Assembly: GCF_023074835.1 (NCBI RefSeq)
Contig: NZ_JALLGW010000001.1
Coordinates: 372,001-436,000 of the forward strand
Direction: 5' to 3'
From: Halomarina salina
GTDB taxonomy: Archaea > Halobacteriota > Halobacteria > Halobacteriales > Haloarculaceae
DNA: 64,000 nucleotides
Positions 1 to 64,000 of the stretch are shown here, one piece after another (the first letter of the stretch is position 1; the number at the start of each line of letters is the position of its first letter). Under the pieces are notes generated by a model. It had not been told where the DNA came from. It saw nothing but the letters and a program-made list of their open reading frames with translations, and did no database searches. The position numbers were made by a program, and so were the translations under genes.

Positions 1-32
1 AACGCTAAGCGATAGCGCTCGAACGCCCGGCA

Positions 33-770
33 ATGCACGTCATCAGCGAGGTCCACATCGTCCCCCTGGGCTACGAGTACGACCGCATCATCGGCCCGAT
101 TCGGGAGTACGGCGTGGACGTGGTCTACCTGCTCGAACACGACGGTCCCCCGAATGAGCGCGTCGACTACCACGACGACCTGAAGGCCGAACTCCGCGAG
201 GAGGCGGAGGTGCGGTCGCAGACGGTCGACCTGATGGACATCTACGACGTGCTGGGGGCGGTGACGACCGTCGCGGCCGACCACCCCGAGGACATCGTCC
301 GGGTGAACGTCTCCAGCGGGTCGAAGCTGTCGGCGGTCGGCGCGGCCATCGCCTGCATGTGCACGGACGCGACGCCGTACTACGTCCACCCCGAGGGGTA
401 CGCCCACGCCGACCGGGAGGAGCGCCAGAGCTACGGCTACGCGGGCGACGAGGTGCTCCCCTCCTACCCCATCGAGGCACCGACGCGCGACCAGGTGGCG
501 ACGATGGAGTTCCTCGCGGAGACCAACACCGACCAGCGGACGGCCAAGAAGAAGGACCTCATCGAGTACGCCGAGGCGGCCGAACTGTCGTTCATCGCGG
601 AGAACGAACCGGCCAACGACAAGGCGAAGTTCGCGCTGCTGAACGCCAACGTCGTCGAACCGCTCGTCGAGGACGGCTACATCGACGTCGAACAGGTCGG
701 GCGGCGCAAGCAGGTGACGCTGACCGACACCGGCCACGACGCGCTCCGAGCGTTCAGACACAAGCTCTGA
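33..770 (+). CDS. HFX_2341-family transcriptional regulator (CARF-like sensor plus winged helix)
   Basis: 245 residues. The N-terminal half (about 1-150) begins with the alternating hydrophobic strand MHVISEVHIVPLGYEYDRI and contains the glycine/serine-rich stretch VNVSSGSKLSAVG (about 92-104), which resembles the nucleotide-binding motif of CARF-like domains. The C-terminal third (about 155-245) reads as a winged helix ending in LTDTGHDALRAF. This matches the haloarchaeal HFX_2341 regulator family; any ligand is unknown and a cyclic-oligonucleotide ligand would be speculation. The start is the ATG at 33, close to the left edge, so the promoter is barely visible. No CRISPR or cas gene lies nearby. 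Confidence 0.8.
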   Translation: MHVISEVHIVPLGYEYDRIIGPIREYGVDVVYLLEHDGPPNERVDYHDDLKAELREEAEVRSQTVDLMDIYDVLGAVTTVAADHPEDIVRVNVSSGSKLSAVGAAIACMCTDATPYYVHPEGYAHADREERQSYGYAGDEVLPSYPIEAPTRDQVATMEFLAETNTDQRTAKKKDLIEYAEAAELSFIAENEPANDKAKFALLNANVVEPLVEDGYIDVEQVGRRKQVTLTDTGHDALRAFRHKL

Positions 771-813
771 GCGCTCGTTTCTCGGGAACGCTGCCCTCGG
801 CGTGGGTGACAGT

Positions 814-834
814 ACTATCGATAGTATCGATAGT
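814..834. repeat. Two overlapping ACTATCGATAGT palindromes
   Basis: The 12-bp perfect palindrome ACTATCGATAGT at 814-825 is followed, overlapping by 3 bp, by AGTATCGATAGT at 823-834. Further TATCG, GTACT and ACTATC words continue to about 895. The cluster sits about 45 bp after the upstream stop codon and contrasts sharply in composition with its surroundings. It could be an operator or a recombination or replication-associated site. No gene obviously starts just downstream of it. Confidence 0.55.
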
Positions 835-899
835 TTCGGGAGTATCGAGAGTACTCGTACTATCCTTCGTTGCGTTACTAATGAGATAGTATTGAATAC

Positions 900-1206
900 A
901 GGTTGGACGGATGATTCACTCGGTGCCCGACACCGGGCACCCCGCCACGAGGCGGCCGTCGGCGGCGCGGACCACGGTCCGCACCGTCGACGGAACCGAG
1001 TCGGCACGCTACGAGGGCGTCGCCGACAGTGCGAGTTCGCTCGCACGCCGCGCGGCGAAGTCAGTCACTCCCAGCGAGTGAGTGTGGACGCCGCGGCCCC
1101 CCTGACCGCGTGCGCTTCGGCCCTCCATCCGCGCGGCGCACTTCGTGCGCCGCACCGCACGCTCGTCGGTGTGTTCTCCGCGATGAAGCGTCTCCCCCAG
1201 AAGGCG
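900..1206. other. Non-coding stretch rich in perfect short hairpins
   Basis: I see no credible protein here on either strand. There are several perfect stem-loops: GTGCCCG-ACAC-CGGGCAC (923-940), GCGGACC-AC-GGTCCGC (957-972), GTGCGAG-TTCG-CTCGCAC and GCGGCGCAC-TTC-GTGCGCCGC. It could be an unrecognised structured RNA or a cluster of the intergenic palindromes seen elsewhere in the window. I looked for RNase P RNA and SRP RNA landmark sequences and did not find them. Confidence 0.4.
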
Positions 1207-1491
1207 TTACTCCGAGACGGCCGTCGGCGACGACTGTCGGGTCGTCGCGGCGTCGAACGGCTGCTCCTCGACCTCGATACTCCCGTCGGCGTCGACGGTC
1301 ACCGTGTACCCGCAGTACGAGAACACGACGAACCCGTTCATCGACTCACCACGGCAGAGCGCGTCGAGCGCGTCCGGGTCGATGACGTCGTTGAGCGGTG
1401 GTTCCAGGTCCATCGGTTCGATCTCTTCCCTCGTGGCCACCGCTTCGATAACGGCCACACTCGGTGGAAATGCTCCGGTCCCCTGAGGCAT
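1207..1491 (-). CDS. HalOD1 domain protein
   Basis: 94 residues, essentially one haloarchaeal output domain 1: SVAVIEAVA near the N terminus, then a DLEPPLNDVIDPDALDAL segment and the FSYCGYTVTVDADG hairpin, all typical of HalOD1. The domain is common in halophilic archaea, alone or attached to sensor proteins, and has no established biochemical activity. The ATG at 1491 is chosen over an upstream in-frame ATG because a TATA-like TTTATG (minus strand) is centred about 27 nt before it, as expected for a leaderless haloarchaeal transcript. It is monocistronic and divergent from the PhoD gene. Confidence 0.8.
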   Translation of the reverse strand: MPQGTGAFPPSVAVIEAVATREEIEPMDLEPPLNDVIDPDALDALCRGESMNGFVVFSYCGYTVTVDADGSIEVEEQPFDAATTRQSSPTAVSE

Positions 1492-1514
1492 ACCCGACCT
1501 GCAGGACAACAGGA

Positions 1515-1522
1515 ACATAAAG
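1515..1522 (-). promoter_or_regulatory. TATA box of the HalOD1 gene
   Basis: Minus-strand CTTTATGT centred about 27 nt before the ATG at 1491. The spacing fits leaderless transcription and decides the start codon. Confidence 0.55.
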
Positions 1523-1630
1523 TCAACGGATACAGTCATCGACTACCACGGTGAACAATATCACATCACACGATTTCGGTCGGGCCGCGCATCGTAAGGT
1601 GTTCGTCTGTCCGGTCGATAGAGGCAGTCA

Positions 1631-3352
1631 ATGGACGCGAACGGGGGTCGCGGGGCGGACGCGAGCCACGACCGACTCGCCTCGATGCTCGCTGGCGACG
1701 ACCTCGCGTTCGCCGAGTCGGCGACGACCGTCGACCACCCCTTCGTCGCCGACGACGCCGATGCGGACGACGTGTTCCCCCAGTCCGTCGCCAGCGGCGG
1801 CCCGACGCCGACGGGCGTCATCCTCTGGACCCGCCTCGCACCCGACGCGTTCGACCCGGAGGTCGGGGTGGGCGTCGAAGTGGCCCACGACCCCGACTTC
1901 GACGACGTCGTCTACCGGGGCGTCGTCGACGACGCCGACCGCGTCGCGACCCACGACCACACGCTGAAGATCGACCTCGACGGTCACCTCGACCCCGACT
2001 CCCGCTACCACTACCGCTTCGTCCACGACGGCGTCGCCTCCCGGACCGGGCGCTGTCGGACGCTCCCCGCCCCCGACGCCTCGCTCGACTCGCTCCGTCT
2101 CGCCGTGCTGGCCTGTCAGAACTACGTCCTCGGCTACTACGGCGCGCTCTCGCACGTCGCCGAGGAGGACGTCGACTTCGTCCTCCACGTCGGCGACTTC
2201 GTCTACGAGTCCTGCACGGACTGCTTCACGGGCCTCGGGAGTCGCGAGTACCCCGACCGGGACCTCTCGCTCCCGAACGGGACCGACCGGGTCCGGGACC
2301 TGACGGACTACCGCGCGATCTACCGGGCCTACCGCGAGGACGAACACCTCCAGCGGTTGCAGGAGCGCCACACGTTCGTCCCGGCGTGGGACGACCACGA
2401 ACTCGTCAACGACGTCCACTGGGACCCCGAGACGGGCGCTCCGGCCGGCGACCACCCGAGGGGCGACGACCCCGAGTTCATGACGAACCTCGTCGCCGAC
2501 GCCCTCCACGCCTGGTGGGAGTACATGCCCGCCCGCCTCCAGTACGACCCCGACGCCGACCACCTCCACGAGCGGTTCCAGCTCTGGCGGTCGCTGCAGT
2601 TCGGAGACCTCGTCGACCTGACGCTCACCGACGAGCGCCTCTACCGCTCGCCGCCCCGCGAGACGCTGCCGACACGCGGCGCTATCGACCCCGAGCAGGA
2701 ACCGGCCGACCGGACGATGCTCGGCGGCCCACAGCGCGAGTGGCTGGTCGACCGACTCACCGACGACACCGCCCGGTGGTCGGTGTGGGCCGACGAGGTG
2801 CTCACCATCCCGTACCGGTTGGGCTTCGGCCGGGCGTCGCTGTTCCCGGTCCAGGGTGGCTGGGACGGCTACACCCGCGAGCGACGGGCCGTCAGCCGGG
2901 CCATCGCGGCCGACCCGCCGCGGAACCTCGTGACGCTCACCGGCGACATGCACGCCTTCCTCGCGGGGTACAAACAGACCGAGTACGCCGTCCTCGGCGA
3001 CGACCCCGGCGAACGCCTCGGCGTCGAGTTCATGGCCCCGCCGACGACCAGCCTCAACGTCGCCGAGGCGCTCGGGCTCTCGCGTGGCCTCCGCGCCCGC
3101 CTCACCGAACCGATACTGACCGGACTCTCCGACCTGATGAACCCACATCTGGAGTACCTCAACGCCCACCGCTGGGGCTACTCCGTCGTCGAATTCACCC
3201 GCGACGACTGCACCTACCTCGGCTACGCCGTCGACAAGGAGGACCCCGAGGACCCCGACCGGGAACTGCTGATAGCGATGCGCGTCCCCGACGGCCGGGT
3301 CCAGTTGCAGGACGTGACCGAGGACCGCCGCCGACGCGTCGGCGAGAACTGA
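1631..3352 (+). CDS. PhoD-like alkaline phosphatase D family protein
   Basis: 573 residues. An N-terminal beta-sandwich-like PhoD_N region (about 45-145, with the VFPQSVASGGPTPTGVILWT entry strand typical of the family) precedes a metallophosphoesterase core. Metal-site motifs are visible: HVGDFVYE (186-193), AWDDHE (252-257) and TGDMHAF (about 437). PhoD enzymes hydrolyse phosphomonoesters and/or diesters and are normally exported by the Tat pathway. Here the N terminus is hydrophilic, with no twin arginine or hydrophobic segment, and I see no such signal in another frame just upstream. The protein may therefore be cytoplasmic or exported differently. It stands alone, 76 bp before the M24 peptidase gene. 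Confidence 0.85.
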   Translation: MDANGGRGADASHDRLASMLAGDDLAFAESATTVDHPFVADDADADDVFPQSVASGGPTPTGVILWTRLAPDAFDPEVGVGVEVAHDPDFDDVVYRGVVDDADRVATHDHTLKIDLDGHLDPDSRYHYRFVHDGVASRTGRCRTLPAPDASLDSLRLAVLACQNYVLGYYGALSHVAEEDVDFVLHVGDFVYESCTDCFTGLGSREYPDRDLSLPNGTDRVRDLTDYRAIYRAYREDEHLQRLQERHTFVPAWDDHELVNDVHWDPETGAPAGDHPRGDDPEFMTNLVADALHAWWEYMPARLQYDPDADHLHERFQLWRSLQFGDLVDLTLTDERLYRSPPRETLPTRGAIDPEQEPADRTMLGGPQREWLVDRLTDDTARWSVWADEVLTIPYRLGFGRASLFPVQGGWDGYTRERRAVSRAIAADPPRNLVTLTGDMHAFLAGYKQTEYAVLGDDPGERLGVEFMAPPTTSLNVAEALGLSRGLRARLTEPILTGLSDLMNPHLEYLNAHRWGYSVVEFTRDDCTYLGYAVDKEDPEDPDRELLIAMRVPDGRVQLQDVTEDRRRRVGEN

Positions 3353-3428
3353 ACCGGACCATCGCGTCGACCGCCGCGAGAGGGCGACGTCCGCACGACT
3401 TAACCGCTATCCCGCGGAACCGCACGAC

Positions 3429-4529
3429 ATGACCACCGTCTTCGAGGAGCGCACCCGACGCGCCCAGGAGCGCCTCCGCGACGCCGACGCGGACCTCGTG
3501 CTGTTCCCCAGCCACAACCTGTTCTACCTGAGCGGGTTCGCCGAACACCCCGGCGAGCGCCACCTGCTGCTGTTCGTCCCTCGGGACGGCGACCCGACGT
3601 TCCTCGTCCCGTCCCTCTACGGCGAGCAGGTCCGCGAGACGTCGTGGGTCGCGGACGTGCGGACGTGGGACGACGACGAGGACCCGCGCGAGCAGCTCGC
3701 GAGCGTCGTCGCGGACCTCGACCTAGGCGACCGACTGCTCGTCGACGACACGATGCACGCCCGGTTCACGCAGGACCTCGCGGCGGTCCACGACGCCGAG
3801 ACGGGCCTCGCCAGCGAGGTGCTCGCACCGCTCCGAGTCCGGAAGGACGAGGCCGAACTCGACGCGCTCCGGCGGGCGGGCGCGGTGGCCGACGCGGCCG
3901 TCGAGGAGGTGCGAGCGCTCGGTGCAGACGCCGTCGGCACGACCGAACGCGAACTGGCTCGGACCGTCGAACGCGCCCTGGTGGACGCGGGCGGCGAGGA
4001 GGTCTCCTTCGAGGTCCACACGGCCTCGGGACCGAACGGCGCGATGCCCCACCACACCCACGGCGACCGGCGAATCGAGCGCGGCGACCCCGTCGTCCTC
4101 GACTTCGGAGCCTACCTCGACCACTACCCGAGCGACCAGACACGGACGGTCGTCTTCGCCGGTGACCCGCCCGAGGGGTTCGAGGCGGTCCACGAGGTGG
4201 TTCGGGAGGCGCAGCAGGCGGCCGTCGACGCCGTCGCGCCGGGGGTCACCTGCGAGGCCGTCAACGCGACGGCCCGTGAGGTCATCGAGGACGCGGGCTA
4301 CGGCGAGCAGTTCGTCCACCGGACGGGTCACGGCGTCGGCCTCGACGTCCACGAGGAACCGTACGTCGTGGCCGGCAACGACCGCGAACTCGAACCGGGG
4401 ATGGTGTTCTCCGTCGAACCCGGCGTCTACCTCCCCGGCGAGTTCGGCGTCCGCATCGAGGACCTCGTCGTCGTCACGGGCGACGGCTGTGAGCGTCTGA
4501 ACCACACCGACCGGGGGTGGCGGTGTTAG
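3429..4529 (+). CDS. M24 family metallopeptidase (Xaa-Pro peptidase type)
   Basis: 366 residues: an N-terminal creatinase-like domain (about 1-130, with the FPSHNLFYLSGF strand) and a pita-bread catalytic domain. Candidate dinuclear-metal ligands are in place: two Asp in LDFGAYLDHYPSDQTRT (about 224 and 235), His in RTGHGVGLDVHEEP (about 301), and Glu in VEPGVY (about 330) and VRIEDLV (about 344). Family members remove residues N-terminal to proline or cleave Xaa-Pro dipeptides; substrate preference cannot be told from sequence. No export signal is visible, so it is probably cytoplasmic. The length is normal for archaeal PepQ/PepP-like proteins. Start ATG 3429. Confidence 0.88.
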   Translation: MTTVFEERTRRAQERLRDADADLVLFPSHNLFYLSGFAEHPGERHLLLFVPRDGDPTFLVPSLYGEQVRETSWVADVRTWDDDEDPREQLASVVADLDLGDRLLVDDTMHARFTQDLAAVHDAETGLASEVLAPLRVRKDEAELDALRRAGAVADAAVEEVRALGADAVGTTERELARTVERALVDAGGEEVSFEVHTASGPNGAMPHHTHGDRRIERGDPVVLDFGAYLDHYPSDQTRTVVFAGDPPEGFEAVHEVVREAQQAAVDAVAPGVTCEAVNATAREVIEDAGYGEQFVHRTGHGVGLDVHEEPYVVAGNDRELEPGMVFSVEPGVYLPGEFGVRIEDLVVVTGDGCERLNHTDRGWRC

Positions 4530-4637
4530 GCGACGCCGCTCCCGACGATGACGTCGGGTGGATCGTCCCGTCGAACCGTTCCGAATAGGAGACAATTACC
4601 GAGAGAGCGTCAGGAACTAACGAAGGTTCGACAGGTC

Positions 4638-4643
4638 GAGGAG
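4638..4643 (+). promoter_or_regulatory. Shine-Dalgarno-like GAGGAG deciding the beta-helix gene start
   Basis: GAGGAG lies 11 nt before the ATG at 4655 and only 2 nt before the in-frame GTG at 4646, which favours the ATG as start. Confidence 0.4.
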
Positions 4644-4654
4644 TAGTGCGTACT

Positions 4655-6271
4655 ATGCCCACACGCGCCGCTCTTCTCGCCTGCCTGCTCGTCGTCGTCG
4701 TCGCCACGGGTGGCGTCGCCGGAACCGTCCAGCCGTCGGCCGCCTCGACCAGCGCCCAGGCGACGACGATAACGGAGTGTACCGTCATCACGAATCCGGG
4801 CGAGTACGTCCTCGGGGACGACATCGGCCCGACGACCGACGGGAGTCCCTGTCTGATAATCGGGACCGACAACGTCTCCATCGACGGTGCTGGTCACACG
4901 GTCGACGGGACCGTCGACGTCGGGGGTGACTCACTGGGTGAGTCGAGCGTCGCCGACGTCGACCTTCGTGACCTGCACGCCGAGCACGTGATTACGGTCC
5001 GGGGCGTCCGCGACCTGTCGCTCTCGTCGGTCGACCTCGACGACGGGATACGGGGGCTGTTCTTCCGAAACGTCACAGTCGTCGACAGTCGTCTCGGCGG
5101 TGGCGGATTCTACGTCGACGAGGACTCGCGCGACATCCACATCGCGAACAACACGTTCGACGGTACGCAGGGCGTCCGTATCCTCGAGTCCATCGTCGGT
5201 GCTCGCATCGTCGACAACGTGTTCGAGATGGAGCAGTCGCGCAGTTACGGCGTCGTGGACATCCAGTCGACGCCGGGCGATAGCGACGACATCCTCGTCG
5301 CCGGGAACGTCATCGACGCTGGCGGGAAGGATGGCATCAGCACGTCCGAGGGTGTCAGCGGCATCACCGTCCGGAACAACGTCGTGACGAACGCCTCGGC
5401 AGGGATCGAGTTCCTCTCGTCGGGCCACATCGTCGGGAACGACGTCCACGACAACGGCGTCGGCATCAGCATCGCCGCACCGTCGACGATGCTCGGTGAC
5501 CTCCTCGTAGAGAACAACACAATCACCGACAACGGCGTCGGGGTCGCGGCAGGGTACGTCAACGACGACATGCAACTGCGCGGGAACCTCATCGACGGGA
5601 ACGCCGAGTACGGCGTCACGGTCTACGAATCGGGCGACGCGGTCCTCGACGCCCGGAACAACGACTGGGGCGACGCCTCCGGCCCGTCGAGTGCGCCCGC
5701 CAACGACAGCGACGCGCCGTTCGCCGACCCGGTGACGGGGGCGCTGGCGAACGGGTCCGGTGACGCCGTCTCCGAGGGCGAGACGCCCGGCGTCTCGAAC
5801 GTCCGCTTCGACCCGGTGAGCGGCGACGACGCACCGGTCGAACCGGAACCCGAATCCGCGTACTATCAGGTCGACTTCGTCGAGGGGCCGGCCATCGAGC
5901 AGTTCGGTGCTCCCGCCGGTGACGGGTTCTACAGCGACCAGTCGCGCCTGATTCACTTCCTGCACGGGAGCGACGAGACGGCCGTCGAGCGGTCCGGGAG
6001 TCCCTCGACGATAGCCGACGACACCGCCGCCTGCGTCGCCGTGGACTCGGTCGACGTCACCGAAGACAGCGTGACCGTCCAGTTCACCGTCGAGGAGGGC
6101 TGTGCCCTCGACCTGACGCTCGCCAGCTACGAGAAGCCCGGCTCCGAGTGGAGTCGCGCGACCGCCAGCGAGCAGGTGCTCGTCGACGCCGCGAGCGGGA
6201 CGTTCGGACCCGGTCAGCACGAACTGACCGTCTCGCTCCCGACGAACGACAGCGAGTCGGCGTCGACGTAG
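4655..6271 (+). CDS. Secreted right-handed beta-helix (NosD/CASH-type) repeat protein
   Basis: 538 residues. The N terminus is a Sec-type signal (MPTRAALLACLLVVVVATGG, then an Ala-rich stretch). Residues about 40-350 carry repeated rungs built on the pattern N-N-x-hydrophobic-x-(D/N)-N, such as IHIANNTFDG, ITVRNNVVTNAS, LLVENNTITDNG and MQLRGNLIDGN, characteristic of right-handed parallel beta-helices of the NosD/periplasmic copper-binding type. A NDWGDASGPS motif closes the helix near residue 340. The last 150 residues form a separate domain of unknown type. It is likely exported to the cell surface; the carbohydrate or surface ligand is unknown. No helicase or Cu-transport neighbours suggest a NosD role. 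Confidence 0.8.
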   Translation: MPTRAALLACLLVVVVATGGVAGTVQPSAASTSAQATTITECTVITNPGEYVLGDDIGPTTDGSPCLIIGTDNVSIDGAGHTVDGTVDVGGDSLGESSVADVDLRDLHAEHVITVRGVRDLSLSSVDLDDGIRGLFFRNVTVVDSRLGGGGFYVDEDSRDIHIANNTFDGTQGVRILESIVGARIVDNVFEMEQSRSYGVVDIQSTPGDSDDILVAGNVIDAGGKDGISTSEGVSGITVRNNVVTNASAGIEFLSSGHIVGNDVHDNGVGISIAAPSTMLGDLLVENNTITDNGVGVAAGYVNDDMQLRGNLIDGNAEYGVTVYESGDAVLDARNNDWGDASGPSSAPANDSDAPFADPVTGALANGSGDAVSEGETPGVSNVRFDPVSGDDAPVEPEPESAYYQVDFVEGPAIEQFGAPAGDGFYSDQSRLIHFLHGSDETAVERSGSPSTIADDTAACVAVDSVDVTEDSVTVQFTVEEGCALDLTLASYEKPGSEWSRATASEQVLVDAASGTFGPGQHELTVSLPTNDSESAST

Positions 6272-6368
6272 TCCGGTAGGTCACTCGAACCGACGACCGT
6301 CCTCTTCTCGCGACCAGTGACGAGCGGCAGGCCACACACTAACCCGTCAGGAGAGCGTCCCGTCTACC

Positions 6369-6518
6369 ATGTCTGGACTCACCGACACGCTCGGCTGGTC
6401 GCTGCTCACCTCCGGAATCGTCACGATCGCGCTCATCGCAATGCCTTACGACTCGCTGTACTGGGGCATCGGACTGCTCGTGGTGGGCATCCTGCTGCTC
6501 TCGCGGCGAGTGCTCTGA
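6369..6518 (+). CDS. Small two-helix membrane protein (49 aa)
   Basis: 49 residues from ATG 6369 to TGA 6516-6518. Two hydrophobic segments (about 10-26 and 30-44) are separated by a short turn MPYDSLYWG, and the protein ends in a positive SRRVL tail, predicting a helical hairpin in the membrane. The reading frame has strong haloarchaeal third-position G/C bias. Tiny membrane proteins of this type are common in haloarchaea; function unknown. It is convergent with the Mn-catalase gene 47 bp away. Confidence 0.6.
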   Translation: MSGLTDTLGWSLLTSGIVTIALIAMPYDSLYWGIGLLVVGILLLSRRVL

Positions 6519-6565
6519 ACGACGGAGAACTGCCGTTTCGACGACTGGACGACCCTCCCAGGCCC

Positions 6566-7375
6566 TCAGTTGACCTCGTTGTGCATCTCCTCGATCATCG
6601 CCTCGACGTCCGCGAAGCCGTTGCCGGGCTGGCGGCCGTAGTCGAAGCGCCCCTTCCCGTCCGGTGACTCGCCCTGGGTCCAGGGCGTCTCCGGGTCGGG
6701 TCGCTCCTCGTCGAACGTGGACATGAACGTGTAGCTGTAGTCCTGGTTCTCCTTCTCCTGCGGGAAGCTCGCCGGGACGGGCAGGTGCTCGCCCAGCGAG
6801 TCGACCGCCGCGTGCCACTGGTTCTGGTGCATCGTGTCGCGAGCGATCATGTACGACAGCATGTCCTCCATGCCGGGGTCGTCGGTCATCTCGTACAGTC
6901 GCGTCGCGAGCAGTCGGCCCGTCGACTCGGCCATGATGTTGGCGTACATGTCCGCCGCGAGGTTGCCGCTGGCGACGATGTAGTTGCCCGTGAACGGGAC
7001 GCCGTTGCTGTCGACGGGCATCGCGTGGAGTCCCGACGACAGCGCCTGTCGGGGCTGGCCGTGGCTCATCATCGCGTCGATGACGGCGTCCTCGCGGGCG
7101 GCCTCGCGGGCCTCCTCGGGCGCGCCCTCGAGGTTCTTCGTGATGGCCGTCGCCAGCATCTCGATGTGGCCCAGTTCCTCGACGGCCGTCTCCATCAGGA
7201 GCGTTCGGTACTCCTCGTGCTCACGGGGGACGGCGAACGCCTGGAACATGTACTGGAGTGCGACGCGCATCTCTCCCTCGGCCCCGCCGACCGCCTGCTG
7301 GAGCATCTTCGCGAACTGCGGGTCCGGTTCCTCGACCTCGACCTCGTACTGGAGCGTGTCTTCGTGGTAGAACAT
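6566..7375 (-). CDS. Manganese catalase
   Basis: 269 residues of the ferritin-like manganese catalase family, which dismutates hydrogen peroxide to water and oxygen at a dimanganese centre. Expected helix-bundle ligand motifs are present: Glu in GGAEGEMRVALQYMFQAF (E35), the EELGHIEML motif (E67, H70), ANIMAES (Glu) and RDTMHQNQWH (His). The length is normal for the family. The start ATG 7375 begins MFYHEDTLQYEV, the usual N-terminal strand. It lies downstream of the EF-1 alpha gene on the same strand but with about 180 bp between, including its own A+T-rich TATA candidate, so it is probably transcribed separately. It is likely cytoplasmic and part of the oxidative-stress defence. Confidence 0.92.
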   Translation of the reverse strand: MFYHEDTLQYEVEVEEPDPQFAKMLQQAVGGAEGEMRVALQYMFQAFAVPREHEEYRTLLMETAVEELGHIEMLATAITKNLEGAPEEAREAAREDAVIDAMMSHGQPRQALSSGLHAMPVDSNGVPFTGNYIVASGNLAADMYANIMAESTGRLLATRLYEMTDDPGMEDMLSYMIARDTMHQNQWHAAVDSLGEHLPVPASFPQEKENQDYSYTFMSTFDEERPDPETPWTQGESPDGKGRFDYGRQPGNGFADVEAMIEEMHNEVN

Positions 7376-7443
7376 GGTTCGTCTCGTCGGAACGGAGGTC
7401 CGTGACCGACAAGAAGCCGCGCGAACCCGCGGAACTTACCGGA

Positions 7444-7457
7444 TATTTGATACTATT
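7444..7457 (-). promoter_or_regulatory. Candidate promoter of the Mn-catalase gene
   Basis: Minus-strand AGTATCAAATATCC lies about 70-80 nt before the ATG at 7375. It is the only A+T-rich stretch in the interval and implies a leader of about 45-50 nt. Confidence 0.35.
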
Positions 7458-7537
7458 TCGAGATGGTGCTTGCACCCGCCAACCCACCATGAACGGCAGT
7501 CAGAGGCAGCGTCACCACTCAACCGTCGTCGAACGGT

Positions 7538-7550
7538 CCGGAAAACGGAA
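7538..7550 (-). terminator. Possible T-tract terminator after EF-1 alpha
   Basis: Minus-strand CCGTTTTCCGG follows the EF-1 alpha stop codon by a few bases. Short oligo-T runs serve as archaeal terminators; this one is only four T long. Confidence 0.25.
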
Positions 7551-7557
7551 TGTCTCC

Positions 7558-8823
7558 TCAGCGCTCGTCGACGCTCAGGACCTTGCCTGCGGCGATGGTC
7601 TGGCCCATGTCGCGGATGGCGAAGCTCCCGAGTTCGGCGATCTCCCCGGACGGCTCGATGCTGAGCGGCTTCTGCGGTCGCAGCGTCACGATGGCCGCGT
7701 CGCCGGACTTGATGAAGTCGGGGTTCTCCTCGTCGACCTCGCCCGACGCCGGGTCGATCTTCTGGTCGAGCGACTCGAACGTGCAGGCGACCTGCGCCGT
7801 GTGGGCGTGGATGACCGGCGTGTAGCCAGCGGTGATGACGCTCGGGTGCTGCATGACGACGATCTGCGCCTGGAACGTCTCCGCCACGCTGGGCGGGTCG
7901 TCCGCGGGACCGCAGACGTCGCCGCGGCGGATGTCGTCCTTGCCGATGCCGCGCACGTTGAACCCGACGTTGTCACCGGGACCGGCCTCCGGCACCTCCT
8001 CGTGGTGCATCTCGATGGTCTTGACCTCCCCCGAGACGTCGCTGGGCTGGAACGAGACGTTGTCACCGACGTTCAACATCCCCGTCTCGACGCGGCCGAC
8101 CGGGACCGTCCCGATGCCCGAGATGGTGTAGACGTCCTGAATCGGCAGCCGGAGCGGCGCGTCCGTCGGCGGTTGCGGTTCGGGGAGGTCGTTGAGCGCC
8201 TCCAGCACGATGGGGCCGTCGTACCACTCCATGTTGCCCGTGCGCTCGGCGATGTTGTCGCCCTCGAACGCCGAACACGGGATGAAGCTCGCGTCCTCCG
8301 AGCGGAATCGGACCTGTTTGAGCAGGTTCTGGACGTCGGCCTTCACCTCGTCGTAGGTGTCCTGGCTGTAGTCGACGAGGTCCATCTTGTTGATGGCGAC
8401 GATAAGTTCGCCGATGCCGAGCGTCCGCGCCAGGAAGACGTGCTCGCGGGTCTGGGGCGCGACGCCGTCGTCCGCGGCGACCACCAGTACCGCGTGGTCG
8501 GCCTGGGACGCGCCCGTAATCATGTTCTTCACGAAGTCGCGGTGACCCGGCGTGTCGACGATGGTGAAGTAGTACTCGTCCGTGTCGAAGCGCTGGTGGG
8601 CGATGTCGATGGTGACCCCGCGCTCGCGCTCCTCGGCGAGGTTGTCCATGACGTAGGCGAACTCGAACCCGCCCTTCCCCTTCTCCTCGGCCTCCTCGCG
8701 GTACTGCTCGATGACGTGCTCGGGGACGTTCCCCGTCTCGAACAGCAGGCGACCGACGAGCGTGCTCTTCCCGTGGTCCACGTGGCCGATGACGGCCAGA
8801 TTCTGGTGCGGTTTGTCTGCCAT
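7558..8823 (-). CDS. tuf: Translation elongation factor EF-1 subunit alpha (aEF1A)
   Basis: 421 residues, the normal haloarchaeal length. The GTPase motifs are complete: GHVDHGKST (13-21), the RGVTID switch region (69-74), DTPGH (90-94) and NKMD (145-148), followed by two beta-barrel domains (about 220-421) containing the GRVETG and [21 protein letters not shown]-type stretches, cut here for length. It delivers aminoacyl-tRNA to the ribosomal A site. As I remember haloarchaeal sequences, the G3 motif is usually DCPGH, so Thr91 is a divergence. The usual neighbours uS10 (rpsJ) and EF-2 are absent: Mn catalase lies downstream and the che operon upstream. It may be a second paralogue. Confidence 0.93.
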
Positions 8824-8834
8824 GATGATGCCTC

Positions 8835-8851
8835 GCGCGCCCGCGGCGCGC
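8835..8851 (-). promoter_or_regulatory. GC hairpin in the EF-1 alpha leader
   Basis: Perfect inverted repeat GCGCGC-CGCGG-GCGCGC on the minus strand, between the TATA element and the ATG at 8823, so it would fall at or near the 5' end of the mRNA. Confidence 0.4.
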
Positions 8852-8857
8852 TGGGTT

Positions 8858-8867
8858 GGCTATAGTT
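8858..8867 (-). promoter_or_regulatory. TATA box of the EF-1 alpha gene
   Basis: Minus-strand AACTATAGCC, about 35-44 nt before the ATG at 8823, predicts a transcript with a leader of roughly 10-15 nt. Confidence 0.5.
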
Positions 8868-8880
8868 ACCGAGGAACGGC

Positions 8881-8885
8881 AAAAA
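8881..8885 (-). terminator. T5 tract, possible terminator of the che operon
   Basis: Minus-strand CGTTTTTGCC about 90 nt after the MinD-like stop codon and just upstream of the EF-1 alpha TATA element. Confidence 0.35.
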
Positions 8886-8974
8886 CGGTTGTGCAGGAGA
8901 GCGACACGTTCCCACACCCGGACCAGTTCGGTACCGAAGAACCGCCCGCAGTCTGGCGGTCGGTCGACGGTCGG

Positions 8975-9685
8975 CTACTCGCGCCCTACGTCCGGTTGTC
9001 GCCCGGCGAGGTTCCAGTACGCCTTCGCGGACGGGGCCGACGGTGCTGCGAGGACGACCGGTTTGCCGAGCGTCTGACTGCGCGGGACGGCCGAGTCGCG
9101 GGGAATCGCCGCCGCGATGGGGACGTCGAGCCCCTGTCTGACGGCCTGTAACTCGTCGCGGTCGCTGACCTTCGTGACGACACAGCCCTGGACGGAGGCG
9201 TCGACGCGGTCAGCGACCTCCGCGGTCGTGGCCGCTGCGTCGACCGACGCCTCGTCGGGCGTCGTCGCCAGCAGTACGCGGTCGGCTAGCTCCATCGGCA
9301 GGAGCGTGTCGTGGCTCAACCCCGGCCCGCCGTCGACGACGACGACGTCGTACTCCTCGCGGAGCGTCCCGACGGCCGGTCGAAGACGAGCGATGTCGAC
9401 GCCCGCGAACGCCGCTGCGCCGGGCGTTCCGGGGAGGACGTCGAAGCCAGCGTGCTCGACGACGGCGTCGAGCACGTCGGCCTCGTCGGCGAGGACGTCG
9501 TGTATCGATGGAGTAGCGGAACTGCCGAGATGTGAGGTGAGCGACGGCGTCGCGAGGTCCGCGTCGACGACGACCGCTGTGCGGTCGCTGGCGCCGAACA
9601 TGGCGGCGAGGTTGGCCGCCGTCGTCGACTTCCCGACGCCCCCCTTCGCGCTGGTGACGGTGTAGACGCGTCCGTCGCCCCCCAT
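8975..9685 (-). CDS. MinD/ParA-like P-loop ATPase at the end of the che operon
   Basis: 236 residues. It has the deviant Walker A motif AKGGVGKSTTAANL (about 13-26) with the signature lysine of MinD/ParA proteins, a switch region VVDADLATPS and Walker B-like VVVVDGGPGLS. Start ATG 9685 lies only 6 nt after the cheD stop codon (TAG 9692-9694), so it is very probably co-transcribed with the chemotaxis genes. In Haloferax a MinD homologue (MinD4) controls polar placement of motility and chemotaxis machinery, and bacterial ParA-like proteins position chemoreceptor arrays; a similar role here is inference. I see no C-terminal amphipathic membrane-targeting helix. Confidence 0.82.
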   Translation of the reverse strand: MGGDGRVYTVTSAKGGVGKSTTAANLAAMFGASDRTAVVVDADLATPSLTSHLGSSATPSIHDVLADEADVLDAVVEHAGFDVLPGTPGAAAFAGVDIARLRPAVGTLREEYDVVVVDGGPGLSHDTLLPMELADRVLLATTPDEASVDAAATTAEVADRVDASVQGCVVTKVSDRDELQAVRQGLDVPIAAAIPRDSAVPRSQTLGKPVVLAAPSAPSAKAYWNLAGRQPDVGRE

Positions 9686-9691
9686 CTCGCG

Positions 9692-10201
9692 CTACAGCTC
9701 CTCCGTCTCGCCGTCCGCGGTGGAGACGGTGACGCGGCCGGTCGTCAGGTCTAGTTCGACCGTCCGACCGACGTCACCGCCGACCGCCTCGGCGACGACC
9801 GGTACGTCGAGCGAGTCGAGCTGGTCGCGGGCCGCCTCGACGTTCCGTTCGCCCGCCCCGGTGGCGAGGTCGCGGAGTTCGAAGATGGTCGCCCCGCCGA
9901 CGACGTACGCCTCGATATCGCCGAGACCGGAGCCCGCGGCGATCATGTCGCGCAGGAGCGCCTCGACTGCCGCGTCGACGTACTTTCCGGGGTTCCCGCT
10001 GTCCGCCGGCTGGTTCGGCAGCATCGCGTGGGTCAACCCGCCGACGCCCTCCGACTCGTCGTAGAGGACGACCGAGACACACGCCCCCAGACCGTAGGCG
10101 ACGAGCGTCTGTTCGCTCTCCCCGACGACGTAGTTCGAGACGCCGACGAGGATGCGGTCGGGGCCGGGAGCCTCCTCGGCACTCGACGAGTACGTCTTCA
10201 C
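9692..10201 (-). CDS. cheD: Chemoreceptor glutamine deamidase CheD
   Basis: 169 residues. The catalytic-core pattern of CheD is visible: LVAYGLGACVSVVLYD with the nucleophilic Cys (about 41), GGLTHAMLP with the His (about 58), and GGATIF. CheD deamidates receptor glutamines and in CheC-containing systems binds CheC to raise its CheY-P phosphatase activity. It begins with GTG (10201) inside a GTGA overlap with the upstream double-CheC gene, so translation is likely coupled. Size is normal for the family. It is followed after 6 nt by the MinD-like gene. Confidence 0.92.
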   Translation of the reverse strand: MKTYSSSAEEAPGPDRILVGVSNYVVGESEQTLVAYGLGACVSVVLYDESEGVGGLTHAMLPNQPADSGNPGKYVDAAVEALLRDMIAAGSGLGDIEAYVVGGATIFELRDLATGAGERNVEAARDQLDSLDVPVVAEAVGGDVGRTVELDLTTGRVTVSTADGETEEL

Positions 10202-11469
10202 AGGTCCACCTCCTCGATCTCGCCGATCTCCTGCAGGTCGTCCGAGTTCGGGCCGCCCTGGGCGGCGGCGAACTCCGCCTGCACCTCGACCGTCTCGACG
10301 TCGGTCACGTCGAGCCGTTCGAGCGCCCGTTCGAGGTCCGTCTCGTCCGGAATCGCGTAGATGTCGAGGTCGAACTCGGTGTCGACGGCCTTCAGTCGCG
10401 TGTCGAAGACGAACGCGAACTCCTGGCCCTCGGAGAGGCCGACGATGAGGGGGTCGACGACGGCCGCGCCCATGTCGTGGGCGAACGTCGGCGTCGAGTG
10501 GTCGATAGTCGTCTCGAGCAGGTTCGCCCACCCGTCGAGCATCCCCGACGCCATGATGTTCGACAGCTCCTGGACCGCGTCCTGCCCCATCGGACTGAGT
10601 CCCGCACCGTCGGACGACTCGCCGACCGTCGCCTCGACGAGCTGATTGGCCGAGCGCTCGCTGAACAGGAACAGCAGGTAGCCCGACGGCAGGCCGTCGA
10701 AGCTGAACGCGACGCTGACCTGCGGTTCCGCCGGGATGTCCTCCGGGATGGCGTCGAGCGAGACGAAGTTGATGCGCCGGATGTCGACGTCCATGTCGAT
10801 ACCGGTCATCTTCGTCAGGTTCTCCGCGACGGTCTCCGCACCGCGGTGGGCCATCCGGTCGAAGCCGACGAGCTTCTCGTACTCCAGCGAGTAGCCGGAC
10901 TTCCGGCGCTCGAACAGCTCCTCGACGGAGTCGCGTTCGGGCATGAAGTAGTGTTTGAACGCGAACTCGGTCCCGACGGCCTCGATCTGGCTGCGGAACA
11001 CCAGCGCCAGTTCGTTCTCCGGCGCGATGTCGTCGGCGTCGAGGAACGCGTCGGGCGTCCGCCCGTCGACGTACTCGGGGGCCGAGACGTCGATCTCCGT
11101 CTGGAGGACGTCCGCCCAGCCGTCGACGAACCCGCTGTTCATGATCTGGCTCACTTCGGCGACCGCGCTCTGGGTCAGGTTCTGCTCCATCCCCTCGGTG
11201 AGCGTCGCCGCGACCTCGCGGGCGCTCTCCTCGTCGAACAGCAGGAGCGACGTCCCTTCGACGCCGCCCGACAGTTCGACGTGGATGCCGACCTTCCGCA
11301 CGCCGTCGTCCAGTTCGGCGCGGATGGCCGGACCGGTCGTGAAGTCGAGGCGCGTCACACCGACGCGGGTCTGGATCTCCGTCATCGGCGTCAGTCGGCC
11401 GGCGGCGAGCTCCGCGCCTTCACGAGCCATCTCGTAGAAGGTCCCCAGCGCCTCCACGTCCAGCATCAT
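10198..11469 (-). CDS. CheC-type protein with two fused CheC domains
   Basis: 423 residues made of two CheC domains (about 1-200 and 215-400). CheC dephosphorylates CheY-P; the family's active signature is Glu-x2-Asn on a helix. In the first domain the corresponding helix reads SAVAEVSQIMNSGF, with Gln at the Asn position. In the second it reads DAVQELSNIMASGM, with Glu and Asn both intact. By sequence only the second domain looks fully catalytic. Start ATG 11469 overlaps the upstream cheC stop codon as ATGA. Double-CheC proteins occur in haloarchaeal chemotaxis clusters, where CheC/CheD/CheF also link chemotaxis to the archaellum. Confidence 0.88.
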   Translation of the reverse strand: MMLDVEALGTFYEMAREGAELAAGRLTPMTEIQTRVGVTRLDFTTGPAIRAELDDGVRKVGIHVELSGGVEGTSLLLFDEESAREVAATLTEGMEQNLTQSAVAEVSQIMNSGFVDGWADVLQTEIDVSAPEYVDGRTPDAFLDADDIAPENELALVFRSQIEAVGTEFAFKHYFMPERDSVEELFERRKSGYSLEYEKLVGFDRMAHRGAETVAENLTKMTGIDMDVDIRRINFVSLDAIPEDIPAEPQVSVAFSFDGLPSGYLLFLFSERSANQLVEATVGESSDGAGLSPMGQDAVQELSNIMASGMLDGWANLLETTIDHSTPTFAHDMGAAVVDPLIVGLSEGQEFAFVFDTRLKAVDTEFDLDIYAIPDETDLERALERLDVTDVETVEVQAEFAAAQGGPNSDDLQEIGEIEEVDL

Positions 11470-12110
11470 GGTCGGACTCGCTGGACGTCGATGCGTTCGA
11501 GGATCTGGATCAACACCGCGTTCTTCGGGAACAGGAGGACGTCGAGGCTGATGTCGTACGCCGGGAGTCGTACCGCCGACGAGACGTACAGCCCGAGGTC
11601 GTCGCCCTCTTCGAGCACCTTGCTGACCAGCGCCTGCTCGGTCGCCTGGACCGGCGAGGGCGCGCCGAGGTCGATCTCCTGTTCGAAGGTGTCCGCCCAC
11701 GCGTCGACGAACCCGGCGGCGATCATACCGCCGAGTTCGGTGATAGCGCTCCGGGCCATCTTGTGCGAGGGCGCCTCGCCCTCCTCGATGACGTCCTCCA
11801 GCATGAGGCGAGCGGCGTTGTTCGCGCTCGTCATCGGGAACAGCACGAGGGCGTCCCCGAACGGTGCACCGGGGAGGCGCATCCGGACGCCGACGCGTTC
11901 TTTCCCCGAGAACGTCACGTCGAGCAGATCCTGGCGGGCGAACCCGTGTGCGACCTGCTCGGAGGTGACGTTCGCGTCGTTCTTCAAGCGCTGGAGGCGC
12001 TGTTCGATACCACCGATGCCGATGTCGCCGAGGCGGTTGAGGACCGCCAGCGACTCGACGTCGATCTGGTGGCCTGGTGCGCTTCGGCTGGGATTACTCG
12101 TTTTACTCAT
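11466..12110 (-). CDS. cheC: CheC-family chemotaxis protein
   Basis: 214 residues, one CheC/CheX-like domain from about residue 16. The helix equivalent to the active site reads SAITELGGMIAAGFVDAWAD: the Glu is kept but the consensus Asn is Gly, so phosphatase activity is doubtful and an adaptor role (for example CheD binding) is possible. ATG 12110 overlaps the cheA stop codon as ATGA, and the end overlaps the start of the double-CheC gene the same way, so the three genes are translationally coupled. Confidence 0.85.
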   Translation of the reverse strand: MSKTSNPSRSAPGHQIDVESLAVLNRLGDIGIGGIEQRLQRLKNDANVTSEQVAHGFARQDLLDVTFSGKERVGVRMRLPGAPFGDALVLFPMTSANNAARLMLEDVIEEGEAPSHKMARSAITELGGMIAAGFVDAWADTFEQEIDLGAPSPVQATEQALVSKVLEEGDDLGLYVSSAVRLPAYDISLDVLLFPKNAVLIQILERIDVQRVRP

Positions 12111-15100
12111 ATCGTTGCTACGTCGATGATGTTGACCAGTTCACCGTCACCCAGCAGCGTCGCGCCGCTGAGACCCGGCACCTCGCCGAGCGCGCCCTCG
12201 AACGGGCGGATGACGACCTCACGGGTCTCCACGACCCGATCACAGTACAGTGCTGCCTGCCGCGTCTCCGGACGGAGACGGACCGCCACGCCGGTCTCGT
12301 CGTGCGTGCCGGGCGTGTCGAACGCCTCCGCGAGGCGAACGAGCGGGAGTCGTGCGTCCGCGTCGGCGGACTCGCCGTCCGAATCTGCGGACGCACTGTC
12401 CGTGCCGGCAGGCACGCTATCCGTGCCAGCGGGCACGCGCTCGCCCACGGTACCGGCGACGACGTGCCGTTCGCCCTCGTCGGTGGCGACTACGGACGGG
12501 TCCTCGACTTCCGCGACTGCGGTCATCGGGATGCCGTAGCGCTCGTCGCCCGACTGGACGAACATGACCTCCGCGACCGCCACCGTGATGGGCAGCCGGA
12601 GGCGGACCGTGGTCCCCTCGCCGGGGGTGCTCTCGACGGTGACGCTGCCGCCGAGGTCGGAGGTGACGCGGTCGACCACGTCCATCCCGACCCCACGGCC
12701 GCTCACGTCGGTGACCTCCTCCGCGGTCGAGAAGCCGGGCTCGAACACGTAGGGATACAGCTCCTCCGGAGAGAGGTCGGCGGCCTCCTCGGCCGACAGC
12801 ATGTCGTTGTCGACGACGCGCTGGCGCACGGCGTTGACGTCGATGCCGCGGCCGTCGTCCTCGATCTCGATGACGACACCGTCGCGGGCGCGCTCCGCAC
12901 GCACCTCGACCGACCCCTGGGGGTCCTTGCCGACCGCTTCGCGAGCCTCCGGCGGCTCGATACCGTGGTCGACCGCGTTCCGGACGATGTGGACCAGCGG
13001 TGCGCCGATGCTGTCGATGACCGACCGGTCGAGACCGACCTCGCGACCGCTCACGTCGAGCGAGACGCGCTTGTCCTGGGCGCGGGCGGTGTCACGCACC
13101 AGGCGCTGGAGGTCTCGAGTGGCCGTCTCGAACGGCATCAGGCGCAGGTTCATCACCGTCCCGCGCAGGTTCGCGGTGACCGACTGGAGCCCCGAGAGGG
13201 CGTCGACCGTCTCCTCGGAGCGAGCGCCTTCGAGCGCCGACTCCAGGCGGAACCGCGTCGCCGTCAGTTCCTCGACCATCGACAGCAGCGCCTCGGCGTT
13301 CTCGACGTCCACGGTGATGGACTGGACGCGGTCGTCCGCCACGGACTCGCGCTCGTCGGCCGGGTCCGCGAACAGGTCCGCGCGGGAACTCTCGGCGAGC
13401 GACGTGACCATCTGGGTGACGACCGCGTCCTCCGCGCCGAACATGTCCCCGAACCGGCTCTCGAACGCCTCCGTCGCGGTGTCGCGGGCGAACTCGACGT
13501 CCGTCTCTCGCTCCTCGAAGGAGGACTCGAGCAGTGCGTCGATCTCCTCGTCGGGTTCCGGTTCGTCCTCCTCGATCTTCGCCTCGGAGAGGTCGTCGAC
13601 CTCGGTGTCGGCGAGCAGGTCCTCGACGTCCGTGTCGAGACCCGAATCGTCCGGCACCTCGACCTCGGCGAGGTCGTCCGCTGGCTCCTCGGCCACTTCG
13701 TCTACTGGCTCTTCAGCGAGGTCGCCCTCGCCGGGAACGTCGGGAACGTCGACGTCGCCGCTCGCTGCAGCCACCGCGGGCCGAAGGTCGTCCGGAACTT
13801 GCGGGGCGGCGGGGGCGTCGGTCGGAACGTCGGGGACGTCGACCGGGCCGTCGGCGGCCGTGACCGCCGACGTGAGGTCGGTCGGTACCTCCGGCACCTC
13901 GGGGGTGCTCGGAGCGTCCTCGACCGACGCCTGGTCGTCCGTGGCCCGGTCCGCGTCGTCGGTAGTCGACTCGTCTACCGGGACGGAGTTCTCGGAGTCC
14001 TCGGCGGCGTCTGCCGCCTCGGCGTCGACGTGGGCTGCCACCGAGATGGCGGCCTCCACGTCGGACCCGTCGTCGAGCGCCGCGAGCGCGGCTTCCACCG
14101 CTGCCCGAGTCATACCGGGTCTGTAGACCGACCGCTCGGCGGCGTGGCTCTGGAGTTCGCCCCAGGCCAGCGCCTCGTAGTCGACCGGTGCCGCGTCGGC
14201 GTCGACCACGTCCTCGGTCGCCGCCTGGTCGGTCGTGTCGCCGGTCGACTCGGCCGACTCGGTCGGCACGTCGGGCACCTCGACCGACTCCGTCGCCGCC
14301 GTGATGGCGGGCGTGAGGTCGTCCGGGTGCGCGGGAACGTCCGGTGCGACCGAGGGCACGGTCGGTTCCGGTCCCTCCACGGCGACGATGGCCGCGGACA
14401 GGTCGTCCGGTACGACCGGCACCGACGGTTCGGCGGCCGTCTCGGCGACGGGTTCCTCGTCGGTGACGGCCTCCTCGACGGTCGCCTCCGTGGCGACGTC
14501 TTCCGTGGCGGTATCGGGCCGAGTCGACGTCTCCGCATCGGACTCCGGTTCGGTCTCGATGAGTTCGCTGATGGAGAGGTCGTCGTCCTCGTCGAACTCG
14601 CCGAACGTCACCGCGTCGATGTCGTTCTGGAGCTCCTCGAGGTCTGCTGCCTCCTCGGTGGCCACTTCGGCCTGCACCGACGCGAACAGGTCGTCGTCCT
14701 CGTCGGTCGCAGCACCGGTGGACGCCGTCGCGGGTTCGGGTTCGTCGTCGGTCTCCGCGTCAGCGAACGGACCGGAGCCGTCGAAGCCGCTCGTCGGTTC
14801 CGGCGACGCCTCGGCGTCGTCCGACGTTCCGAACGGCGTTCCGAAGCCGTCGTCGACGTCGTCCGTCGCCGCGGACGCCTCGACCGCAGGCTCCTCGGCG
14901 TCGACGAGGTCCATCTCGTCGGTCGCCTCGCCGCGGTCCTCGCCGAACCGGAAGCCACCGTCGTCGACCTCGGGAGCCGCCGTGGCGTCCTCGGTGTCGA
15001 CGGTCGACTCCGACTCGGTGGTGTCCGTGGAGTCGGCAGTCTCGACGTCGTCTCCGTGCGTCTCGGCTCCTTCGATGAGTTCGTCGATGGAGAGGTCGTC

Positions 15101-16069
15101 GTCCTCGTCGAACTCGCCGAACGTCACCGCGTCGATGTCGTCCTGGAGCTCCTCGAGGTCGCCCGCCTCCTCGGCGGCTATCTCGGCCTGCACCGACGCG
15201 AACGGGTCGTCGTCCTCGTCGGACGCAGTACCAGCGCGCGCGGATTCGTCCTCGTCCTCCTCGTCGTCCTCCGGTTCCGCGAACGGACCGGAGCCGTCGA
15301 AGCCGCTCTCGACGGAGGAGTGAGTCTCGGCCGGGGGCGGGTCCGCGAACGGACCCGAACCGTCGAACGATTCCTCGTCAGGTGACTCCTCGTCACTCGA
15401 CGACAGGTCGCTCTCGACGGCGGAGTTCGCCTCGGGGGCGACGTCCGGCTCGTCGGCCGGTGCCGCGTCGGCTCCCTTTCCGAGCGACTTCGCCTCGGGG
15501 AGGTCGGGAATCTCGTCGAGACCCGTGTCCTCGTCCATCGCTGCGAGGAGTTCGTCGAGGTCGTCGTACTCGGCTGCGGTGTCGAGCGCGTCGAGCACGT
15601 CCGAATCCAGGTCGGCCGGCGGGTCGGCGTCGTCATCGTCGGTCGACTCCTCGACCGGTTCTCGAGCGACCGGCGCCGCGTCCGCGTCCGCCTCCTTGCG
15701 GGCCGCGAGCGTCTCGCGGACCGTCTCGACGGTCGCCTCGTAGTCGACGTCGTCCGTCTCGCCCTGCTTGGCGGCGGCGATCAGGTCGTCGATGGTGTCG
15801 GTCCCGTCCAGCGCCGCGTCGATGAGGTCCGGTTCGGGGAGCGCCTCGCCGGTTCGAACCGCACTGAGAACGTCCTCGACCGCGTGCGCGACCGCGCTCG
15901 CTTCGTCGAGGCCCGCCATCGCACAGTTACCCTTCAGGCTGTGAGCGGTACGGAACGCTTCGTCGAGCGCCGCCGCGTCCTCGGGCGCCTGTTCGATGGC
16001 GATGAGCCCGTCGCTCAGCGCCCGGAGCTGGGACGTGCTCTCACGGACGAACTCATCGCTGACCGTCAT
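12107..16069 (-). CDS. cheA: Chemotaxis histidine kinase CheA with very long repetitive acidic linker
   Basis: 1320 residues, long for a CheA. HPt/P1 domain at about 1-110 with phospho-acceptor His43 in FRTAHSLKGNCA. Then about 750 residues of Asp/Glu/Thr/Ala-rich linker (about 130-880). Next come the dimerisation domain (about 910-1000), an ATPase domain with N box HIVRNAVDHG (1027-1036), G1 box DDGRGI (1071-1076) and G2 box GRGVGMD (1124-1130), and a CheW-like P5 domain (about 1163-1318). The linker contains a duplicated 75-80 residue block (about 256-330 and 427-505), several VPDDL/VPDVPT proline-rich repeats, and at about 636-665 a short helix-extension-helix stretch resembling a SAP-like motif. 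P5 carries a VPAGTDS tandem insert near 1212-1225. No recognisable CheY-binding P2 domain. Confidence 0.93.
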   Translation of the reverse strand: MTVSDEFVRESTSQLRALSDGLIAIEQAPEDAAALDEAFRTAHSLKGNCAMAGLDEASAVAHAVEDVLSAVRTGEALPEPDLIDAALDGTDTIDDLIAAAKQGETDDVDYEATVETVRETLAARKEADADAAPVAREPVEESTDDDDADPPADLDSDVLDALDTAAEYDDLDELLAAMDEDTGLDEIPDLPEAKSLGKGADAAPADEPDVAPEANSAVESDLSSSDEESPDEESFDGSGPFADPPPAETHSSVESGFDGSGPFAEPEDDEEDEDESARAGTASDEDDDPFASVQAEIAAEEAGDLEELQDDIDAVTFGEFDEDDDLSIDELIEGAETHGDDVETADSTDTTESESTVDTEDATAAPEVDDGGFRFGEDRGEATDEMDLVDAEEPAVEASAATDDVDDGFGTPFGTSDDAEASPEPTSGFDGSGPFADAETDDEPEPATASTGAATDEDDDLFASVQAEVATEEAADLEELQNDIDAVTFGEFDEDDDLSISELIETEPESDAETSTRPDTATEDVATEATVEEAVTDEEPVAETAAEPSVPVVPDDLSAAIVAVEGPEPTVPSVAPDVPAHPDDLTPAITAATESVEVPDVPTESAESTGDTTDQAATEDVVDADAAPVDYEALAWGELQSHAAERSVYRPGMTRAAVEAALAALDDGSDVEAAISVAAHVDAEAADAAEDSENSVPVDESTTDDADRATDDQASVEDAPSTPEVPEVPTDLTSAVTAADGPVDVPDVPTDAPAAPQVPDDLRPAVAAASGDVDVPDVPGEGDLAEEPVDEVAEEPADDLAEVEVPDDSGLDTDVEDLLADTEVDDLSEAKIEEDEPEPDEEIDALLESSFEERETDVEFARDTATEAFESRFGDMFGAEDAVVTQMVTSLAESSRADLFADPADERESVADDRVQSITVDVENAEALLSMVEELTATRFRLESALEGARSEETVDALSGLQSVTANLRGTVMNLRLMPFETATRDLQRLVRDTARAQDKRVSLDVSGREVGLDRSVIDSIGAPLVHIVRNAVDHGIEPPEAREAVGKDPQGSVEVRAERARDGVVIEIEDDGRGIDVNAVRQRVVDNDMLSAEEAADLSPEELYPYVFEPGFSTAEEVTDVSGRGVGMDVVDRVTSDLGGSVTVESTPGEGTTVRLRLPITVAVAEVMFVQSGDERYGIPMTAVAEVEDPSVVATDEGERHVVAGTVGERVPAGTDSVPAGTDSASADSDGESADADARLPLVRLAEAFDTPGTHDETGVAVRLRPETRQAALYCDRVVETREVVIRPFEGALGEVPGLSGATLLGDGELVNIIDVATI
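14555..14791 (-). repeat. Internal duplication in cheA linker, copy 2
   Basis: Encodes about residues 427-505 of CheA, starting SGFDGSGPFA and containing FASVQAEV, DLEELQNDIDAVTFGEF and DEDDDLSISELIE. It is a close direct repeat of the block at 15080-15304, apparently conserved at DNA level over long stretches. Confidence 0.75.
15080..15304 (-). repeat. Internal duplication in cheA linker, copy 1
   Basis: Encodes about residues 256-330 of CheA, starting SGFDGSGPFA and containing FASVQAEI, DLEELQDDIDAVTFGEF and DEDDDLSIDELIE. The FDGSGPFA motif also occurs a third time just before it (about residues 235-242). Confidence 0.75.
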
Positions 16070-16121
16070 ACGCGGCGCTCCTCCCGTCCGCGGTGGTCGA
16101 CAGCGATGCTCGTGGTGTAAC

Positions 16122-16499
16122 TCATGCTAGGACGCCGTCGATTGCCTCGATGATGTCGTCGTCGTCGAACGGTTTCGTGACGTAGCCGTCCGCACCCGCG
16201 CGGGCCGCGAGCTTCATCTTCTTGCGCTGGCCGACCGACGTGCACATCAGGACGCGCGCGTCCGGGTCGATGTGCTTGATGGCGGCCGTCGCCTTGACGC
16301 CGTTCGCCTTCCGCATGACGATGTCCATGAGGATGACGTCGATCTCGTCGGCGTGTTCCTTGTACTTCTGAACCGCCCACGCGCCGTTGGGTGCTTCGTC
16401 GACGATGTAGTACCGCGTGTCGTCGAGGACGTTCTTCAGGCGACTCCGCATGTAGTCGGAGTCGTCGACGATGAGGATGCCGATGGTGTTGCTGCTCAT
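16122..16499 (-). CDS. cheY: Chemotaxis response regulator CheY
   Basis: 125 residues, a single receiver domain. Acidic pocket D12/D13 (LIVDDSDYMRSRL), phospho-acceptor D59 (VILMDIVMRKANG), T87 (LMCTSVGQ) and K109 (YVTKPFDDDDI) are all present. In archaea phosphorylated CheY acts on the archaellum motor through the CheF adaptor. The start ATG 16499 overlaps the stop codon of cheW. cheA begins 52 nt after its stop; the cheB gene that I recall often lying between cheY and cheA in haloarchaea is absent. Confidence 0.95.
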   Translation of the reverse strand: MSSNTIGILIVDDSDYMRSRLKNVLDDTRYYIVDEAPNGAWAVQKYKEHADEIDVILMDIVMRKANGVKATAAIKHIDPDARVLMCTSVGQRKKMKLAARAGADGYVTKPFDDDDIIEAIDGVLA

Positions 16500-17005
16500 T
16501 GTGTCGTAGTCTCTTGTTCGATGTCGATGCTCGCTGCCAATCGCTCGACGCCGAGGACTGCAACGTCATCGTCCGCAGTTGTCTCCGCACCGACCACGGC
16601 CGTGACCCACGGCCCGGCGACGGCGCTCGGTCGTTCCTCCGGTCGCTCTATCGCGTCGACCGGGAACCGTTCGATGTCGCTGATGGCGTCGATGACGACG
16701 CCGATACGCTGTGCCTCCTCGTGCTCGCGTTTGAGCACCAGGAGCTTTCCGTCCTCGTCGCTCGGCGGCAGGTCGAAGGCCGTGCGCATGTCGAGCACGC
16801 AGACCATCTCGCCGCCGACGCTGGCGAGCCCTTTCACGAGGTCGACCGTCCGCGGCAGTCGCGTGACGTTCGGGACGTCCGTCACCTGTGCGACCCGACC
16901 GACCTCGAACGCGTATCGAGACGGGCCGACGTCGACGGTGACGAGTTCGACGACCTCGCGGGTCTCCGCCGGGCTGGCCTGTTCGGCCTCGCTCACGCTG
17001 ACCAC
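16496..17005 (-). CDS. cheW: Chemotaxis coupling protein CheW
   Basis: 169 residues, a CheW domain (about 15-165) coupling the transducer to CheA: VELVTVDVGPSRYAFEVGRV strand pair, NVTRLPRTVDLVKGLASVGG and VCVLDMRTAFDLP segments are typical. Translation starts with GTG at 17005, 39 nt after the transducer stop codon; a second in-frame GTG 9 nt later is an alternative. It ends in an ATGA overlap with cheY. Confidence 0.92.
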   Translation of the reverse strand: MVSVSEAEQASPAETREVVELVTVDVGPSRYAFEVGRVAQVTDVPNVTRLPRTVDLVKGLASVGGEMVCVLDMRTAFDLPPSDEDGKLLVLKREHEEAQRIGVVIDAISDIERFPVDAIERPEERPSAVAGPWVTAVVGAETTADDDVAVLGVERLAASIDIEQETTTQ

Positions 17006-17044
17006 CCGCGGTGGACGACCGAACGACGATTCTGGACGTGCATC

Positions 17045-19600
17045 TCAGTCACTCCGTTCTGCAGGAACCGCGTCGTCCGCGTCCTGATCGGACGGGTCGT
17101 CCTCGGAGGCAGCGTCTGCCTCGTCGGCGGCTTCGGTCTCGTCCACTTCCGACGCGTCTGCGTCGGCCGCGTCCTCCGCGTCCGCGGCGTCGCCGACCGA
17201 CACCTCGTCGCTCTCGGAGTCGGCGGTCTCGAAGCGGTCCAGCGCGTCGCTCAGGCGCGTCGCCTGCTCCGCGAGGTCACCGGCACCGTCGGACATGTTC
17301 CGGAGCGCCTGCGTCTGCGTCTCCGCGGCCGTCGCCACGAACTCGGACTCGACGGTCGTCTCCTCGGAGATCGAGGCCGCCTCGTCCACCGTCCGCACGA
17401 TGGATTCGGTCGAGTCGGCCTGCTCTTCGGTGGACTCGGAGATGCCCTGGATACCGTCGTTGGTCTCCTGGGCGTACCCGGCAATCTCGTCGAGTGCGTC
17501 GACCGCGTTCTCGACGGACCCGGTGTTCTCGGAGATACGTTCGCTGTTCTCGCGGACCTCCGCCACCGTCTGTTCGGTCTGGGCGCGGATGCGCTCGAGG
17601 CGGTCCTCGATGTCACCCGCAGTCTGACGGGTCTCCTCCGCCAGGTTCTTGATCTCGTTCGCGACCACGGCGAACCCTTCGCCGGACTCGCCCGCACGCG
17701 ACGCCTCGATGTTCGCGTTCAGCGCGAGCATGTTGGTCTGCTCTGCGACGTCGGAGATGAACTCGATGAGCTCGTCGACCTGGGCCACTTCCTGTTCGAG
17801 CCGTTCCATCTCGTCGACCGTCTCGGTCGACTGGGACTCGATCTGTTCCATGGACGTGATCGCGTCCTGAGCCGCTTCACGACCGGCACGGCCGGTCTCC
17901 GCGGTCTCGCGTGCGATGGACGCCACGTCGTTGGACGACTCCGCGATCTCCTCGATGGTCGTCAGGTGGGAGATCATGTCCTCGGACGCTTCCTGCAGCG
18001 TCTCGCTCTGTTTCCGTGCGTCCTCGCTGATGTCGTTGAGCGACTCGCTGGTGTCGGCGGACTCCTCGGAGATCATCTCCGCGTTCGCCGCCACCTGCTG
18101 GGTCGAGGTCGCCACGTCGCCGCTGAACTCCTTCAGGCGGTCGACGGTCGCCTCGATCTCGTCGATCATGTCGTTGAACTCCGTCGCGACGTCGGCCATC
18201 GCACGGCTCTCGTCGGCGGGTTCCATCCGGCGGGTGAGGTCACCCTCTGCACACGCCTGCATGACCTGGCTGTACTCGTCCGCGCGCCGTTCGAGCTGGG
18301 TGTTCAGCTCCTCCGTCTCGGCGCGAGCGGCCTCGGTCTGTTCGATCTGTTCCCGAACACGGTCGCGCATCGAGGCGAACCCCTGGTAGAGACGACCGTA
18401 CTCGTCGACGCGCGAGGTGGACAGGTCGACGTCGAAGTTACCCTCCTCCATCTGCTCTGCCTTGCCGCGCAGGCGGTTGACGGAGCGTGCGGACGTCGTC
18501 CCGAGGACGACACCGAACACACCGATGAACAGCACTGCGAGACCCGAACCGAGCAGACTGAACTGCGTGATGTCCGTCGAGTACGCGGCGGACATCGGCG
18601 TGGTCGAGACGACGGTCCAGCCCGTGTCGCCGACCGTGGCGTAGCTCTGAATCTCCCCACCACTGGAGAGCAGCCCGCCGAACGCACCGGGAGCCTCACC
18701 GATACGGATGGTCTCGGAGCGCGGGTTCAGCTTGAGGCTCTCGAGCTGGCCCGACTCACCCTCGAACGAGGAGAAGGCGAGGCTGTCGGACTGGTACGGC
18801 TCCGGGACGTCGGAGCTGCCGACGGTCGCGTTGATGCCGCTCTGGCTTCGTTCTTCGACTTCGGCGCTGTTGAGGTTGCCCGGCACCCAGCTGCCGCCGA
18901 GCTCACTCGAAGAGCGCATGATGGTCTTGCCGTCCGCGCTGACCACCGCGAGGTCGGACTGGGACTGGTTGCCGCCGGCCGAAATCGACTGGTAGCTGTC
19001 GAATCGAATCGTGACGATCATGAACGAGTTGGACTGCCCCTCGATGGGTGCCGCGTACGCGACGAGCGGGACCGCGTGGTCACCGTTCATCACGAGGTAC
19101 GGGTCGGAGACGTACTGCTCGTCACCGAACCCGGTGTAGGAGGCGGTCTCCGCGAACACCTGACCGTCGTCGGTCCAGGGCGCGTCGATGTCCCCCATCG
19201 ACTCGTCCACGTAGTCGTCGTTCGTCGACGCGCGGACGTCGTTGCTGATGTAGTTGACGTAGTGGATGCCGTGGGTCCCCTCCGGAAGCTGGGACATCCA
19301 CCCGTTCAGTGAGTGCTGGATGACGACTTCGTCACCGTCCTGCACAGCGTCGGACTGTGCGATGGAGGGTGCGAACCCGGAGTTCCTGCTGTTCCACGCT
19401 TCGAGACTGTGTGCCTCGCTGGCGGCGTAGCTTGTGTACTGTTCGTCAGCACCAGTGTTCAACTGCTGCTGCATCTGTGCGGTCGTGACTACACCGACAA
19501 GTCCGACGGAGATGCCTAGTATCAGTAGGACGATCCCGAACTTGCGGGCGTAGCTCTTTCGGATGAAATCCGGAACGACCGAGCGGAGCGATCCCGACAT
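17045..19600 (-). CDS. Methyl-accepting chemotaxis transducer (membrane, Cache-type sensor)
   Basis: 851 residues. Transmembrane helix 1 at about 21-43, a large extracellular sensor (about 45-345, Cache-like, ending [20 protein letters not shown]), transmembrane helix 2 at about 348-370, HAMP region (about 372-425), a second HAMP-like segment, then the long cytoplasmic coiled coil. The highly conserved signalling tip is present ([19 protein letters not shown], about 619-637). The last 50 residues are almost entirely Asp/Glu/Ala. Ligand unknown. It heads the che operon and probably uses the TATA element near 19628. Confidence 0.93.
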
Positions 19601-19622
19601 GTCCGGAGTTCAAACTTACTTC

Positions 19623-19632
19623 TTCTTAAACT
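19623..19632 (-). promoter_or_regulatory. TATA box of the transducer/che operon
   Basis: Minus-strand AGTTTAAGAA centred about 28 nt before the ATG at 19600, predicting a leaderless or near-leaderless operon transcript. Confidence 0.5.
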
Positions 19633-19639
19633 TTGTCCA

Positions 19640-20004
19640 AATCATGTAAGTCCTGAGCTTCGGAATTATGGAGCAGCTATCAGCACGGTAAGAGTCCACT
19701 AAACCGCAACACTGCAGAGTAATGGTGGCCGTCGAGTGGCATCCTGGGAGGAGACGATTAATCCACCATTAGACACCGTCGAACATCGAGTCGAAACGGA
19801 GGGGCGTCGCTATTCTCGCGCGGCCGACACCTTCGGTCTCGCTCGACGGAGTCCCCCGGTTCACCGCCTACGGGAACTCCCCTGACCGCCGACAGTGGAA
19901 CGATGTCGCGGTGACCGGAGCCACCGCCGCGACGTGGTGCGCGGCCGACACACCGCGAAAAGACTTTTTCCCCCGGCCGATGATACGGCTACGACCCAAG
20001 GGCG
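19640..20004. other. Intergenic region between divergent che operon and HTH_10 gene
   Basis: No credible gene. The left part (to about 19770) is relatively A+T rich and presumably regulatory for the che operon. The right part is GC rich; an AAAAGACTTTTT near 19958-19969 may belong to the promoter of the rightward regulator. Confidence 0.4.
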
Positions 20005-20778
20005 ATGCTCGACGTCACCCTCGACATGGAGCAGTACGACTGCCCGTTCATCGCGGCGAGCGATGCCCACGACGTCGCGTTCTCGGCGGCGCACTGGGAG
20101 TACGACCCCGTCGACAGTCGTCTCGACACGCGGATGGTCGTCGAGGGCGACTCGCCCGCCGCACTCGACGCCGGGTTGCGCGTGTTGCGCGACCACCGGG
20201 GCCTGCGCGACTACGACCTCCTCTCGCGGACGGGCGACGTCGCCCACGTCCGGACGACCATCGACGAGACGGCGGCGATGGCGACCATCCGCGACCACGA
20301 CGGCTACATCACCGGACCGTTCCACATCGCCGGCGGCCGCGAACTGTGGCACGTCGGGTTCGACCGCGACACCGACGCCGACACGGCCCTGTCGCTGCTC
20401 GACCGGGAGAACGAGTACGACGTCGTCTCGCGGGAGTCGGTCGACCTGACCGACCTGAGCGGGTTCGTCCAGAACGTCGGCGCGGCGATGACGCTCATCG
20501 AGGGGTGTCGCGACCTCTCCTCGCGCGAACGCGAGACGCTGGAGGCGGCCGTCGACGGTGGCTACTTCGACAGTCCGCGCGGCGAGACGCTCGGCACGCT
20601 CGCCGACCGCTTCGACGTGTCGAAACCAGCCGTCTCGAAGACCCTCCGACGCAGTCAGGCGAAGACCATGACTCGCATCACCGACGTCCTCGGGGAGCTC
20701 GACGGCGAGGGAATCAGTCCAGTGAAGCGGGCCAGTGGCGCACCCACCGACGTCCCCACCGAGAGCGAGGACGACTGA
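20005..20778 (+). CDS. Bat-type HTH_10 transcriptional regulator
   Basis: 257 residues. The C-terminal quarter (about 168-225) is the bacterio-opsin-activator type helix-turn-helix: LSSRERETLEAAVDGGYFDS, then GTLADRFDVSKPAVSKTLRR. The N-terminal domain (about 1-155) is the beta-rich region usual in this haloarchaeal family, without a recognisable GAF or PAS domain. Such proteins are DNA-binding activators or repressors with mostly unknown signals. ATG 20005 gives the expected N terminus. Divergent from the che operon; whether it controls it is unknown. Confidence 0.85.
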   Translation: MLDVTLDMEQYDCPFIAASDAHDVAFSAAHWEYDPVDSRLDTRMVVEGDSPAALDAGLRVLRDHRGLRDYDLLSRTGDVAHVRTTIDETAAMATIRDHDGYITGPFHIAGGRELWHVGFDRDTDADTALSLLDRENEYDVVSRESVDLTDLSGFVQNVGAAMTLIEGCRDLSSRERETLEAAVDGGYFDSPRGETLGTLADRFDVSKPAVSKTLRRSQAKTMTRITDVLGELDGEGISPVKRASGAPTDVPTESEDD

Positions 20779-20807
20779 CCCCGACGGAGACAGGGTAGAG
20801 CCGACGT

Positions 20808-20920
20808 CTCCCACGGATGCTGTCGACGCCGACCGGACGGGTCGTCCGGCGGACGTCGGCGTCGTGGGAGACGGACAGTGGTCGACGGCGCTCGTCGGCG
20901 CGCAGTGCGTGGCCACTGTC
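20808..20920 (+). other. Two large hairpins downstream of the HTH_10 gene
   Basis: First hairpin 20808-20870: CTCCCAC pairs with GTGGGAG, GACGCCGAC with GTCGGCGTC, and CGGACG with CGTCCG around a GGT loop. Second, 20873-20920: GGACAGTGG with CCACTGTC and inner GC complementarity. No gene fits this 320-bp interval (20779-21101). It may be a 3' end or processing structure, or a small RNA. Confidence 0.45.
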
Positions 20921-21101
20921 GACTCGCTCTGGGACTCGTCGACCCGCTCCGAGGTGGGGACCCGTCCCGGAACGGTATCGGAAGCGGCCCGAATCGAGCG
21001 GTGACGAACGGGAGCGGGGCCGAGACCGTCGTCGATGCGGTATCGGAACTATCGGAACGGACCCGGTCGCGGTTTTCTCCACGCGTATCGACTATCGGGC
21101 C

Positions 21102-21416
21102 ATGTCATCGGAGACCGAACTGAACTGGACGACGCTGAGCGGGTTCGAGCGAGACGTGCTCCAGGCCGCGGCGGCGCTGGAAGCGGAGGAGGGTGCGACG
21201 ACGGGCGTCGCGTTGCGGCAGGCGCTCGAACGGGCGGGCTACGACGCGGTGAGCCACGGCCGGGTGTACCAGAACGTGAACCGGCTGCGTCAGCGGGGCG
21301 CGATGGAGCGGGTCCCGGTCGACGGGCGGTCGTACCACTACCGGCCGACGGAGCGGGGTCGGCGCGTCGCGAGAGACCACCTCGACGCGGTGGCGACCGT
21401 CTTCGGCGAGGCCTGA
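21102..21416 (+). CDS. PadR-family winged-helix regulator
   Basis: 104 residues from ATG 21102. Typical haloarchaeal PadR-like layout: LSGFERDVLQAAAALE helix, ALRQALERAGYDAVSHGRVYQNVNRL recognition region (split here by function, not by gap) and wing PVDGRSYHYRPTERGRR. It is similar in architecture and motif order to the protein at 22318-22746; the two flank a cassette of small membrane/Cys-rich proteins and point towards it. Ligand and targets unknown. Confidence 0.78.
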   Translation: MSSETELNWTTLSGFERDVLQAAAALEAEEGATTGVALRQALERAGYDAVSHGRVYQNVNRLRQRGAMERVPVDGRSYHYRPTERGRRVARDHLDAVATVFGEA

Positions 21417-21456
21417 GTTCGCTGCCCGGTCGGCGCGCGACCGGACTGGCGGCCGC

Positions 21457-21774
21457 TCAGGCGAACGACCGCTTGTGTTCGACGTAGAGCACGCCGGTGA
21501 ACAGAGCGAACGGGACGAGACCGAACACGGCGAGTCCCATCGCGAGCACCAGCGTCGTCGGGATGGTGGCCTGCCCCATCAGGAACAGCACGGCGGCCGC
21601 ACCGGTGCCGATGAACGAGAGGACGCTGGCGATGGCCAGGCCGAAGCTGAGTTTGCGGAGCTTCCACGGCAGGTCGTCCGCGCTGCGGAGCATCTTGATG
21701 AGCACCGCGATCGGCGGGATGGACAGTGCGACGAGCTGGAGCAGTCCGAGTGCGACGTCAGTCTGGAGTGTCAT
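21457..21774 (-). CDS. Small three-helix membrane protein
   Basis: 105 residues with hydrophobic segments at about 8-28, 43-65 and 72-96, separated by a positively charged loop (MLRSADDLPWKLRK). No known domain recognised. It ends 41 bp from the end of the convergent PadR gene and is the last gene of the leftward cassette 22746-21457, although 85 bp separate it from the preceding gene, so an own promoter is possible. Confidence 0.6.
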   Translation of the reverse strand: MTLQTDVALGLLQLVALSIPPIAVLIKMLRSADDLPWKLRKLSFGLAIASVLSFIGTGAAAVLFLMGQATIPTTLVLAMGLAVFGLVPFALFTGVLYVEHKRSFA

Positions 21775-21859
21775 TGGTGGGTTCGTGGAGTGGGTTCGAG
21801 GGTGGTCAGCGGCGATACGATACTCGAGTGATGTCGGGGAGTGCGAGCGACGGCACGAC

Positions 21860-22174
21860 TCAGACGACGAAGAACGCCGTCGAGGCGAGCGTCCACGCGA
21901 GGAAGCCGACGAACAGCGCCATCGGCCAGCGAGCGCGGGTCAACGCCCGGACGGTGCCCGACCAGACCAGCGGCGACAGCACGACGCCGACGACCGGTAG
22001 CCAGCCGAGGAGCGCCGTCGTCAGACCGCCGAGCAGGAGCGCGAGCAGCGCCACGCCGACGGCGTACGCGTACGTGACGGCCGTCCCGGTCCGGACCGCG
22101 AGTCCGACGTAGACGACCGGGCCGGTGACAAACGCGCTCAGGAGCCCCCCGACGAGCAGGTCGACGAGGAACAT
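21860..22174 (-). CDS. Small membrane protein (three to four helices)
   Basis: 104 residues, almost entirely hydrophobic with Gly/Ala/Val-rich helices at about 3-28, 33-55, 58-75 and 84-104. The start ATG 22174 immediately follows the stop codon of the Cys-rich gene (last base 22175), indicating tight co-transcription. No family recognised. Confidence 0.6.
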   Translation of the reverse strand: MFLVDLLVGGLLSAFVTGPVVYVGLAVRTGTAVTYAYAVGVALLALLLGGLTTALLGWLPVVGVVLSPLVWSGTVRALTRARWPMALFVGFLAWTLASTAFFVV

Positions 22175-22315
22175 CTACTCGGGACCGCGACACGGTGGCT
22201 CACCTGGTGGGGTCGACGCGCCGTCGTCGGTGGCGTCCCGGTGACGACAGTCCGTCCGCGAGCAGTCACCGCACGTGCAGTCGCGACAGAGGCAGGTGGA
22301 GCAGCAGGCGGACAT
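22175..22315 (-). CDS. 46-residue cysteine-rich protein
   Basis: 46 residues with nine cysteines, eight of them within residues 4-23 (MSACCSTCLCRDCTCGDCSR, then one more), spaced mainly as C-x-C and C-x2-C. Such density suggests binding of one or more metal ions (zinc or copper type) in a metallothionein- or knuckle-like fold; this is inference. ATG 22315 starts 2 nt after the PadR stop codon and the gene abuts the next membrane-protein gene without a gap, so it sits in the middle of an operon. Confidence 0.6.
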   Translation of the reverse strand: MSACCSTCLCRDCTCGDCSRTDCRHRDATDDGASTPPGEPPCRGPE

Positions 22316-22317
22316 CG

Positions 22318-22746
22318 TCAGTACCGCTTCCGCCGGTCGGTGGTGTCGTCCCCGCCGTCTGCCGACGTCTCGCTCTCGTCGTCCGCGCCGTCCGCAGCGC
22401 TGCACTCGCGGCCGAGGCAGACGGCCTCCCACTCGCAGTGGGCGCGGAGCGCGTCCCGAGCCTCGTCGGTGACGCTGTAGGTGTTCGTCCGGCCGTCGAC
22501 CGGGCGCTTCTCGACGAGGTCGGCGTCCACGAGGTCCCGGAGGTTGCCGTAGAGGCGGCCGTGGTTGACCCGGTCGCCACGCTGGTCGGAGAGCTCCTCC
22601 TGGATGGTGACGCCCGTCGGGACGGTGCCGTCGAGGCTGGCGACGACGAACAGCAGGTCGCGCTGGAACCCGGTGAGCCGGGCGAGCACGGACGGTGTGG
22701 TGTCTGATTGCGATTCGGCTGTCGGTGTGGTGTGGTTCACTGACAT
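22318..22746 (-). CDS. PadR-family winged-helix regulator with acidic tail
   Basis: 142 residues from ATG 22746. LTGFQRDLLFVVASLDG, IQEELSDQRGDRVNHGRLYGNL and PVDGRTNTYSVTDEARDAL match, in order, the elements of the neighbouring PadR protein at 21102. About 40 extra C-terminal residues include two Cys and an Asp/Glu-rich stretch ending DDTTDRRKRY. It leads the operon with the Cys-rich and membrane proteins, so it is probably their autoregulator. Longer in-frame upstream starts run into repetitive intergenic DNA and are rejected. Confidence 0.75.
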   Translation of the reverse strand: MSVNHTTPTAESQSDTTPSVLARLTGFQRDLLFVVASLDGTVPTGVTIQEELSDQRGDRVNHGRLYGNLRDLVDADLVEKRPVDGRTNTYSVTDEARDALRAHCEWEAVCLGRECSAADGADDESETSADGGDDTTDRRKRY

Positions 22747-22826
22747 CACGGTGGGTGGCGGTTGCCCGCCGAGGTCACGTTCGGGAGTCGAACCCGGTCC
22801 TGGCCTGACCAGACGTGAGGAGCAGC

Positions 22827-22936
22827 GTGGTTCGGAGTGAACGAGCGCAAGCGAGTGAGCGAGAACCACGAGAGTGCGAGCGGGGAGTGAAACGACCCGC
22901 GAGCGGCGCGATTGTCGCCGACTGGCGACGATCGCG
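22827..22936. repeat. Cluster of three intergenic hairpins (conserved-loop family)
   Basis: GTGGTTC/GAACCAC (22827-22869, loop with GAGCGCAAGCGAGTGAGCGA), GCGGG/CCCGC (22880-22900, loop GAGTGAAACGA) and a TGTCGCC/GGCGAC-type stem (22906-22936). The second closely matches elements at 36802 and 36941. The first two carry the GAGYG..CGA-like loop described in the findings. Confidence 0.55.
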
Positions 22937-22974
22937 GAGTTGTGAATGGCGATCGGAGGGAGCCGCGCGGCCCG

Positions 22975-24618
22975 TCACTCGGCCCCCCACTCGCGGGCCT
23001 CGATGCCACGTTCGTGGAGGCCCCAGGGGTCGTCGCCCGCGGGGTCGCCGACGAGCAGAGCGCGCACGACGGCCCAGACGAACAGCAACTGGCCGACGCC
23101 GAGGACGAACGCCCCGAGGGTGGCGACCGCCTGCAGGGGGGCGAACTGTGGCGGATAGGTCGCCATCCGGCGCGGGAGGCCGCCGAGGCCGAGTGCGAGC
23201 AACGCGCCGAACGTCACCGTCACGCCGACCATCGAACACCAGAAGTGCGCGCTGGCGAACCGACGGTCGATGCGGCGACCGGTCAGCAGCGGGAACCAGT
23301 AGTAGCCGCCCGCGACGAGGCCGAACAGGATGGTGCCGACCAGCAGGAAGTGGAAGTGCGCGACGACGTAGTACGTCCCGTGGAACACGCGGTCGACGGG
23401 GATGGCGGCCAGCAGGACGCCCGTGACGCCGCCGACGACGAACCAGGCGACCGCGCCGAGACAGAACAGCATCGGCGGTTCGAGCCTGAGCGACCCGTTC
23501 CAGAGCGTCGTGATCCACGCGAACGTCTTGATGGCCGACGGGAGCGCGACGGCCAGCGTGAGCGCCATGAACGACGCCTGGACGCGCGGGTCGATGCCCG
23601 TCGCGAACATGTGGTGGCCCCACACCCCGAAACTCAGGACTCCGATGGCAAGCGTCGAGTAGACGACGGCCCGCTCCCCGAACAGCCTCCGGCCCGCGAA
23701 GCGCGGGAGGACGTAGCTCAGGACGCCCATCGCTGGGAGCACGAGGATGTACACCTCCGGGTGGCCGAAGAACCAGAACATGCTCTGGAACGCCAGCGGG
23801 CCGCCGGGTGGAGCGAGGAAGCTCGTCCCCAGCACGCGGTCGGCCAGCAGGACGGCGATGGCGCTCTCCAGCACGGGGAAGGAGAACACGACGAGACCGA
23901 CGGCGACGAGCATCGTCCAGGTGAACACGTCGAGGCGCGCCCAGGGGACGGTTCGGTCCTCCAGAATCGTCACGAGGACGACCAGCGCGGTGACGATGGT
24001 CGAGAGCGTCCCCAGCGAGAGCCCCAGCAACAGGAGGGTGACGCCGGTCCCCTCCTGTACCGACATCGGGGGGTAGAGCGTCCAGCCGACGACCGGCGGG
24101 CGGACTCGCGTCGCGACGAGGCCCGCGTCCGCCAGCACGTCGATGAGTGCCGAGGAGCGCGCGAGGAGGAGTCCCGGCGGAAGGAGCCAGAACCCGAGCG
24201 CGTGGAGCCGCGGGAACGCCAGGTCGTCGGTGCCGACGAGTCGGGGGAGGACGGCCGTCGTCAGGCCGAACGCGACGGGCGTGGCGAAGAAGAACAGCAT
24301 CGTCACGCCGTGGGTCGTGAAGAACGCGGCGTACGTCTCGGCGGGCCAGATGCCCTGCCCCGGCGTCAGCGCCTCCGCCCGGAGCGCCATCGCGTCTGTC
24401 GCCCCCCAGAGGCCGGCGACGACGCCGACGACGATGTAGAGGCGCGCGACCGTGAGATGGTCGATGGCGAACGGGTCGAGCGCGCGGGCGACGGCCGCGA
24501 ATGCGCGGGCGACGGCCGCGAATGCGCGGGCGACGGCCGCGAATGCGCGGGCGACGGCGGAGAGCGCGTCGGTCAGCCGCCGGAGCGCTCGTCCGGCGAG
24601 CGACGGGGAGTCGCTCAC
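22975..24618 (-). CDS. Haem-copper oxidase subunit I (cytochrome c/quinol oxidase)
   Basis: 547 residues, about 12 predicted membrane helices. Redox ligands appear complete: low-spin haem His in FFTTHGVTMLFFF, the His/Tyr pair of the CuB site in FFGHPEVYILVLPAMG, the two CuB His in WGHHMFATG, and the haem His pair in VAHFHFLLVG. It reduces oxygen to water in the cytoplasmic membrane. It is an orphan: no subunit II, III or haem-assembly gene is nearby. The N terminus carries a four-fold AFAAVAR repeat before the first helix. GTG 24618 overlaps the MFS-like stop codon (GTGA). It could be a B-type or an A-type oxidase; I did not resolve this. Confidence 0.9.
   Translation of the reverse strand: MSDSPSLAGRALRRLTDALSAVARAFAAVARAFAAVARAFAAVARALDPFAIDHLTVARLYIVVGVVAGLWGATDAMALRAEALTPGQGIWPAETYAAFFTTHGVTMLFFFATPVAFGLTTAVLPRLVGTDDLAFPRLHALGFWLLPPGLLLARSSALIDVLADAGLVATRVRPPVVGWTLYPPMSVQEGTGVTLLLLGLSLGTLSTIVTALVVLVTILEDRTVPWARLDVFTWTMLVAVGLVVFSFPVLESAIAVLLADRVLGTSFLAPPGGPLAFQSMFWFFGHPEVYILVLPAMGVLSYVLPRFAGRRLFGERAVVYSTLAIGVLSFGVWGHHMFATGIDPRVQASFMALTLAVALPSAIKTFAWITTLWNGSLRLEPPMLFCLGAVAWFVVGGVTGVLLAAIPVDRVFHGTYYVVAHFHFLLVGTILFGLVAGGYYWFPLLTGRRIDRRFASAHFWCSMVGVTVTFGALLALGLGGLPRRMATYPPQFAPLQAVATLGAFVLGVGQLLFVWAVVRALLVGDPAGDDPWGLHERGIEAREWGAE
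24482..24560. repeat. 21-bp tandem repeat inside the oxidase gene
   Basis: GCGCGGGCGACGGCCGCGAAT is repeated three times perfectly plus a partial fourth copy, encoding repeated AFAAVAR heptads at about residues 22-48 of oxidase subunit I. In-frame minisatellite. Confidence 0.85.
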
Positions 24619-25775
24619 CGCGCCACCCGCCGGAGGTAGGTGACCGTGCCGACGGTGCCCGCCGCGCTCGACAGGACGAACGCCGTCGCGGGGGCGACGG
24701 CGAACAGCAGGCCGCCGACCAGTGCGGCGGGGACCAGGACGACGGCGCGGGCGGCCCGATAGGTCGGGTGCCGGTCGCCCAGCAGTTCGTCTACCTCGTT
24801 GTCGACGACGGTCCAGCCGACCTGACCGACGCCGACGGCGAGGAACGTCACGGCGAACGCCAGCGGCGTGGCGGGCACGAGGAGGACCGCCAGCGGGGCC
24901 GCCGTCGCGACGCAGAGACCGAACGTCGCGAGCAGCGGCCTCGTCCACTCGCCGACCGCCCGAACGCGGGGGAGGGCGCGGTGGGCCGCCCCGGCGGCAC
25001 CGACGGCGAACGCGAGCGAGAGGGCGACGACGCCCGCGCCCTCTCCCAGCCCGTCGCCGAGGCGCTGGATGCTGAACGCGACGAACAGCGGCCCGATGAG
25101 CGCGAGGCCGCTCCGCGTCCAGGTGTCGGCGAGCAGGAGTCGTCGGTCGCTTGGCGAGAGCCGCTTGCCGGACTCGACGAACTCGGGCATCGAGAGCGAC
25201 GGGTACTCCACGGGCGAGTCGTCGACGCCGAGCGTCAGGACGACGACGCCGAGCGCGGTCACGACGGCGAAGGCGGCCTGCAGGCCAGCGACGAGGCCAC
25301 CCGCGGCCAGCAGCGGCGCGATGACGACCAGCGCGACGGCGGGCGGGAGCGCCGACCCGAAGACGACGGTGACGGCGTCGGGACGGGAGCCGACGCCGCC
25401 GTACGGTGCCACGCCGAGGAGGCCGACGTAGAACCACGCCCACACCGGGATCCCGGTCAGCGGGCCGACCAGTGGCGCGAGCGTCCAGAGCGCGAGTCCC
25501 GCGACGGCCAGGCCGTGCCGGACGACCGGTCGGCCGAGGCCGAGCGCCACCAGCAGTCGGTCGGCGTGCTCCGGGCGAGCGAGCGCCAGCCAGAGACCGC
25601 CGAACAGCCCGATGACGGGCAGCGGCGTCCCGATGACGAGCAACTGCGCGGGGACGAACCACGTCGCCGCCCCGAAGGCGGTGTCGAACGCGCGGTTCGC
25701 GGCGACCCGCTCCCCCGGAAGGTGTGGCTGGAGCCGAGCGGCCAGCGACCGCGCGCCCGCCAGTACTCGGCTCAC
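24615..25775 (-). CDS. MFS-like multi-spanning membrane protein
   Basis: 386 residues with about 10-12 hydrophobic helices and a cytoplasmic loop LSMPEFVESGKRLSPSDRRL near the middle. The arrangement of two helical halves and the loop PHRAL/RVRAVGEWTRPLLATFGLC is compatible with a major facilitator family protein, but no substrate motif is recognised. It begins with GTG 25775 in a GTGA overlap with the permease stop and ends in a GTGA overlap with the oxidase start, so all three are translationally coupled. Confidence 0.65.
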   Translation of the reverse strand: MSRVLAGARSLAARLQPHLPGERVAANRAFDTAFGAATWFVPAQLLVIGTPLPVIGLFGGLWLALARPEHADRLLVALGLGRPVVRHGLAVAGLALWTLAPLVGPLTGIPVWAWFYVGLLGVAPYGGVGSRPDAVTVVFGSALPPAVALVVIAPLLAAGGLVAGLQAAFAVVTALGVVVLTLGVDDSPVEYPSLSMPEFVESGKRLSPSDRRLLLADTWTRSGLALIGPLFVAFSIQRLGDGLGEGAGVVALSLAFAVGAAGAAHRALPRVRAVGEWTRPLLATFGLCVATAAPLAVLLVPATPLAFAVTFLAVGVGQVGWTVVDNEVDELLGDRHPTYRAARAVVLVPAALVGGLLFAVAPATAFVLSSAAGTVGTVTYLRRVAR

Positions 25776-27205
25776 GCTGAATCACACCCCGAGTCGCACG
25801 ATACCTCGGCGGTCGAGTCCGAGGAGGCGCCGTCGTCGGACTCACGCGACGGCTCGTCCCCAGCGTCGGACCCGTCACGGCCGACGCGTCCCGGGAGTCG
25901 GGAGCCGACGCGGCGCCGGGCGACCGCACCGACGGGAGCGAGCGAGCGGGTCGAGCGGACCGTCGCGACGGTGGCGTGAGTGCCGAGGACGGCGTCTCGG
26001 GTCCGTTCGTACGTCCCCCACAGACGGTCGCGCAGGCCGTCGACGCCGTAGACGAGCACCAGTTGTCCGAGGAAGACGGGCGTGAACACGCCGTTGAGGA
26101 CGAGCGTGTAGCCGTGGTCGACGGTGCCGCCTACCGCTCCCGTGGGCACGATGCCGACGCCGATGGCGACGTAGTGGACGACGACCCCCGCGACGACGGC
26201 GGCCAGCGCGAGTGTCACCACGATGACGCCCCCCATCAGCGTCCCGTATGACCGCCGGTAGATGCGGAGCAGCGGCGGGATGAGCAGGTCGGCGTAGACG
26301 AACGACAGCACGCCGCCGAACGGGAGGCCGTTCTGCCACAGGACGAGCGCGAACGGGATGTTGCCGACCGAGCACATGAACGAGAGCGCGCCGAGCGCGA
26401 CGGCGAGGGCGACGGTGTAGACGACGCCCTCGACGCCCGAGCCAGCGCCGAACAGCGCGGTCCACCACTCGGTGGGGACGAACCCGCCGACAACACCGGC
26501 GAGGACGAACCCGAGGGCGATGTCCGACCACAGCATCTCCCAGTCGCCGACGGTCGAACTGGCGGCGCGCTTCCAGCCGGCGAGCGTCAGCAGGCCGCCG
26601 GACGGGTTCTCGACCGACGCGCGGTACGATTCGAGACAGCCAGCGCCACAGAAGTACTCCGTGCCGCCGGGCGTCTCCAGCAGTTCGTCGGGTCCCGCCC
26701 CGGTCGGGTCGACGCTCATCCCGCAGGAGGGACAGGTCGCCTCGCGGTTCTCGGCGAGGTGGTCGCGGGCGTCCTCGACCCAGCGCGAGGGGACGTGGCG
26801 GGCGACGAGGGTGACGACGGCGACGGCGACGAGGCCGCCGAGGAACTCGCCGACGACGAACTCCCAGCCGAGCAGCACCCACATGACGAGGCCGAGTTCG
26901 ACGACGAGGTCCGTCGAGGCGAACATGAACGCGAGGCTCGCCGCGAGCGACGCGCCCTTCGAGAACACCGTCTTCGTCGTCGCGACCGCGGAGTACGAAC
27001 ACGAGGAGGAGGCCGCGCCGAACAGCGTCGCGAGGCTCACCTCGCGCCAACCGTCGTCGCCGAGCGTCTCCGACATGCGCTCCTCGGAGACGAACGCGTG
27101 GACCGCACCGGAGACGGTGAACCCGAGGACGAGCGCCCACCACGTCTGCCACGTCATCTCGACGACCAGGGAGACGGCGCGGGCGAGGGATGCGAGGACG
27201 TCCAT
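25772..27205 (-). CDS. ArsP_1/DUF318-type permease with inserted YHS-like metal-binding segment
   Basis: 477 residues. Two blocks of membrane helices (about 10-125 and 225-400) carry the signature region FGAASSSCSYSAVATTKTVF and, in the second half, GALSFMCSVGNIPFALVLW, as in the permeases of the DUF318/ArsP_1 group. Between them, about residues 150-190, lies ATCPSCGMSVDP plus TEYFCGAGCLESY, a four-cysteine YHS-like segment typical of copper/heavy-metal proteins. The Cys residues in the helices and the YHS segment suggest thiophilic metal or metalloid handling. The C-terminal 75 residues are Ser/Asp-rich and end CDSGCDSA. ATG 27205 overlaps the lipoprotein stop codon. Confidence 0.8.
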   Translation of the reverse strand: MDVLASLARAVSLVVEMTWQTWWALVLGFTVSGAVHAFVSEERMSETLGDDGWREVSLATLFGAASSSCSYSAVATTKTVFSKGASLAASLAFMFASTDLVVELGLVMWVLLGWEFVVGEFLGGLVAVAVVTLVARHVPSRWVEDARDHLAENREATCPSCGMSVDPTGAGPDELLETPGGTEYFCGAGCLESYRASVENPSGGLLTLAGWKRAASSTVGDWEMLWSDIALGFVLAGVVGGFVPTEWWTALFGAGSGVEGVVYTVALAVALGALSFMCSVGNIPFALVLWQNGLPFGGVLSFVYADLLIPPLLRIYRRSYGTLMGGVIVVTLALAAVVAGVVVHYVAIGVGIVPTGAVGGTVDHGYTLVLNGVFTPVFLGQLVLVYGVDGLRDRLWGTYERTRDAVLGTHATVATVRSTRSLAPVGAVARRRVGSRLPGRVGRDGSDAGDEPSRESDDGASSDSTAEVSCDSGCDSA

Positions 27206-28143
27206 CAGAACCGCTCCGCGATGGTGCCCTCGGTCCCGACGGCGACGTCGGCGAACCGGGCGGTGCCGAGCGCGACGCCGTGGAGCGAGGCGTCGGGGCC
27301 GTCGTCGTCCCGCCAGCGACCGTTCGTGAGGATGCGCACGACGCCGTCGCCGACGGCGAGGCCGCGACCGCCGACGCGGTCGACGGCCGCGAGCGACTTC
27401 TCGGCGTCCGCCGCCCGGAGCCAGTTGTGGCCGTTGTACGAGGAGATGCCGCCGCTGTCGGTGACCGCGTCGAACACCGACCCGGACACCGCGGCGACGT
27501 CGGTGATGGACGCGCCGGGCGCGTCCACTCGGTTCCACTGGCCGTTCGCCCGGCGGGCGACGGCGTTCTGGCTCGCGAGGAAGACGACGCCGTCTGCGTC
27601 GTCCAGCGCGATGGCGTTGTTCCCGCCCGTCGGTTTCCGTGGCCCCTCCCACGTCGCCTCGCGTCCGTTGAGGGCGGCGACGAGTAGTTCGCCCGACCCG
27701 TTAGCGACGAACACGCGCTCCTCGCGGGCGGGGCCGATGACCGTCACCGCCTCCCAGGTCGACGTCTTGCCGCCGGGCGCGGAGTAGTCTCGGACATCGC
27801 CGTCCGCGAGGTTCAGGCGGCCGACGGCACCCGACGACCCGACGAACCACACGTGCTGGCCGTCGTCGGTCGCCGCGACGGCGGACAGGCCGTTCGCGGC
27901 GTCCGCGGGGCCGTCGTCGTCGACGGTCGACCACTCCTCGCCGTCGGCGCGGTGGACGACGGTGCCACCCCCGCCGACCGCGACCGGCCCCTCCTCGGTC
28001 ATCACGACGTCGTGGAGGGCCGCGCCGGTCGGCGAGTCGACGGTGACCCAGCCGCGGCGCGGCTCGGACCCGGTCGAACAGCCGGCCAGCGCCGCGACGG
28101 TTCCGGCGGCACCGGCGAGGAACGCGCGTCGCGTCCGACTCAT
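27205..28143 (-). CDS. Tat-exported lipoprotein with beta-propeller-like repeats
   Basis: 312 residues from ATG 28143. The N terminus has a twin-arginine motif (SRTRRAFLAGAAG) and an LAGC lipobox at about 22-25, so it is probably a Tat-translocated lipoprotein on the outer membrane face. The rest contains about six similar blades with the pattern (A/V)hhVGxxGxhh, such as VAVGGGGTVVHRADG, WFVGSSGAVGRL and AVGDGVVRILTNG, as in YCF48/BNR-type propellers that assist membrane-complex assembly. Its operon contains an oxidase and a metal-type permease, so an assembly or metal-delivery role is conceivable but unproven. Confidence 0.75.
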   Translation of the reverse strand: MSRTRRAFLAGAAGTVAALAGCSTGSEPRRGWVTVDSPTGAALHDVVMTEEGPVAVGGGGTVVHRADGEEWSTVDDDGPADAANGLSAVAATDDGQHVWFVGSSGAVGRLNLADGDVRDYSAPGGKTSTWEAVTVIGPAREERVFVANGSGELLVAALNGREATWEGPRKPTGGNNAIALDDADGVVFLASQNAVARRANGQWNRVDAPGASITDVAAVSGSVFDAVTDSGGISSYNGHNWLRAADAEKSLAAVDRVGGRGLAVGDGVVRILTNGRWRDDDGPDASLHGVALGTARFADVAVGTEGTIAERF

Positions 28144-28291
28144 GGGCCGTCGAGCCCCCGCGCGGGCGACGCTGGCCACGGTCTGGCGACGGCACGGGAC
28201 TGAGTGGTACGCCGTGAGGCTGTACCTCGTGACGCCGTGGCTAGTGGGGGAGCGATGCGACTCGAGGCGGCAGCTCGGTGTGTCGTGTTCA

Positions 28292-29416
28292 TCAGTCGTA
28301 GGTGCGGTCTATCTCGCGGTATTCGGGCGTCTCGCGGCGCGGCGTGAACGCGCCGGGAGCGGTGGTGCGCTTGACGATGGTGGCGATGCGGACCATGTAG
28401 GAGACGAGGATGGCGAACGGCGAGAACGCGAGCGCCAGCGACGCGCTGACGACCACTTCGAGGAGGACGGCACCGCCCAGCGGCGTCCCGCGAGCGAACA
28501 GCAGGATGAGGAACACCGACGTCAGGAACGACGCGATGCCGCTGTAGGCGATGAGCCGCGAGAGGTTGGCGAGTTCCTGCTGGACGTACAGCGCCTTGAA
28601 GTACTGGCGCAGGACGTCCATCGAGACGAACAGTTCGCGCAGGTCCTCGACGAGTTCCGTCGCGCGTCCGGACAGCACGTCGTCGTACTCGACGGCGATG
28701 CGGCGAGCGTCGGTGACGTTCCGGGAGTAGCTGTCGCCCATCATCGGCACCAGTACCTCGATGAGTCGCTGGTGGGTGCCGTCGAGCTCCTCCTCGATCT
28801 CCTCGCACTGGACCTCGATGGTCTCGACGTACGTCTCGACGGTCGAGCGGACGGCCTGTCCGCGGTCGCCCGTCCCCGCCCCGCGACCGACGACCGCACG
28901 CAGTTCGTAGGCGCGGTCCATGACGAGGCCGAGGACGTCCGAGAGGAAGCCGGCGGGTTCGGTCGGGGCGGCGGCCCCCTGTGGGAGGCGGCGTTCGATG
29001 CCCTGCCGGAACGACCGGACGCTCTGTATCTCCTGTCTGAGCTGTTCGGGCGACCCGAACAGCTGGGAGACGGTGAGCTGGTTCACCGCGACGACGATGG
29101 GGACGAACGAGAACAACCCGGAGATGACGGCCCCGAACATCGAGGTGACGAAGCCGTGGTCCTCGATACCGACGACGCCGAACGCGCCGAGGAAGAACGC
29201 CGAGAGGAAGACGAGCGCGACCATCCAGCCCGCGATGCGCATCCGGTCGCCTTCGAGGAGGAACCAGCGCTGGAACCGGGTCCGGCGCTGGGGGTCGACG
29301 GCGAACGAGACGAGGAACAGCAGGGCCATCACGCCGACGCGGCTGACGACCCAGAGGATGCGCGTGCTGAGGATGAAGCCGCGACGGAGCCACGCGAGGA
29401 ACTGCCGCTCGTTCAC
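28292..29416 (-). CDS. Multi-spanning membrane protein with helical cytoplasmic middle
   Basis: 374 residues. Hydrophobic segments at about 17-40, 58-80, 85-112 and, near the C terminus, 300-322 and 325-350 surround a long charged, probably helical domain (about 115-295: SPEQLRQEIQSVRSFRQGIE and following). No family recognised. It starts with GTG 29416 in a GTGA overlap with the DUF389 stop codon. About 148 bp separate its end from the lipoprotein start. Confidence 0.65.
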   Translation of the reverse strand: MNERQFLAWLRRGFILSTRILWVVSRVGVMALLFLVSFAVDPQRRTRFQRWFLLEGDRMRIAGWMVALVFLSAFFLGAFGVVGIEDHGFVTSMFGAVISGLFSFVPIVVAVNQLTVSQLFGSPEQLRQEIQSVRSFRQGIERRLPQGAAAPTEPAGFLSDVLGLVMDRAYELRAVVGRGAGTGDRGQAVRSTVETYVETIEVQCEEIEEELDGTHQRLIEVLVPMMGDSYSRNVTDARRIAVEYDDVLSGRATELVEDLRELFVSMDVLRQYFKALYVQQELANLSRLIAYSGIASFLTSVFLILLFARGTPLGGAVLLEVVVSASLALAFSPFAILVSYMVRIATIVKRTTAPGAFTPRRETPEYREIDRTYD

Positions 29417-30468
29417 GGCCACCACCCTGGCAGGGTGCCGTCCGCGAGGCCGCCGAGGACGACGGCCAGCGTCAGCGCCACGACGGCGAGGACGAGGACA
29501 CGGACGAGCAACGTCGAGCGCGCTCGCCTGAGCGCGGCCCACTCCGCCGGGTGGTAGCCGAGCCACCACAGCGTCAGGATGGCGGCGATGTTGACGGCGA
29601 CGACGTTGACGAGGACGACGGCGGCCGCGCCGACGGCGGCGACTGGGTAGCCCCACGCCGCGGCGACGCCGATGACGCCCAGCGGCGGGACGACGGCGGC
29701 CGCTATCATCACGCCGACGAGGTCGAGCGTGTCGTCGGTCGAGAGGCCGACCGCGCCCGCGATGCCCGCGCCGAGGGCCACGAGGACGAGCAGGAGGCTC
29801 GGTTCGACGTAGTTCGAGATGTTCTCCAGCGCGCTCAACGGTGGCCCCGGGATGCCGGTGAACCGGAGTGCGAACGCCGTCACGGTCGACCCGACGGCAC
29901 CGGTCGCGACGCCGCCGATCTGTCTGATGAGGCTCCGACGGAACAGCGAGGTGTCGTCGACGGCGGTGGCGACGCCCGCGACCATCGGCGGACCGATGAG
30001 CGGGGCGATGACCATCGCGCCGACGAGCACCGCCAGCGAGTCCAGCAGGACGCCGGAGACGGCGACGATGCTGGAGACGACGGTCAGCAGGACGTGGATG
30101 CCGAACGACGGGAGCAGGCTCTCGGCCGTCGAGCGGAGTTCGCCCCGGGAGACGCCGTGGTAGTTCCGGCCTATGACCTCGTCGTACGGGTCCTCCTCGA
30201 ACCGGGAGGAGAGGACGGCCTCGGGAGCCAGGACGACGGTGTAGAGGTCGTCGCCGACCCCGGAGAGGCGCTCCTGGAGGTGTTCGACCGACCGGGTCGG
30301 GACCGGGACCGAGACGATGGCCGGCCCCTCGGGACCGTTCGGGTCGCCCGAGACGGCGTAGTCGAGGTCGTCCTCGTCGAGCAGTTCACGGACGCGGTCG
30401 CAGGACTCCGGCGAGAGCGCGAACACCTGGACGATGCGGATGTCGTCGCGTGCGAGCGCGCCGGTCAT
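29413..30468 (-). CDS. DUF389 (TIGR00341-type) membrane protein
   Basis: 351 residues. N-terminal soluble domain (about 1-105) with DIRIVQVFALSPESCDRVRE, then about 8 helices with the DUF389 core pattern LDSLAVLVGAMVIAPLIGPP and DTLDLVGVMIAAAVVPPLGV. The family is widespread and functionally uncharacterised. ATG 30468 is chosen because the upstream extension has low-complexity Pro/Ser/Thr content. The gene is coupled to the next membrane protein through a GTGA overlap. Confidence 0.8.
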   Translation of the reverse strand: MTGALARDDIRIVQVFALSPESCDRVRELLDEDDLDYAVSGDPNGPEGPAIVSVPVPTRSVEHLQERLSGVGDDLYTVVLAPEAVLSSRFEEDPYDEVIGRNYHGVSRGELRSTAESLLPSFGIHVLLTVVSSIVAVSGVLLDSLAVLVGAMVIAPLIGPPMVAGVATAVDDTSLFRRSLIRQIGGVATGAVGSTVTAFALRFTGIPGPPLSALENISNYVEPSLLLVLVALGAGIAGAVGLSTDDTLDLVGVMIAAAVVPPLGVIGVAAAWGYPVAAVGAAAVVLVNVVAVNIAAILTLWWLGYHPAEWAALRRARSTLLVRVLVLAVVALTLAVVLGGLADGTLPGWWP

Positions 30469-30517
30469 GGAGTCAGCAGGGACTGGTGGTGGTGGGCGTA
30501 TCGGTGAGTCATGGAGG

Positions 30518-31081
30518 TCAGAGTCGGAGGACCGCGTCGGCAGCGAGGGGGTCGGCGTCGGGGAAGGCGTCGTCGTACAGCGAGACGACGTCGGTTCGGA
30601 TCGTTTCGAGAGCGTGGTCGCCCTCGGGCGAGCAGCGGACGCCACAGCGGGCGGTCAGGTCGTCGCCGATGCGCTCGTAGCGCAGGCGACCGTGACACGC
30701 CGGACAGCGCAACGCGGCGTGAGCGTGCATCCACTCGGCGTCGTGGCCCAGCGCGTCGAGTCGCCGTTCGAGCGCGTACCAGACGACGACGTCCGGTGGC
30801 TGGGTCTCGCGGGCGCGGAACAGTCGATAGACGAGCAGCGACGCCGTCCCGTAGAGGTCGGGGTCGACGGCGGCGTGGTCGGCGTGACACCGGCGGAAGT
30901 AGGCGACGAGGGCGGACCGGGACGACCGGACCGACCCGCCGGTGAGTTCCCCCGTCGTCCCGGCAGCACGCGCCGCGTCGTCGTCGCAGACCGCTCGCAA
31001 CCCTCGTCCGTGGGCGTCGTAGTGACGCTCGTCGGAGAGCGATGCACCGCTTTTCGGACAGAACGCGTCGGTTCCAATCAT
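30518..31081 (-). CDS. Zinc-ribbon-containing hypothetical protein
   Basis: 187 residues from ATG 31081 (MIGTDAFCPKSG). Two Cys clusters are seen: CPKSG near the N terminus and LRCPACHGRLRYERI with TARCGVRCS at about 124-150, consistent with a C-x2-C...C-x3-C zinc ribbon. The middle is helical (SALVAYFRRCHADHAAV). No exact family recognised. It lies 49 bp upstream of DUF389 on the same strand and could be the first gene of the operon running to the oxidase. Confidence 0.6.
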   Translation of the reverse strand: MIGTDAFCPKSGASLSDERHYDAHGRGLRAVCDDDAARAAGTTGELTGGSVRSSRSALVAYFRRCHADHAAVDPDLYGTASLLVYRLFRARETQPPDVVVWYALERRLDALGHDAEWMHAHAALRCPACHGRLRYERIGDDLTARCGVRCSPEGDHALETIRTDVVSLYDDAFPDADPLAADAVLRL

Positions 31082-31105
31082 AGCTACTGCTGGGTGGTGA
31101 GCCAC

Positions 31106-31366
31106 GGGTCATCCGCGCCGACGCGCGTCACCGTGGCCGACACTCGGTTTCTGAATACAACACCATTAGTTAAAAATACACTAGATAGAAGAGAAAAAAA
31201 GTCACTCGGGCCGTCAAATGTTGGAATACTGTTTCACAGCCCGGACGGTGCGCCAGCCGCGCGCGACGCCACGTTCATCGTGCGAATACAGTCTCTTCAC
31301 GCCCCAGTTTCACTTTCACTCCGCGGACGGCTGACCTCTAAGGTCCGAGCGTCGAACCTTCCAGTC
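31106..31366. other. A+T-rich intergenic/promoter region
   Basis: The stretch 31140-31240 is among the most A+T-rich of the window (TTAGTTAAAAATACACTAGA and an A-run near 31190-31200). It separates a leftward operon from a rightward small gene and probably contains promoters for one or both. No gene seen. Confidence 0.45.
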
Positions 31367-31600
31367 ATGAGCATCGACGTGGTGCGGACGACTCCCGAAC
31401 GAACGTCGGTCCGCGAACGCCGAGACGACAGCGAAGCGCGCTCCGAGGACGCTGGCGGCCGCGGAGCGAGGCTACCGAGACTGATCGACGTCTCGGACGT
31501 CAGCGCCGCTACCGTCGCGGAGTACGCCCGCGACGCCGTCGGCACCGACGACCTCTACCTCGAACGTCGGCCCGGCCGGACGTTCCTCGTCGTGCGCTGA
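31367..31600 (+). CDS. Small hypothetical protein (77 aa)
   Basis: 77 residues from ATG 31367. The first half is charged and probably disordered (RERRDDSEARSEDAGG); the second half could form a small alpha/beta unit (VSAATVAEYARDAVGTDDLY, then RRPGRTFLVVR). No family recognised. The start follows CCAGTC, without a clear TATA at leaderless distance. Confidence 0.5.
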   Translation: MSIDVVRTTPERTSVRERRDDSEARSEDAGGRGARLPRLIDVSDVSAATVAEYARDAVGTDDLYLERRPGRTFLVVR

Positions 31601-31610
31601 CTGCGCGGCC

Positions 31611-31790
31611 TCAGACGATGGACCGGTCCTCGTGCGTCAGGGTCTCCTCGTCGAGTAACGCGACGAGCGACCCGTACGGGACGAACGCGACGAACTCTCC
31701 GTCCCCCCGGAAACAGTCGATTCCGTTCTCCGTTCGCTCGTAGTCGTCACACTGGATGTCGCCGTCCGCGATGATGGCACGGTACCGCAT
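31611..31790 (-). CDS. Small hypothetical haloarchaeal protein (59 aa)
   Basis: 59 residues from ATG 31790: MRYRAIIADGDIQCDDYERT, then an all-beta-looking stretch with FVPYGSLVALLDEE. It resembles short single-domain haloarchaeal proteins of unknown function. It is convergent with the 77-residue gene, ten bp apart. Confidence 0.5.
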   Translation of the reverse strand: MRYRAIIADGDIQCDDYERTENGIDCFRGDGEFVAFVPYGSLVALLDEETLTHEDRSIV

Positions 31791-31887
31791 ACCGAGCCAT
31801 GGACGGTCGAGACACAAGAACCTGTCACCGACTGGTCAGCATCGCGGAACGAATCGTAGAGCGCCATCGCCGGGTGACCCCCCGGCG

Positions 31888-32442
31888 TCACTCCGAGAGG
31901 TGGTCGTCGAGTCCCCACTCCTCCGCCCGGCGGGCGGCCTCCGCCTGCGCCTCCTCCTGGATGGCCGCGATGCGCTCCTCGTCGGCGAGGAACGCCGCCA
32001 GCGGGTCGGTCCCCGCGTCGTCCTCCCGGTCGGGTGCGCGTTCGCGACAGCGGTCGGCGAGCGCCTCGTCCCCCGCGAGGTGCTCGGCGGGTGCGCCGGG
32101 CGGAACGCGCAGGTCGGGCGTCTCGTGCGCGGTGGCGAGCGCCTCGGCGGGGAGCGTGAACAGTTCGACCCGGCAGGGACCACCCGCCGGGAACGCGGTC
32201 AGAGCGTCGGTGCCGCCCGCGTCGCTGGCGAGGTGGTACGCGAGGACCGGAACGCCCGACTCGAACGTGAGGACGCACTCGGCGTCGTCGAGCAACAGCG
32301 CCGCCTGCGGCGTGACGACGGCGTACCCCGTCAGCGAGCGCTCGAACGCGGCGTCGAGGGCGACGCCCACTCCGTCGACGACGCGCGAGAGGACGAGCGT
32401 CCCGTGCGGGATGTCGACGCTCGGCACCTCCCCCGACCTCAT
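31888..32442 (-). CDS. Hypothetical protein coupled to a MinD-like ATPase
   Basis: 184 residues, no membrane segment. N-terminal beta-rich part (IPHGTLVLSRVVDGVGVALD, TGYAVVTPQAALLL), then a C-terminal helical tail rich in Ala/Glu (AFLADEERIAAIQEEAQAEA). Family not recognised. Its ATG (32442) overlaps the stop codon of the MinD-like gene as ATGA, so the two proteins are made together and may be partners. Confidence 0.6.
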   Translation of the reverse strand: MRSGEVPSVDIPHGTLVLSRVVDGVGVALDAAFERSLTGYAVVTPQAALLLDDAECVLTFESGVPVLAYHLASDAGGTDALTAFPAGGPCRVELFTLPAEALATAHETPDLRVPPGAPAEHLAGDEALADRCRERAPDREDDAGTDPLAAFLADEERIAAIQEEAQAEAARRAEEWGLDDHLSE

Positions 32443-33209
32443 GGCGGGTCGGGGATGACCGCGCTGCGGAACCGGGCGGCGACGTCCTCGGCAGCGCCCG
32501 AGCGGACGTCGAGCGCCTCCGCCGCCGACCGGTAGGCCGCGGCCGCGGGACTCGCGGGGGCGTGGGCGAGGAGGGGTTCCCCGGCCTGTCGCGCCGCCTG
32601 CACCGCGTCGGACTCGGGGACGGCCGCGAGCGTCGGGCCGTCGAAGTAGCGTTCGGCCTGTTCCGTGACCCGGTCGATGCTGTCGGCGGCGTCGCGGACG
32701 CGGTTGAACAGGATACCCGCGGTGTCGGTGCCGTACGACCGGGCGTACTCCTGGACCTTCAGCGCGTCCGACAGCGACGGGACGGTCGGGTTGAGGACGA
32801 CGACCACGCGGTCGGCGAGGACGACGGGGAGGACGGCGCTCTTCGACCCGAGCGCGGCCGGAGAGTCGAGGAGGAGGACGTCCGTGTCCCGCGCGAGGTC
32901 CGCGACGACCGACCGCAGTCGGTCGGGGTCGGCGTCGCGAAAGCCCGCGAGACTCGTCCCGCAGGGGACCACGCGCATCCCGAATCGGTCGTAGGTGGCG
33001 TCTGTGGTGGGTGCGTCGCCCGCGAGCACGTCGTGGAGCGTCACGTCCACGTCGGCGAGTCCGGCGTGGAACAGGAGGTTCGCCATGCCGGTGTCGGCGT
33101 CGACGACCGTCACGTCGTACTCCTCGGCGAGCGCCATCCCGAGCGCGAGCGTGCTCGTCGTCTTGCCGGTGCCGCCCTTCCCGGAGGCGACGGCGAACGC
33201 TTCTACCAT
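32439..33209 (-). CDS. MinD/ParA-like P-loop ATPase
   Basis: 256 residues with deviant Walker A SGKGGTGKTTSTLALG (about 9-24), DADTGMANLLFHAGL, and Walker B-like VLLLDSPAALG. MinD/ParA proteins use ATP-dependent dimerisation to position cargo. No obvious C-terminal membrane-targeting helix. A TATA-like ATTTATT lies about 29 nt before ATG 33209, so it heads a two-gene leaderless operon with the 184-residue protein. Confidence 0.82.
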   Translation of the reverse strand: MVEAFAVASGKGGTGKTTSTLALGMALAEEYDVTVVDADTGMANLLFHAGLADVDVTLHDVLAGDAPTTDATYDRFGMRVVPCGTSLAGFRDADPDRLRSVVADLARDTDVLLLDSPAALGSKSAVLPVVLADRVVVVLNPTVPSLSDALKVQEYARSYGTDTAGILFNRVRDAADSIDRVTEQAERYFDGPTLAAVPESDAVQAARQAGEPLLAHAPASPAAAAYRSAAEALDVRSGAAEDVAARFRSAVIPDPP

Positions 33210-33233
33210 TCGGTCGGACTGGTTCCTTATCGA

Positions 33234-33241
33234 AAATAAAT
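33234..33241 (-). promoter_or_regulatory. TATA box of the MinD-like operon
   Basis: Minus-strand ATTTATTT centred about 29 nt before the ATG at 33209. Confidence 0.55.
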
Positions 33242-33263
33242 CCTCGGACTCGACGGCCCTCGC

Positions 33264-33983
33264 TCAGGGCACGAACGGGAGCGTCAGGTCACCGCCGACG
33301 GCCCGAGCGGCGTCCTCGACGGTGCCCGACGAGAGGTCGGGGAGCAGACCACAGATGGGGAGTCCGATCTCCGCTTCGAACCGTTCGACGCCGGGCGCGA
33401 GCGCCTCCGCTTCTCCCTCGGGCACACGGGTCAGGGCGCACGCACGAACCTGCTCGCGCAGGTCGTCGGGGAGCAGTTCGAGCGTGCCGACCAGCGAGGC
33501 GAACGCGCCGCCGTCGCTGGCGTCCGCGACGAGTACCACGTCCGCGTCGGCGAACCGGACGAGTTCGGCGGAGCCGAGCGGTGGACCGTCGACGACGCCC
33601 TCCGAGAGCGGGTCGGTGCTGGCCGCGACCAGCAGGTCGAACCGCTCGGCGAGCGCGGCGTGGGCGCGTTCGGCCGCCTCGCGTGCTTTCCCCCACCGCT
33701 CGTCGTAGTAGCCGTCCGGGACGCCGAGGTCCTCGCCGTCGACGGTCAGCGCTCCGTCCGGACCGCGGAGGACGGGCGAGAGGGCCCGTTCGGGGGTGAC
33801 GCGAGCCGCGAGCGCCTGCGTCCGGACCGACGGTGCGACGGACGCACTGATGGGGGCGTCGGCGAGGGCGGCGAACGGTGCGACCGTCCGTCCACGACCG
33901 ACGAACCCACGACAGAACGCGGTGACCAGCGAGGAGACGCCAGCGTCGCGCGTCGTTCCCGCGAACAGGACGGTTCGGGTCAT
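33264..33983 (-). CDS. CobQ/BioD-like protein with degenerate P-loop
   Basis: 239 residues. The N terminus LFAGTTRDAGVSSLVTAFCR has the layout of the cobyric acid synthase/dethiobiotin synthetase P-loop (GTTSDAGKS in CobQ), but the Walker A lysine position is Val. The later LLVAASTDPLSEG and ADVVLVADASDGGAFASLVG segments resemble the DTBS-like fold, and no glutamine-amidotransferase domain follows. It may be a truncated, non-nucleotide-binding relative. ATG 33983. It is separated from the MinD-like operon by about 50 bp containing that operon's promoter. Confidence 0.65.
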   Translation of the reverse strand: MTRTVLFAGTTRDAGVSSLVTAFCRGFVGRGRTVAPFAALADAPISASVAPSVRTQALAARVTPERALSPVLRGPDGALTVDGEDLGVPDGYYDERWGKAREAAERAHAALAERFDLLVAASTDPLSEGVVDGPPLGSAELVRFADADVVLVADASDGGAFASLVGTLELLPDDLREQVRACALTRVPEGEAEALAPGVERFEAEIGLPICGLLPDLSSGTVEDAARAVGGDLTLPFVP

Positions 33984-34056
33984 ACCGGTGGGTCCACGTA
34001 CGGCGTGATAACCGTTGTCCCGGCGCTCGATTCTCGCCCCCTGGGAATCGCCTTCT

Positions 34057-34066
34057 GTTTATATAC
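34057..34066 (+). promoter_or_regulatory. TATA box of the DoxX gene
   Basis: GTTTATATAC about 38-46 nt before the ATG at 34103, predicting a leader of roughly 15 nt. Confidence 0.6.
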
Positions 34067-34093
34067 TGTATCCTGACGAAGCTGAAATCGTAA

Positions 34094-34098
34094 GTGAT
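34094..34098 (+). promoter_or_regulatory. Shine-Dalgarno-like GTGAT of the DoxX gene
   Basis: GTGAT, complementary to the 16S rRNA 3' end, lies 4 nt before ATG 34103. It explains why the in-frame GTG at 34094 is probably not the start. Confidence 0.4.
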
Positions 34099-34102
34099 AG
34101 AA

Positions 34103-34654
34103 ATGAACTCGACTGCAAACAACTTCGAAAGCACCGTCGGCGGAATCACTGTCCGTGGCCGCGCCCACAGCCTCAGCGCCTGGTTCGTCCTGGCGCTCCG
34201 GCTCGTCATCGGGTTCGCGTTCCTCTACTCGGGCGTGGACAAGATCATCAACGGCTTCAGCGCGAACGGCTACCTCAGCGGCGTCGCCGCGACGAACGGC
34301 AACCCGCTCGAAGGCATGTTCCACTGGATGGCGACGACCCCCTGGTTCGTCGACTTCGTGAACGTGGCCGTCCCGTACGGTGAGGCCGCCATCGGCCTCG
34401 GCATCATGGTCGGCCTGCTGACCCGCCTCGCGGCGTTCTTCGGCGCGTTCATGATGCTCATGTTCTACTTCGGCAACTGGGACATGGCCCACGGCTTCAT
34501 CAACAGCGACTTCATGTACATGTTGGTGTTCCTGTCGGTCGCGGCCTTCGGCGCCGGCCGCATCCTCGGCCTCGACACCCTCGTCGAACAGTACGAAATC
34601 GACGGGATGGCACTCATCGAGCGCTACCCGCGACTCGACTACATCCTCGGGTGA
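34103..34654 (+). CDS. DoxX-family membrane protein
   Basis: 183 residues with four membrane helices, the DoxX layout: WFVLALRLVIGFAFLYSGVDKI (split as one helix plus KI), then AVPYGEAAIGLGIMVGLLTR and FGAFMMLMFYFGNW. DoxX proteins are linked to thiosulfate:quinone oxidoreduction in some archaea and to redox control elsewhere; the role here is unknown. A strong TATA element and an SD-like GTGAT precede ATG 34103. Single gene. Confidence 0.82.
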   Translation: MNSTANNFESTVGGITVRGRAHSLSAWFVLALRLVIGFAFLYSGVDKIINGFSANGYLSGVAATNGNPLEGMFHWMATTPWFVDFVNVAVPYGEAAIGLGIMVGLLTRLAAFFGAFMMLMFYFGNWDMAHGFINSDFMYMLVFLSVAAFGAGRILGLDTLVEQYEIDGMALIERYPRLDYILG

Positions 34655-34748
34655 CCGGGAGTATCCCGGCACACCGCCATCTCAGAACCGTATCCTGTCA
34701 CCCGCGTCGTCCGCGTTCTCCGTCCGTTCTTCCTCCCGAGCCGTCGGC

Positions 34749-35024
34749 TCACTCCGTGTACAGCGAGTAGGTGATGACGCCGAACCCGGCGGCGGTGAGG
34801 ACGCTCTCGATGAGCAACACGGATTCTGTGTCGAGGCCGACCGCCTGGTGGGCCGCACCAGCCAGCAGCGCACCGAGCGTCACCATGGCGAACCCGAGGG
34901 CGAGTGCCCCGAGCGACCGTGACCCGGTCCGCCGGTAGGCCTTCAGCGTGAGGTAGGTGATGACCCCGCCGAGCGCGAGCGTGACGGTCTTGAACGCGAC
35001 GACGAGCGTTGGAACGAGCGTCAC
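34749..35024 (-). CDS. Small three-helix membrane protein paired with a wHTH regulator
   Basis: 91 residues from GTG 35024, with helices at about 3-25, 38-58 and 67-86. Haloarchaeal genomes often pair a small protein of this kind with a winged-helix regulator; it is probably of the DUF7521 type. The GTGA overlap with the regulator gene shows translational coupling. Function unknown; sensing of a membrane signal for the regulator is a guess. Confidence 0.62.
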   Translation of the reverse strand: MTLVPTLVVAFKTVTLALGGVITYLTLKAYRRTGSRSLGALALGFAMVTLGALLAGAAHQAVGLDTESVLLIESVLTAAGFGVITYSLYTE

Positions 35025-35386
35025 GCCTCTCGCCTCACCTCGGTCCACATCGTTTCGAGGCGTTCGCTGGGGGCCTGCGGCGGTCGAATCACGTCGACGG
35101 TGAACGTCCGGCCGTCGTCGAGCGTGATGGTGACCTCCTCGAAGGCGAGGCGGTACCGGGTCGTGTGGTGACCGTCCGTTCGGACCTCCGTCTCCGTCTC
35201 CAGGAGCGACGCCTCCGTCAACCGGTCGAGTTTCCGGTAGGCCGTCGAGAGCGGGACGTCGGCGTCCGCGGCGAGTTCACTGGCAGTCCGGGAACCGTCC
35301 GCCGCCCGGACGAGGGCTCTGCAGGCGGGGTCGTCGAGGGCGTCGAGGACCGTCTCCAGTCCCGGCGGGTCGTCGCGACGAGGCAT
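35021..35386 (-). CDS. ArsR-like winged-helix regulator
   Basis: 121 residues from ATG 35386 (MPRRDDPPGLETVLDAL). The winged helix is clear: ACRALVRAADGSRTASELA, VPLSTAYRKLDRLTEASLLE and a wing TRYRLAFEEVTI. The C terminus DVIRPPQAPSERLETMW is typical of haloarchaeal helix-turn-helix proteins coupled to small membrane proteins. It is co-transcribed with the downstream membrane protein. Confidence 0.78.
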   Translation of the reverse strand: MPRRDDPPGLETVLDALDDPACRALVRAADGSRTASELAADADVPLSTAYRKLDRLTEASLLETETEVRTDGHHTTRYRLAFEEVTITLDDGRTFTVDVIRPPQAPSERLETMWTEVRREA

Positions 35387-35731
35387 CGTTCGATGGTACG
35401 ACTGGTGAGGACAGTAGGTGTTTCGGCACACTCGGCACCTGGTCGGAAGGGGAGAACGGCCGAAACGGCCGCACGACGGGCGACGCGTGACACTCGCCCG
35501 TCAGTGTGAGATTCCGGACTCGTAATGAGTCTTCTGTCGTACTGTCTGACGGTGGTCACGCGCCCGTCATCGGGCGGCCATCGGAGGAGTGCAATCGGCG
35601 CTCGAACGGCAGTAGGAACGTGTTAACTCGACACAGTGTGTAGTCAGGATGCCGTTGCCGTCACCGGCCGGAACTGTCTCGATACCGTAGGAGTCCCGTA
35701 ACTAAGCCCCGTTCCGACGTAGCGAGTCGGT
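35387..35731. other. Intergenic region with a small perfect hairpin
   Basis: No convincing gene on either strand. CGCCCG-TCAT-CGGGCG near 35561-35576 is a perfect stem-loop. GTAACTAAGC at 35697-35706 may serve as the TATA region for the small zinc-ribbon gene. Confidence 0.4.
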
Positions 35732-35875
35732 ATGTCAGTGAGCGTCCGCGTGGAGTGTCCCTCGTGTTCGACTGCCGTCACGGCGGAACCGAACCAGTCC
35801 GGCGACGGCGACACGCTGTCCGGTCGGAGCGTCGCCTGTGACTGCGGTCACCGCATCGACCTCTACTACTACTGA
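35732..35875 (+). CDS. 47-residue zinc-ribbon protein
   Basis: 47 residues from ATG 35732 to TGA 35873. Two Cys pairs, VECPSCST (9 and 12) and ACDCGHRIDLYYY (36 and 38), give a C-x2-C...C-x-C zinc-knuckle/ribbon pattern and an aromatic end. Tiny single zinc-ribbon proteins are numerous in haloarchaea and are implicated in regulation; the role here is unknown. The start is supported by the A+T-containing stretch about 30 nt upstream. Confidence 0.65.
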   Translation: MSVSVRVECPSCSTAVTAEPNQSGDGDTLSGRSVACDCGHRIDLYYY

Positions 35876-35960
35876 GACCGTCCCCGCAGCACAACCCTGC
35901 TTGCCCCCGACGACAACTACGGTGGGAAACCCTCTTGCGAGTCGGCGTGCAACGCCGGGT

Positions 35961-36764
35961 ATGAACGGTGAGGACGGCCGCGACGTCGCGGTGTTGCGGA
36001 ACAAACGCGACGCTTCGCGCTACCAGATTCTCGTCGCCATCGCGGCGCGCCAGCCCGCCGTGAGCCAGCAGGAGATCGCGAACGCGGTCGGCGTCACCGC
36101 GCAGGCGGTCAGCGAGTACGTCCGCGAACTCGTCGAGTCCGGTGCCGTCGAGAAACACGGCCGGGGGCGCTACGAGGTGACCAAGGAGGGCGTCGACTGG
36201 CTCATCTCACGGACCGAGGACCTCCGGGCGTTCACCGAGTTCGTCACCGAGGAGGTCATCGGTCAGGTCGACGCCGACACCGCCATCGCCGACGGGGCGC
36301 TCGACCCCGGTGACCAGGTCACGCTGGCGATGAACGACGGCGTCCTCCACGCCACGCCGGGCGAGGAGGGCGGTGCGACCGCACGGGCGCTCACCGCCGC
36401 CGAGACGGGGGAGGACGTGGGGGTCGCGGAGTTCGAGGGGCTGCTCGACTACGAGACGGGACAGGTCACCGTCGTCGTCCTCCCCGACGTCCGCGAGGGC
36501 GGCAGTCGCGCGGTGTCCCCCGACGAGGTGGCGTCGCTCGCCGACGACCACGACCTGCTGGCGACGGCCGGAGTGGAGGCGCTGGCGGCGGCACGGCGTG
36601 CCGACCGCGACCCGGACGTCCGGTTCGGCACCGCACAGGCGGTCCAGGAGGCGGCGACGCGTGGCCTGTCGGTGCTGTTGCTCGTCGGGCCGCGGGCGCT
36701 CGCCGCGCACACGGACCGACTCCGCGAGGGGTCGGTCGGGTACGAACTCGTTGATGCGAGATAG
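35961..36764 (+). CDS. Winged-helix transcriptional regulator (DUF7839-type)
   Basis: 267 residues from ATG 35961. N-terminal wHTH (about 10-85): SRYQILVAIAARQPAVSQQE, VGVTAQAVSEYVRELVESG, then wing GRYEVTKEG. The C-terminal 180 residues form a conserved archaeal ligand-like domain (DPGDQVTLAMNDGVLHATPG; later GLSVLLLVGPRALAAHTDRL). Such MarR-like archaeal regulators have no known ligand. Followed by a cluster of intergenic hairpins. Confidence 0.78.
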   Translation: MNGEDGRDVAVLRNKRDASRYQILVAIAARQPAVSQQEIANAVGVTAQAVSEYVRELVESGAVEKHGRGRYEVTKEGVDWLISRTEDLRAFTEFVTEEVIGQVDADTAIADGALDPGDQVTLAMNDGVLHATPGEEGGATARALTAAETGEDVGVAEFEGLLDYETGQVTVVVLPDVREGGSRAVSPDEVASLADDHDLLATAGVEALAAARRADRDPDVRFGTAQAVQEAATRGLSVLLLVGPRALAAHTDRLREGSVGYELVDAR

Positions 36765-36765
36765 C

Positions 36766-36961
36766 GAGGCTCGAGCGCAGCGAAAGCCTCGGAGATACCG
36801 AGCGGGGAGCGAAGCGACCCGCGAGGTGAGCGCGATTCGGAGCGAACACAGTGAGCGAGAATCGCGGAAGCTCGAACGGCGACCGGAGGGTGCCGTGAGA
36901 TAGCGAGACGCGAGTGTAACGAGCGTCTGGGAGGTACCGAGCGGGGAGTACATCGAACCGC
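36766..36961. repeat. Cluster of five intergenic hairpins with near-identical loops
   Basis: GAGGCT/AGCCTC (36766-36790), GCGGG/CCCGC (36802-36822, loop GAGCGAAGCGA), GCGATTC/GAATCGC (36832-36865), AGACGC/GCGTCT (36906-36928, loop GAGTGTAACGA) and GCGG/CCGC (36941-36961). Stems differ while loops keep the GAG(C/T)G..CGA pattern. The second and fifth are nearly the same sequence and also match 22880-22900. Confidence 0.65.
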
Positions 36962-37221
36962 GAGAGAGAGCCGTGAGTCAGCAGCGCGTATCGAAAACCC
37001 GAGCGAGCGGCGGTCAGGGGAGACGCCACCGCCCGGGAGTGAGACACGGGAGCGACGGTCGACCGCCGCGGGGTTGGGGGAAGAGTGCGGCGGTCGGCCG
37101 TCCAGCGGTCGGGGGACCGCAGTTCGGTGTCGCCGCTCCGGGTACCAATATGCACCGTTCGGACACTGTCGCAGGGGTTGAGACACTGCGAGGCGGGCGA
37201 ACTACTATCACTCAAACTATG

Positions 37222-37229
37222 TTTATCTC
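37222..37229 (+). promoter_or_regulatory. TATA box of the thermosome gene
   Basis: TTTATCTC (in TATGTTTATCTC) about 28-35 nt before ATG 37257. Haloarchaeal thermosome genes are heat-inducible from such promoters, but no specific heat-shock motif can be asserted here. Confidence 0.5.
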
Positions 37230-37256
37230 CTCGGCCGCCCTACAGGGGGCCTGATT

Positions 37257-38855
37257 ATGGCATACGTTGGAAGTCAGCCGATCTACATCCTGAGCGAGGG
37301 GAGCCGACGCACGTCCGGACGCGACGCCCAGTCGATGAACATCGCGGCCGGGAAGGCCGTCTCGCGGGCGGTACGGACGACGCTCGGCCCGAAGGGGATG
37401 GACAAGATGCTCGTCGACACGTCGGGCACCGTCGTCGTCACGAACGACGGCGTCACCATCCTCGAGGAGATGGACGTCGACCACCCCGCCGCCCAGATGA
37501 TCGTCGAGGTCGCCCAGACCCAGGACGAGGAGACCGGCGACGGGACGACGACGGCCGTCATCATCGCTGGCGAACTGCTCGCCCGCGCGGAGGACCTGCT
37601 GGAGAACGACGTCCACCCGACCGTCGTCGCCAACGGCTACCGCTTCGCCGCGGCCGAGGCCCGCGAGATTCTGGAATCCATCGCGACCGACGTGGAGGGC
37701 GACGACTCGCTCCGCGAGATCGCCATCACCGCCATGACGGGCAAGGGCGCGGAAGCTTCGCGTGACCTGCTCGCCGACCTCGTCGTCGAGGCGATTCGAG
37801 CGGTGGAGTCGGAGGACGGCATCGACCTCGACGACGTCGTCGTCGAGACCATCGTCGGCGGCGGCGTCGCCGACTCCCACCTCGTCAGCGGCGTTGTCAT
37901 GGACAAGGAGCGCGCCCACGAGAACATGCCCAAGCGCGTCGAGGACGCGAAGGTGCTCCTCCTCGACGCCCCCGTCGAGGTCCGCGAGACCGAGATCGAC
38001 TCGCAGCTCGACATCACCTCGCCCGCCCAGCTCGAACAGTTCCTCGCCCGCGAGGAGGGCGAGATGCGCGAGATGGTCGAGGCCATCGTCGACTCCGGCG
38101 CGTCCGTGGTCGTCTGCCAGAAGGCCATCGACGACCTCGCGGTCCACTACCTCTCGAAGGCGGGCGTCATGGCCGTCAAGCGCGCGAAGAAGTCCGACCT
38201 GCGTGCGCTCGCCCGGGCGACCGGCGCGACCATCACCAGCGACTACGAGGACCTCGACGCCGCCCTCGGCGACGCCGGTCTCGTCGAACAGCGCGAGCTG
38301 GGCGACGAGACGCGCATCTTCGTCGAGGAGTGCCCCGACGCGAAGGCCGTCACGCTCGTCCTCCGCGGCGGCACCGAACACGTCGTCAGCGAAGTCGAGC
38401 GCGCGGTCCACGACGCCCTCGGCGTCGTTCGCGTCACCGCACTCGACGGTCGCGTGCTCGCGGGCGGCGGTGCACCCGAAGTCGAACTCGCGCGGCAGCT
38501 CCGCGACTTCGCGGACTCCGTCTCCGGCCGCGAACAGCTCGCCGTCGAGGCGTTCGCCGGCGCACTCGAAATCGTCCCCCGGACGCTCGCCGAGAACGCG
38601 GGGCTCGACCCCATCGACTCGCTGGTCGACCTGCGCGCTCGCCACGACGCGGGTGACCTGCACGTCGGCCTCGACGTCTACACGGGCGCGACGGCCGACA
38701 TGATGGCCCAGCACGTCGTCGAACCGCTCCGCGTCAAGCTCCAGGCCGTCGAGAGCGCGACGGAGGCCGTCGAACTCCTCCTGCGCATCGACGACGTCGT
38801 CGCCGCGGGCGACCTCAAGGGGAAGGACGAGGCGTTCGACGAGATGGACTTCTGA
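37257..38855 (+). CDS. Thermosome subunit (group II chaperonin)
   Basis: 532 residues. Characteristic chaperonin motifs: [26 protein letters not shown], the ATPase motif GDGTTTAV (about 94-101), [10 protein letters not shown], and [12 protein letters not shown] near the C terminus. Thermosomes fold proteins in an ATP-driven double ring; haloarchaea often have two or three paralogues that can mix. This one ends DEAFDEMDF and lacks the Gly-Gly-Met-rich tail of some paralogues, so it may be the CCT3-like minor form. ATG 37257 follows a TATA element. It is monocistronic. Confidence 0.93.
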
Positions 38856-38973
38856 GCGGCCGACACCGCCGTATTTCTGCGCTCGCCGTACGATTCCGAT
38901 GAAGCGACGACCACGACCGGCCGACGGACACGTCCATACCCGGCCCGGGTGGCGATACTGCACCGTCATTAAC

Positions 38974-38983
38974 TTTTATTATA
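38974..38983 (+). promoter_or_regulatory. Promoter of the 51-residue protein
   Basis: TTTTATTATA about 48-57 nt before ATG 39031, a strong TATA-like stretch. It could also act as an oligo-T terminator region for the thermosome gene. Confidence 0.45.
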
Positions 38984-39030
38984 GTCCGGGTCGTCGGTGG
39001 GAGTGAGGACGGCGTGACCGTCCACCTACC

Positions 39031-39186
39031 ATGACAGACCAGCGACGACCGACCGACGACATCGATCCGCTCGTCCCGCGACTTCCGACAGACGCGACCC
39101 AGGAGACCCAGGCCCGGGTGCCGAAGGCAGACGGCGGTCTCCCCGCCCCGGCGACGGACGTGCCGTTGGTCCCGGACATCTCCTGA
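39031..39186 (+). CDS. 51-residue hypothetical protein, Pro/Asp-rich
   Basis: 51 residues from ATG 39031 to TGA 39184. It is rich in Pro and Asp and has no predicted membrane segment: MTDQRRPTDDIDPLVPRLP, then PAPATDVPLVPDIS. A clear promoter lies upstream. It has the look of a small intrinsically disordered haloarchaeal protein; function unknown. Confidence 0.45.
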   Translation: MTDQRRPTDDIDPLVPRLPTDATQETQARVPKADGGLPAPATDVPLVPDIS

Positions 39187-39395
39187 GCGACACCGGGTCA
39201 CGGTAGCGCTCTCGGAGTGCTCGCGTGAACTGTTCCACTTCTCCCACGAGTCGTCCCGCGAGTGGTGACGCTCGCGGGTCGCTGCACCTGCGACGACGGG
39301 GAGCGGCCGCTACGTGACGTGGCTCTTGCGGTCGCTCCCTGGTTCGACACCCCCTCGACTCTGCGTCACGGTCGCTAGTGCTCCCGGACGCAGAG

Positions 39396-39454
39396 ACTTC
39401 CCGGTCGGAGTCGAACCGACACCGGACGGAGCCGGTCCCAGCGGTCTGCGGGAA
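39396..39454 (-). other. tRNA T-arm/acceptor-like mini-structure
   Basis: On the minus strand CTTCCCG pairs with CGGGAAG seven base pairs away from a T-arm-like GTCGG-TTCGACT-CCGAC, in the correct order of a tRNA 3' end. Only 28 nt separate the 5' acceptor strand from the T stem, too few for D and anticodon arms. It looks like a tRNA-derived remnant or mimic, not a functional tRNA. Confidence 0.35.
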
Positions 39455-39479
39455 GCGGTCGCCGTCTGCGAGCCCCCGC

Positions 39480-39746
39480 TCACGCCTTCCCCTCGGCTTC
39501 GAGGACGCCGAAGCCCTCCGCGATGGCCTCGGCGTCGGCGTCGGGTGCGAGGTAGACGCGGGCGTCGAGGTCGACGCGGATGTCCGTCGCCGTCGGGCGG
39601 AAGCCCGTCACGTCGAGCGTCTCGATGCGGTCGACTGCCTGTACGTCTTCGAGTACCGTGCGGGCACCACCGGCGAGGTCGCCAGCGGCACCGCGGGGCA
39701 CCCACAGCTTGACGGCCACTCTCGTGACCGCGAGTTCCATCGACAT
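39480..39746 (-). CDS. Hypothetical 88-residue protein
   Basis: 88 residues from ATG 39746 (another ATG two codons later). It looks like a small alpha/beta domain: MELAVTRVAVKLWVPRGAAG, LEDVQAVDRIETLDVTGF, then VDLDARVYLAPDADAEAI. No family recognised. An in-frame upstream GTG would extend it through a tRNA T-arm-like sequence (39751-39799), so the shorter start is preferred. Confidence 0.45.
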   Translation of the reverse strand: MSMELAVTRVAVKLWVPRGAAGDLAGGARTVLEDVQAVDRIETLDVTGFRPTATDIRVDLDARVYLAPDADAEAIAEGFGVLEAEGKA

Positions 39747-39750
39747 GGAG

Positions 39751-39799
39751 ACGTCCGCCGGGAGTCGAACCCGGAAGGTGGCCACGTCCACACGGACGC
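39751..39799 (-). other. Second T-arm/acceptor-like mini-structure
   Basis: Minus strand: GCGTCCG pairs with CGGACGT (one G-U) and encloses CCGGG-TTCGACT-CCCGG, again in the order of a tRNA 3' end, with only 18 nt before the T stem. Its T-loop TTCGACT is identical to that at 39396-39454. Confidence 0.3.
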
Positions 39800-40158
39800 G
39801 GTCCACCGGTTCGCGAGCCGGAGTGTCGGAGACACGTGACACTCCGTCCGGCGTGTACTGTCGGCAGAGAGAGACCCTCGGTCACACCCCTTCCGACGCA
39901 CGGCCGGACGGGAAGTGCCGTCCGGAACTACGCGAACGGGGTGGACCGAGTGCAGTCAGCGTTCCCGACCGTCCCACGCTCGCTGTACGCGTCGCTGGCC
40001 GCCCCAGCAGACGCGTAAACGAGGTGGAACTTCATCTGGGAATCACCGAGTTGCGATGTGTATCTCTCGCTTTCGAGGCGACCATCTTAATGATTGTGCA
40101 GGTCTGACACGTGTTGCCACAGAGTCGCTCGTCGCCCACGTTCACGCACCGAGAAATG
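39800..40158. other. Intergenic region without a recognised gene
   Basis: Nothing convincing is seen on either strand. The sequence is mixed in composition, becoming A+T richer towards the promoter of the 144-residue gene. Confidence 0.35.
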
Positions 40159-40166
40159 TTTATCAC
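40159..40166 (+). promoter_or_regulatory. TATA box of the 144-residue gene
   Basis: TTTATCAC (in AAATGTTTATCACTC) centred about 27 nt before ATG 40189. It supports a leaderless start there rather than at other in-frame codons. Confidence 0.5.
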
Positions 40167-40188
40167 TCTGGTAGTGCTGCGTCATCAC

Positions 40189-40623
40189 ATGCCAATGGGC
40201 GACGACGGTGACGCCGACGGTGGGCCGACCGGCACCGGAGGGACGACCGCACTGGAATCGCTCGACGCCGCTACCCTCGAATCGCTGGTGTTCGACCTCC
40301 ACGAAGCGGAAGGGGACGAGGTTGAGTGGGCCGCGCCGAACGCGGAGGGCGGAATCGTGCTGGTCGCACGGACGTCGCGACTGCTCCGCGGCCCCCGGAC
40401 CACCGTCGTCGCGGTGACGACGGCCGGAGCGTCGGTGACGCCGGGAAGCCTCGACAGACTCAACTACGCCCGCGAGATGAACGGCGCCGAACGGGCCGCA
40501 CTCGTCCACCCGGGCGACGTCCCCGAGAAGACCCACGAGGCCGCCAGCGGGACGAAGGTCACCGTCGTCGACGGCGACGCGCTCAGCGCGCGACTGGCCT
40601 CCGCCGACCTCTCTCTTCCGTAG
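40189..40623 (+). CDS. Hypothetical 144-residue protein, possible restriction-endonuclease-like fold
   Basis: 144 residues. After a Gly/Thr-rich start, ESLVFDLHEAEGDEVEWAAP, GIVLVARTSRLLRGPRTTVV and SLDRLNYAREMNGAERAALV form an alternating strand/helix order reminiscent of compact Mrr-like restriction-endonuclease folds, but I cannot identify a convincing PD-(D/E)xK site, so this is only a suggestion. A TATA element at leaderless distance supports ATG 40189. Confidence 0.5.
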   Translation: MPMGDDGDADGGPTGTGGTTALESLDAATLESLVFDLHEAEGDEVEWAAPNAEGGIVLVARTSRLLRGPRTTVVAVTTAGASVTPGSLDRLNYAREMNGAERAALVHPGDVPEKTHEAASGTKVTVVDGDALSARLASADLSLP

Positions 40624-40764
40624 CACCAGCGAACAGGGAACGCCGACCACTTCTCGGAGACGGCGACACGGGACTCTCTCCGCAACACGTGAACCCGTCG
40701 CATGCCATGATATTCGCTAGCATACTGCATAACACATTTACTCCACTGCCGAGTGACCCGAACT

Positions 40765-41022
40765 ATGGGACGCACGGAGCTCAAAGCGGCGGGCCGCGAA
40801 CTGGTCGTCGCTTCCCGACTGGCGGATGGAACCGTCGAACGACGACTGCACGGCGAGGTCATCGAACTCACGAAACTCTCTCTCGCGGAGGACGTCCGAC
40901 CGACCGGCCTCGACGACCGCATCGAGACGCTCCGCGACCTCGCGCCGGACGCCGGTGCCGGGGGCGAACACGTCGAACGGGCGCTCGACCACGTCGAGAC
41001 CGCCCGAGAGACGGTGCAGTGA
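40765..41022 (+). CDS. Small helical-bundle protein (paralogue A)
   Basis: 85 residues from ATG 40765, charged, predicted all-helical: MGRTELKAAGRELVVASRLA, then SLAEDVRPTGLDDRIETLRD and GGEHVERALDHVETARETV. It aligns along its whole length with the next gene (shared ELTTAA/ELKAAG start, LDRH/LDDRIxxLR, and EHVxxALDHVE end). Probably of the haloarchaeal DUF7553 type. Function unknown. Confidence 0.62.
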   Translation: MGRTELKAAGRELVVASRLADGTVERRLHGEVIELTKLSLAEDVRPTGLDDRIETLRDLAPDAGAGGEHVERALDHVETARETVQ

Positions 41023-41062
41023 CGAACGCAGGGTTTTCGTCGTCGGTGTCGTAACGCGAACC

Positions 41063-41329
41063 ATGAGCCGAGCAGAACTCACCACCGCAGCAGAGCACCT
41101 CGAGACAGCCGCGGCCCACGCCGAAGGGGAGCGACGCGACCGCATCGAGAGCCAGGCGGAGTCGCTCACGGACCTCGCCGACCGCGACCGCGGCCCCGAC
41201 CAGGGCCGACTGGACCGCCACATGAACGTCCTGCGGGAACTCTCGGCCGAGGACGACGAGGCGTCCGAACACGTCCGGGACGCGCTCGACCACGTCGAGC
41301 AGTACCGCAGCACGGTCGGCGGAATCTGA
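41063..41329 (+). CDS. Small helical-bundle protein (paralogue B)
   Basis: 88 residues from ATG 41063: MSRAELTTAAEHLETAAAHA, RDRGPDQGRLDRHMNVLREL and EDDEASEHVRDALDHVEQYR. A tandem paralogue of the gene 40 bp upstream, so a local duplication. Gln/Glu-rich helices without membrane segments. Confidence 0.62.
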   Translation: MSRAELTTAAEHLETAAAHAEGERRDRIESQAESLTDLADRDRGPDQGRLDRHMNVLRELSAEDDEASEHVRDALDHVEQYRSTVGGI

Positions 41330-41451
41330 GGGCGGGGCGAACGGCAGGGACGGTACCCGAGGACGCGACCTGAACACCCAGTGTGACGACCGACCTCCTC
41401 GATTTTCCGACTCCGCCAGCGAGTCGCCGTCGGCCGAGCTGCCGCCCGTGG

Positions 41452-42153
41452 TCAGTCGACGATGTCCTGCACGTCAGGGTGGTCGAGTAGCACGGTGAGT
41501 TCCGACGACCGTTCCCGGCGCGGTGTCTCCTGAAGCTCGTCCCGGCGGCGCTGCCAGTGGACGTGTCGCCGCAGGACGTAGACAGGCACCTCCTCGATAC
41601 CCGCGAACTCCGCCAGTGCGTGGCGGTGGAACCCCTCGCTCCAGACAAGTTCGCCGTCACGGCCGACGAGGACCAGCGGTTCCATCTCGTGGATGTACTC
41701 GATGTCGGCCGGTGAGTCGTACGTCGTCTCGTAGTTCGGTCGATACCCGTCCGTCCGCATCCGTTCGTAGAGGTCGTCGAGCGCCGAGCAGCGACGCTCT
41801 CTGAACGCTCCGATGCTCTCGAATCCACGGACGGTCTCTCCCTCGTCGAACCGCGCCTCGGCCCGTTCGTAGAGCCGCGTCTCCTCCCAGTCACGTCCCT
41901 CGACGAACCGTTGTTCCAGCCCCCGGTACGTTCCGGTCTCCCGGAGCCGCTCGCAGTGTTCCTGGCGGTCCCAGTCGCCGTCCATCACCGCCCCGAGCCC
42001 CCACTTCAGGGAGACGACGTTGTAGAACTCCACGTCGGCAGGGTCAACCCATCTCACTTCCCACGGGTCCGCAGGCGCGTCGTATCGCCGTTCGTTACAC
42101 CACCGGTGCCACTCCGTCCCGAGGCGGAATCGGTCGAGGACCACTGTGTTCAC
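41452..42153 (-). CDS. Hypothetical haloarchaeal protein with ParB-like start
   Basis: 233 residues. The first part (WHRWCNERRYDAPADPWEVR, then WVDPADVEFYNVVSLKWGLG) and the later EGFHRHALAEFAGIEEVPVY resemble the strand-turn-strand and helix pattern of ParB/sulfiredoxin-like folds, where a substrate or residue is checked and a neighbour specified; the match is weak. Proteins of this look occur near carbohydrate genes in haloarchaea. It ends in a long charged helix. It is followed by tRNA-tail repeats in the intergenic region to its right. Confidence 0.5.
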   Translation of the reverse strand: MNTVVLDRFRLGTEWHRWCNERRYDAPADPWEVRWVDPADVEFYNVVSLKWGLGAVMDGDWDRQEHCERLRETGTYRGLEQRFVEGRDWEETRLYERAEARFDEGETVRGFESIGAFRERRCSALDDLYERMRTDGYRPNYETTYDSPADIEYIHEMEPLVLVGRDGELVWSEGFHRHALAEFAGIEEVPVYVLRRHVHWQRRRDELQETPRRERSSELTVLLDHPDVQDIVD

Positions 42154-42229
42154 GGCGAAAGCGATGTGCCGGCAAATCCGTTGTGTCGTCGCCTCGGCGA
42201 GAACGCTCGTCGTGTTGCGTCTTCAGAAG

Positions 42230-42583
42230 TGGGCTCGGGCGGATTCGAACCACGCCCGAGAACCTGCTCGCTACCGCTCGCAGAACCTCGGTCTGGTACG
42301 AACCTCCCTCGGTTCACGGTTCGCGCTCGCTGTCGCTCGCGCAGAAGGAGTGGGCTCGGGCGGATTCGAACTACGTCGAGACGGTCGCTCGCTATCACTC
42401 GCGCTGCGTCTCGCCTCGTTCGGAATCCTACTCACGTTCAGAAACCCCCGTCGCTGTCGCTCACGGGGTTTCTTGGGCTCGGGCGGATTCGAACCTCAGT
42501 CGCTCACTCCGTTCGCTCCCTGCTTCGAATCGCCCTCTCGTCACAGATTTGTGACTCACCGTTCGGTTCGTCACAAAATCTGA
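42230..42583 (-). repeat. Three tandem copies of the tRNA-Val 3' end (tail repeats)
   Basis: The 21-24 bp terminus of the adjacent tRNA (plus strand TGGGCTCGGGCGGATTCGAA) recurs at 42230, 42351 and 42474, and the real tRNA end lies at 42584, giving a period of 121, 123 and 110 bp. Each copy is the 3' arm of an imperfect palindrome: its complement lies 5' in the minus-strand sense, for example GGATTCCGAAC...GTTCGAATCC. Each spacer also holds smaller stems such as AGAAACCCC/GGGGTTTCT (42440-42473) and CGAGACG/CGTCTCG (42377-42413) with GAGCGACAGCGA-like loops. Confidence 0.8.
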
Positions 42584-42657
42584 TGGGCTCGGGCGGATTC
42601 GAACCACCGACCTCAGCCTTGTAAAGGCCGCGTCATAACCGACTAGACCACGAGCCC
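42584..42657 (-). tRNA. tRNA-Val (anticodon TAC)
   Basis: 74 nt cloverleaf: acceptor GGGCTCG/CGAGCCC with discriminator A, D stem GTC/GAC, anticodon stem CGGCC/GGCTG (one G-U) with loop TTTACAA giving anticodon TAC, five-nt variable loop AGGTC, T stem GGTGG/CCGCC (one U-G) with loop TTCGAAT. No CCA is encoded and no intron is present. Its 3' end is followed by three repeats of its own terminus. Confidence 0.95.
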
Positions 42658-42725
42658 TCGTTCGTTCATTCCGATGCCCGCCGATAACCCTTGCGACAGC
42701 GACCGGGCGAAGACGGAGTCCAGAC

Positions 42726-44162
42726 TCAGGCCTCGGTCGCCACCAGCGCGACGATAGCGACCAGCGCCAGCGCCAGCGCGACGGTGCCAGCACCCGACGG
42801 CACCGACGCGGCGGGACCGACGACGAACACGGTGAGCATCGCCACCGTGACGCCGACGACACCGACGAGGACGCTGGCGGTGGTGTGCGCGAGTACGCCC
42901 TGTCGGCCGTCGACCGACGGGAGTTCCGCGCCGAGCGTGGCGGCGTACTCGCCACCGTCCCAGACGAGCAGGATACCCGCGAACCCGGCGAACACGAGAA
43001 TCGCGGGGGCGCTCTGTTCGGCGACCACGAGCACCGCGAGCCCGAACAGCCCCGCCGCGAGGCCGTGCCCCGACAGCGGGACGAGTCCGGGGCCGTCCCG
43101 GAGGGTGACGAAGTCCCAGGCGACGAACACGCCGAGGAGGACGACGATCATCACGAGCGCGACGAGGCCTATCGCTCCGAACCCGCCGAGCAGCGGCGCG
43201 ACGGGCGTCACGGACGCCGAGGGGAGCGTGAGCAACCACGCTGCACCGACGAGCGGGACGACCAGACCGCCGGCGGCGTCGGCCGCCGTTCCGGTCGGGT
43301 CCTCGTCGCCCACGCCGACGGCGAATCGCTGTATCTGCCGCCCGACGAGGACGACGCCACAGACGCCGAGCGGGAACAGGAGGACCGCGAGGACGACGCC
43401 GGATTCGAGCACGGCGGTGATGACGCCCCCGAGCACCGAAAGCTGGGCGAGCACCCAGTCGAGCAGTCCCGGCGCGAGCATGGCGACGTACACCTCCGCG
43501 ACGAACCCGACGACGAGCAGCCGCGGGGCAGACCTGACGTCGGCGACGGTCATGCCCATCTCGGAGAGCCGGTGTGAGTGGACCGACTCCCGTTCCGGGA
43601 GCCACCGTTCGAGTGTCCGCGTCGTCGGGGGAAGTGCGAGCAACAGCGCCACCGCCGCCACCTGGAGCGACACCAGCGCGACGAACGGCGTCGAGGTAGC
43701 GACGTTCCACAGCGCCACGGCACCGTCGGCGACGACGGCGAGCGCGGCCGGGTTGGTGAGCAACGAGAGCGCGACGACGAGGACCAGCGCCAGCACCGAC
43801 GACTGGAGCACGTCGGGGAACCGCGACTCGGTGAGAGAGCGCGCGCCGAGGGACACGCCGAGCGCGAGCACGGCCAGCGCGCCGGTCCCGACGACGGCGG
43901 TCTGGACCGGCGGGTAGGTGTAGCCGATGCCGAGCGCGAGCATCCCGAGACCGCAGACCGTGGCGATGCTCGTGGCGGCCCGCCGTCCCGCCGAGGCCCC
44001 GTCGGGACAGGCCACGGCCCACGAGACGCCGAGCACACCGACGACGGCGACCAGCGCCTGGACGCCGACGCCGACCGCGTAGCTCAGTCCGACGGCCAGC
44101 ACGGCAGCGATGCCGAGCGTCAGTCGTCTCCCGAAGCGGTTGGGGCGACGGTCGGCGCTCAC
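42726..44162 (-). CDS. Multi-spanning membrane protein of the DUF58/DUF4129 operon (DUF7519-type)
   Basis: 478 residues with about 12-14 hydrophobic helices. Starts with GTG 44162 in a GTGA overlap with the DUF58 gene. Hydrophobic blocks such as LTLGIAAVLAVGLSYAVGVG recur throughout and a charged soluble stretch LERWLPERESVHSHRLSEMG lies near the middle. In haloarchaea such a protein is typically the last gene of the DUF4129-DUF58 cluster. Function unknown. Its stop lies about 70 bp from tRNA-Val. Confidence 0.7.
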   Translation of the reverse strand: MSADRRPNRFGRRLTLGIAAVLAVGLSYAVGVGVQALVAVVGVLGVSWAVACPDGASAGRRAATSIATVCGLGMLALGIGYTYPPVQTAVVGTGALAVLALGVSLGARSLTESRFPDVLQSSVLALVLVVALSLLTNPAALAVVADGAVALWNVATSTPFVALVSLQVAAVALLLALPPTTRTLERWLPERESVHSHRLSEMGMTVADVRSAPRLLVVGFVAEVYVAMLAPGLLDWVLAQLSVLGGVITAVLESGVVLAVLLFPLGVCGVVLVGRQIQRFAVGVGDEDPTGTAADAAGGLVVPLVGAAWLLTLPSASVTPVAPLLGGFGAIGLVALVMIVVLLGVFVAWDFVTLRDGPGLVPLSGHGLAAGLFGLAVLVVAEQSAPAILVFAGFAGILLVWDGGEYAATLGAELPSVDGRQGVLAHTTASVLVGVVGVTVAMLTVFVVGPAASVPSGAGTVALALALVAIVALVATEA

Positions 44163-45574
44163 GCGGACCACCGCCGTTCGGCGCGAGCCATCGCGACCGC
44201 CAGCGCGTCGTCGGGCGACCACTCGACGACACGGACGCCGGCACGCCGGAGCGTGTCGACGCGCTTCGACCGCTCGATGCGTGCGAGGTTACCGCCAGTC
44301 GTGTCGGGAGTCATGTCGGGAGAGACGACCGTCACCGCGTGACCGCGTGCCGCGAGCGTCTTCGTCGTCCCGACCGCGTCGTCGTCGGTCAGCGGCGAGC
44401 AGACGACGACCCGCGAGCGCCGGTCGAGGTGGCGACAGAGCCGGTCGACCCCGTAGCGACAGACGTTGGCGAGGACGCCGGGTCGCCCCTGCATCGACTC
44501 GGGGTCCGCGAGGAATCGCGTGATACGAGCGCGCTGTTCGCGCCCCGTCGCCGGCTTCACGTACCCGCCGTCGGCCAGGGAGACGACGCCCACGCGGTCG
44601 TTCGTATCGAGCAACGATCCGGCGAGGCGGCCCGCCGCGTGTCGGGCGAGCGAAGCGCCCGTCTCGCCGTCCGGTTCACGGGCGATGCGTGCCGACTCGC
44701 GGTCGTCGACGATGACCGACACCGTCGTCGCCTCGTCCTCGCGGAACGACACCGTCGACAGTTCGTTGGTCCGCGCGTAGCGTTTCCAGTCGATGCGGTT
44801 CATCGGGTCGCCGCGAGCGTACTGGCGCGTGCTGTAGAACTCGATGCCCTCGCCACCGTCGTCGGTGGCGGTCTGTCCGGGGTACGGGAGCGTCCGCCCG
44901 TGGAGCGTCGGCGTGTCGAGCGTCGTGTCCACGCTGATGGACGAGTCGACGTCGGCGGTCACCTCGCGGCGGACCGTCCCGCTCGCGTTCCGGGCGACGA
45001 GTCGCGGCCCGGTGAACGTGTGGTCGCCGCGCTGGGCCGGGAGTTCGTAGGTCAGAACGGTCGACTCGTCCGACCCGAGGCTCACGCACGCCCGGGACTC
45101 CCCGTCCTCGACCGAGAGCGCTCCCGGCACACCGTCCGTGATTCGGAGGTCCGCGATGGGGCGGTCGCTCACGTTCGTCACCGCCAGCGTGACGCCGACG
45201 GTGTCGCCGGGGAGCGGCGCGGTCGCAGACACCGTCCGTTCGATGTCGACGTCCAGCGGCGGCGGTCGCGTGACGTAGCCGTAACAGGCGTACGCGAAGC
45301 CGACGACCGCCCCGAGGAACACGACCGGGTTCTCCAGTGCGACGCCCGACGCCCCGGCGAACAGGGCCAGGACGACGCCCGTCGACCACCGGTCGACACC
45401 CTCCGTCTCGACGGCCACCTCCCTCGTGGAGACGACCCGCTCGTCGTCGTCGGTAGCGTCTGCTGTCGCATCGTCGGTCGACTCGGCGGACGATACCTCG
45501 TCCACCTCGTCGGTTACGTCGACGGAGACGTCTCTCAGCGACTCGTCTTCGGACCGCTCGACGGTGCTGCTCAT
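44159..45574 (-). CDS. DUF58 domain protein
   Basis: 471 residues. After an acidic N terminus come two membrane helices (about 65-108), a DUF11-like beta domain (about 110-220: TVGVTLAVTNVSDRPIADLR) and the DUF58/vWA-like domain with the family-typical EGIEFYSTRQYARGDPMNRI and DWKRYARTNELSTVSFREDE. DUF58 proteins usually accompany MoxR AAA+ ATPases and transglutaminases in membrane-associated maturation systems; no moxR gene is in view. ATG 45574 overlaps the preceding stop codon as ATGA. Confidence 0.82.
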   Translation of the reverse strand: MSSTVERSEDESLRDVSVDVTDEVDEVSSAESTDDATADATDDDERVVSTREVAVETEGVDRWSTGVVLALFAGASGVALENPVVFLGAVVGFAYACYGYVTRPPPLDVDIERTVSATAPLPGDTVGVTLAVTNVSDRPIADLRITDGVPGALSVEDGESRACVSLGSDESTVLTYELPAQRGDHTFTGPRLVARNASGTVRREVTADVDSSISVDTTLDTPTLHGRTLPYPGQTATDDGGEGIEFYSTRQYARGDPMNRIDWKRYARTNELSTVSFREDEATTVSVIVDDRESARIAREPDGETGASLARHAAGRLAGSLLDTNDRVGVVSLADGGYVKPATGREQRARITRFLADPESMQGRPGVLANVCRYGVDRLCRHLDRRSRVVVCSPLTDDDAVGTTKTLAARGHAVTVVSPDMTPDTTGGNLARIERSKRVDTLRRAGVRVVEWSPDDALAVAMARAERRWSA

Positions 45575-46260
45575 CGCTCCCCTCCGTCGGCGCGGATGCG
45601 GACCGCGTGGGTCCGCTCGCCGCCGCGACTCGACCGCCGAGCGAGCGAGTCGTCGGGCAGCCGAATCTGCGACGAGCGCTCGGAGAGCGCCGTGATGACG
45701 GTCCTGGCGTGGCGGGCGAACCGGTCGCCCTTCAGCCACTCCTCCAGTCGGGTACGGAGCGGCAGGACGACCTCGCCCTCGTCGGCGAGGAACGACGCCG
45801 CGATGGGGTCGTCGGTCCACGTCCCGCGAGCGAGTCGCCGTCTCGCCTCGGCCTCCGAACAGCCCTCGGTCCCGACGAGGACGTAGACGACGGCCGCGGA
45901 GAGGCGTTCGCGAACCAGCCGCCGTGACTTGATTCGCTCCCACTCGTGGGTCTCGCTGTAGGTGTCGAGCGCCGCGTCGATCTCGTGGCCGAGCGGGTCG
46001 CCACGGTCGACCGGGGCGGCGTCGTCGATGTCGAGCGTGTCGTCGCTCGACCCGAGGGACGGCAGGCGGAGGACGAACAGCAACCCGAGCACACCGACGA
46101 CGAACGCCGCCAGCGAGACCACGGGTCGTGCGGTGTCGGCGAACGACGAGAGCGCACCGAACCGGTCGGGAGCGAGGAGGACGGCCGTCGCGGCGAGGAG
46201 CGTGCCGACCGCGACGACCGAGAGGAGCGCCCGAAGCGGGAGCCGGGAGCGCCACCTCAT
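45571..46260 (-). CDS. Membrane protein of the DUF58/DUF4129 operon (DUF7269-type)
   Basis: 229 residues. Two membrane helices near the N terminus (about 10-30 and 44-66), then a long cytoplasmic helical domain with EIDAALDTYSETHEWERIKS and RERLSAAVVYVLVGTEGCSE, ending in an Arg/Gly-rich tail. Starts with ATG 46260 overlapping the DUF4129 stop and overlaps the DUF58 start, so it is coupled on both sides. Confidence 0.7.
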   Translation of the reverse strand: MRWRSRLPLRALLSVVAVGTLLAATAVLLAPDRFGALSSFADTARPVVSLAAFVVGVLGLLFVLRLPSLGSSDDTLDIDDAAPVDRGDPLGHEIDAALDTYSETHEWERIKSRRLVRERLSAAVVYVLVGTEGCSEAEARRRLARGTWTDDPIAASFLADEGEVVLPLRTRLEEWLKGDRFARHARTVITALSERSSQIRLPDDSLARRSSRGGERTHAVRIRADGGER

Positions 46261-47270
46261 ACGTCGTCACCCTCGTCGTCGATGTCGTCGTAGGCGTCGC
46301 GAGCGGCGTCGAGTCGCTCGCCGGTCCCGTCGCGGTCGCCGTACCGAACCTCCTGAAAGGCGCGGGTGAGCGTGCCGACCGACCGCGAGGGTAGTCCACG
46401 TCGGACCGCCTCACGAGCGTACTGTCCCGGCGTCGCGGCCGAGCGGTTCCGAATCGGGACCCGCGCGGTCATCTCTGCCCAGGCCTCCTCGACGGTGAGC
46501 GGACCGCGGGCCTCCGCGTCGGCCCGGTCGTCGCCAGCGGAGGTGTTCGCTGCAGTGTCGGACGACGGCCACTCGCGACTGGTCTGGCCGCCGAGCGAGG
46601 AGACCGCCCCCGGCAGCGCACCGAGGGCGCTTCCGATACCGCTAGTGAGACCGCTCGCCCCGGCGGCGAACGCGGCCGGAACGGCGGTGACCGTCACGAC
46701 GGTCGCTCGGGCGGCGCCGCGAGCGACCGTGCCGACGGCCGACCCGGCGGCAGCGACGACGGTCGAGGTGTCGTCGAGGAGTCGCGGGAGCGTCGCCGAG
46801 AGGCCGACGACGAACCCCATCGTCACGCGGGGGACGGTGCCGAGCGCGCTCCTGACGAACGCGGGCGGGATGTCCGGGAGGGTCGCGTGGACGAGCCAGA
46901 AGCCGCGCCGCTCGTAGCCGAGGCGGTTCAACGCGAGCCCGAGTACGGCGACGAACCCGAGCAGTAACGCGACGGGCCAGAGCCCGCCGCCGGAACTGCT
47001 CTCGTCACGGGGAGGGTCGGAGTTGTCTGCCGGTGCGTACGTCGTCGTGGGGGCAGTCGTCGTCTCCTCGGTGGCGGGTTGTGGCTGGGCCGGAGTGGCT
47101 GGCTGCTGGACCGGGTCGCCACCCGAACCGAACATCGGCGGGCCACCCGGCGCACCGCTCCAGACGTCGGAGGGGTAGGTTCCGAGCCCCGTCGCGGGGA
47201 ACAGCGACGCGGCCAGAACCACCGCAATCGCACACAGCGCGAGGAGGGCTGCGCGGCGGGGTGCGTACAC
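46257..47270 (-). CDS. DUF4129 domain protein
   Basis: 337 residues from GTG 47270. Signal-like helix at about 7-27, Pro/Thr-rich linker with TTTAPTTTYAPADNS, one membrane helix (about 93-113), Ala/Gly-rich middle, and at the C terminus (about 260-325) the DUF4129 helix pattern: LTVEEAWAEMTARVPIRNRS and TPGQYAREAVRRGLPSRSVG. DUF4129 often caps transglutaminase-like proteins; here it is separate. GTG 47270 is preferred to an upstream TTG because a TATA element lies about 27 nt before it. Confidence 0.75.
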   Translation of the reverse strand: MYAPRRAALLALCAIAVVLAASLFPATGLGTYPSDVWSGAPGGPPMFGSGGDPVQQPATPAQPQPATEETTTAPTTTYAPADNSDPPRDESSSGGGLWPVALLLGFVAVLGLALNRLGYERRGFWLVHATLPDIPPAFVRSALGTVPRVTMGFVVGLSATLPRLLDDTSTVVAAAGSAVGTVARGAARATVVTVTAVPAAFAAGASGLTSGIGSALGALPGAVSSLGGQTSREWPSSDTAANTSAGDDRADAEARGPLTVEEAWAEMTARVPIRNRSAATPGQYAREAVRRGLPSRSVGTLTRAFQEVRYGDRDGTGERLDAARDAYDDIDDEGDDV

Positions 47271-47290
47271 GGAAGAAGTATTATTTTCCG

Positions 47291-47300
47291 GGAAATATAT
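47291..47300. promoter_or_regulatory. Symmetric TATA element serving two divergent genes
   Basis: AAATATAT within 47291-47300 reads as a TATA box on both strands. Its centre lies about 27 nt from the minus-strand GTG (47270) and about 29 nt from the plus-strand ATG (47326), the spacing expected for leaderless transcripts in both directions. No other candidate TATA lies in the 55-bp interval. Confidence 0.6.
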
Positions 47301-47325
47301 GTGTTTCGCGTCCGTCAATTAATCT

Positions 47326-48360
47326 ATGTCTTCCCTCCCCGCTCGCGATACGGCGCTCACCAAGCGGATGGTAGCGACCCTCGGGGCGGTGCTCGTCGTC
47401 GACGCGCTCGCCATCGCCGTCCTCGCCCTCCTCGTCAGACCGTGGCTCGCCCCCGTCGCCGGCGCGGCGGGTGACGCGCTCGGCGTCAGCGCCCCGCCTG
47501 CCCTCGCGTGGCTGGCCCTCGGCGTCCCCGCGCTCGCCGCGTTCGTCTGGGTGCAGCTACGCTACACGCGCCGGGAGACCCTCGACGCCGTGGACGCCGA
47601 AGTCGTCGGCCCGCGAGAGCGACCCGACCTCCACGCTCGCGTCACCCGGCTCGCCGCGCAGGCCGACGTCCAGGTGCCGACGGTCGCCGTCGCCGACAGC
47701 GAGACGCCGAACAGTTTCGCGGTCGGAAGCCCCCGTCGCTCGACGGTCGTCGTCTCCACGGGCCTGCTCGACGCGCTCGACGACGCCCAGCTCGACGCCG
47801 TCCTCGCGCACGAACTCGCGCACGTGAAGAACCACGACGCCGCGGTGATGACGCTGGCCTCCTTCCTCCCGGCCGTCGCCCGCGGCGAGTACTCGCTGCT
47901 CGACGCCATCACGCCGCGCGGCGTCTCCCAGTCCGTGACGTTCACCGCCATCGCCGTGCTGTTCGGTGCCGGCGCGCTGGCCGCCGCCGCGACCGGTGCG
48001 CCCGGCGGGTCGCTCGTCGGCGCGGCCGTCCTGACGGGGTTCGTCGTCCTGTTCGGCGGCGTCATGCTCGGGCTCGCCGCCGCGCCGGTCGTCTACCTGA
48101 GCGAACGGCTCGCCCACGACCGGGAGTTCGCCGCCGACCGCGCTGGCGCGCTGGCGGTCGGCAGTCCGGCCGCGCTGGCGAGCGCGCTCCGCACCCTCGA
48201 CTCGGCCGACTCGCCCGCCGAGGACGCCCGGACGCTCACCGTCGACGGCCTCTGCCTGCTCCCCCACGGGTTCGGGGGCGTGGCGACGGCGACCCACCCC
48301 TCGACCGCCGACCGCATCGACCGCCTCAAGGCGCTCGCCACGGCCATCGAGGGACGCTGA
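47326..48360 (+). CDS. M48 family metalloprotease (HtpX-like)
   Basis: 344 residues. Two N-terminal membrane helices (about 15-40 and 55-75), then the zinc-protease domain with AVLAHELAHVKNHDAAV (HExxH), further helices, and the third ligand region REFAADRAGALAVGSPAALA with its Glu. The C terminus has ATHPSTADRIDRLKALA, typical of M48 proteins. These proteases degrade misfolded membrane proteins. It is shorter in homology to the second HtpX at 58486; the two are paralogues in one window. Confidence 0.85.
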   Translation: MSSLPARDTALTKRMVATLGAVLVVDALAIAVLALLVRPWLAPVAGAAGDALGVSAPPALAWLALGVPALAAFVWVQLRYTRRETLDAVDAEVVGPRERPDLHARVTRLAAQADVQVPTVAVADSETPNSFAVGSPRRSTVVVSTGLLDALDDAQLDAVLAHELAHVKNHDAAVMTLASFLPAVARGEYSLLDAITPRGVSQSVTFTAIAVLFGAGALAAAATGAPGGSLVGAAVLTGFVVLFGGVMLGLAAAPVVYLSERLAHDREFAADRAGALAVGSPAALASALRTLDSADSPAEDARTLTVDGLCLLPHGFGGVATATHPSTADRIDRLKALATAIEGR

Positions 48361-48433
48361 CCCGGCCACCGACGCAGTCGAGGGTAGAACCACCGGACGG
48401 AACGCTTACCCACCGCAGACACCTCCTCGTACC

Positions 48434-48973
48434 ATGAACAACGGGAGATCGGCGGCGTTCGTCGTGGCCGTCGGCCTCGTCGCCGTCGTCCTCCTCGGAT
48501 ACGCCCTCTACCCGGTCCTCGCCCTCTCGGTTACCGGTCCACCCACCGACTACGAGCGGACGACCGTCACCGCCTACGACGGCGGCGACGGGGGCGACGG
48601 AGGGGGCCGTCTCGGCAGCGTCGACGTCCGAATCGCCGACGACCGCGTGAAGCGCTACGCCGGTCTGAGCTACACCGACAGTCTGGGCGAGGACGAGGGG
48701 ATGTGGTTCGTCCACGACGGCACCGACTCGCGGACGTTCGTCATGCGCGGGATGTCGTTCGGTATCGACATCGTGTTCGTGAGCGCGAACGGGACGGTGA
48801 CGGCGATTCACCACGCCGAGGAACCGCCAGAGGGCGTCGACGGCGAGTCGCTCAGCTACAGTGGCGAGGGGAAGTACGTCCTCGAACTCCCCTACGAGTG
48901 GACCACCGACCACGGCGTCACCGTCGGCGACTGTCTCGACGCGGCGGGGTACGACACGACGTGTACCTCTTGA
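48434..48973 (+). CDS. DUF192 domain protein, membrane-anchored
   Basis: 179 residues. N-terminal membrane helix (about 8-33), Gly/Asp-rich linker DGGDGGDGGG, then the DUF192 domain with VKRYAGLSYTDSLGEDEGMW, FVMRGMSFGIDIVFV and KYVLELPYEWTTDHGV, ending with a Cys pair. DUF192 is an uncharacterised, usually extracellular beta-barrel family. Start ATG 48434. Single gene between the protease and the ABC exporter. Confidence 0.85.
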   Translation: MNNGRSAAFVVAVGLVAVVLLGYALYPVLALSVTGPPTDYERTTVTAYDGGDGGDGGGRLGSVDVRIADDRVKRYAGLSYTDSLGEDEGMWFVHDGTDSRTFVMRGMSFGIDIVFVSANGTVTAIHHAEEPPEGVDGESLSYSGEGKYVLELPYEWTTDHGVTVGDCLDAAGYDTTCTS

Positions 48974-49089
48974 GGCGTCGGGGACGCTGCTCTCGGCGTC
49001 GCGAAGCGGAGTCGATTACCGGTACCGATATCGGCGCAGCCTCTCGGTTTGCCAACCCTTTTCCGCGCTGAACAGCTATTCAGTTCTCA

Positions 49090-51024
49090 ATGAGCATCAC
49101 CGCGGACGAGGACGACCCGTTCGAGGAACAACGGGAGAACGCGGAGAACCCGATGCGACGGCTGTTCGCCGAGTACGGTGCCGAGAACCGGTTCGCGTTC
49201 GTCGTCGGTATCCTCTCCAGCGTCACCGCCCGCATCCTCGACCTCCTCCCCATCGTCCTCCTCACCCTCGCCATCGACGCCATCTTCAACCAGACCCGAG
49301 AGTTCTCCCTCCTGTTCGTCCCGCAGGCCTGGATTCCGCCCACCCGCGAGGGCCAACTGCTCCTCTCGGTCGCCCTCATCGGGGTCGCGTTCTTCGGCGG
49401 TGCGGCGTTCCACTGGACCCGAAACTGGGGGTGGAACTCCTTCGCGCAGAACATCCAGCACGACATCCGGACGGACACGTACGACAAGATGCAGCGGCTG
49501 AACATGGACTTCTTCGCCGAGAAGCAGACCGGCGAGATGATGTCCATCCTCTCGAACGACGTCAACCGCCTCGAACGATTTCTGAACGACGGGATGAACT
49601 CGGCGTTCCGCCTGGGCGTGATGGTCATCGGCATCGGGGGCATCCTGCTGTACTGGAACTGGCAACTCGCCGTCGTCACGCTCTCCGTCATCCCCCTCAT
49701 CGGCTTCTTCACGTACAAGTTCATCCAGACCATCCAGCCGAAGTACTCCGACGTGCGCTCCTCGGTCGGGAACATGAACTCCCGGCTGGAGAACAACCTC
49801 GGCGGCGTGCAGGTCATCAAGACCTCCAACACCGAGAACTTCGAGTCGGACCGCGTCGACGACGTCTCGCAGGACTACTTCGACGCCAACTGGGACGCCA
49901 TCGGCACGCGCATCAAGTTCTTTCCGAGTCTCCGCGTGATGGCCGGCGTCGGCTTCGTCAGCACGTTCCTCGTCGGTGGCTGGTGGGTGCTCACCTACGA
50001 GGCGACCGGGAGCGCCCCCTGGTTCTTCACCGGGTCGCTCTCGTCGGGGGAGTTCGTCGGTTTCGTGTTGTTCACCCAGCGGTTCATCTGGCCGATGGCG
50101 CAGTTCGGCCAGATCATCAACATGTACCAGCGCGCCCACGCCTCCAGTTCCCGCATCTTCGGGCTGATGGACGAGCCGTCGCGCATCGTCGAGGACCCCG
50201 ACGCCGACGAACTCGTCGTCGACGAGGGCGAGGTGGTGTACGACGACGTGACGTTCGGCTACGACGAGGAGGAGACCATCGTCGAGGACGTCTCGTTCCA
50301 CGTCGAGGGCGGCGAGACGCTCGCGCTCGTCGGCCCGACCGGGGCAGGGAAGTCCACCGTGCTGAAACTCCTGCTCCGGATGTACGACGTGGACGAGGGG
50401 GCCATCACCATCGACGGGCAGGACCTCCGGGACGTCACCATCCCGAGCCTCCGCCAGAACATCGGCTACGTCTCACAGGATACGTTCCTCTTCTACGGGA
50501 GCGTCGCGGAGAACGTCGCCTACGGCACGTTCGGCGCGACCAGAGAGGAGGTCGTCGAGGCCGCGAAGGCCGCCGAGGCCCACGAGTTCATCGAGAACCT
50601 CCCGGAGGGGTACGACACCGAGGTCGGCGAACGCGGTGTGAAGCTCTCCGGCGGCCAGCGCCAGCGCATCTCCATCGCACGGGCCATCCTGAAGGACCCC
50701 GAGATTCTCGTCCTCGACGAGGCGACCAGCGACGTCGACACCGAGACGGAGATGCTCATCCAGCGCTCGCTCGACCAGTTGACCGAGAACCGGACCACCT
50801 TCAGCATCGCCCACCGCCTCTCGACCATCAAGGACGCCGACCAGATCGTCGTCCTCGAAGACGGCCGTATCGTCGAACGCGGCAGCCACGAGGACCTGCT
50901 CGCGAACGACGACCTCTACGCCCACCTCTGGGGCGTGCAGGCCGGCGAGATAGACGAGCTTCCGGAAGAGTTCATCGAGCGCGCCCAGCAGCGTCAGGCC
51001 CGGACGAGCAGCGACGACGACTAA
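49090..51024 (+). CDS. ABC exporter, fused permease and ATPase
   Basis: 644 residues in type-IV exporter order: about six transmembrane helices (40-350), then an ATPase domain with Walker A GPTGAGKST (about 415-423), Q-loop YVSQDTFLFYGS, signature LSGGQRQRISIARAI (about 519-533), Walker B ILVLDEATSDVD (about 539-550) and the H-loop AHRL. The N terminus is acidic and the C terminus Gln/Arg/Asp-rich. Exporters of this form act as homodimers or heterodimers on lipids, drugs or peptides; the substrate is not evident and no partner half-transporter adjoins it. Confidence 0.92.
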   Translation: MSITADEDDPFEEQRENAENPMRRLFAEYGAENRFAFVVGILSSVTARILDLLPIVLLTLAIDAIFNQTREFSLLFVPQAWIPPTREGQLLLSVALIGVAFFGGAAFHWTRNWGWNSFAQNIQHDIRTDTYDKMQRLNMDFFAEKQTGEMMSILSNDVNRLERFLNDGMNSAFRLGVMVIGIGGILLYWNWQLAVVTLSVIPLIGFFTYKFIQTIQPKYSDVRSSVGNMNSRLENNLGGVQVIKTSNTENFESDRVDDVSQDYFDANWDAIGTRIKFFPSLRVMAGVGFVSTFLVGGWWVLTYEATGSAPWFFTGSLSSGEFVGFVLFTQRFIWPMAQFGQIINMYQRAHASSSRIFGLMDEPSRIVEDPDADELVVDEGEVVYDDVTFGYDEEETIVEDVSFHVEGGETLALVGPTGAGKSTVLKLLLRMYDVDEGAITIDGQDLRDVTIPSLRQNIGYVSQDTFLFYGSVAENVAYGTFGATREEVVEAAKAAEAHEFIENLPEGYDTEVGERGVKLSGGQRQRISIARAILKDPEILVLDEATSDVDTETEMLIQRSLDQLTENRTTFSIAHRLSTIKDADQIVVLEDGRIVERGSHEDLLANDDLYAHLWGVQAGEIDELPEEFIERAQQRQARTSSDDD

Positions 51025-51096
51025 CGACCGTTTCTCGCCTCGGGTACGCCGCCGGCGCACCGCGCGGCGTAGAACCCTCGACGAGAGAGCCCACTC

Positions 51097-51129
51097 GACG
51101 CGCTTCGCGCGTCTCGCGGTGAACCGCGC
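51097..51129. repeat. Two perfect intergenic hairpins
   Basis: GACGCGC-TTC-GCGCGTC (51097-51113) and CGCGGT-GA-ACCGCG (51116-51129) after the ABC exporter. GC-rich inverted repeats of the general type found in several intergenic regions; they could help end transcription of the exporter gene. Confidence 0.5.
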
Positions 51130-51225
51130 TCGCTTCGCTCACGCAGACGTCGGGTCAGTCGTTCTCACGTAGCAAGGAGCTGATTCAGCCGCTAGACAGA
51201 GAGCGTGGGTCTATCGGTGATGCGT

Positions 51226-51480
51226 TCAGTTCTCGTCACTGGCTCCCGGCTCCCCGGCATCGAGGATGGTCACCTGCTGGCCGCTGATGACGACCTCGTA
51301 GGACGAGATGGTCCATCGACCATCGACGCTCACACCGTTGGCTCTGGCGGCGCGAATACAGTCGGTCAGGTGAGTCGAAAACGTGCGCCGATCACCAATC
51401 GGCGGCGTATCCGCCGTCTCTTCCGTCCCCGTCTGATCCTTGGGTAGCGTCTCCGAGGTGGACTCGTCACTCCCGGTCAT
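51226..51480 (-). CDS. Small hypothetical haloarchaeal protein (84 aa)
   Basis: 84 residues from ATG 51480. After a Thr/Glu-rich start, the core reads FSTHLTDCIRAARANGVSVD and GRWTISSYEVVISGQQVTIL. It matches in order the shorter protein at 51780 (LTRLIDTAEATHVDVRGAYD), so the two are probably paralogues of one small alpha+beta family. Function unknown. Confidence 0.55.
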   Translation of the reverse strand: MTGSDESTSETLPKDQTGTEETADTPPIGDRRTFSTHLTDCIRAARANGVSVDGRWTISSYEVVISGQQVTILDAGEPGASDEN

Positions 51481-51779
51481 ATCCGTTCACTCTGCAGTTC
51501 GTCACACAATATCATCACACTTCGGCATCGGTATCGAAGGGTTTCCACATTCGCCATGGTCATCCATGCTATCCGTCTATTAACGTTCGGTCTGGTGACT
51601 CTCACCACGTGCGAACGGCGGTGTAATGGTACACCATGCCGCGCACTTATCCGGCTGGCCTTCGATATCCAGCATGAACGATTGACTCACGGTTCCTGTC
51701 GACCGTGGCAATTCCCTTAGGAGACCGTCTTCTCTGTGCACTGCCCCTGAATCGCGGATTGCTCGTTCAGAGGCATCCA
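51481..51779. other. Intergenic region between two small paralogues
   Basis: No credible gene seen on either strand; composition is lower in G+C than neighbouring coding DNA. Confidence 0.35.
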
Positions 51780-51959
51780 ATGACCAAATCACCGGAGACC
51801 ATCGACGGCAAAGACGCGTTCACCGAGGCACTGACCCGACTGATAGACACCGCCGAAGCGACTCACGTCGACGTGCGGGGAGCGTACGATATCGAAACTA
51901 CCACTGACGAGAGACGGTACGATGTCGTGGTGACCGACGTCGAGCCGACCCGAGACTGA
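51780..51959 (+). CDS. Small hypothetical haloarchaeal protein (59 aa)
   Basis: 59 residues from ATG 51780: MTKSPETIDGKDAFTEALTR, then IDTAEATHVDVRGAYDIETT and RRYDVVVTDV. Helix followed by a beta hairpin, as in the divergent paralogue at 51226-51480. Unknown function. Confidence 0.5.
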   Translation: MTKSPETIDGKDAFTEALTRLIDTAEATHVDVRGAYDIETTTDERRYDVVVTDVEPTRD

Positions 51960-52063
51960 GACACTCGCGGCACACGTCCATCAATACCGGGAATTCGTGC
52001 GACCGGCTACAGCACAGCCAGACACACCGTACGACAGTCACCGGATGGGGCGTCGAGGACGCC

Positions 52064-52366
52064 CTACAACGACTCTTCGTCGTGTTCCTGCCCGCTCTCC
52101 TCCGTACTTCCGCGGTCGGAGTAGTCCTCTCGGCCGACGGCGTCGTCGCTCAGCATCGTCATCACGGCCTGTCGGAGGTCGTCGGGGTTCTGAATCTCGT
52201 CCTCGTACCCCTGCAACACTGCACCGATGGTGGTCTCGTCGCCCTGCAAGTCGAGCGTCACGTCGCCGTACTCGTCGCGCAGGTCGTCGGTCGAGATGGG
52301 GTAGTCGATGTCCTCCGGGTCGAAGTTCTCGAACGTCACGCCGTGGGTACGGTCGTCGTCGGCCAT
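52064..52366 (-). CDS. DUF5789 family protein
   Basis: 100 residues, acidic and soluble. It has the family-like start VTFENFDPEDIDYPISTDDL and the conserved GDVTLDLQGDETTIGAVLQG, then a helix with PDDLRQAVMTMLSDDAVGRE and a disordered acidic tail. A common haloarchaeal family with unknown function. ATG 52366. Confidence 0.75.
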   Translation of the reverse strand: MADDDRTHGVTFENFDPEDIDYPISTDDLRDEYGDVTLDLQGDETTIGAVLQGYEDEIQNPDDLRQAVMTMLSDDAVGREDYSDRGSTEESGQEHDEESL

Positions 52367-52498
52367 GGTCGGTTCTGAGGCGTGCCCCCGTGAAAGCGCT
52401 GTGGCCTGCCGGTCCCGTCTCTCCTCGGTCGCTCCTCACGATTCGCGTCTCCCCGGTCGCTCCCACCGATTCAAGACGCCGCGCGTGCAGCGACGGGT

Positions 52499-53209
52499 AT
52501 GGACCTCGCCGCGCGGACCTGGACGGACCTCGCGGAGTGCGAGACGCGCCTCGCGCTCCTCCCGGTCGGGAGCACCGAACAGCACGGCCCGCACGCACCG
52601 CTGGGCACCGACCACCTCGCCGCGGCCGCCGTCGCGGAGACGGCTGCGGACGCCCACGACGAGGAGGTGGTCGTCGCCCCCACGGTTCCGGTCGGCGTCT
52701 CGGAGGAACACCGCGCGTTCGCGGGGACGCTCTGGGTGGGCGAAGACACCTTCCGAGCGTACGTCGGGGACGTCGTCGAGAGCCTCGCTCACCACGGGTT
52801 CGACCACGTGGTCGTCGTCAACGGGCACGGCGGGAACGTCGCTGCGCTCCGGGAGGTCTGCGGTCGACTCACCCGCGACGACGTGGCCTACACGCTCCCG
52901 TTCACGTGGTTCGACGGCGTCACGAGCGACCTGCCGATGGGTCACGCCGGAGCGCGCGAGACCGCACTACTCCGGCACGTCGTCCCCGACCTGGTCAGGG
53001 AGGAACGCGTCGAGGACGCCCGCGAGGAGGCCGCCGACCGCTGGGGCGAGTGGGTCGCGGGCGTCAACCTCGCGTACGACACCGACGAGTTCTCGCCGAA
53101 CGGCGTGGTCGGCGACCCGGACGCTGGCGACGCCGAGGCGGGAGAGGTGCTCCTCGACGAAGCGGCGACGGCGCTCTGTGAACTACTGGCAGCGATGGCC
53201 GACCGCTGA
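52499..53209 (+). CDS. Creatininase family amidohydrolase
   Basis: 236 residues. Metal-site motifs of the family are present: LLPVGSTEQHGPHAPLGTDH (Glu, His and Asp ligands), VVNGHGGNVAALREV and a later GHAGARETALLR Glu. Besides creatininase, related enzymes act in riboflavin/F420 (ArfB) and mycofactocin (MftE) pathways; archaeal ArfB hydrolyses the formamide of an early flavin and F420 intermediate. Length and motifs fit ArfB-like archaeal proteins, but the substrate is not certain. ATG 52499. Confidence 0.8.
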   Translation: MDLAARTWTDLAECETRLALLPVGSTEQHGPHAPLGTDHLAAAAVAETAADAHDEEVVVAPTVPVGVSEEHRAFAGTLWVGEDTFRAYVGDVVESLAHHGFDHVVVVNGHGGNVAALREVCGRLTRDDVAYTLPFTWFDGVTSDLPMGHAGARETALLRHVVPDLVREERVEDAREEAADRWGEWVAGVNLAYDTDEFSPNGVVGDPDAGDAEAGEVLLDEAATALCELLAAMADR

Positions 53210-53340
53210 CGGCTACGTCCGCCCGCCATCGGCCGTCGAGCGTCGGCCGTCGAGCAGGATTACCCACGAAAGACACGACTGCGGACGGCTCGCTACCGAA
53301 ATACTGGGCAAGTAAATAGAGTATACTGGCGTACCGATTC

Positions 53341-53348
53341 GTTTATCT
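53341..53348 (+). promoter_or_regulatory. TATA box of the TetR gene
   Basis: GTTTATCT centred about 27 nt before the GTG at 53371. It supports GTG as a leaderless start. Confidence 0.5.
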
Positions 53349-53370
53349 CGGTAATCAGACTAACGAGTGT

Positions 53371-53997
53371 GTGGCAGGATTCGACGACGAGGAACGCGAG
53401 CGAATCAGAGCCGACCTGCTCCGTGCGGGCGAGGACCTGTTCGTCCAGTACGGACCGAAGCGGGCCACGATAACCGACGTCACCGACGCGGTCGGCGTCT
53501 CGAAACCGATCTTCTATCGCTTCTTCGACTCCAAGGCGGAGTTCTACGTGGCGATACTCCGACGTCGCAACGAGGCGTTCGCTCGGGAGACACGCTCGGA
53601 ACTGGAGGACGTGGCCACGCCGTACGAGGGGCTCAAACGACTCCTCTACCGTTACAAGTCGCATCTGGAGGAGAACCCGCTCGTCCGCCGGAGCCTCACG
53701 CGGGAGCACTACCGCGACGTGTTCCGCAACGTCCCACCGGAGCTACTGAGAGAGCTACAGGAGGAGAGCGTGCCCGACGTGCTGCCGCTCGTGCGGTCGT
53801 TGCAGGAACGGAGCGACGGTCGGTTCGCTGAGTACGACCCGGCGACGGTCCTCGGCGTGTTAGAGACGGTCGGCCTTCAGGTCGCGCAGCGAGCGGGCGA
53901 CGACGACGGAGCGGCCGATTACGACCAGGTGATGAGCCTCCTCATCAGTTCGCTCGCGAGGGGGTTGACGGCCGACACCTACCAGGCCCCGGGGTGA
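53371..53997 (+). CDS. TetR/AcrR family transcriptional regulator
   Basis: 208 residues from GTG 53371. N-terminal TetR DNA-binding domain (about 8-55): RADLLRAGEDLFVQYGPKRA, ITDVTDAVGVSKPIFYRFFD with the classic VSKPIFYRFFxSKxEF. The all-helical C terminus is a ligand-binding/dimerisation domain without known ligand. Flanked by creatininase and DUF5790 genes; target genes unknown, although TetR proteins often regulate a neighbouring transporter. Confidence 0.85.
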   Translation: MAGFDDEERERIRADLLRAGEDLFVQYGPKRATITDVTDAVGVSKPIFYRFFDSKAEFYVAILRRRNEAFARETRSELEDVATPYEGLKRLLYRYKSHLEENPLVRRSLTREHYRDVFRNVPPELLRELQEESVPDVLPLVRSLQERSDGRFAEYDPATVLGVLETVGLQVAQRAGDDDGAADYDQVMSLLISSLARGLTADTYQAPG

Positions 53998-54036
53998 CGG
54001 CGGGTCGTCCCGTCTCCGAGAGCTGAGACGTGCCGA

Positions 54037-54525
54037 TTACTCCTCGTCTTCCTCTTCTTCCTCGTCTTCCCCGCCATCGGCCTCCGCTTCCTCGACATCG
54101 TCCGTGTCGTCGCCCGCGCCCTCCGCCTCCGCGTCGGCGTGCAGGTCGTCGAGCAGACTCCGGAGCTGTGGGACCGTGCTGGCGAGTTCGCCGACCTTCT
54201 CGCGGGCCTCGACGATGTCCTCCATCGCCTCGGTGAGCGCCTCCAGCTCCTCCTCCAGGTCGTCGGCGTCGTCGAACGCGTCGGCGCGCTGGCCCATCGT
54301 GTACCACTTGCGGGCGTCCCGGAGGTGGTCCTCGGCGTCACCGACGTCGAGCGTCCCGCGGAGCGCGTTGAGCACGCCGAGCGTGTTCTCCGCCTCGACC
54401 TCCCAGATGGACTCGGGGTCGGGGAGTTCGGCGCGTGCGGCGTCGAGGTGCTCCTCCACGTCGGCGCGAATCTCGCTGGCCGCCTCGCCGAACAGTTCGT
54501 CGTCGTCGAGGGTCGATTGGCTCAT
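54037..54525 (-). CDS. DUF5790 family protein
   Basis: 162 residues from ATG 54525: acidic, largely helical (DDDELFGEAASEIRADVEEH; then ESIWEVEAENTLGVLNALRG), with a C-terminal tail of nearly pure Glu/Asp. This is the haloarchaeal DUF5790 type. Coiled coil near residues 85-130. Unknown function; the acidic tail would suit high-salt solubility or a nucleic-acid mimic role, both unproven. Confidence 0.7.
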   Translation of the reverse strand: MSQSTLDDDELFGEAASEIRADVEEHLDAARAELPDPESIWEVEAENTLGVLNALRGTLDVGDAEDHLRDARKWYTMGQRADAFDDADDLEEELEALTEAMEDIVEAREKVGELASTVPQLRSLLDDLHADAEAEGAGDDTDDVEEAEADGGEDEEEEEDEE

Positions 54526-54686
54526 GGCACGGGGTTCGACAGCGGCGAGTATAAGTACCCGCCCGAAACTGAAAGTGAAAGCGTGGGTTTCGAGCGGTGT
54601 CGAGTCGGTTCGCACCTACGGGACCGGGACGCCGGATGGACCGGTCGTCGGAAGCCCCCTGTCGAGATTCTCCTCGGTCGTCGGTA

Positions 54687-55022
54687 CTACCGCTCGCTCA
54701 CGTCGACGACGCGCATCAGCGGGTAGCCGTCCTCCATCGCCATCTCCGTGTGGACGACCCGGTCCCCGTACTCGATGCGCATCCGCACCTCCATGTACTC
54801 GCCGGTGAGTTCCGTGTAGTCGTGGGTCGTGTCGAGTTCGTCGGCGAGGACGTCCACGCTGCAGTCCGCACAGAACGGCTGGTTCTCGATGGCCTCCTCC
54901 ATCGCCCGTTCGAGACTCGGGGCGCTCTCGGGGCTGACGGGGGTGCCCGCGAACTGGTGATACAGGGTCCCGAACTTGATTCCCGCCTCGAAACAGGCGG
55001 CTTCGGCGTCCGTGGGGTCCAT
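54687..55022 (-). CDS. mptD: Dihydroneopterin aldolase, archaeal MptD type
   Basis: 111 residues from ATG 55022. Signature ACFEAGIKFGTLYHQFAGTP (9-28) and ELTGEYMEVRMRIEYGDRVV match the archaeal dihydroneopterin aldolase family (PF04038/DUF372; MJ1585 type), which makes 6-hydroxymethyl-dihydropterin for tetrahydromethanopterin or folate-like pterins. Small single-domain enzyme, usually a tetramer. An upstream in-frame extension has no homology-like features. It is divergent from the aIF2-beta gene. Confidence 0.82.
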   Translation of the reverse strand: MDPTDAEAACFEAGIKFGTLYHQFAGTPVSPESAPSLERAMEEAIENQPFCADCSVDVLADELDTTHDYTELTGEYMEVRMRIEYGDRVVHTEMAMEDGYPLMRVVDVSER

Positions 55023-55167
55023 ATGCGGCGGTTTCGTCGCTCGCCGTATAAGACCGGCGAGTCTCGCCGCGTTCCGTCGAGTTCGGGACCGTGAGCCCCC
55101 GAGACGCCTGTCGATACGCCAACGTCCAACACGCAACGCGTAAACGGCCGAATCACCTTCCACACCC

Positions 55168-55791
55168 ATGGACTACGAATCATCACTCGACCGGGCGATG
55201 GAGAACGTCCCGGACATCGACTCCAGCGGCCAGCGCCTCTCCGTCCCCGACGCCGAAGCACAGAAGGACGGTGCGTTCACGCGATTGACGAACCTGGAGG
55301 ACATCGCCGACACCCTCTCCCGCGAGAGCGACCACCTCCACCGGTTCGTCCAGCGCGAACTCGGGACCAACGGGAAACTGGAGGAGGGCGTCGGCCGCTA
55401 CAACGGGTCGTTCAGCGGGTCGGACTTCGACGCCGCCGTCGAGTCGTACGTCGAGACGTACGTCATCTGTGGCGAGTGTGGCCTGCCCGACACCCGCCTC
55501 GTCACCGAGGACCGTACGCCGATGCTCCGCTGTGACGCCTGCGGTGCGTTCCGTCCCGTCTCCAAGCAGCGTCGCTCGAACCAGCAACAGCAGCAGCGCG
55601 ACGCCATCGAGGAGGGCAACACGTACACGCTGGAGATCACCTCCACCGGCCGCAAGGGCGACGGCGTCGCCGAACGCGGCGAGTACACCGTCTTCGTCCC
55701 CGGCGCACAGGAGGGCGACGTCGTCGAGGCGTACATCGACAACGTCTCCGGGTCGCTCGCGTTCGCCCGCCTCGAATCGAAACACGACTGA
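55168..55791 (+). CDS. Translation initiation factor aIF2-beta with C-terminal TRAM domain
   Basis: 207 residues. N-terminal aIF2-beta-like alpha/beta region (about 35-90), zinc ribbon CGECGLPDTRLV...CDACGAFRPV (about 97-125), then a Gln-rich linker and a TRAM domain (about 145-205: YTLEITSTGRKGDGVAERGE, YTVFVPGAQEGDVVEAYI). TRAM domains bind RNA. The combination is the form seen in haloarchaeal translation initiation factor 2 beta-like proteins. ATG 55168. Confidence 0.85.
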   Translation: MDYESSLDRAMENVPDIDSSGQRLSVPDAEAQKDGAFTRLTNLEDIADTLSRESDHLHRFVQRELGTNGKLEEGVGRYNGSFSGSDFDAAVESYVETYVICGECGLPDTRLVTEDRTPMLRCDACGAFRPVSKQRRSNQQQQQRDAIEEGNTYTLEITSTGRKGDGVAERGEYTVFVPGAQEGDVVEAYIDNVSGSLAFARLESKHD

Positions 55792-55876
55792 GTCGGTCTG
55801 CGGACCTCTCCACTCGTTCTTCGACGCCTCGTTCCCGGTTCGGAACACCCTTGCTCGCTCCAGGAAACGACCGGAC

Positions 55877-56533
55877 GTGAACCGATTCCGAGCGGTGCTG
55901 TTCGACATGGACGGCGTCCTCGTCGACTCCGAACCCCACTGGCAGCGGTTCTGGACCGAGGAGGTGTTCGGCGAGGCAGAGCGCGGGACGCCGACGCTCG
56001 ACGAGGTGACGGGCCGCAACTACCGCGAGAGCCTCGCCGAACTCGACGCGGAGTACGGCTTCCCGCGAAGCGTCGAACACTACGCTCGCCGTTTCGAGGA
56101 CCGGGCAGAGGACATCTACGGGACGACGGTGACGCAGACGCCGGGCATCGACGCGCTGTTCGACGCGGTTCGCAGTCGCGACCGGGGTCTCGGCGTCGTC
56201 TCCTCCTCGCCACACGCCTGGATATCGACCGTCGTCGACCGGTTCGACCTCGACCCGCTGGACGTCGTCGTCAGCGCGATGGACCTCGACGGACCGGGCA
56301 AGCCCGCACCCGCCATCTACGAGCACGCCGCCGCCGAACTCGGCGTCGAACCCGAGCACTGCGTCGTCGTCGAGGACTCCGTCCACGGCGTCCGGGCGGC
56401 GTCTGACGCTGGCGCGACCGTCGTCCGCTTCAAGTACGACGAGTCCGTGCCGACCGTCGACGGCGTCGACGCCCTCGCCGAGGACCCGACGGACCTCCGC
56501 GAGACGGTGCTCGGGTTGCTGGACGAGGAGTAG
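55877..56533 (+). CDS. HAD superfamily hydrolase (phosphoglycolate phosphatase/beta-PGM-like)
   Basis: 218 residues from GTG 55877. HAD motif I LFDMDGVLVD (nucleophile D10, D12), motif II LGVVSSSPH, motif III Lys in GPGKPAPAIY, and motif IV CVVVEDSVHGVRAA. An alpha-helical cap (about 20-85) makes it a subclass I enzyme of the phosphatase/mutase group. Substrate not predictable. It lies downstream of aIF2-beta with 85 bp between; separate promoter likely. Confidence 0.85.
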   Translation: MNRFRAVLFDMDGVLVDSEPHWQRFWTEEVFGEAERGTPTLDEVTGRNYRESLAELDAEYGFPRSVEHYARRFEDRAEDIYGTTVTQTPGIDALFDAVRSRDRGLGVVSSSPHAWISTVVDRFDLDPLDVVVSAMDLDGPGKPAPAIYEHAAAELGVEPEHCVVVEDSVHGVRAASDAGATVVRFKYDESVPTVDGVDALAEDPTDLRETVLGLLDEE

Positions 56534-56588
56534 TGAGGGCGCGTTCGCAGGCACCACGTCGCTCGTTCGCTCTCGCTCCGCTCCCTCG

Positions 56589-56630
56589 CGGGAATCGCGC
56601 GAGACGCCATGGGCGTCTCGCTGATTCCCG
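56589..56630. repeat. Long interrupted intergenic palindrome
   Basis: CGGGAATC, then GAGACGCC-ATG-GGCGTCTC, then GATTCCCG form a nested hairpin (56589-56630). Flanking sequence contains further CTCGCTTCGCTCGG-like arms. It is like the other intergenic palindromes and lies between the HAD and NAD-dehydrogenase genes. Confidence 0.6.
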
Positions 56631-56705
56631 TTCGCTCCCTCGCTTCGCTCGGTCGCTCACGGGAACCGCGCCTTTCATCACACCCACTCACCACTCATTC
56701 AGTAA

Positions 56706-57446
56706 ATGGCGCGGGTCCTACTCACGGGGGCGGCCGGGCGCGTCGGCACCGCCATACTCGGCGGTCTCGACGACGCTCACGACTGGCGACTACTCGACCG
56801 TGACCCACCGACGGGTGAACTCACGGAGTACGAGTACTTCGTCGCGGACATTACCGACGAGTCCGCCCTCCTCGCCGCGATGGAGGGCATCGACGTCGTC
56901 GTCCACCTCGCCGGCGACCCCCGTCCCGAAGCCCCCTGGGACTCCGTGCTCGCCAACAACATCGACGGGACCCACGCCGTCTTCGAGGCGGCCGTCGAGA
57001 GCGGCGTCGAGAAGGTCGCCTTCGCCTCCTCGAACCACGCCGTCGGAGCGTACGAACTCGAACGGACGCCCCAGATATATCGGACCGTGAGCGACTACCG
57101 CCTCGACGGCAGCGAACTCCCTCGCCCGAAGAACCTCTACGGCGTCTCGAAGGCCGCCGGGGAGACGCTCGGCCGGTACTACCACGACATGTACGACCTC
57201 TCGGTCGTCTGCGTCCGCATCGGGAACCTGACGAAGGACCACCCGCCAATCGACTACGAGCGCGGACAGGCGATGTGGCTCTCCTACCGCGACTGCGCGC
57301 ACCTGTTCGACCGCTGCATCCGCGCCGACTACGACTACGAGGTCGTCTACGGCATCTCCGACAACGACCGGAAGTACTACTCCCTCCAGCCAGCGCGCGA
57401 CGTGCTGGGCTACGACCCCCAGGACAACTCCGCCGACCACGACTAG
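56706..57446 (+). CDS. NAD-dependent sugar dehydrogenase/epimerase, Azf-like
   Basis: 246 residues, extended short-chain dehydrogenase: dinucleotide motif TGAAGRVG (7-14), catalytic Ser (FASSN, about 108-109) and YGVSK pair Y145/K149. The C-terminal GNLTKDHPPIDYERGQAMWL and the SYRDCAHLFDRC pattern resemble haloarchaeal NAD-dependent glucose-6-phosphate dehydrogenase Azf and uronate dehydrogenases. Azf would open the oxidative pentose-type route. ATG 56706. I would call it Azf-like but substrate is inferred. Confidence 0.75.
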   Translation: MARVLLTGAAGRVGTAILGGLDDAHDWRLLDRDPPTGELTEYEYFVADITDESALLAAMEGIDVVVHLAGDPRPEAPWDSVLANNIDGTHAVFEAAVESGVEKVAFASSNHAVGAYELERTPQIYRTVSDYRLDGSELPRPKNLYGVSKAAGETLGRYYHDMYDLSVVCVRIGNLTKDHPPIDYERGQAMWLSYRDCAHLFDRCIRADYDYEVVYGISDNDRKYYSLQPARDVLGYDPQDNSADHD

Positions 57447-57498
57447 GGCTCCGAGTGGATTTTACGATTTGCCGCTCCTCGAATGGAACGAGGGTGCG

Positions 57499-58392
57499 TT
57501 ATGTGTCTCGTGCGTTCCTCAGGGCATCAAGAAGTGGCTCTCCGTCCCGATACGCAGTGAGTGTATCAGAAACCATCTGATGGTCGGCTCCCGAAATCTC
57601 AAGCGCGACGGTGAGAGCAAACATCAGTGATTTGATTGTTCCGACGTAGGCGACAGCCTTCTGGTACGTGAGGGCGACGTCCATTTGCTCCAATGAGGTG
57701 AATTCCTCTTCCTCGTCGTACGCCATGAAATCGATGAGCCAGACGCGATAGACAATCGAGAGAACGATGACGAGTAAAATGAGCTGAATCGCGAGAGAGG
57801 CAGAGACATCGTGATACGTCAGCTGGAACAATCGAAGACCAGTCGCTTGCGAAATGAGGAGGACAGCTCCGAGACCTAAGGAGAGTACCAGCTCACCATC
57901 CTCCAACCGCTTCTTACCTGTCTCCCGCACATCAACCAGTTCCTCTCGATACCGACCTTCCGTCGAGTAAGAAAGAGAGATATCCCGTTGTTCGACCATT
58001 ATATCGACCATCACTCCTCTCATGTACCGACATTGCTCGGCAAGACCTGAGAAGTCGATTTTGCCCCCGGCTTTCGTCTTCAGCGATCGAACCTTCCTGC
58101 CAAGACGTGGGATTGGGGCCGTCAGGAAGACCAGTGCAGTGAGGAGAATCGTGATTACGAGGAAAAGAACGGTCTTTACCAGTGCTTTCGCAGTCATTCG
58201 GATTAGCACCCAAACCAATCGCGTGAACCCAATGACTAGCCCGAGTGCCTTGACGAGGAGAAAGAGCGGGACGGCAATCGCCAGAACAGGAATCGCGACG
58301 GACCACCGGAAGGCTTGCTCGTTGAGGGTATAGAGGGCTGCTCCGAAGACGACGAGTGCCCCGAAAGCAATCACCACCTCCTGAAATAACAT
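57499..58392 (-). CDS. Membrane protein of lower G+C content
   Basis: 297 residues. Hydrophobic N terminus with helices at about 5-25, 30-52 and 70-92, a central charged helical domain and two further helices near 178-225; then a soluble C-terminal domain with QKAVAYVGTIKSLMFALTVA. No family recognised. Codon usage and base composition are clearly lower in G+C than those of all neighbours (many A/T third positions), suggesting lateral transfer. TATA-like TAATAGC is centred about 28 nt before ATG 58392. Confidence 0.62.
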   Translation of the reverse strand: MLFQEVVIAFGALVVFGAALYTLNEQAFRWSVAIPVLAIAVPLFLLVKALGLVIGFTRLVWVLIRMTAKALVKTVLFLVITILLTALVFLTAPIPRLGRKVRSLKTKAGGKIDFSGLAEQCRYMRGVMVDIMVEQRDISLSYSTEGRYREELVDVRETGKKRLEDGELVLSLGLGAVLLISQATGLRLFQLTYHDVSASLAIQLILLVIVLSIVYRVWLIDFMAYDEEEEFTSLEQMDVALTYQKAVAYVGTIKSLMFALTVALEISGADHQMVSDTLTAYRDGEPLLDALRNARDT

Positions 58393-58416
58393 ATTGCGTG
58401 AAAGAAATGAGTGTGT

Positions 58417-58424
58417 GCTATTAC
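58417..58424 (-). promoter_or_regulatory. TATA box of the low-GC membrane protein gene
   Basis: Minus-strand GTAATAGC centred about 28 nt before ATG 58392, leaderless spacing. Confidence 0.45.
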
Positions 58425-58485
58425 ACCTTGCGGCGGTCGGAATATATAGGACTGAAGCGACGAGAAAGATCAGTTTCAGGACGAC

Positions 58486-59319
58486 TTACTCCAGCAGGTG
58501 CGGCGCGAGGCGCTCGATGCGCTTCTCGGTCCGCGGGTGGGTGGCGAACAGCGTCGCCAGCAGGCCGCGCTCGCCGCCGAAGATGCAGAGCGCGCCGACC
58601 TGGCCGTCCACGTCCGGGGCATCCTCGTGGCTGCCCACCGACGCAATCTTCGCCAGCGCACGGCCCAGCGCCTCGGGGTCGCCCGTGGAGGCCACTGCGT
58701 CCTCGTCGGCGGCGTACTCGCGGTAGCGTGAGATAGCGAGGACGAACACCATGACGACCGTCTGGACGACGGAGCTGACGACCCAGCCGACGATGGTCAC
58801 GGCGAAGCTGTCGTCGGCGAGCGCGACGAGCCAGAACACGGCGATGCCGACGATGGACGCGACGCTCTGCCCGAACAGCATCACCGTCACGTCGCGGTTC
58901 CTGATGTGCGCGAGTTCGTGGGCCAGTACGCCCTCCAGTTCGTCGTCGTCGAGCAGTTCGAGCAGCGTGTCGCTCACGACGACGACGCCAGCCCCCTTCC
59001 GCCCGACGGCGAACGCGTTCGGGACGCCCATGCGGCCGAGTTTCAGGGCGGGCTTCGCGATGCCCATCTCCTCGCTCAACTGCTCGACGGTCGCGTGGAT
59101 TTCGGGGTGCTCCTCGGCGTGGAGGTCACGCGCGTCCACGCCGCGCAGTGCGAGCCACTTGCCGAGTTTGTACTGGACGCCGACGAACACGACGCTCCCC
59201 GGGAGGACCCATTCGAGGCCGAACCCCGCCCGGTTCATGAACAGCGCGAACGCGGCGTAGAACGCGAACACGACGGAGCCCGCGACGAGCATCCGCACCT
59301 GAAGCATCCGGTCAGACAT
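58486..59319 (-). CDS. htpX: Protease HtpX (M48)
   Basis: 277 residues, the usual HtpX length. Two N-terminal membrane helices (about 8-30 and 32-52), MGVPNAFAVGRKGAGVVVVS, HExxH in GVLAHELAHIRNRDVTV, two more helices (about 165-215), and YREYAADEDAVASTGDPEAL with the third ligand, then ATHPRTEKRIERL. HtpX cleaves misfolded membrane proteins. The start is ATG 59319 (MSDRMLQVRMLVAGSVVFAF). The second M48 protease of this window. Confidence 0.9.
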   Translation of the reverse strand: MSDRMLQVRMLVAGSVVFAFYAAFALFMNRAGFGLEWVLPGSVVFVGVQYKLGKWLALRGVDARDLHAEEHPEIHATVEQLSEEMGIAKPALKLGRMGVPNAFAVGRKGAGVVVVSDTLLELLDDDELEGVLAHELAHIRNRDVTVMLFGQSVASIVGIAVFWLVALADDSFAVTIVGWVVSSVVQTVVMVFVLAISRYREYAADEDAVASTGDPEALGRALAKIASVGSHEDAPDVDGQVGALCIFGGERGLLATLFATHPRTEKRIERLAPHLLE

Positions 59320-59423
59320 ATACGAAATGAAGAATTTACTGAAGCCGCATAGCTCTAGGGGCGGCTGTCGGAGTCGCCGCCGAACGGTCGGTCGACGCCA
59401 AACGGCCGGCCAGCGCCGGAGGC

Positions 59424-60113
59424 TCAATCGACGTCGAACAGTCCCTCGACGCCCGACGCCTCGTGTTCGCGGCGGGCGACGTGGTCGCCCAGTCGCTGGA
59501 CGACCAGCGGACGGTTCCCGCCGGCGACGAGGTCCACGAGCAGCGAGACGAACGGACTCGTCGCCCGACCGTCCGTCAGGTCCGCCCGGCCGTACTCGAC
59601 GGCCTGCTCGACCGTCTCGCTGTCGAGGTCGTACTCCTCGACGATTGCCTCGACGCACAGGACGACCGTCTCGAACTCCAGCGTGGCCGGGTCGACCGGT
59701 TCGCCATCGAGTTCGATTGCAACGGGTCCGTCGCGCTCGACCGTCTCGGGCGTGACCGCGACGGTGCCGAGGAACTCCCGGACCGGGTCGAGCGAGACGC
59801 CGCGGTACGTCGACCCGAGGCCACCGAGGTAACCCTGTGCGCTCTCGGCGAGACCGCTGGCCCCCCGCCAGTTGCCCGTCGTCGCGTGGTGGACCGCCGC
59901 CGTCGTCTGGATGAGTCCCTGCAGGAGTCGGCGGTCCGGGGAGTCGACGCCGTCGCTCGACCCGCCTGAGCCAGCGACGGTCCCGTCCACCTCGTCGTCC
60001 TCGTCCCCGCCGAGTTCGAGCCAGCGGTGTTCCCACGGGTCGTGCGCCGCGTGGAACTCCCCGGCGCTGTAGAGCGCGAGTCCGGCCCGGAGGGACCGCT
60101 CGGTCCGGTCCAT
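59424..60113 (-). CDS. DUF309 family protein
   Basis: 229 residues from ATG 60113. The family signature lies at the N terminus: RAGLALYSAGEFHAAHDPWE and RWLELGG (metal-type H-x-x-H/W-E), then DRRLLQGLIQTTAAVHHATT. DUF309 proteins are small helical proteins of unknown function; the long C-terminal half (about 110-229) is an extension common in haloarchaea. Divergent from the MaoC gene. Confidence 0.78.
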   Translation of the reverse strand: MDRTERSLRAGLALYSAGEFHAAHDPWEHRWLELGGDEDDEVDGTVAGSGGSSDGVDSPDRRLLQGLIQTTAAVHHATTGNWRGASGLAESAQGYLGGLGSTYRGVSLDPVREFLGTVAVTPETVERDGPVAIELDGEPVDPATLEFETVVLCVEAIVEEYDLDSETVEQAVEYGRADLTDGRATSPFVSLLVDLVAGGNRPLVVQRLGDHVARREHEASGVEGLFDVD

Positions 60114-60244
60114 GCCCCGGCGTCGGAGAGCCAGGGGTAAAGGCCTCCCGTCGCTGTCGACCGGCCCCAGGCGGGAGTCGACCTGCACCGTCGCTCGCGA
60201 ACGGTCTCGTGAACGCTTACGGTCTCCCGGTCGGACGGTGTGGT

Positions 60245-60679
60245 ATGTTCGCGACCTACGAGGACGTCACCGTCGGCGCGACGGCGTCGTTCGGCGAGTA
60301 CGAGATGACCCGCGAGGAGATACTGACGTTCGCCCAGCAGTACGACCCACAGCCGTTCCACACCGACGAGGCGGCGGCCGAGCAGTCGATGTTCGGCGGT
60401 CTCGTCGCCAGCGGGTGGCACACCGCCGCCGTCACGATGCGACTCGTGGTCGCGGGCCTGCTGGAGGACTCCGGGTCGATGGGGGCCGTCGGCGTCGACG
60501 AGTTGCGCTGGCCCAACCCCGTCCGGCCGGGCGACGTGCTCTCCATCGAGGCCGAGATCGTCGACAAGGAGCCGTGGCGAGAGGGCGTCGGCGTCGTCCC
60601 GACACGCATCGTCACGACGAAGGCCGACGGCGAGGTGGCCCAGACGTACGTCGGACGAGTGCTCTACCCGATGGAGTAG
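60245..60679 (+). CDS. MaoC family dehydratase
   Basis: 144 residues from ATG 60245. Hot-dog fold with the R-specific hydratase motif region: YDPQPFHTDEAAAEQSMFGG, LVASGWHTAAVTMRLVV, and LRWPNPVRPGDVLSIEAEIV. The Asp and His of the FHTDEAAAE motif are present. Such enzymes hydrate enoyl-CoA esters, for example in polyhydroxyalkanoate or fatty-acid routes; no partner genes are nearby. Confidence 0.85.
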   Translation: MFATYEDVTVGATASFGEYEMTREEILTFAQQYDPQPFHTDEAAAEQSMFGGLVASGWHTAAVTMRLVVAGLLEDSGSMGAVGVDELRWPNPVRPGDVLSIEAEIVDKEPWREGVGVVPTRIVTTKADGEVAQTYVGRVLYPME

Positions 60680-60721
60680 GTCGGCAGAGCGAGAGCGCTC
60701 CCCCGAACGTCGTCTACCCGC

Positions 60722-62743
60722 CTACTCGTCGTCTCGCCGGGCGTGTGCGAACGAGAACGTCGCCACCTCGCCTGCCGACTCGCGGAGCAACGGAGCGACC
60801 TGGGCGGGCAGCCGCAGGTCCTCGCTCCCGAAGTACGGCATCGCGTAGAGCGCGTCGACGGTCGCACCGTCGAACTCGCGGTCCAGCAGGGCCGAGAGCG
60901 TCGCCGCTGCGTCGCCGCCGAGCACCCGACGGCGCAGCCCCCAGAACACCGCCGCGCCGTCGCCGACGGCGGCCGTCACGGGAGCGGCGTCCAGTCCGAA
61001 CTGGTCGAACAGCGACGTCGGGTCGTCGCCGCCGGTCGCCCGAACCCAGAGGTCGAACCGCCGTCGACGGTCGAACCCTGCGTCCGACTCGGCCGACGCG
61101 AGCCGGATTCGGTGGTCGAGCGTGCCGGGCGCGAGCAGGTCGGCGACCGGCAGCCGGGTGTAGCGAGTGGTCGTCAACGCGAGCCCACCGAGTCCGCCGA
61201 GTCCGCCCGACCGAACGGTGAGTTCGAGCGGCGAGTCCGGCGTCAGTCGGTCGTCGCGCGCTGCCATCCAGTGGGCGAACTGCGACAGTCGCCCTCCACC
61301 GACGGCTCGTGTCGCGTCGCGTTCGGTGTACGCGACGGCCGGGTCGAACGGGAGCGCGTACACCCCCCGCAGGCGGCCGTCGTGGCCGTCGTGGGTCTCG
61401 ACGCGCAGCGAGAGACTGCCGTCGGCGAGGAACCGCTCCGCATCGAGGGCGTGGAAGACGGAGACGTGTTCGTCGTCGTCGACCGACGCGACGGCCGGGT
61501 GTGCCCCCGCGACGTCGCCGAGCGGTGTCCAGCCGTCGTCGGCCTGGACCGAGACGCGGTGGCCGTAGAACCCCGGCGAGTCGGTGTGTATCCAGAGGTC
61601 GAATCGGGTCCGCGGGTCGACGCCCGCCTGGGCGGCCAGCGTCGCCCGGTAGGCGTACAGGAATCGGTCGCGAGCGAACGTCAACGTGTTCGCCTCGGCG
61701 TGGTTCGGCATCGCCGACTCCTCGAGTTCGTTCGGCACGAACGGGTCGAACCCGCGACGGGTCTGCTTGTACGCCGTCCGGGCGTACCAGCCGATGCCGC
61801 GGGCACCGGCCGCCGTCGCCGCCCGGAGGTCCATCCGCATCGCCTGCGTGCTGGGCGTGTGACGCGGGTTGATGGTGTGCGCCTGGCCGAGGAAGTACAC
61901 CGGGCGGCCACGGGAGTGCCGTGCCGCGTTGGTGACGAGACTCCGGACGACGGCGTTCGCGATGGCGGGCCCCGCGTCCTTCTCCCACCATCCCCGGTAG
62001 AAGTCGGTGAACACGAAGTCCGGGAGCGAGTCGCGCGCCGCCAGGTCGTCCATCAGGTTCGCGAACACCTCGGGTCTGCGCTGTTCGACGACGTAGGGGA
62101 AGTGCAGGAAGATGCCCGCCGAGAGGTCGGGCGCGACGTCGGCGACGGCGGCCCGCTGGCGGGCGTACAGTTCCGGCCCGTACTGCGTCAGTGCGTCGAC
62201 GGCCTTCCCGTTCCACGCACCGCCCGGGATCCACTCGCCCGCCACGGGTGCCTCCTCCCAGATGACGAGGTTGCCGTCCGGTACGACGTCGGCGTAGCCC
62301 TGCGCTGCCGAACGGAGTCGCGAGAGGTGCCGTTCGCGCTTCTCGGCGTCCTCGACGAACTCTCTCGGAGTGAGGGCGTACGGGATGGCCGTCGCGAACC
62401 ACGGGGTCGCGCCCGCCGCTTCGCTCTCGGCCATCCGGGAGACCACGAGGTCCATCTGCTCCGTCTTCGTCATGTCACCCTGGGAGAACACGATGGCGAG
62501 GTCGTGGCGCGCCGCGAACGCTACCGCGTTCTCGAACACCAGCCGGTCGCGCCACATCCCCGGCGGCAACCAGAGGAAGTCCTCCCGCGGGTCGGCCTCG
62601 CTTCCGGTCGGCCGAACCGGTGTTCGGTCCGGAGCGACGCGCCGCTTCTCGGCGGGCGTGGGCAGTGACAGTGAGCCACCGAGCGTGTAACAGGCCAGCG
62701 CGCCAGCTCCACGGAGGACTGCTCGGCGCGGCGTATCGCTCAT
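60722..62743 (-). CDS. Tat-exported protein with TIM-barrel-like first half
   Basis: 673 residues from ATG 62743. N terminus SDTPRRAVLRGAGALACYTL is a twin-arginine signal. Residues about 55-360 alternate strands and helices with conserved-looking motifs such as LAIVFSQGDMTK, GAWNGKAVDALTQYG, FVFTDFYRGWWEKDAGPAI and GWYARTAYKQT, reminiscent of a glycosidase-type TIM barrel. Two beta-sandwich-like domains follow (about 370-660). No known enzyme family recognised with confidence. Upstream extension of the frame has no signal peptide and is rejected. Confidence 0.65.
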   Translation of the reverse strand: MSDTPRRAVLRGAGALACYTLGGSLSLPTPAEKRRVAPDRTPVRPTGSEADPREDFLWLPPGMWRDRLVFENAVAFAARHDLAIVFSQGDMTKTEQMDLVVSRMAESEAAGATPWFATAIPYALTPREFVEDAEKRERHLSRLRSAAQGYADVVPDGNLVIWEEAPVAGEWIPGGAWNGKAVDALTQYGPELYARQRAAVADVAPDLSAGIFLHFPYVVEQRRPEVFANLMDDLAARDSLPDFVFTDFYRGWWEKDAGPAIANAVVRSLVTNAARHSRGRPVYFLGQAHTINPRHTPSTQAMRMDLRAATAAGARGIGWYARTAYKQTRRGFDPFVPNELEESAMPNHAEANTLTFARDRFLYAYRATLAAQAGVDPRTRFDLWIHTDSPGFYGHRVSVQADDGWTPLGDVAGAHPAVASVDDDEHVSVFHALDAERFLADGSLSLRVETHDGHDGRLRGVYALPFDPAVAYTERDATRAVGGGRLSQFAHWMAARDDRLTPDSPLELTVRSGGLGGLGGLALTTTRYTRLPVADLLAPGTLDHRIRLASAESDAGFDRRRRFDLWVRATGGDDPTSLFDQFGLDAAPVTAAVGDGAAVFWGLRRRVLGGDAAATLSALLDREFDGATVDALYAMPYFGSEDLRLPAQVAPLLRESAGEVATFSFAHARRDDE

Positions 62744-63058
62744 CGTCTCTTCGTCACGGGCGAGCGGCGAGAGTCTTTCCCCCGCGCGACCGCAAGAGGC
62801 GGCCACGATGGCCGGTTTCTATCCGAGGATAGCGGTCTGAAACCGACTACGTGCCGATTTCGAGTACGTGCCCACAAGATACTCACCACTCCAGTGGGTA
62901 CCCTCGACGCGGCACCACTGCCGACTGCATGACACGGTGCCGGCGACGTTCGACACCACCGAGCGGTCGGGGCGGTCCGCGACGACGGCCACGGCTCGAC
63001 ACGGTCCGCTCGGTTTCTTTCGACAAACCGACACACACGGTGAGAGACTATGGAGAAC
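62744..63058. other. Intergenic region without recognised gene
   Basis: No convincing coding sequence or RNA. The segment becomes palindrome rich towards its right end, where tRNA-tail copies begin. Confidence 0.4.
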
Positions 63059-63285
63059 CGTCCTGACGGAGTCTCACGCGAACGGAGTGAGCGTGAGGCA
63101 CGTCAGGGCGTGAACGATGAGGCGAGTCGCTCACCGAGCGACTCGACGAATAAGTGAGCGTCCTGACGGAGATTTGAACTCGCCGAGACTCGCTGGCGCT
63201 CGTCTCGTCTGCTCAAATCTCCGCGTTTGAGTTTCCTGCAGCGCGGCCGACTCGCTACGCTCGTCGGCGTTGCGCTGCAGAGAAA
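63059..63285 (-). repeat. Two further copies of the tRNA-Arg 3' end with palindromic spacers
   Basis: The 3' terminus of the adjacent tRNA-Arg fragment (plus strand CGTCCTGACGGAGATTTGAA) recurs at 63159-63181 (23 nt matched) and 63059-63071 (13 nt), spaced 100 and 127 bp. Between them are large hairpins: 63232-63285 (CTGCAGCGC/GCGCTGCAG with inner GCCGAC/GTCGGC and loop GAGCGTAGCGA) and 63171-63220 (GAGATTTGA/TCAAATCTC with inner CGAGAC/GTCTCG and loop GAGCGCCAGCGA on the minus strand). Confidence 0.75.
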
Positions 63286-63329
63286 CGTCCTGACGGAGAT
63301 TTGAACTCCGGTCCCTGGCTCCGCAAGCC
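63286..63329 (-). pseudogene. Truncated tRNA-Arg(GCG), 3' half only (att-like)
   Basis: Minus strand, positions about 29-73 of a tRNA: anticodon stem 3' bases and loop TTGCGGA (anticodon GCG), variable loop GGAC, T stem CGGAG/CTCCG with loop TTCAAAT, acceptor 3' strand TCAGGAC and discriminator G. The expected 5' half (a GTCCTGA acceptor strand and D arm) is absent from the next 200 bp; the anticodon stem fails to pair beyond three base pairs. This is the pattern left when an element integrates into a tRNA gene. Confidence 0.8.
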
Positions 63330-63450
63330 CCCGGAACATGGCACACTGTGCACACCATGAACATCGCCAGAGCGCTCGATCTCTCCTCGCACTGGTCGAT
63401 TCGACGTGCTTTGGGGTGTTAAACGCGCGCACTCATGGCCCGAGCGCCAT

Positions 63451-63458
63451 GTTTATCC
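63451..63458 (+). promoter_or_regulatory. TATA box of the edge gene
   Basis: GTTTATCC about 42-49 nt before ATG 63500. Confidence 0.4.
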
Positions 63459-63499
63459 AGATAGTGGATGAACACGACAAGTAGCCAATAATCTCATTC

Positions 63500-64000
63500 A
63501 TGGAACTAAGTCGCCACTACAAGTGCAAGAGGTATCTCGGAGAGGAACTGGTGCGAGAGGACATGTATGACGCAGCGATTGGCCACAATGCGTCAGGCGC
63601 TTACTTCCTTTTCCAGGGCCAATATCGGGAACCTGGCTACAATGGAAGTAGATGGGGCAATCGGAAAGTTCTCCACATCACGACAGATGATGTCGACTGG
63701 TTCAGAGAGGCGGAAGAGGTACTGAGCAGAGCTCTCGGTGATGAGTCGGGAACCACATTTAGTCGTCGAATTTCACCGTTGGAGGGTACTTTCAAGGAAT
63801 CTGATGACGAGGATCTTGACGAAGAGACCGAGTTTGAGGAAATTGAGATGACCGTCAACAGAGACGGGTTCCATATTGACTGTTACTCCGATGGTAGCAT
63901 CATTGGTAGTGCGTACATTCCGCGTTCGCCAAAAAATGTCGATGGCGAATATGAGGATAACAGTCACTTGGAGGCACTTCATTTCAATATTTCACAGCTA
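63500..64000 (+). CDS. Partial hypothetical protein at the right edge (first 167 residues)
   Basis: Open from ATG 63500 to the window end without a stop codon: MELSRHYKCKRYLGEELVRE, then YDAAIGHNASGAYFLFQGQY and VDWFREAEEVLSRALGDESG. The middle is acidic, then IEMTVNRDGFHIDCYSDGSI. Third positions are much less G/C biased than in the rest of the window, consistent with a recently acquired element adjacent to the truncated tRNA-Arg. No family recognised; truncated by the window, so the C terminus is unknown. Confidence 0.6.
   Translation, partial: MELSRHYKCKRYLGEELVREDMYDAAIGHNASGAYFLFQGQYREPGYNGSRWGNRKVLHITTDDVDWFREAEEVLSRALGDESGTTFSRRISPLEGTFKESDDEDLDEETEFEEIEMTVNRDGFHIDCYSDGSIIGSAYIPRSPKNVDGEYEDNSHLEALHFNISQL

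Follow-up and report, generated by a model that had tools for sequence, protein, structure and literature searches.

The gene for tRNA-Val(TAC) of Halomarina salina is followed by three downstream units of 110-123 bp, each of which terminates in a copy of positions 53-73 of the same tRNA. Such arrays match their own tRNA, in one orientation; their units are structured and covary with the tRNA, the copies decay with a polarity, unit number turns over between congeners, and modules are shared between tRNAs with identical cores. The best explanation, which we hold with middling confidence, is that mini-elements of about 95-135 bp without genes build up at tRNA 3′ ends, and that the tRNA-Val copies are one such array.

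The window analysed here is a stretch of 64,000 nucleotides. Because the tRNA-Val(TAC) gene is encoded on the minus strand, its downstream side has the lower coordinates (Table 1). There are exactly four occurrences of the 20-mer GGGCTCGGGCGGATTCGAAC in the window, all on one strand: once in tRNA-Val and once each at 42475, 42352 and 42231, with start-to-start spacings of 110, 123 and 121. Shuffled windows contained no match to this 20-mer, and none was found elsewhere in the 4.46-Mb genome with two mismatches allowed. Thus, the threefold recurrence of the tRNA-Val 3′ end, which an earlier note on this DNA had pointed out, is real. The same note placed each copy in a palindrome. This holds for unit 1, where GGGCGATTCGAA ... 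TTCGAATCCGCCC leave one base unpaired, and for unit 2 with a bulge, but the palindrome of unit 3 is weak. The note also claimed that the copies share a G-U variant of the T-stem. This part has to be corrected: the copies carry only the 3′ strand of the T-stem, and therefore what they share is only the 3′ base of that pair. Two genomes of another family (G239 and G284) have a tRNA-Val unit that agrees with hairpin A of unit 1 at 41 of 41 positions, and Haloferax profundi, which like Haloferax prahovense has an array at tRNA-Val, agrees with it at 39 of 41. At locus L054, downstream of tRNA-Val, the hairpin B part alone is present in four tandem copies of about 47 bp each, without hairpin A.

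Table 1. Features of the two tRNA-end arrays in the window (positions counted from its first nucleotide).
Feature	Position	Strand	Remarks
tRNA-Val(TAC)	42584..42657	-	ARAGORN and Rfam; copied core (positions 53-73) at 42584-42604
Hairpin A, unit 1	42543..42583	-	stem - GA - ACC - GAAC loop - GGT - GA - stem
Hairpin B, unit 1	42474..42536	-	left arm GGGCGATTCGAA, loop, right arm = core copy 1 (42474-42494); covariance model 73.9 bits, E=1.7e-16
Hairpin A, unit 2	42439..42473	-	GA-GC-GACA-GC cap; from sequence
Hairpin B, unit 2	42351..42432	-	terminates in core copy 2 (42351-42371); covariance model 26.1 bits
Hairpin A, unit 3	42304..42350	-	GCGC-GA-GC-GACA-GC-GA-GCGC; from sequence
Hairpin B, unit 3	42230..42309	-	terminates in core copy 3 (42230-42250); left arm degenerate; covariance model 28 bits
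3′ part of tRNA-Arg(GCG), 44 nt	63286..63329	-	distal end of an integrated element of about 14 kb
Second array, unit 1	63159..63285	-	hairpins A and B; core copy of tRNA-Arg(GCG) at 63159-63179
Second array, unit 2, short type	63059..63158	-	last 14 nt only (ACTCCGTCAGGACG, 63059-63072); GA-capped hairpin on the opposite strand

Over 200 copies drawn from several genomes, the block that is copied proves to be 21 nt long and runs from G53 to the discriminator A73. Identity along the copies is at background upstream of position 52 (0.77 at position 52 itself) and from position 74 downstream. Because the copies stop at A73 without CCA, their source is the genomic sequence and not the mature tRNA. 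In the direction of the tRNA, a unit is ordered as core (G53-A73), T-rich start, hairpin A, linker and hairpin B. The haloarchaeal core motif is GTTCRAATC. Hairpin B begins with a left arm antisense to the T-loop and T-stem (consensus GRGGGATTYGAA), continues with a loop (NCAGGGAGCGA...GCGACCGTGG) and leads into the next core. Many of the hairpins have a common cap, stem-GA-RC-(GNA, GNYA or GNAB)-GY-GA-stem; the tRNA-sense strand carries 143 GA-capped hairpins, the opposite strand 3. In a short type of unit (Ala, Arg-CCT and Arg-CCG), just the last 14 nt or so are copied. The unit period is mostly 95-135 bp and the unit bodies measure 79-141 bp (5-95% range), which leaves no space for genes. 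Beyond the tRNAs, the window contains 12 GA caps, compared with 1.6 expected, and a cluster of GA-capped hairpins (GAGCGAAGCGA and similar) is present on the plus strand at 36750-36960 with no tRNA near.

Of 189 units, 183 have a left arm that fits the unit's own tRNA more closely than it fits others. Alignment of 31 units showed that 12 of the 19 hairpin pairs vary on both sides, with 62 such cells as compared with 21.5 in shuffles (none of 500 shuffles was as good); since these units were selected via the arm, this count leans towards structure. The cleaner covariation test is one in which the arm was found by a generic motif only. Here, pairing with the unit's own core exceeded that in row shuffles at positions 57, 59, 62, 63 and 64 (z of 4-7; 0 of 1000 shuffles), and when one unit was taken per isoacceptor the excess was seen in 300 of 300 draws. 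The hairpins also fold better than shuffled sequences, with a mean z of -3.4 by RNA parameters and -2.5 by DNA parameters, energies that favour neither a DNA-level nor an RNA reading.

The earlier note described the feature at tRNA-Val. It is genome-wide and not local. When the 450 nt next to each tRNA were scanned with at most 3 mismatches of 19, own-core copies were found downstream of 81 of 175 tRNAs in seven haloarchaeal genomes from three families; the same tRNAs had none upstream and none in antisense orientation downstream. As for H. salina itself, about half of the 43 listed tRNA genes are followed by one to three copies of their last 18 nt, of which the first begins 80-206 nt downstream. 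No such copy lies upstream of these 43 genes or in reverse orientation, and some 20 tRNAs lack a clear copy of their own end. Of the 12 matches of a strict hairpin pattern in the genome, 11 stand directly behind a tRNA and one lies within a tRNA-Ser. The hairpin covariance model, built from 31 units, gave 28 matches, about 26 of them immediately behind tRNAs. One high-scoring unit (contig C1:2500103-2500162) is 1.3 kb away from tRNA-Leu(TAG) on its downstream side, a distance suggestive of a small intervening insert, and one weak match (C1:836834-836888; E=1.9e-4), with no listed tRNA near, is possibly an orphan unit.

Two grounds for doubt had been raised in the earlier note, namely matches at random frequency and absence from related species, and neither is borne out. 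Shuffles gave no matches and swapped tRNA-core pairings gave 4 in 3,586, and the covariance model has matches in 75 of 79 near-complete genomes of the order; G010, G060, G064 and G097 gave none. Outside the order, two genomes in a 295-genome sample of the phylum have one weak match each. All 30 matches sampled have a tRNA on the same strand within about 270 nt upstream. A pattern specific for tRNA-Val, run over 84,980 species, returned 21 records, all from Halobacteria. In viral contigs, nearly all of the matches listed for a unit pattern were tRNA-like (mostly anticodon arms of tRNA-Ser), the single genuine unit being behind a tRNA-Glu in a haloarchaeal contig; a stricter unit pattern had no match there. 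Blastn of the array region against plasmids and phages gave nothing beyond weak similarity of the tRNA type.

Arrays change quickly. The number of units at one tRNA varies from 0 to 3 between congeners. Where a module stands at different ranks in two congeners, the extra units sit between the shared module and the tRNA; tRNA-proximal extra units were seen at Gly-CCC, Gly-GCC, Lys-CTT, Arg-CCT, Ser-GGA and Val. Thirty-seven arrays have at least two copies; in 22 of them mismatches are more numerous in the distal-most copy than in the proximal one, and in 1 they are less numerous (p=6e-6). It should be mentioned that this is the strict test: a version allowing 7 mismatches was dropped because of contamination by chance matches. 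Counts of distal differences between congeners are inflated by decayed copies and were excluded from the evidence. Growth of arrays at the tRNA end is thus well supported. Within a genome, tRNAs with identical cores shared a near-identical hairpin-A module in 3 of 7 pairs, namely tRNA-Lys CTT with TTT in three species, and such sharing despite at least 3 core differences was found in 13 of 2,356 pairs. Recent growth shows itself as perfect duplicates; for example, one genome (G120) has four identical tandem units of 111 bp. Hairpin modules A and B have been reshuffled where they join: 52 pairs have only A in common and 44 only B. Such free combination also calls for recombination close to, or at, the left arm.

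tRNA 3′ ends are classic landing sites for mobile DNA. In the mini-element explanation, an element would consist of hairpin A, hairpin B and a core, and the core would be the last 21 nt of its own tRNA (about 14 nt in the second type). A new unit would insert at the tRNA gene itself, and the tRNA would stay whole. Older units would be displaced outward and then decay, giving an array similar to those of CRISPR or integrons with the newest unit nearest the tRNA. Insertion could be the work of a site-specific recombinase acting in trans, the likeliest being a tyrosine recombinase that crosses over in the T-loop, and hairpin B may be a folded single-strand attachment site, the stem of which would mimic the T-arm DNA of the tRNA. 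A tyrosine recombinase acting at the T-loop would be the most natural agent because the identity block spans G53/T54 to the tRNA end. Identity from the T-loop to the tRNA end is known for T-loop integration sites. Archaeal tRNA integration sites have been reviewed (PMC8371274). It is likely that the units are individually mobile, although the mobility is putative. Of the three explanations that the earlier note had offered, the replicating or serially inserted repeat is supported by the polarity, the comparison of congeners and the core-restricted sharing. Remnants of ordinary integration are not supported, since such elements have genes, other identity blocks and no hairpins of this kind, and a decoy for RNase Z does not account for the antisense arm or the turnover of arrays.

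Several observations count against the mini-element explanation. Decay polarity could also arise by gene conversion that favours the tRNA-adjacent copy, and unequal crossing-over could yield identical tandem units. Insertion at the core alone does not explain the reshuffling of A and B at their junction, and the adaptation of units to some 29 different tRNA ends is left unexplained. Furthermore, a circle of 110 bp is near the lower size limit of double-stranded circles.

Integron arrays, built by attI x folded attC recombination, also grow at one fixed end. The attC site, too, is a hairpin that pairs imperfectly, with some bases unpaired and a loop that varies, and identity begins at G/TT in both systems. 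In contrast, the haloarchaeal units are gene-free, and their site is tRNA-specific (GTTCRAATC) instead of the attC core GTTRRRY. An integron integrase was considered as the agent and rejected: among eight tyrosine recombinases of H. salina (the stronger eight of ten PF00589 matches), the best PF00589 protein scored 41 bits against the TIGR02249 cut-off of 265. In other words, addition at a fixed end was found, and an IntI-class integrase and a GTTRRRY core were not.

The arrays might instead have been left behind by ordinary integrative plasmids or proviruses that had entered at tRNA genes, as these use the same tRNAs and SNJ2-type and other tRNA-targeted haloarchaeal elements have an identity block that extends to the tRNA 3′ end. 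Between tRNA-Val and an older unit, G149 has an element of 9.6 kb, whose SNJ2-type integrase shares 51% identity with the one of SNJ2. In H. salina, an element of about 14 kb (C1:435286-449378) with its own integrase (C1:448126-448572, outside the window) has separated tRNA-Arg(GCG), the gene of which is at C1:449306-449378 and also outside the window, from its array, now at 63059-63285. These elements, however, sit between the tRNA and a pre-existing array; because they wedge themselves in at this place, the arrays must be older than, and distinct from, such elements. The tRNA-targeted elements are kilobases long and encode an integrase, whereas the units are always about 110 bp, of the same anatomy and gene-free, with no integrase gene or cargo between the att copies. 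The identity block of the tRNA-Arg element is 44 nt, the ends of the 9.6-kb element have neither hairpin A nor hairpin B, and the attP regions of SNJ2, HHPV4, Halfgib1 and HRPV9 have short cores but no hairpin B. This origin is therefore largely refuted, and we consider it very improbable. Still less credible, and refuted as the general agent, is target-site duplication by a Cas1-type integrase of a casposon or CRISPR-like system. The proximal addition of units and the duplication of the repeat at each addition do resemble CRISPR adaptation, in which the newest repeat also stands at a fixed end, and casposons target tRNA 3′ ends (PMC6977970). However, Cas1 was missing from 7 of the 10 array-bearing genomes tested, H. 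salina and G120 among them, the antisense arm is unexplained, and the ‘spacers’ of the haloarchaeal arrays are conserved hairpins. The duplication reported for the M. mazei casposon is 14 bp and overlaps only the last 4 bp of the tRNA (PMC6977970).

Two further explanations are each unlikely but deserve more weight. One is that the units are structured trailer RNAs, co-transcribed with the tRNA, processed out and kept for an RNA function such as processing, tRNA supply or regulation. The folding energies above, the position of the hairpins on the sense strand and the strong covariation agree with this idea. A further precedent is rtT RNA, which, in a passage of PMC4986893 that cites Bosl and Kersten 1991, is reported to be released from transcripts of tyrT and other tRNA operons and to be linked to the stringent response. 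The rapid turnover of arrays between congeners and the tRNAs without a clear copy argue against it, and the covariation links the arm to the tRNA copy, which action at the DNA level explains equally well. Moreover, the loops are of the GNA, GNYA and GNAB types rather than GNRA, and resemble exceptionally stable DNA hairpin loops. The d(GCGAAGC) hairpin is an example of such a loop (PMC6582339). The other explanation dispenses with mobility: ancient units would be inherited with each tRNA, multiplied by unequal crossing-over or slippage between the 21-bp cores and, the cells being polyploid, kept uniform by gene conversion. This view agrees with the perfect tandem duplicates, with X-Y-X patterns and with the requirement of identical cores for module sharing, which conversion would also impose. 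In addition, copies and arms follow the local tRNA even where its sequence has diverged (G293/G295). On the other hand, the tRNA-proximal end gains modules unlike any neighbour, the decay polarity is strong, and the 41-nt module identical in Halomarina and another family is absent at tRNA-Val of a congener (G206), which has no array there.

The earlier note compared the layout with the tyrT repeats (rtT) of E. coli. The results for the tyr, lys and arg genes show that the analogy goes beyond layout. Behind tyrV of E. coli K-12, three copies of the last 14-18 nt of tRNA-Tyr follow one another at a spacing of 178 bp, together with a 10-nt exact antisense arm, GGGGAAGGAT (0 of 500 shuffles), and a GA-capped hairpin, GAGCGCCAGCGAG, on the sense strand. 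Twelve of 42 sampled E. coli tRNAs (tyr, lys and arg) have a copy of their own 3′ end outside whole tRNAs, although in tandem operons these are partly copies that belong to the neighbouring identical tRNA. To the eye, the lys and arg units also show putative antisense arms. The RtT model of Rfam (RF00391) matches the tyr and lys regions of E. coli K-12 but not the window: within 41000-44000, the tRNA was the only Rfam match (E<=1). Like rtT, the tRNA-Val array consists of tandem own-end copies downstream of the tRNA on the same strand, with an antisense arm and a GA-capped hairpin. The exact block of rtT begins at position 60, as in the haloarchaeal short type, whereas in the main type copying begins at position 53 and the T-loop takes part in the pairing; haloarchaeal units are, furthermore, about 110 bp long and stand at about half of the tRNAs of the seven sampled genomes. 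Thus, rtT repeats are the nearest known counterpart of the haloarchaeal arrays, which, by analogy, may be called a tRNA-adapted relative in kind, far more widespread and dynamic; the likeness is one of anatomy, and common descent would be conjectural. Between the repeated tRNA genes of E. coli argQ-argZ-argY-argV (L423) and lysT...lysQ (L424) there are own-3′-end copies with RtT-like hairpins, and the arg and lys tRNA genes may have multiplied together with these units.

A much wider proposal is tentative and rather doubtful at present. The units would be integron-like, single-strand-folded, gene-less cassettes that span domains, with the tRNA T-loop as fixed insertion site and a recombinase not yet recognised; they would be near-universal in Halobacteria, E. 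coli rtT would be a bacterial branch, and a time-ordered record of insertions would lie behind each tRNA gene.

Our search, confined to the open-access literature, found no earlier description of haloarchaeal tRNA-end arrays. The repeat class stands behind about half of the sampled tRNA genes and in nearly every near-complete haloarchaeal genome tested, and its copy and antisense arm co-evolve with each tRNA. The arrays may account for spurious small ORFs and false partial-tRNA calls beside haloarchaeal tRNAs. The long-unexplained rtT repeats of E. coli gain an archaeal counterpart, and because the arrays are ordered, their growth is directly measurable in tractable genera such as Haloferax.
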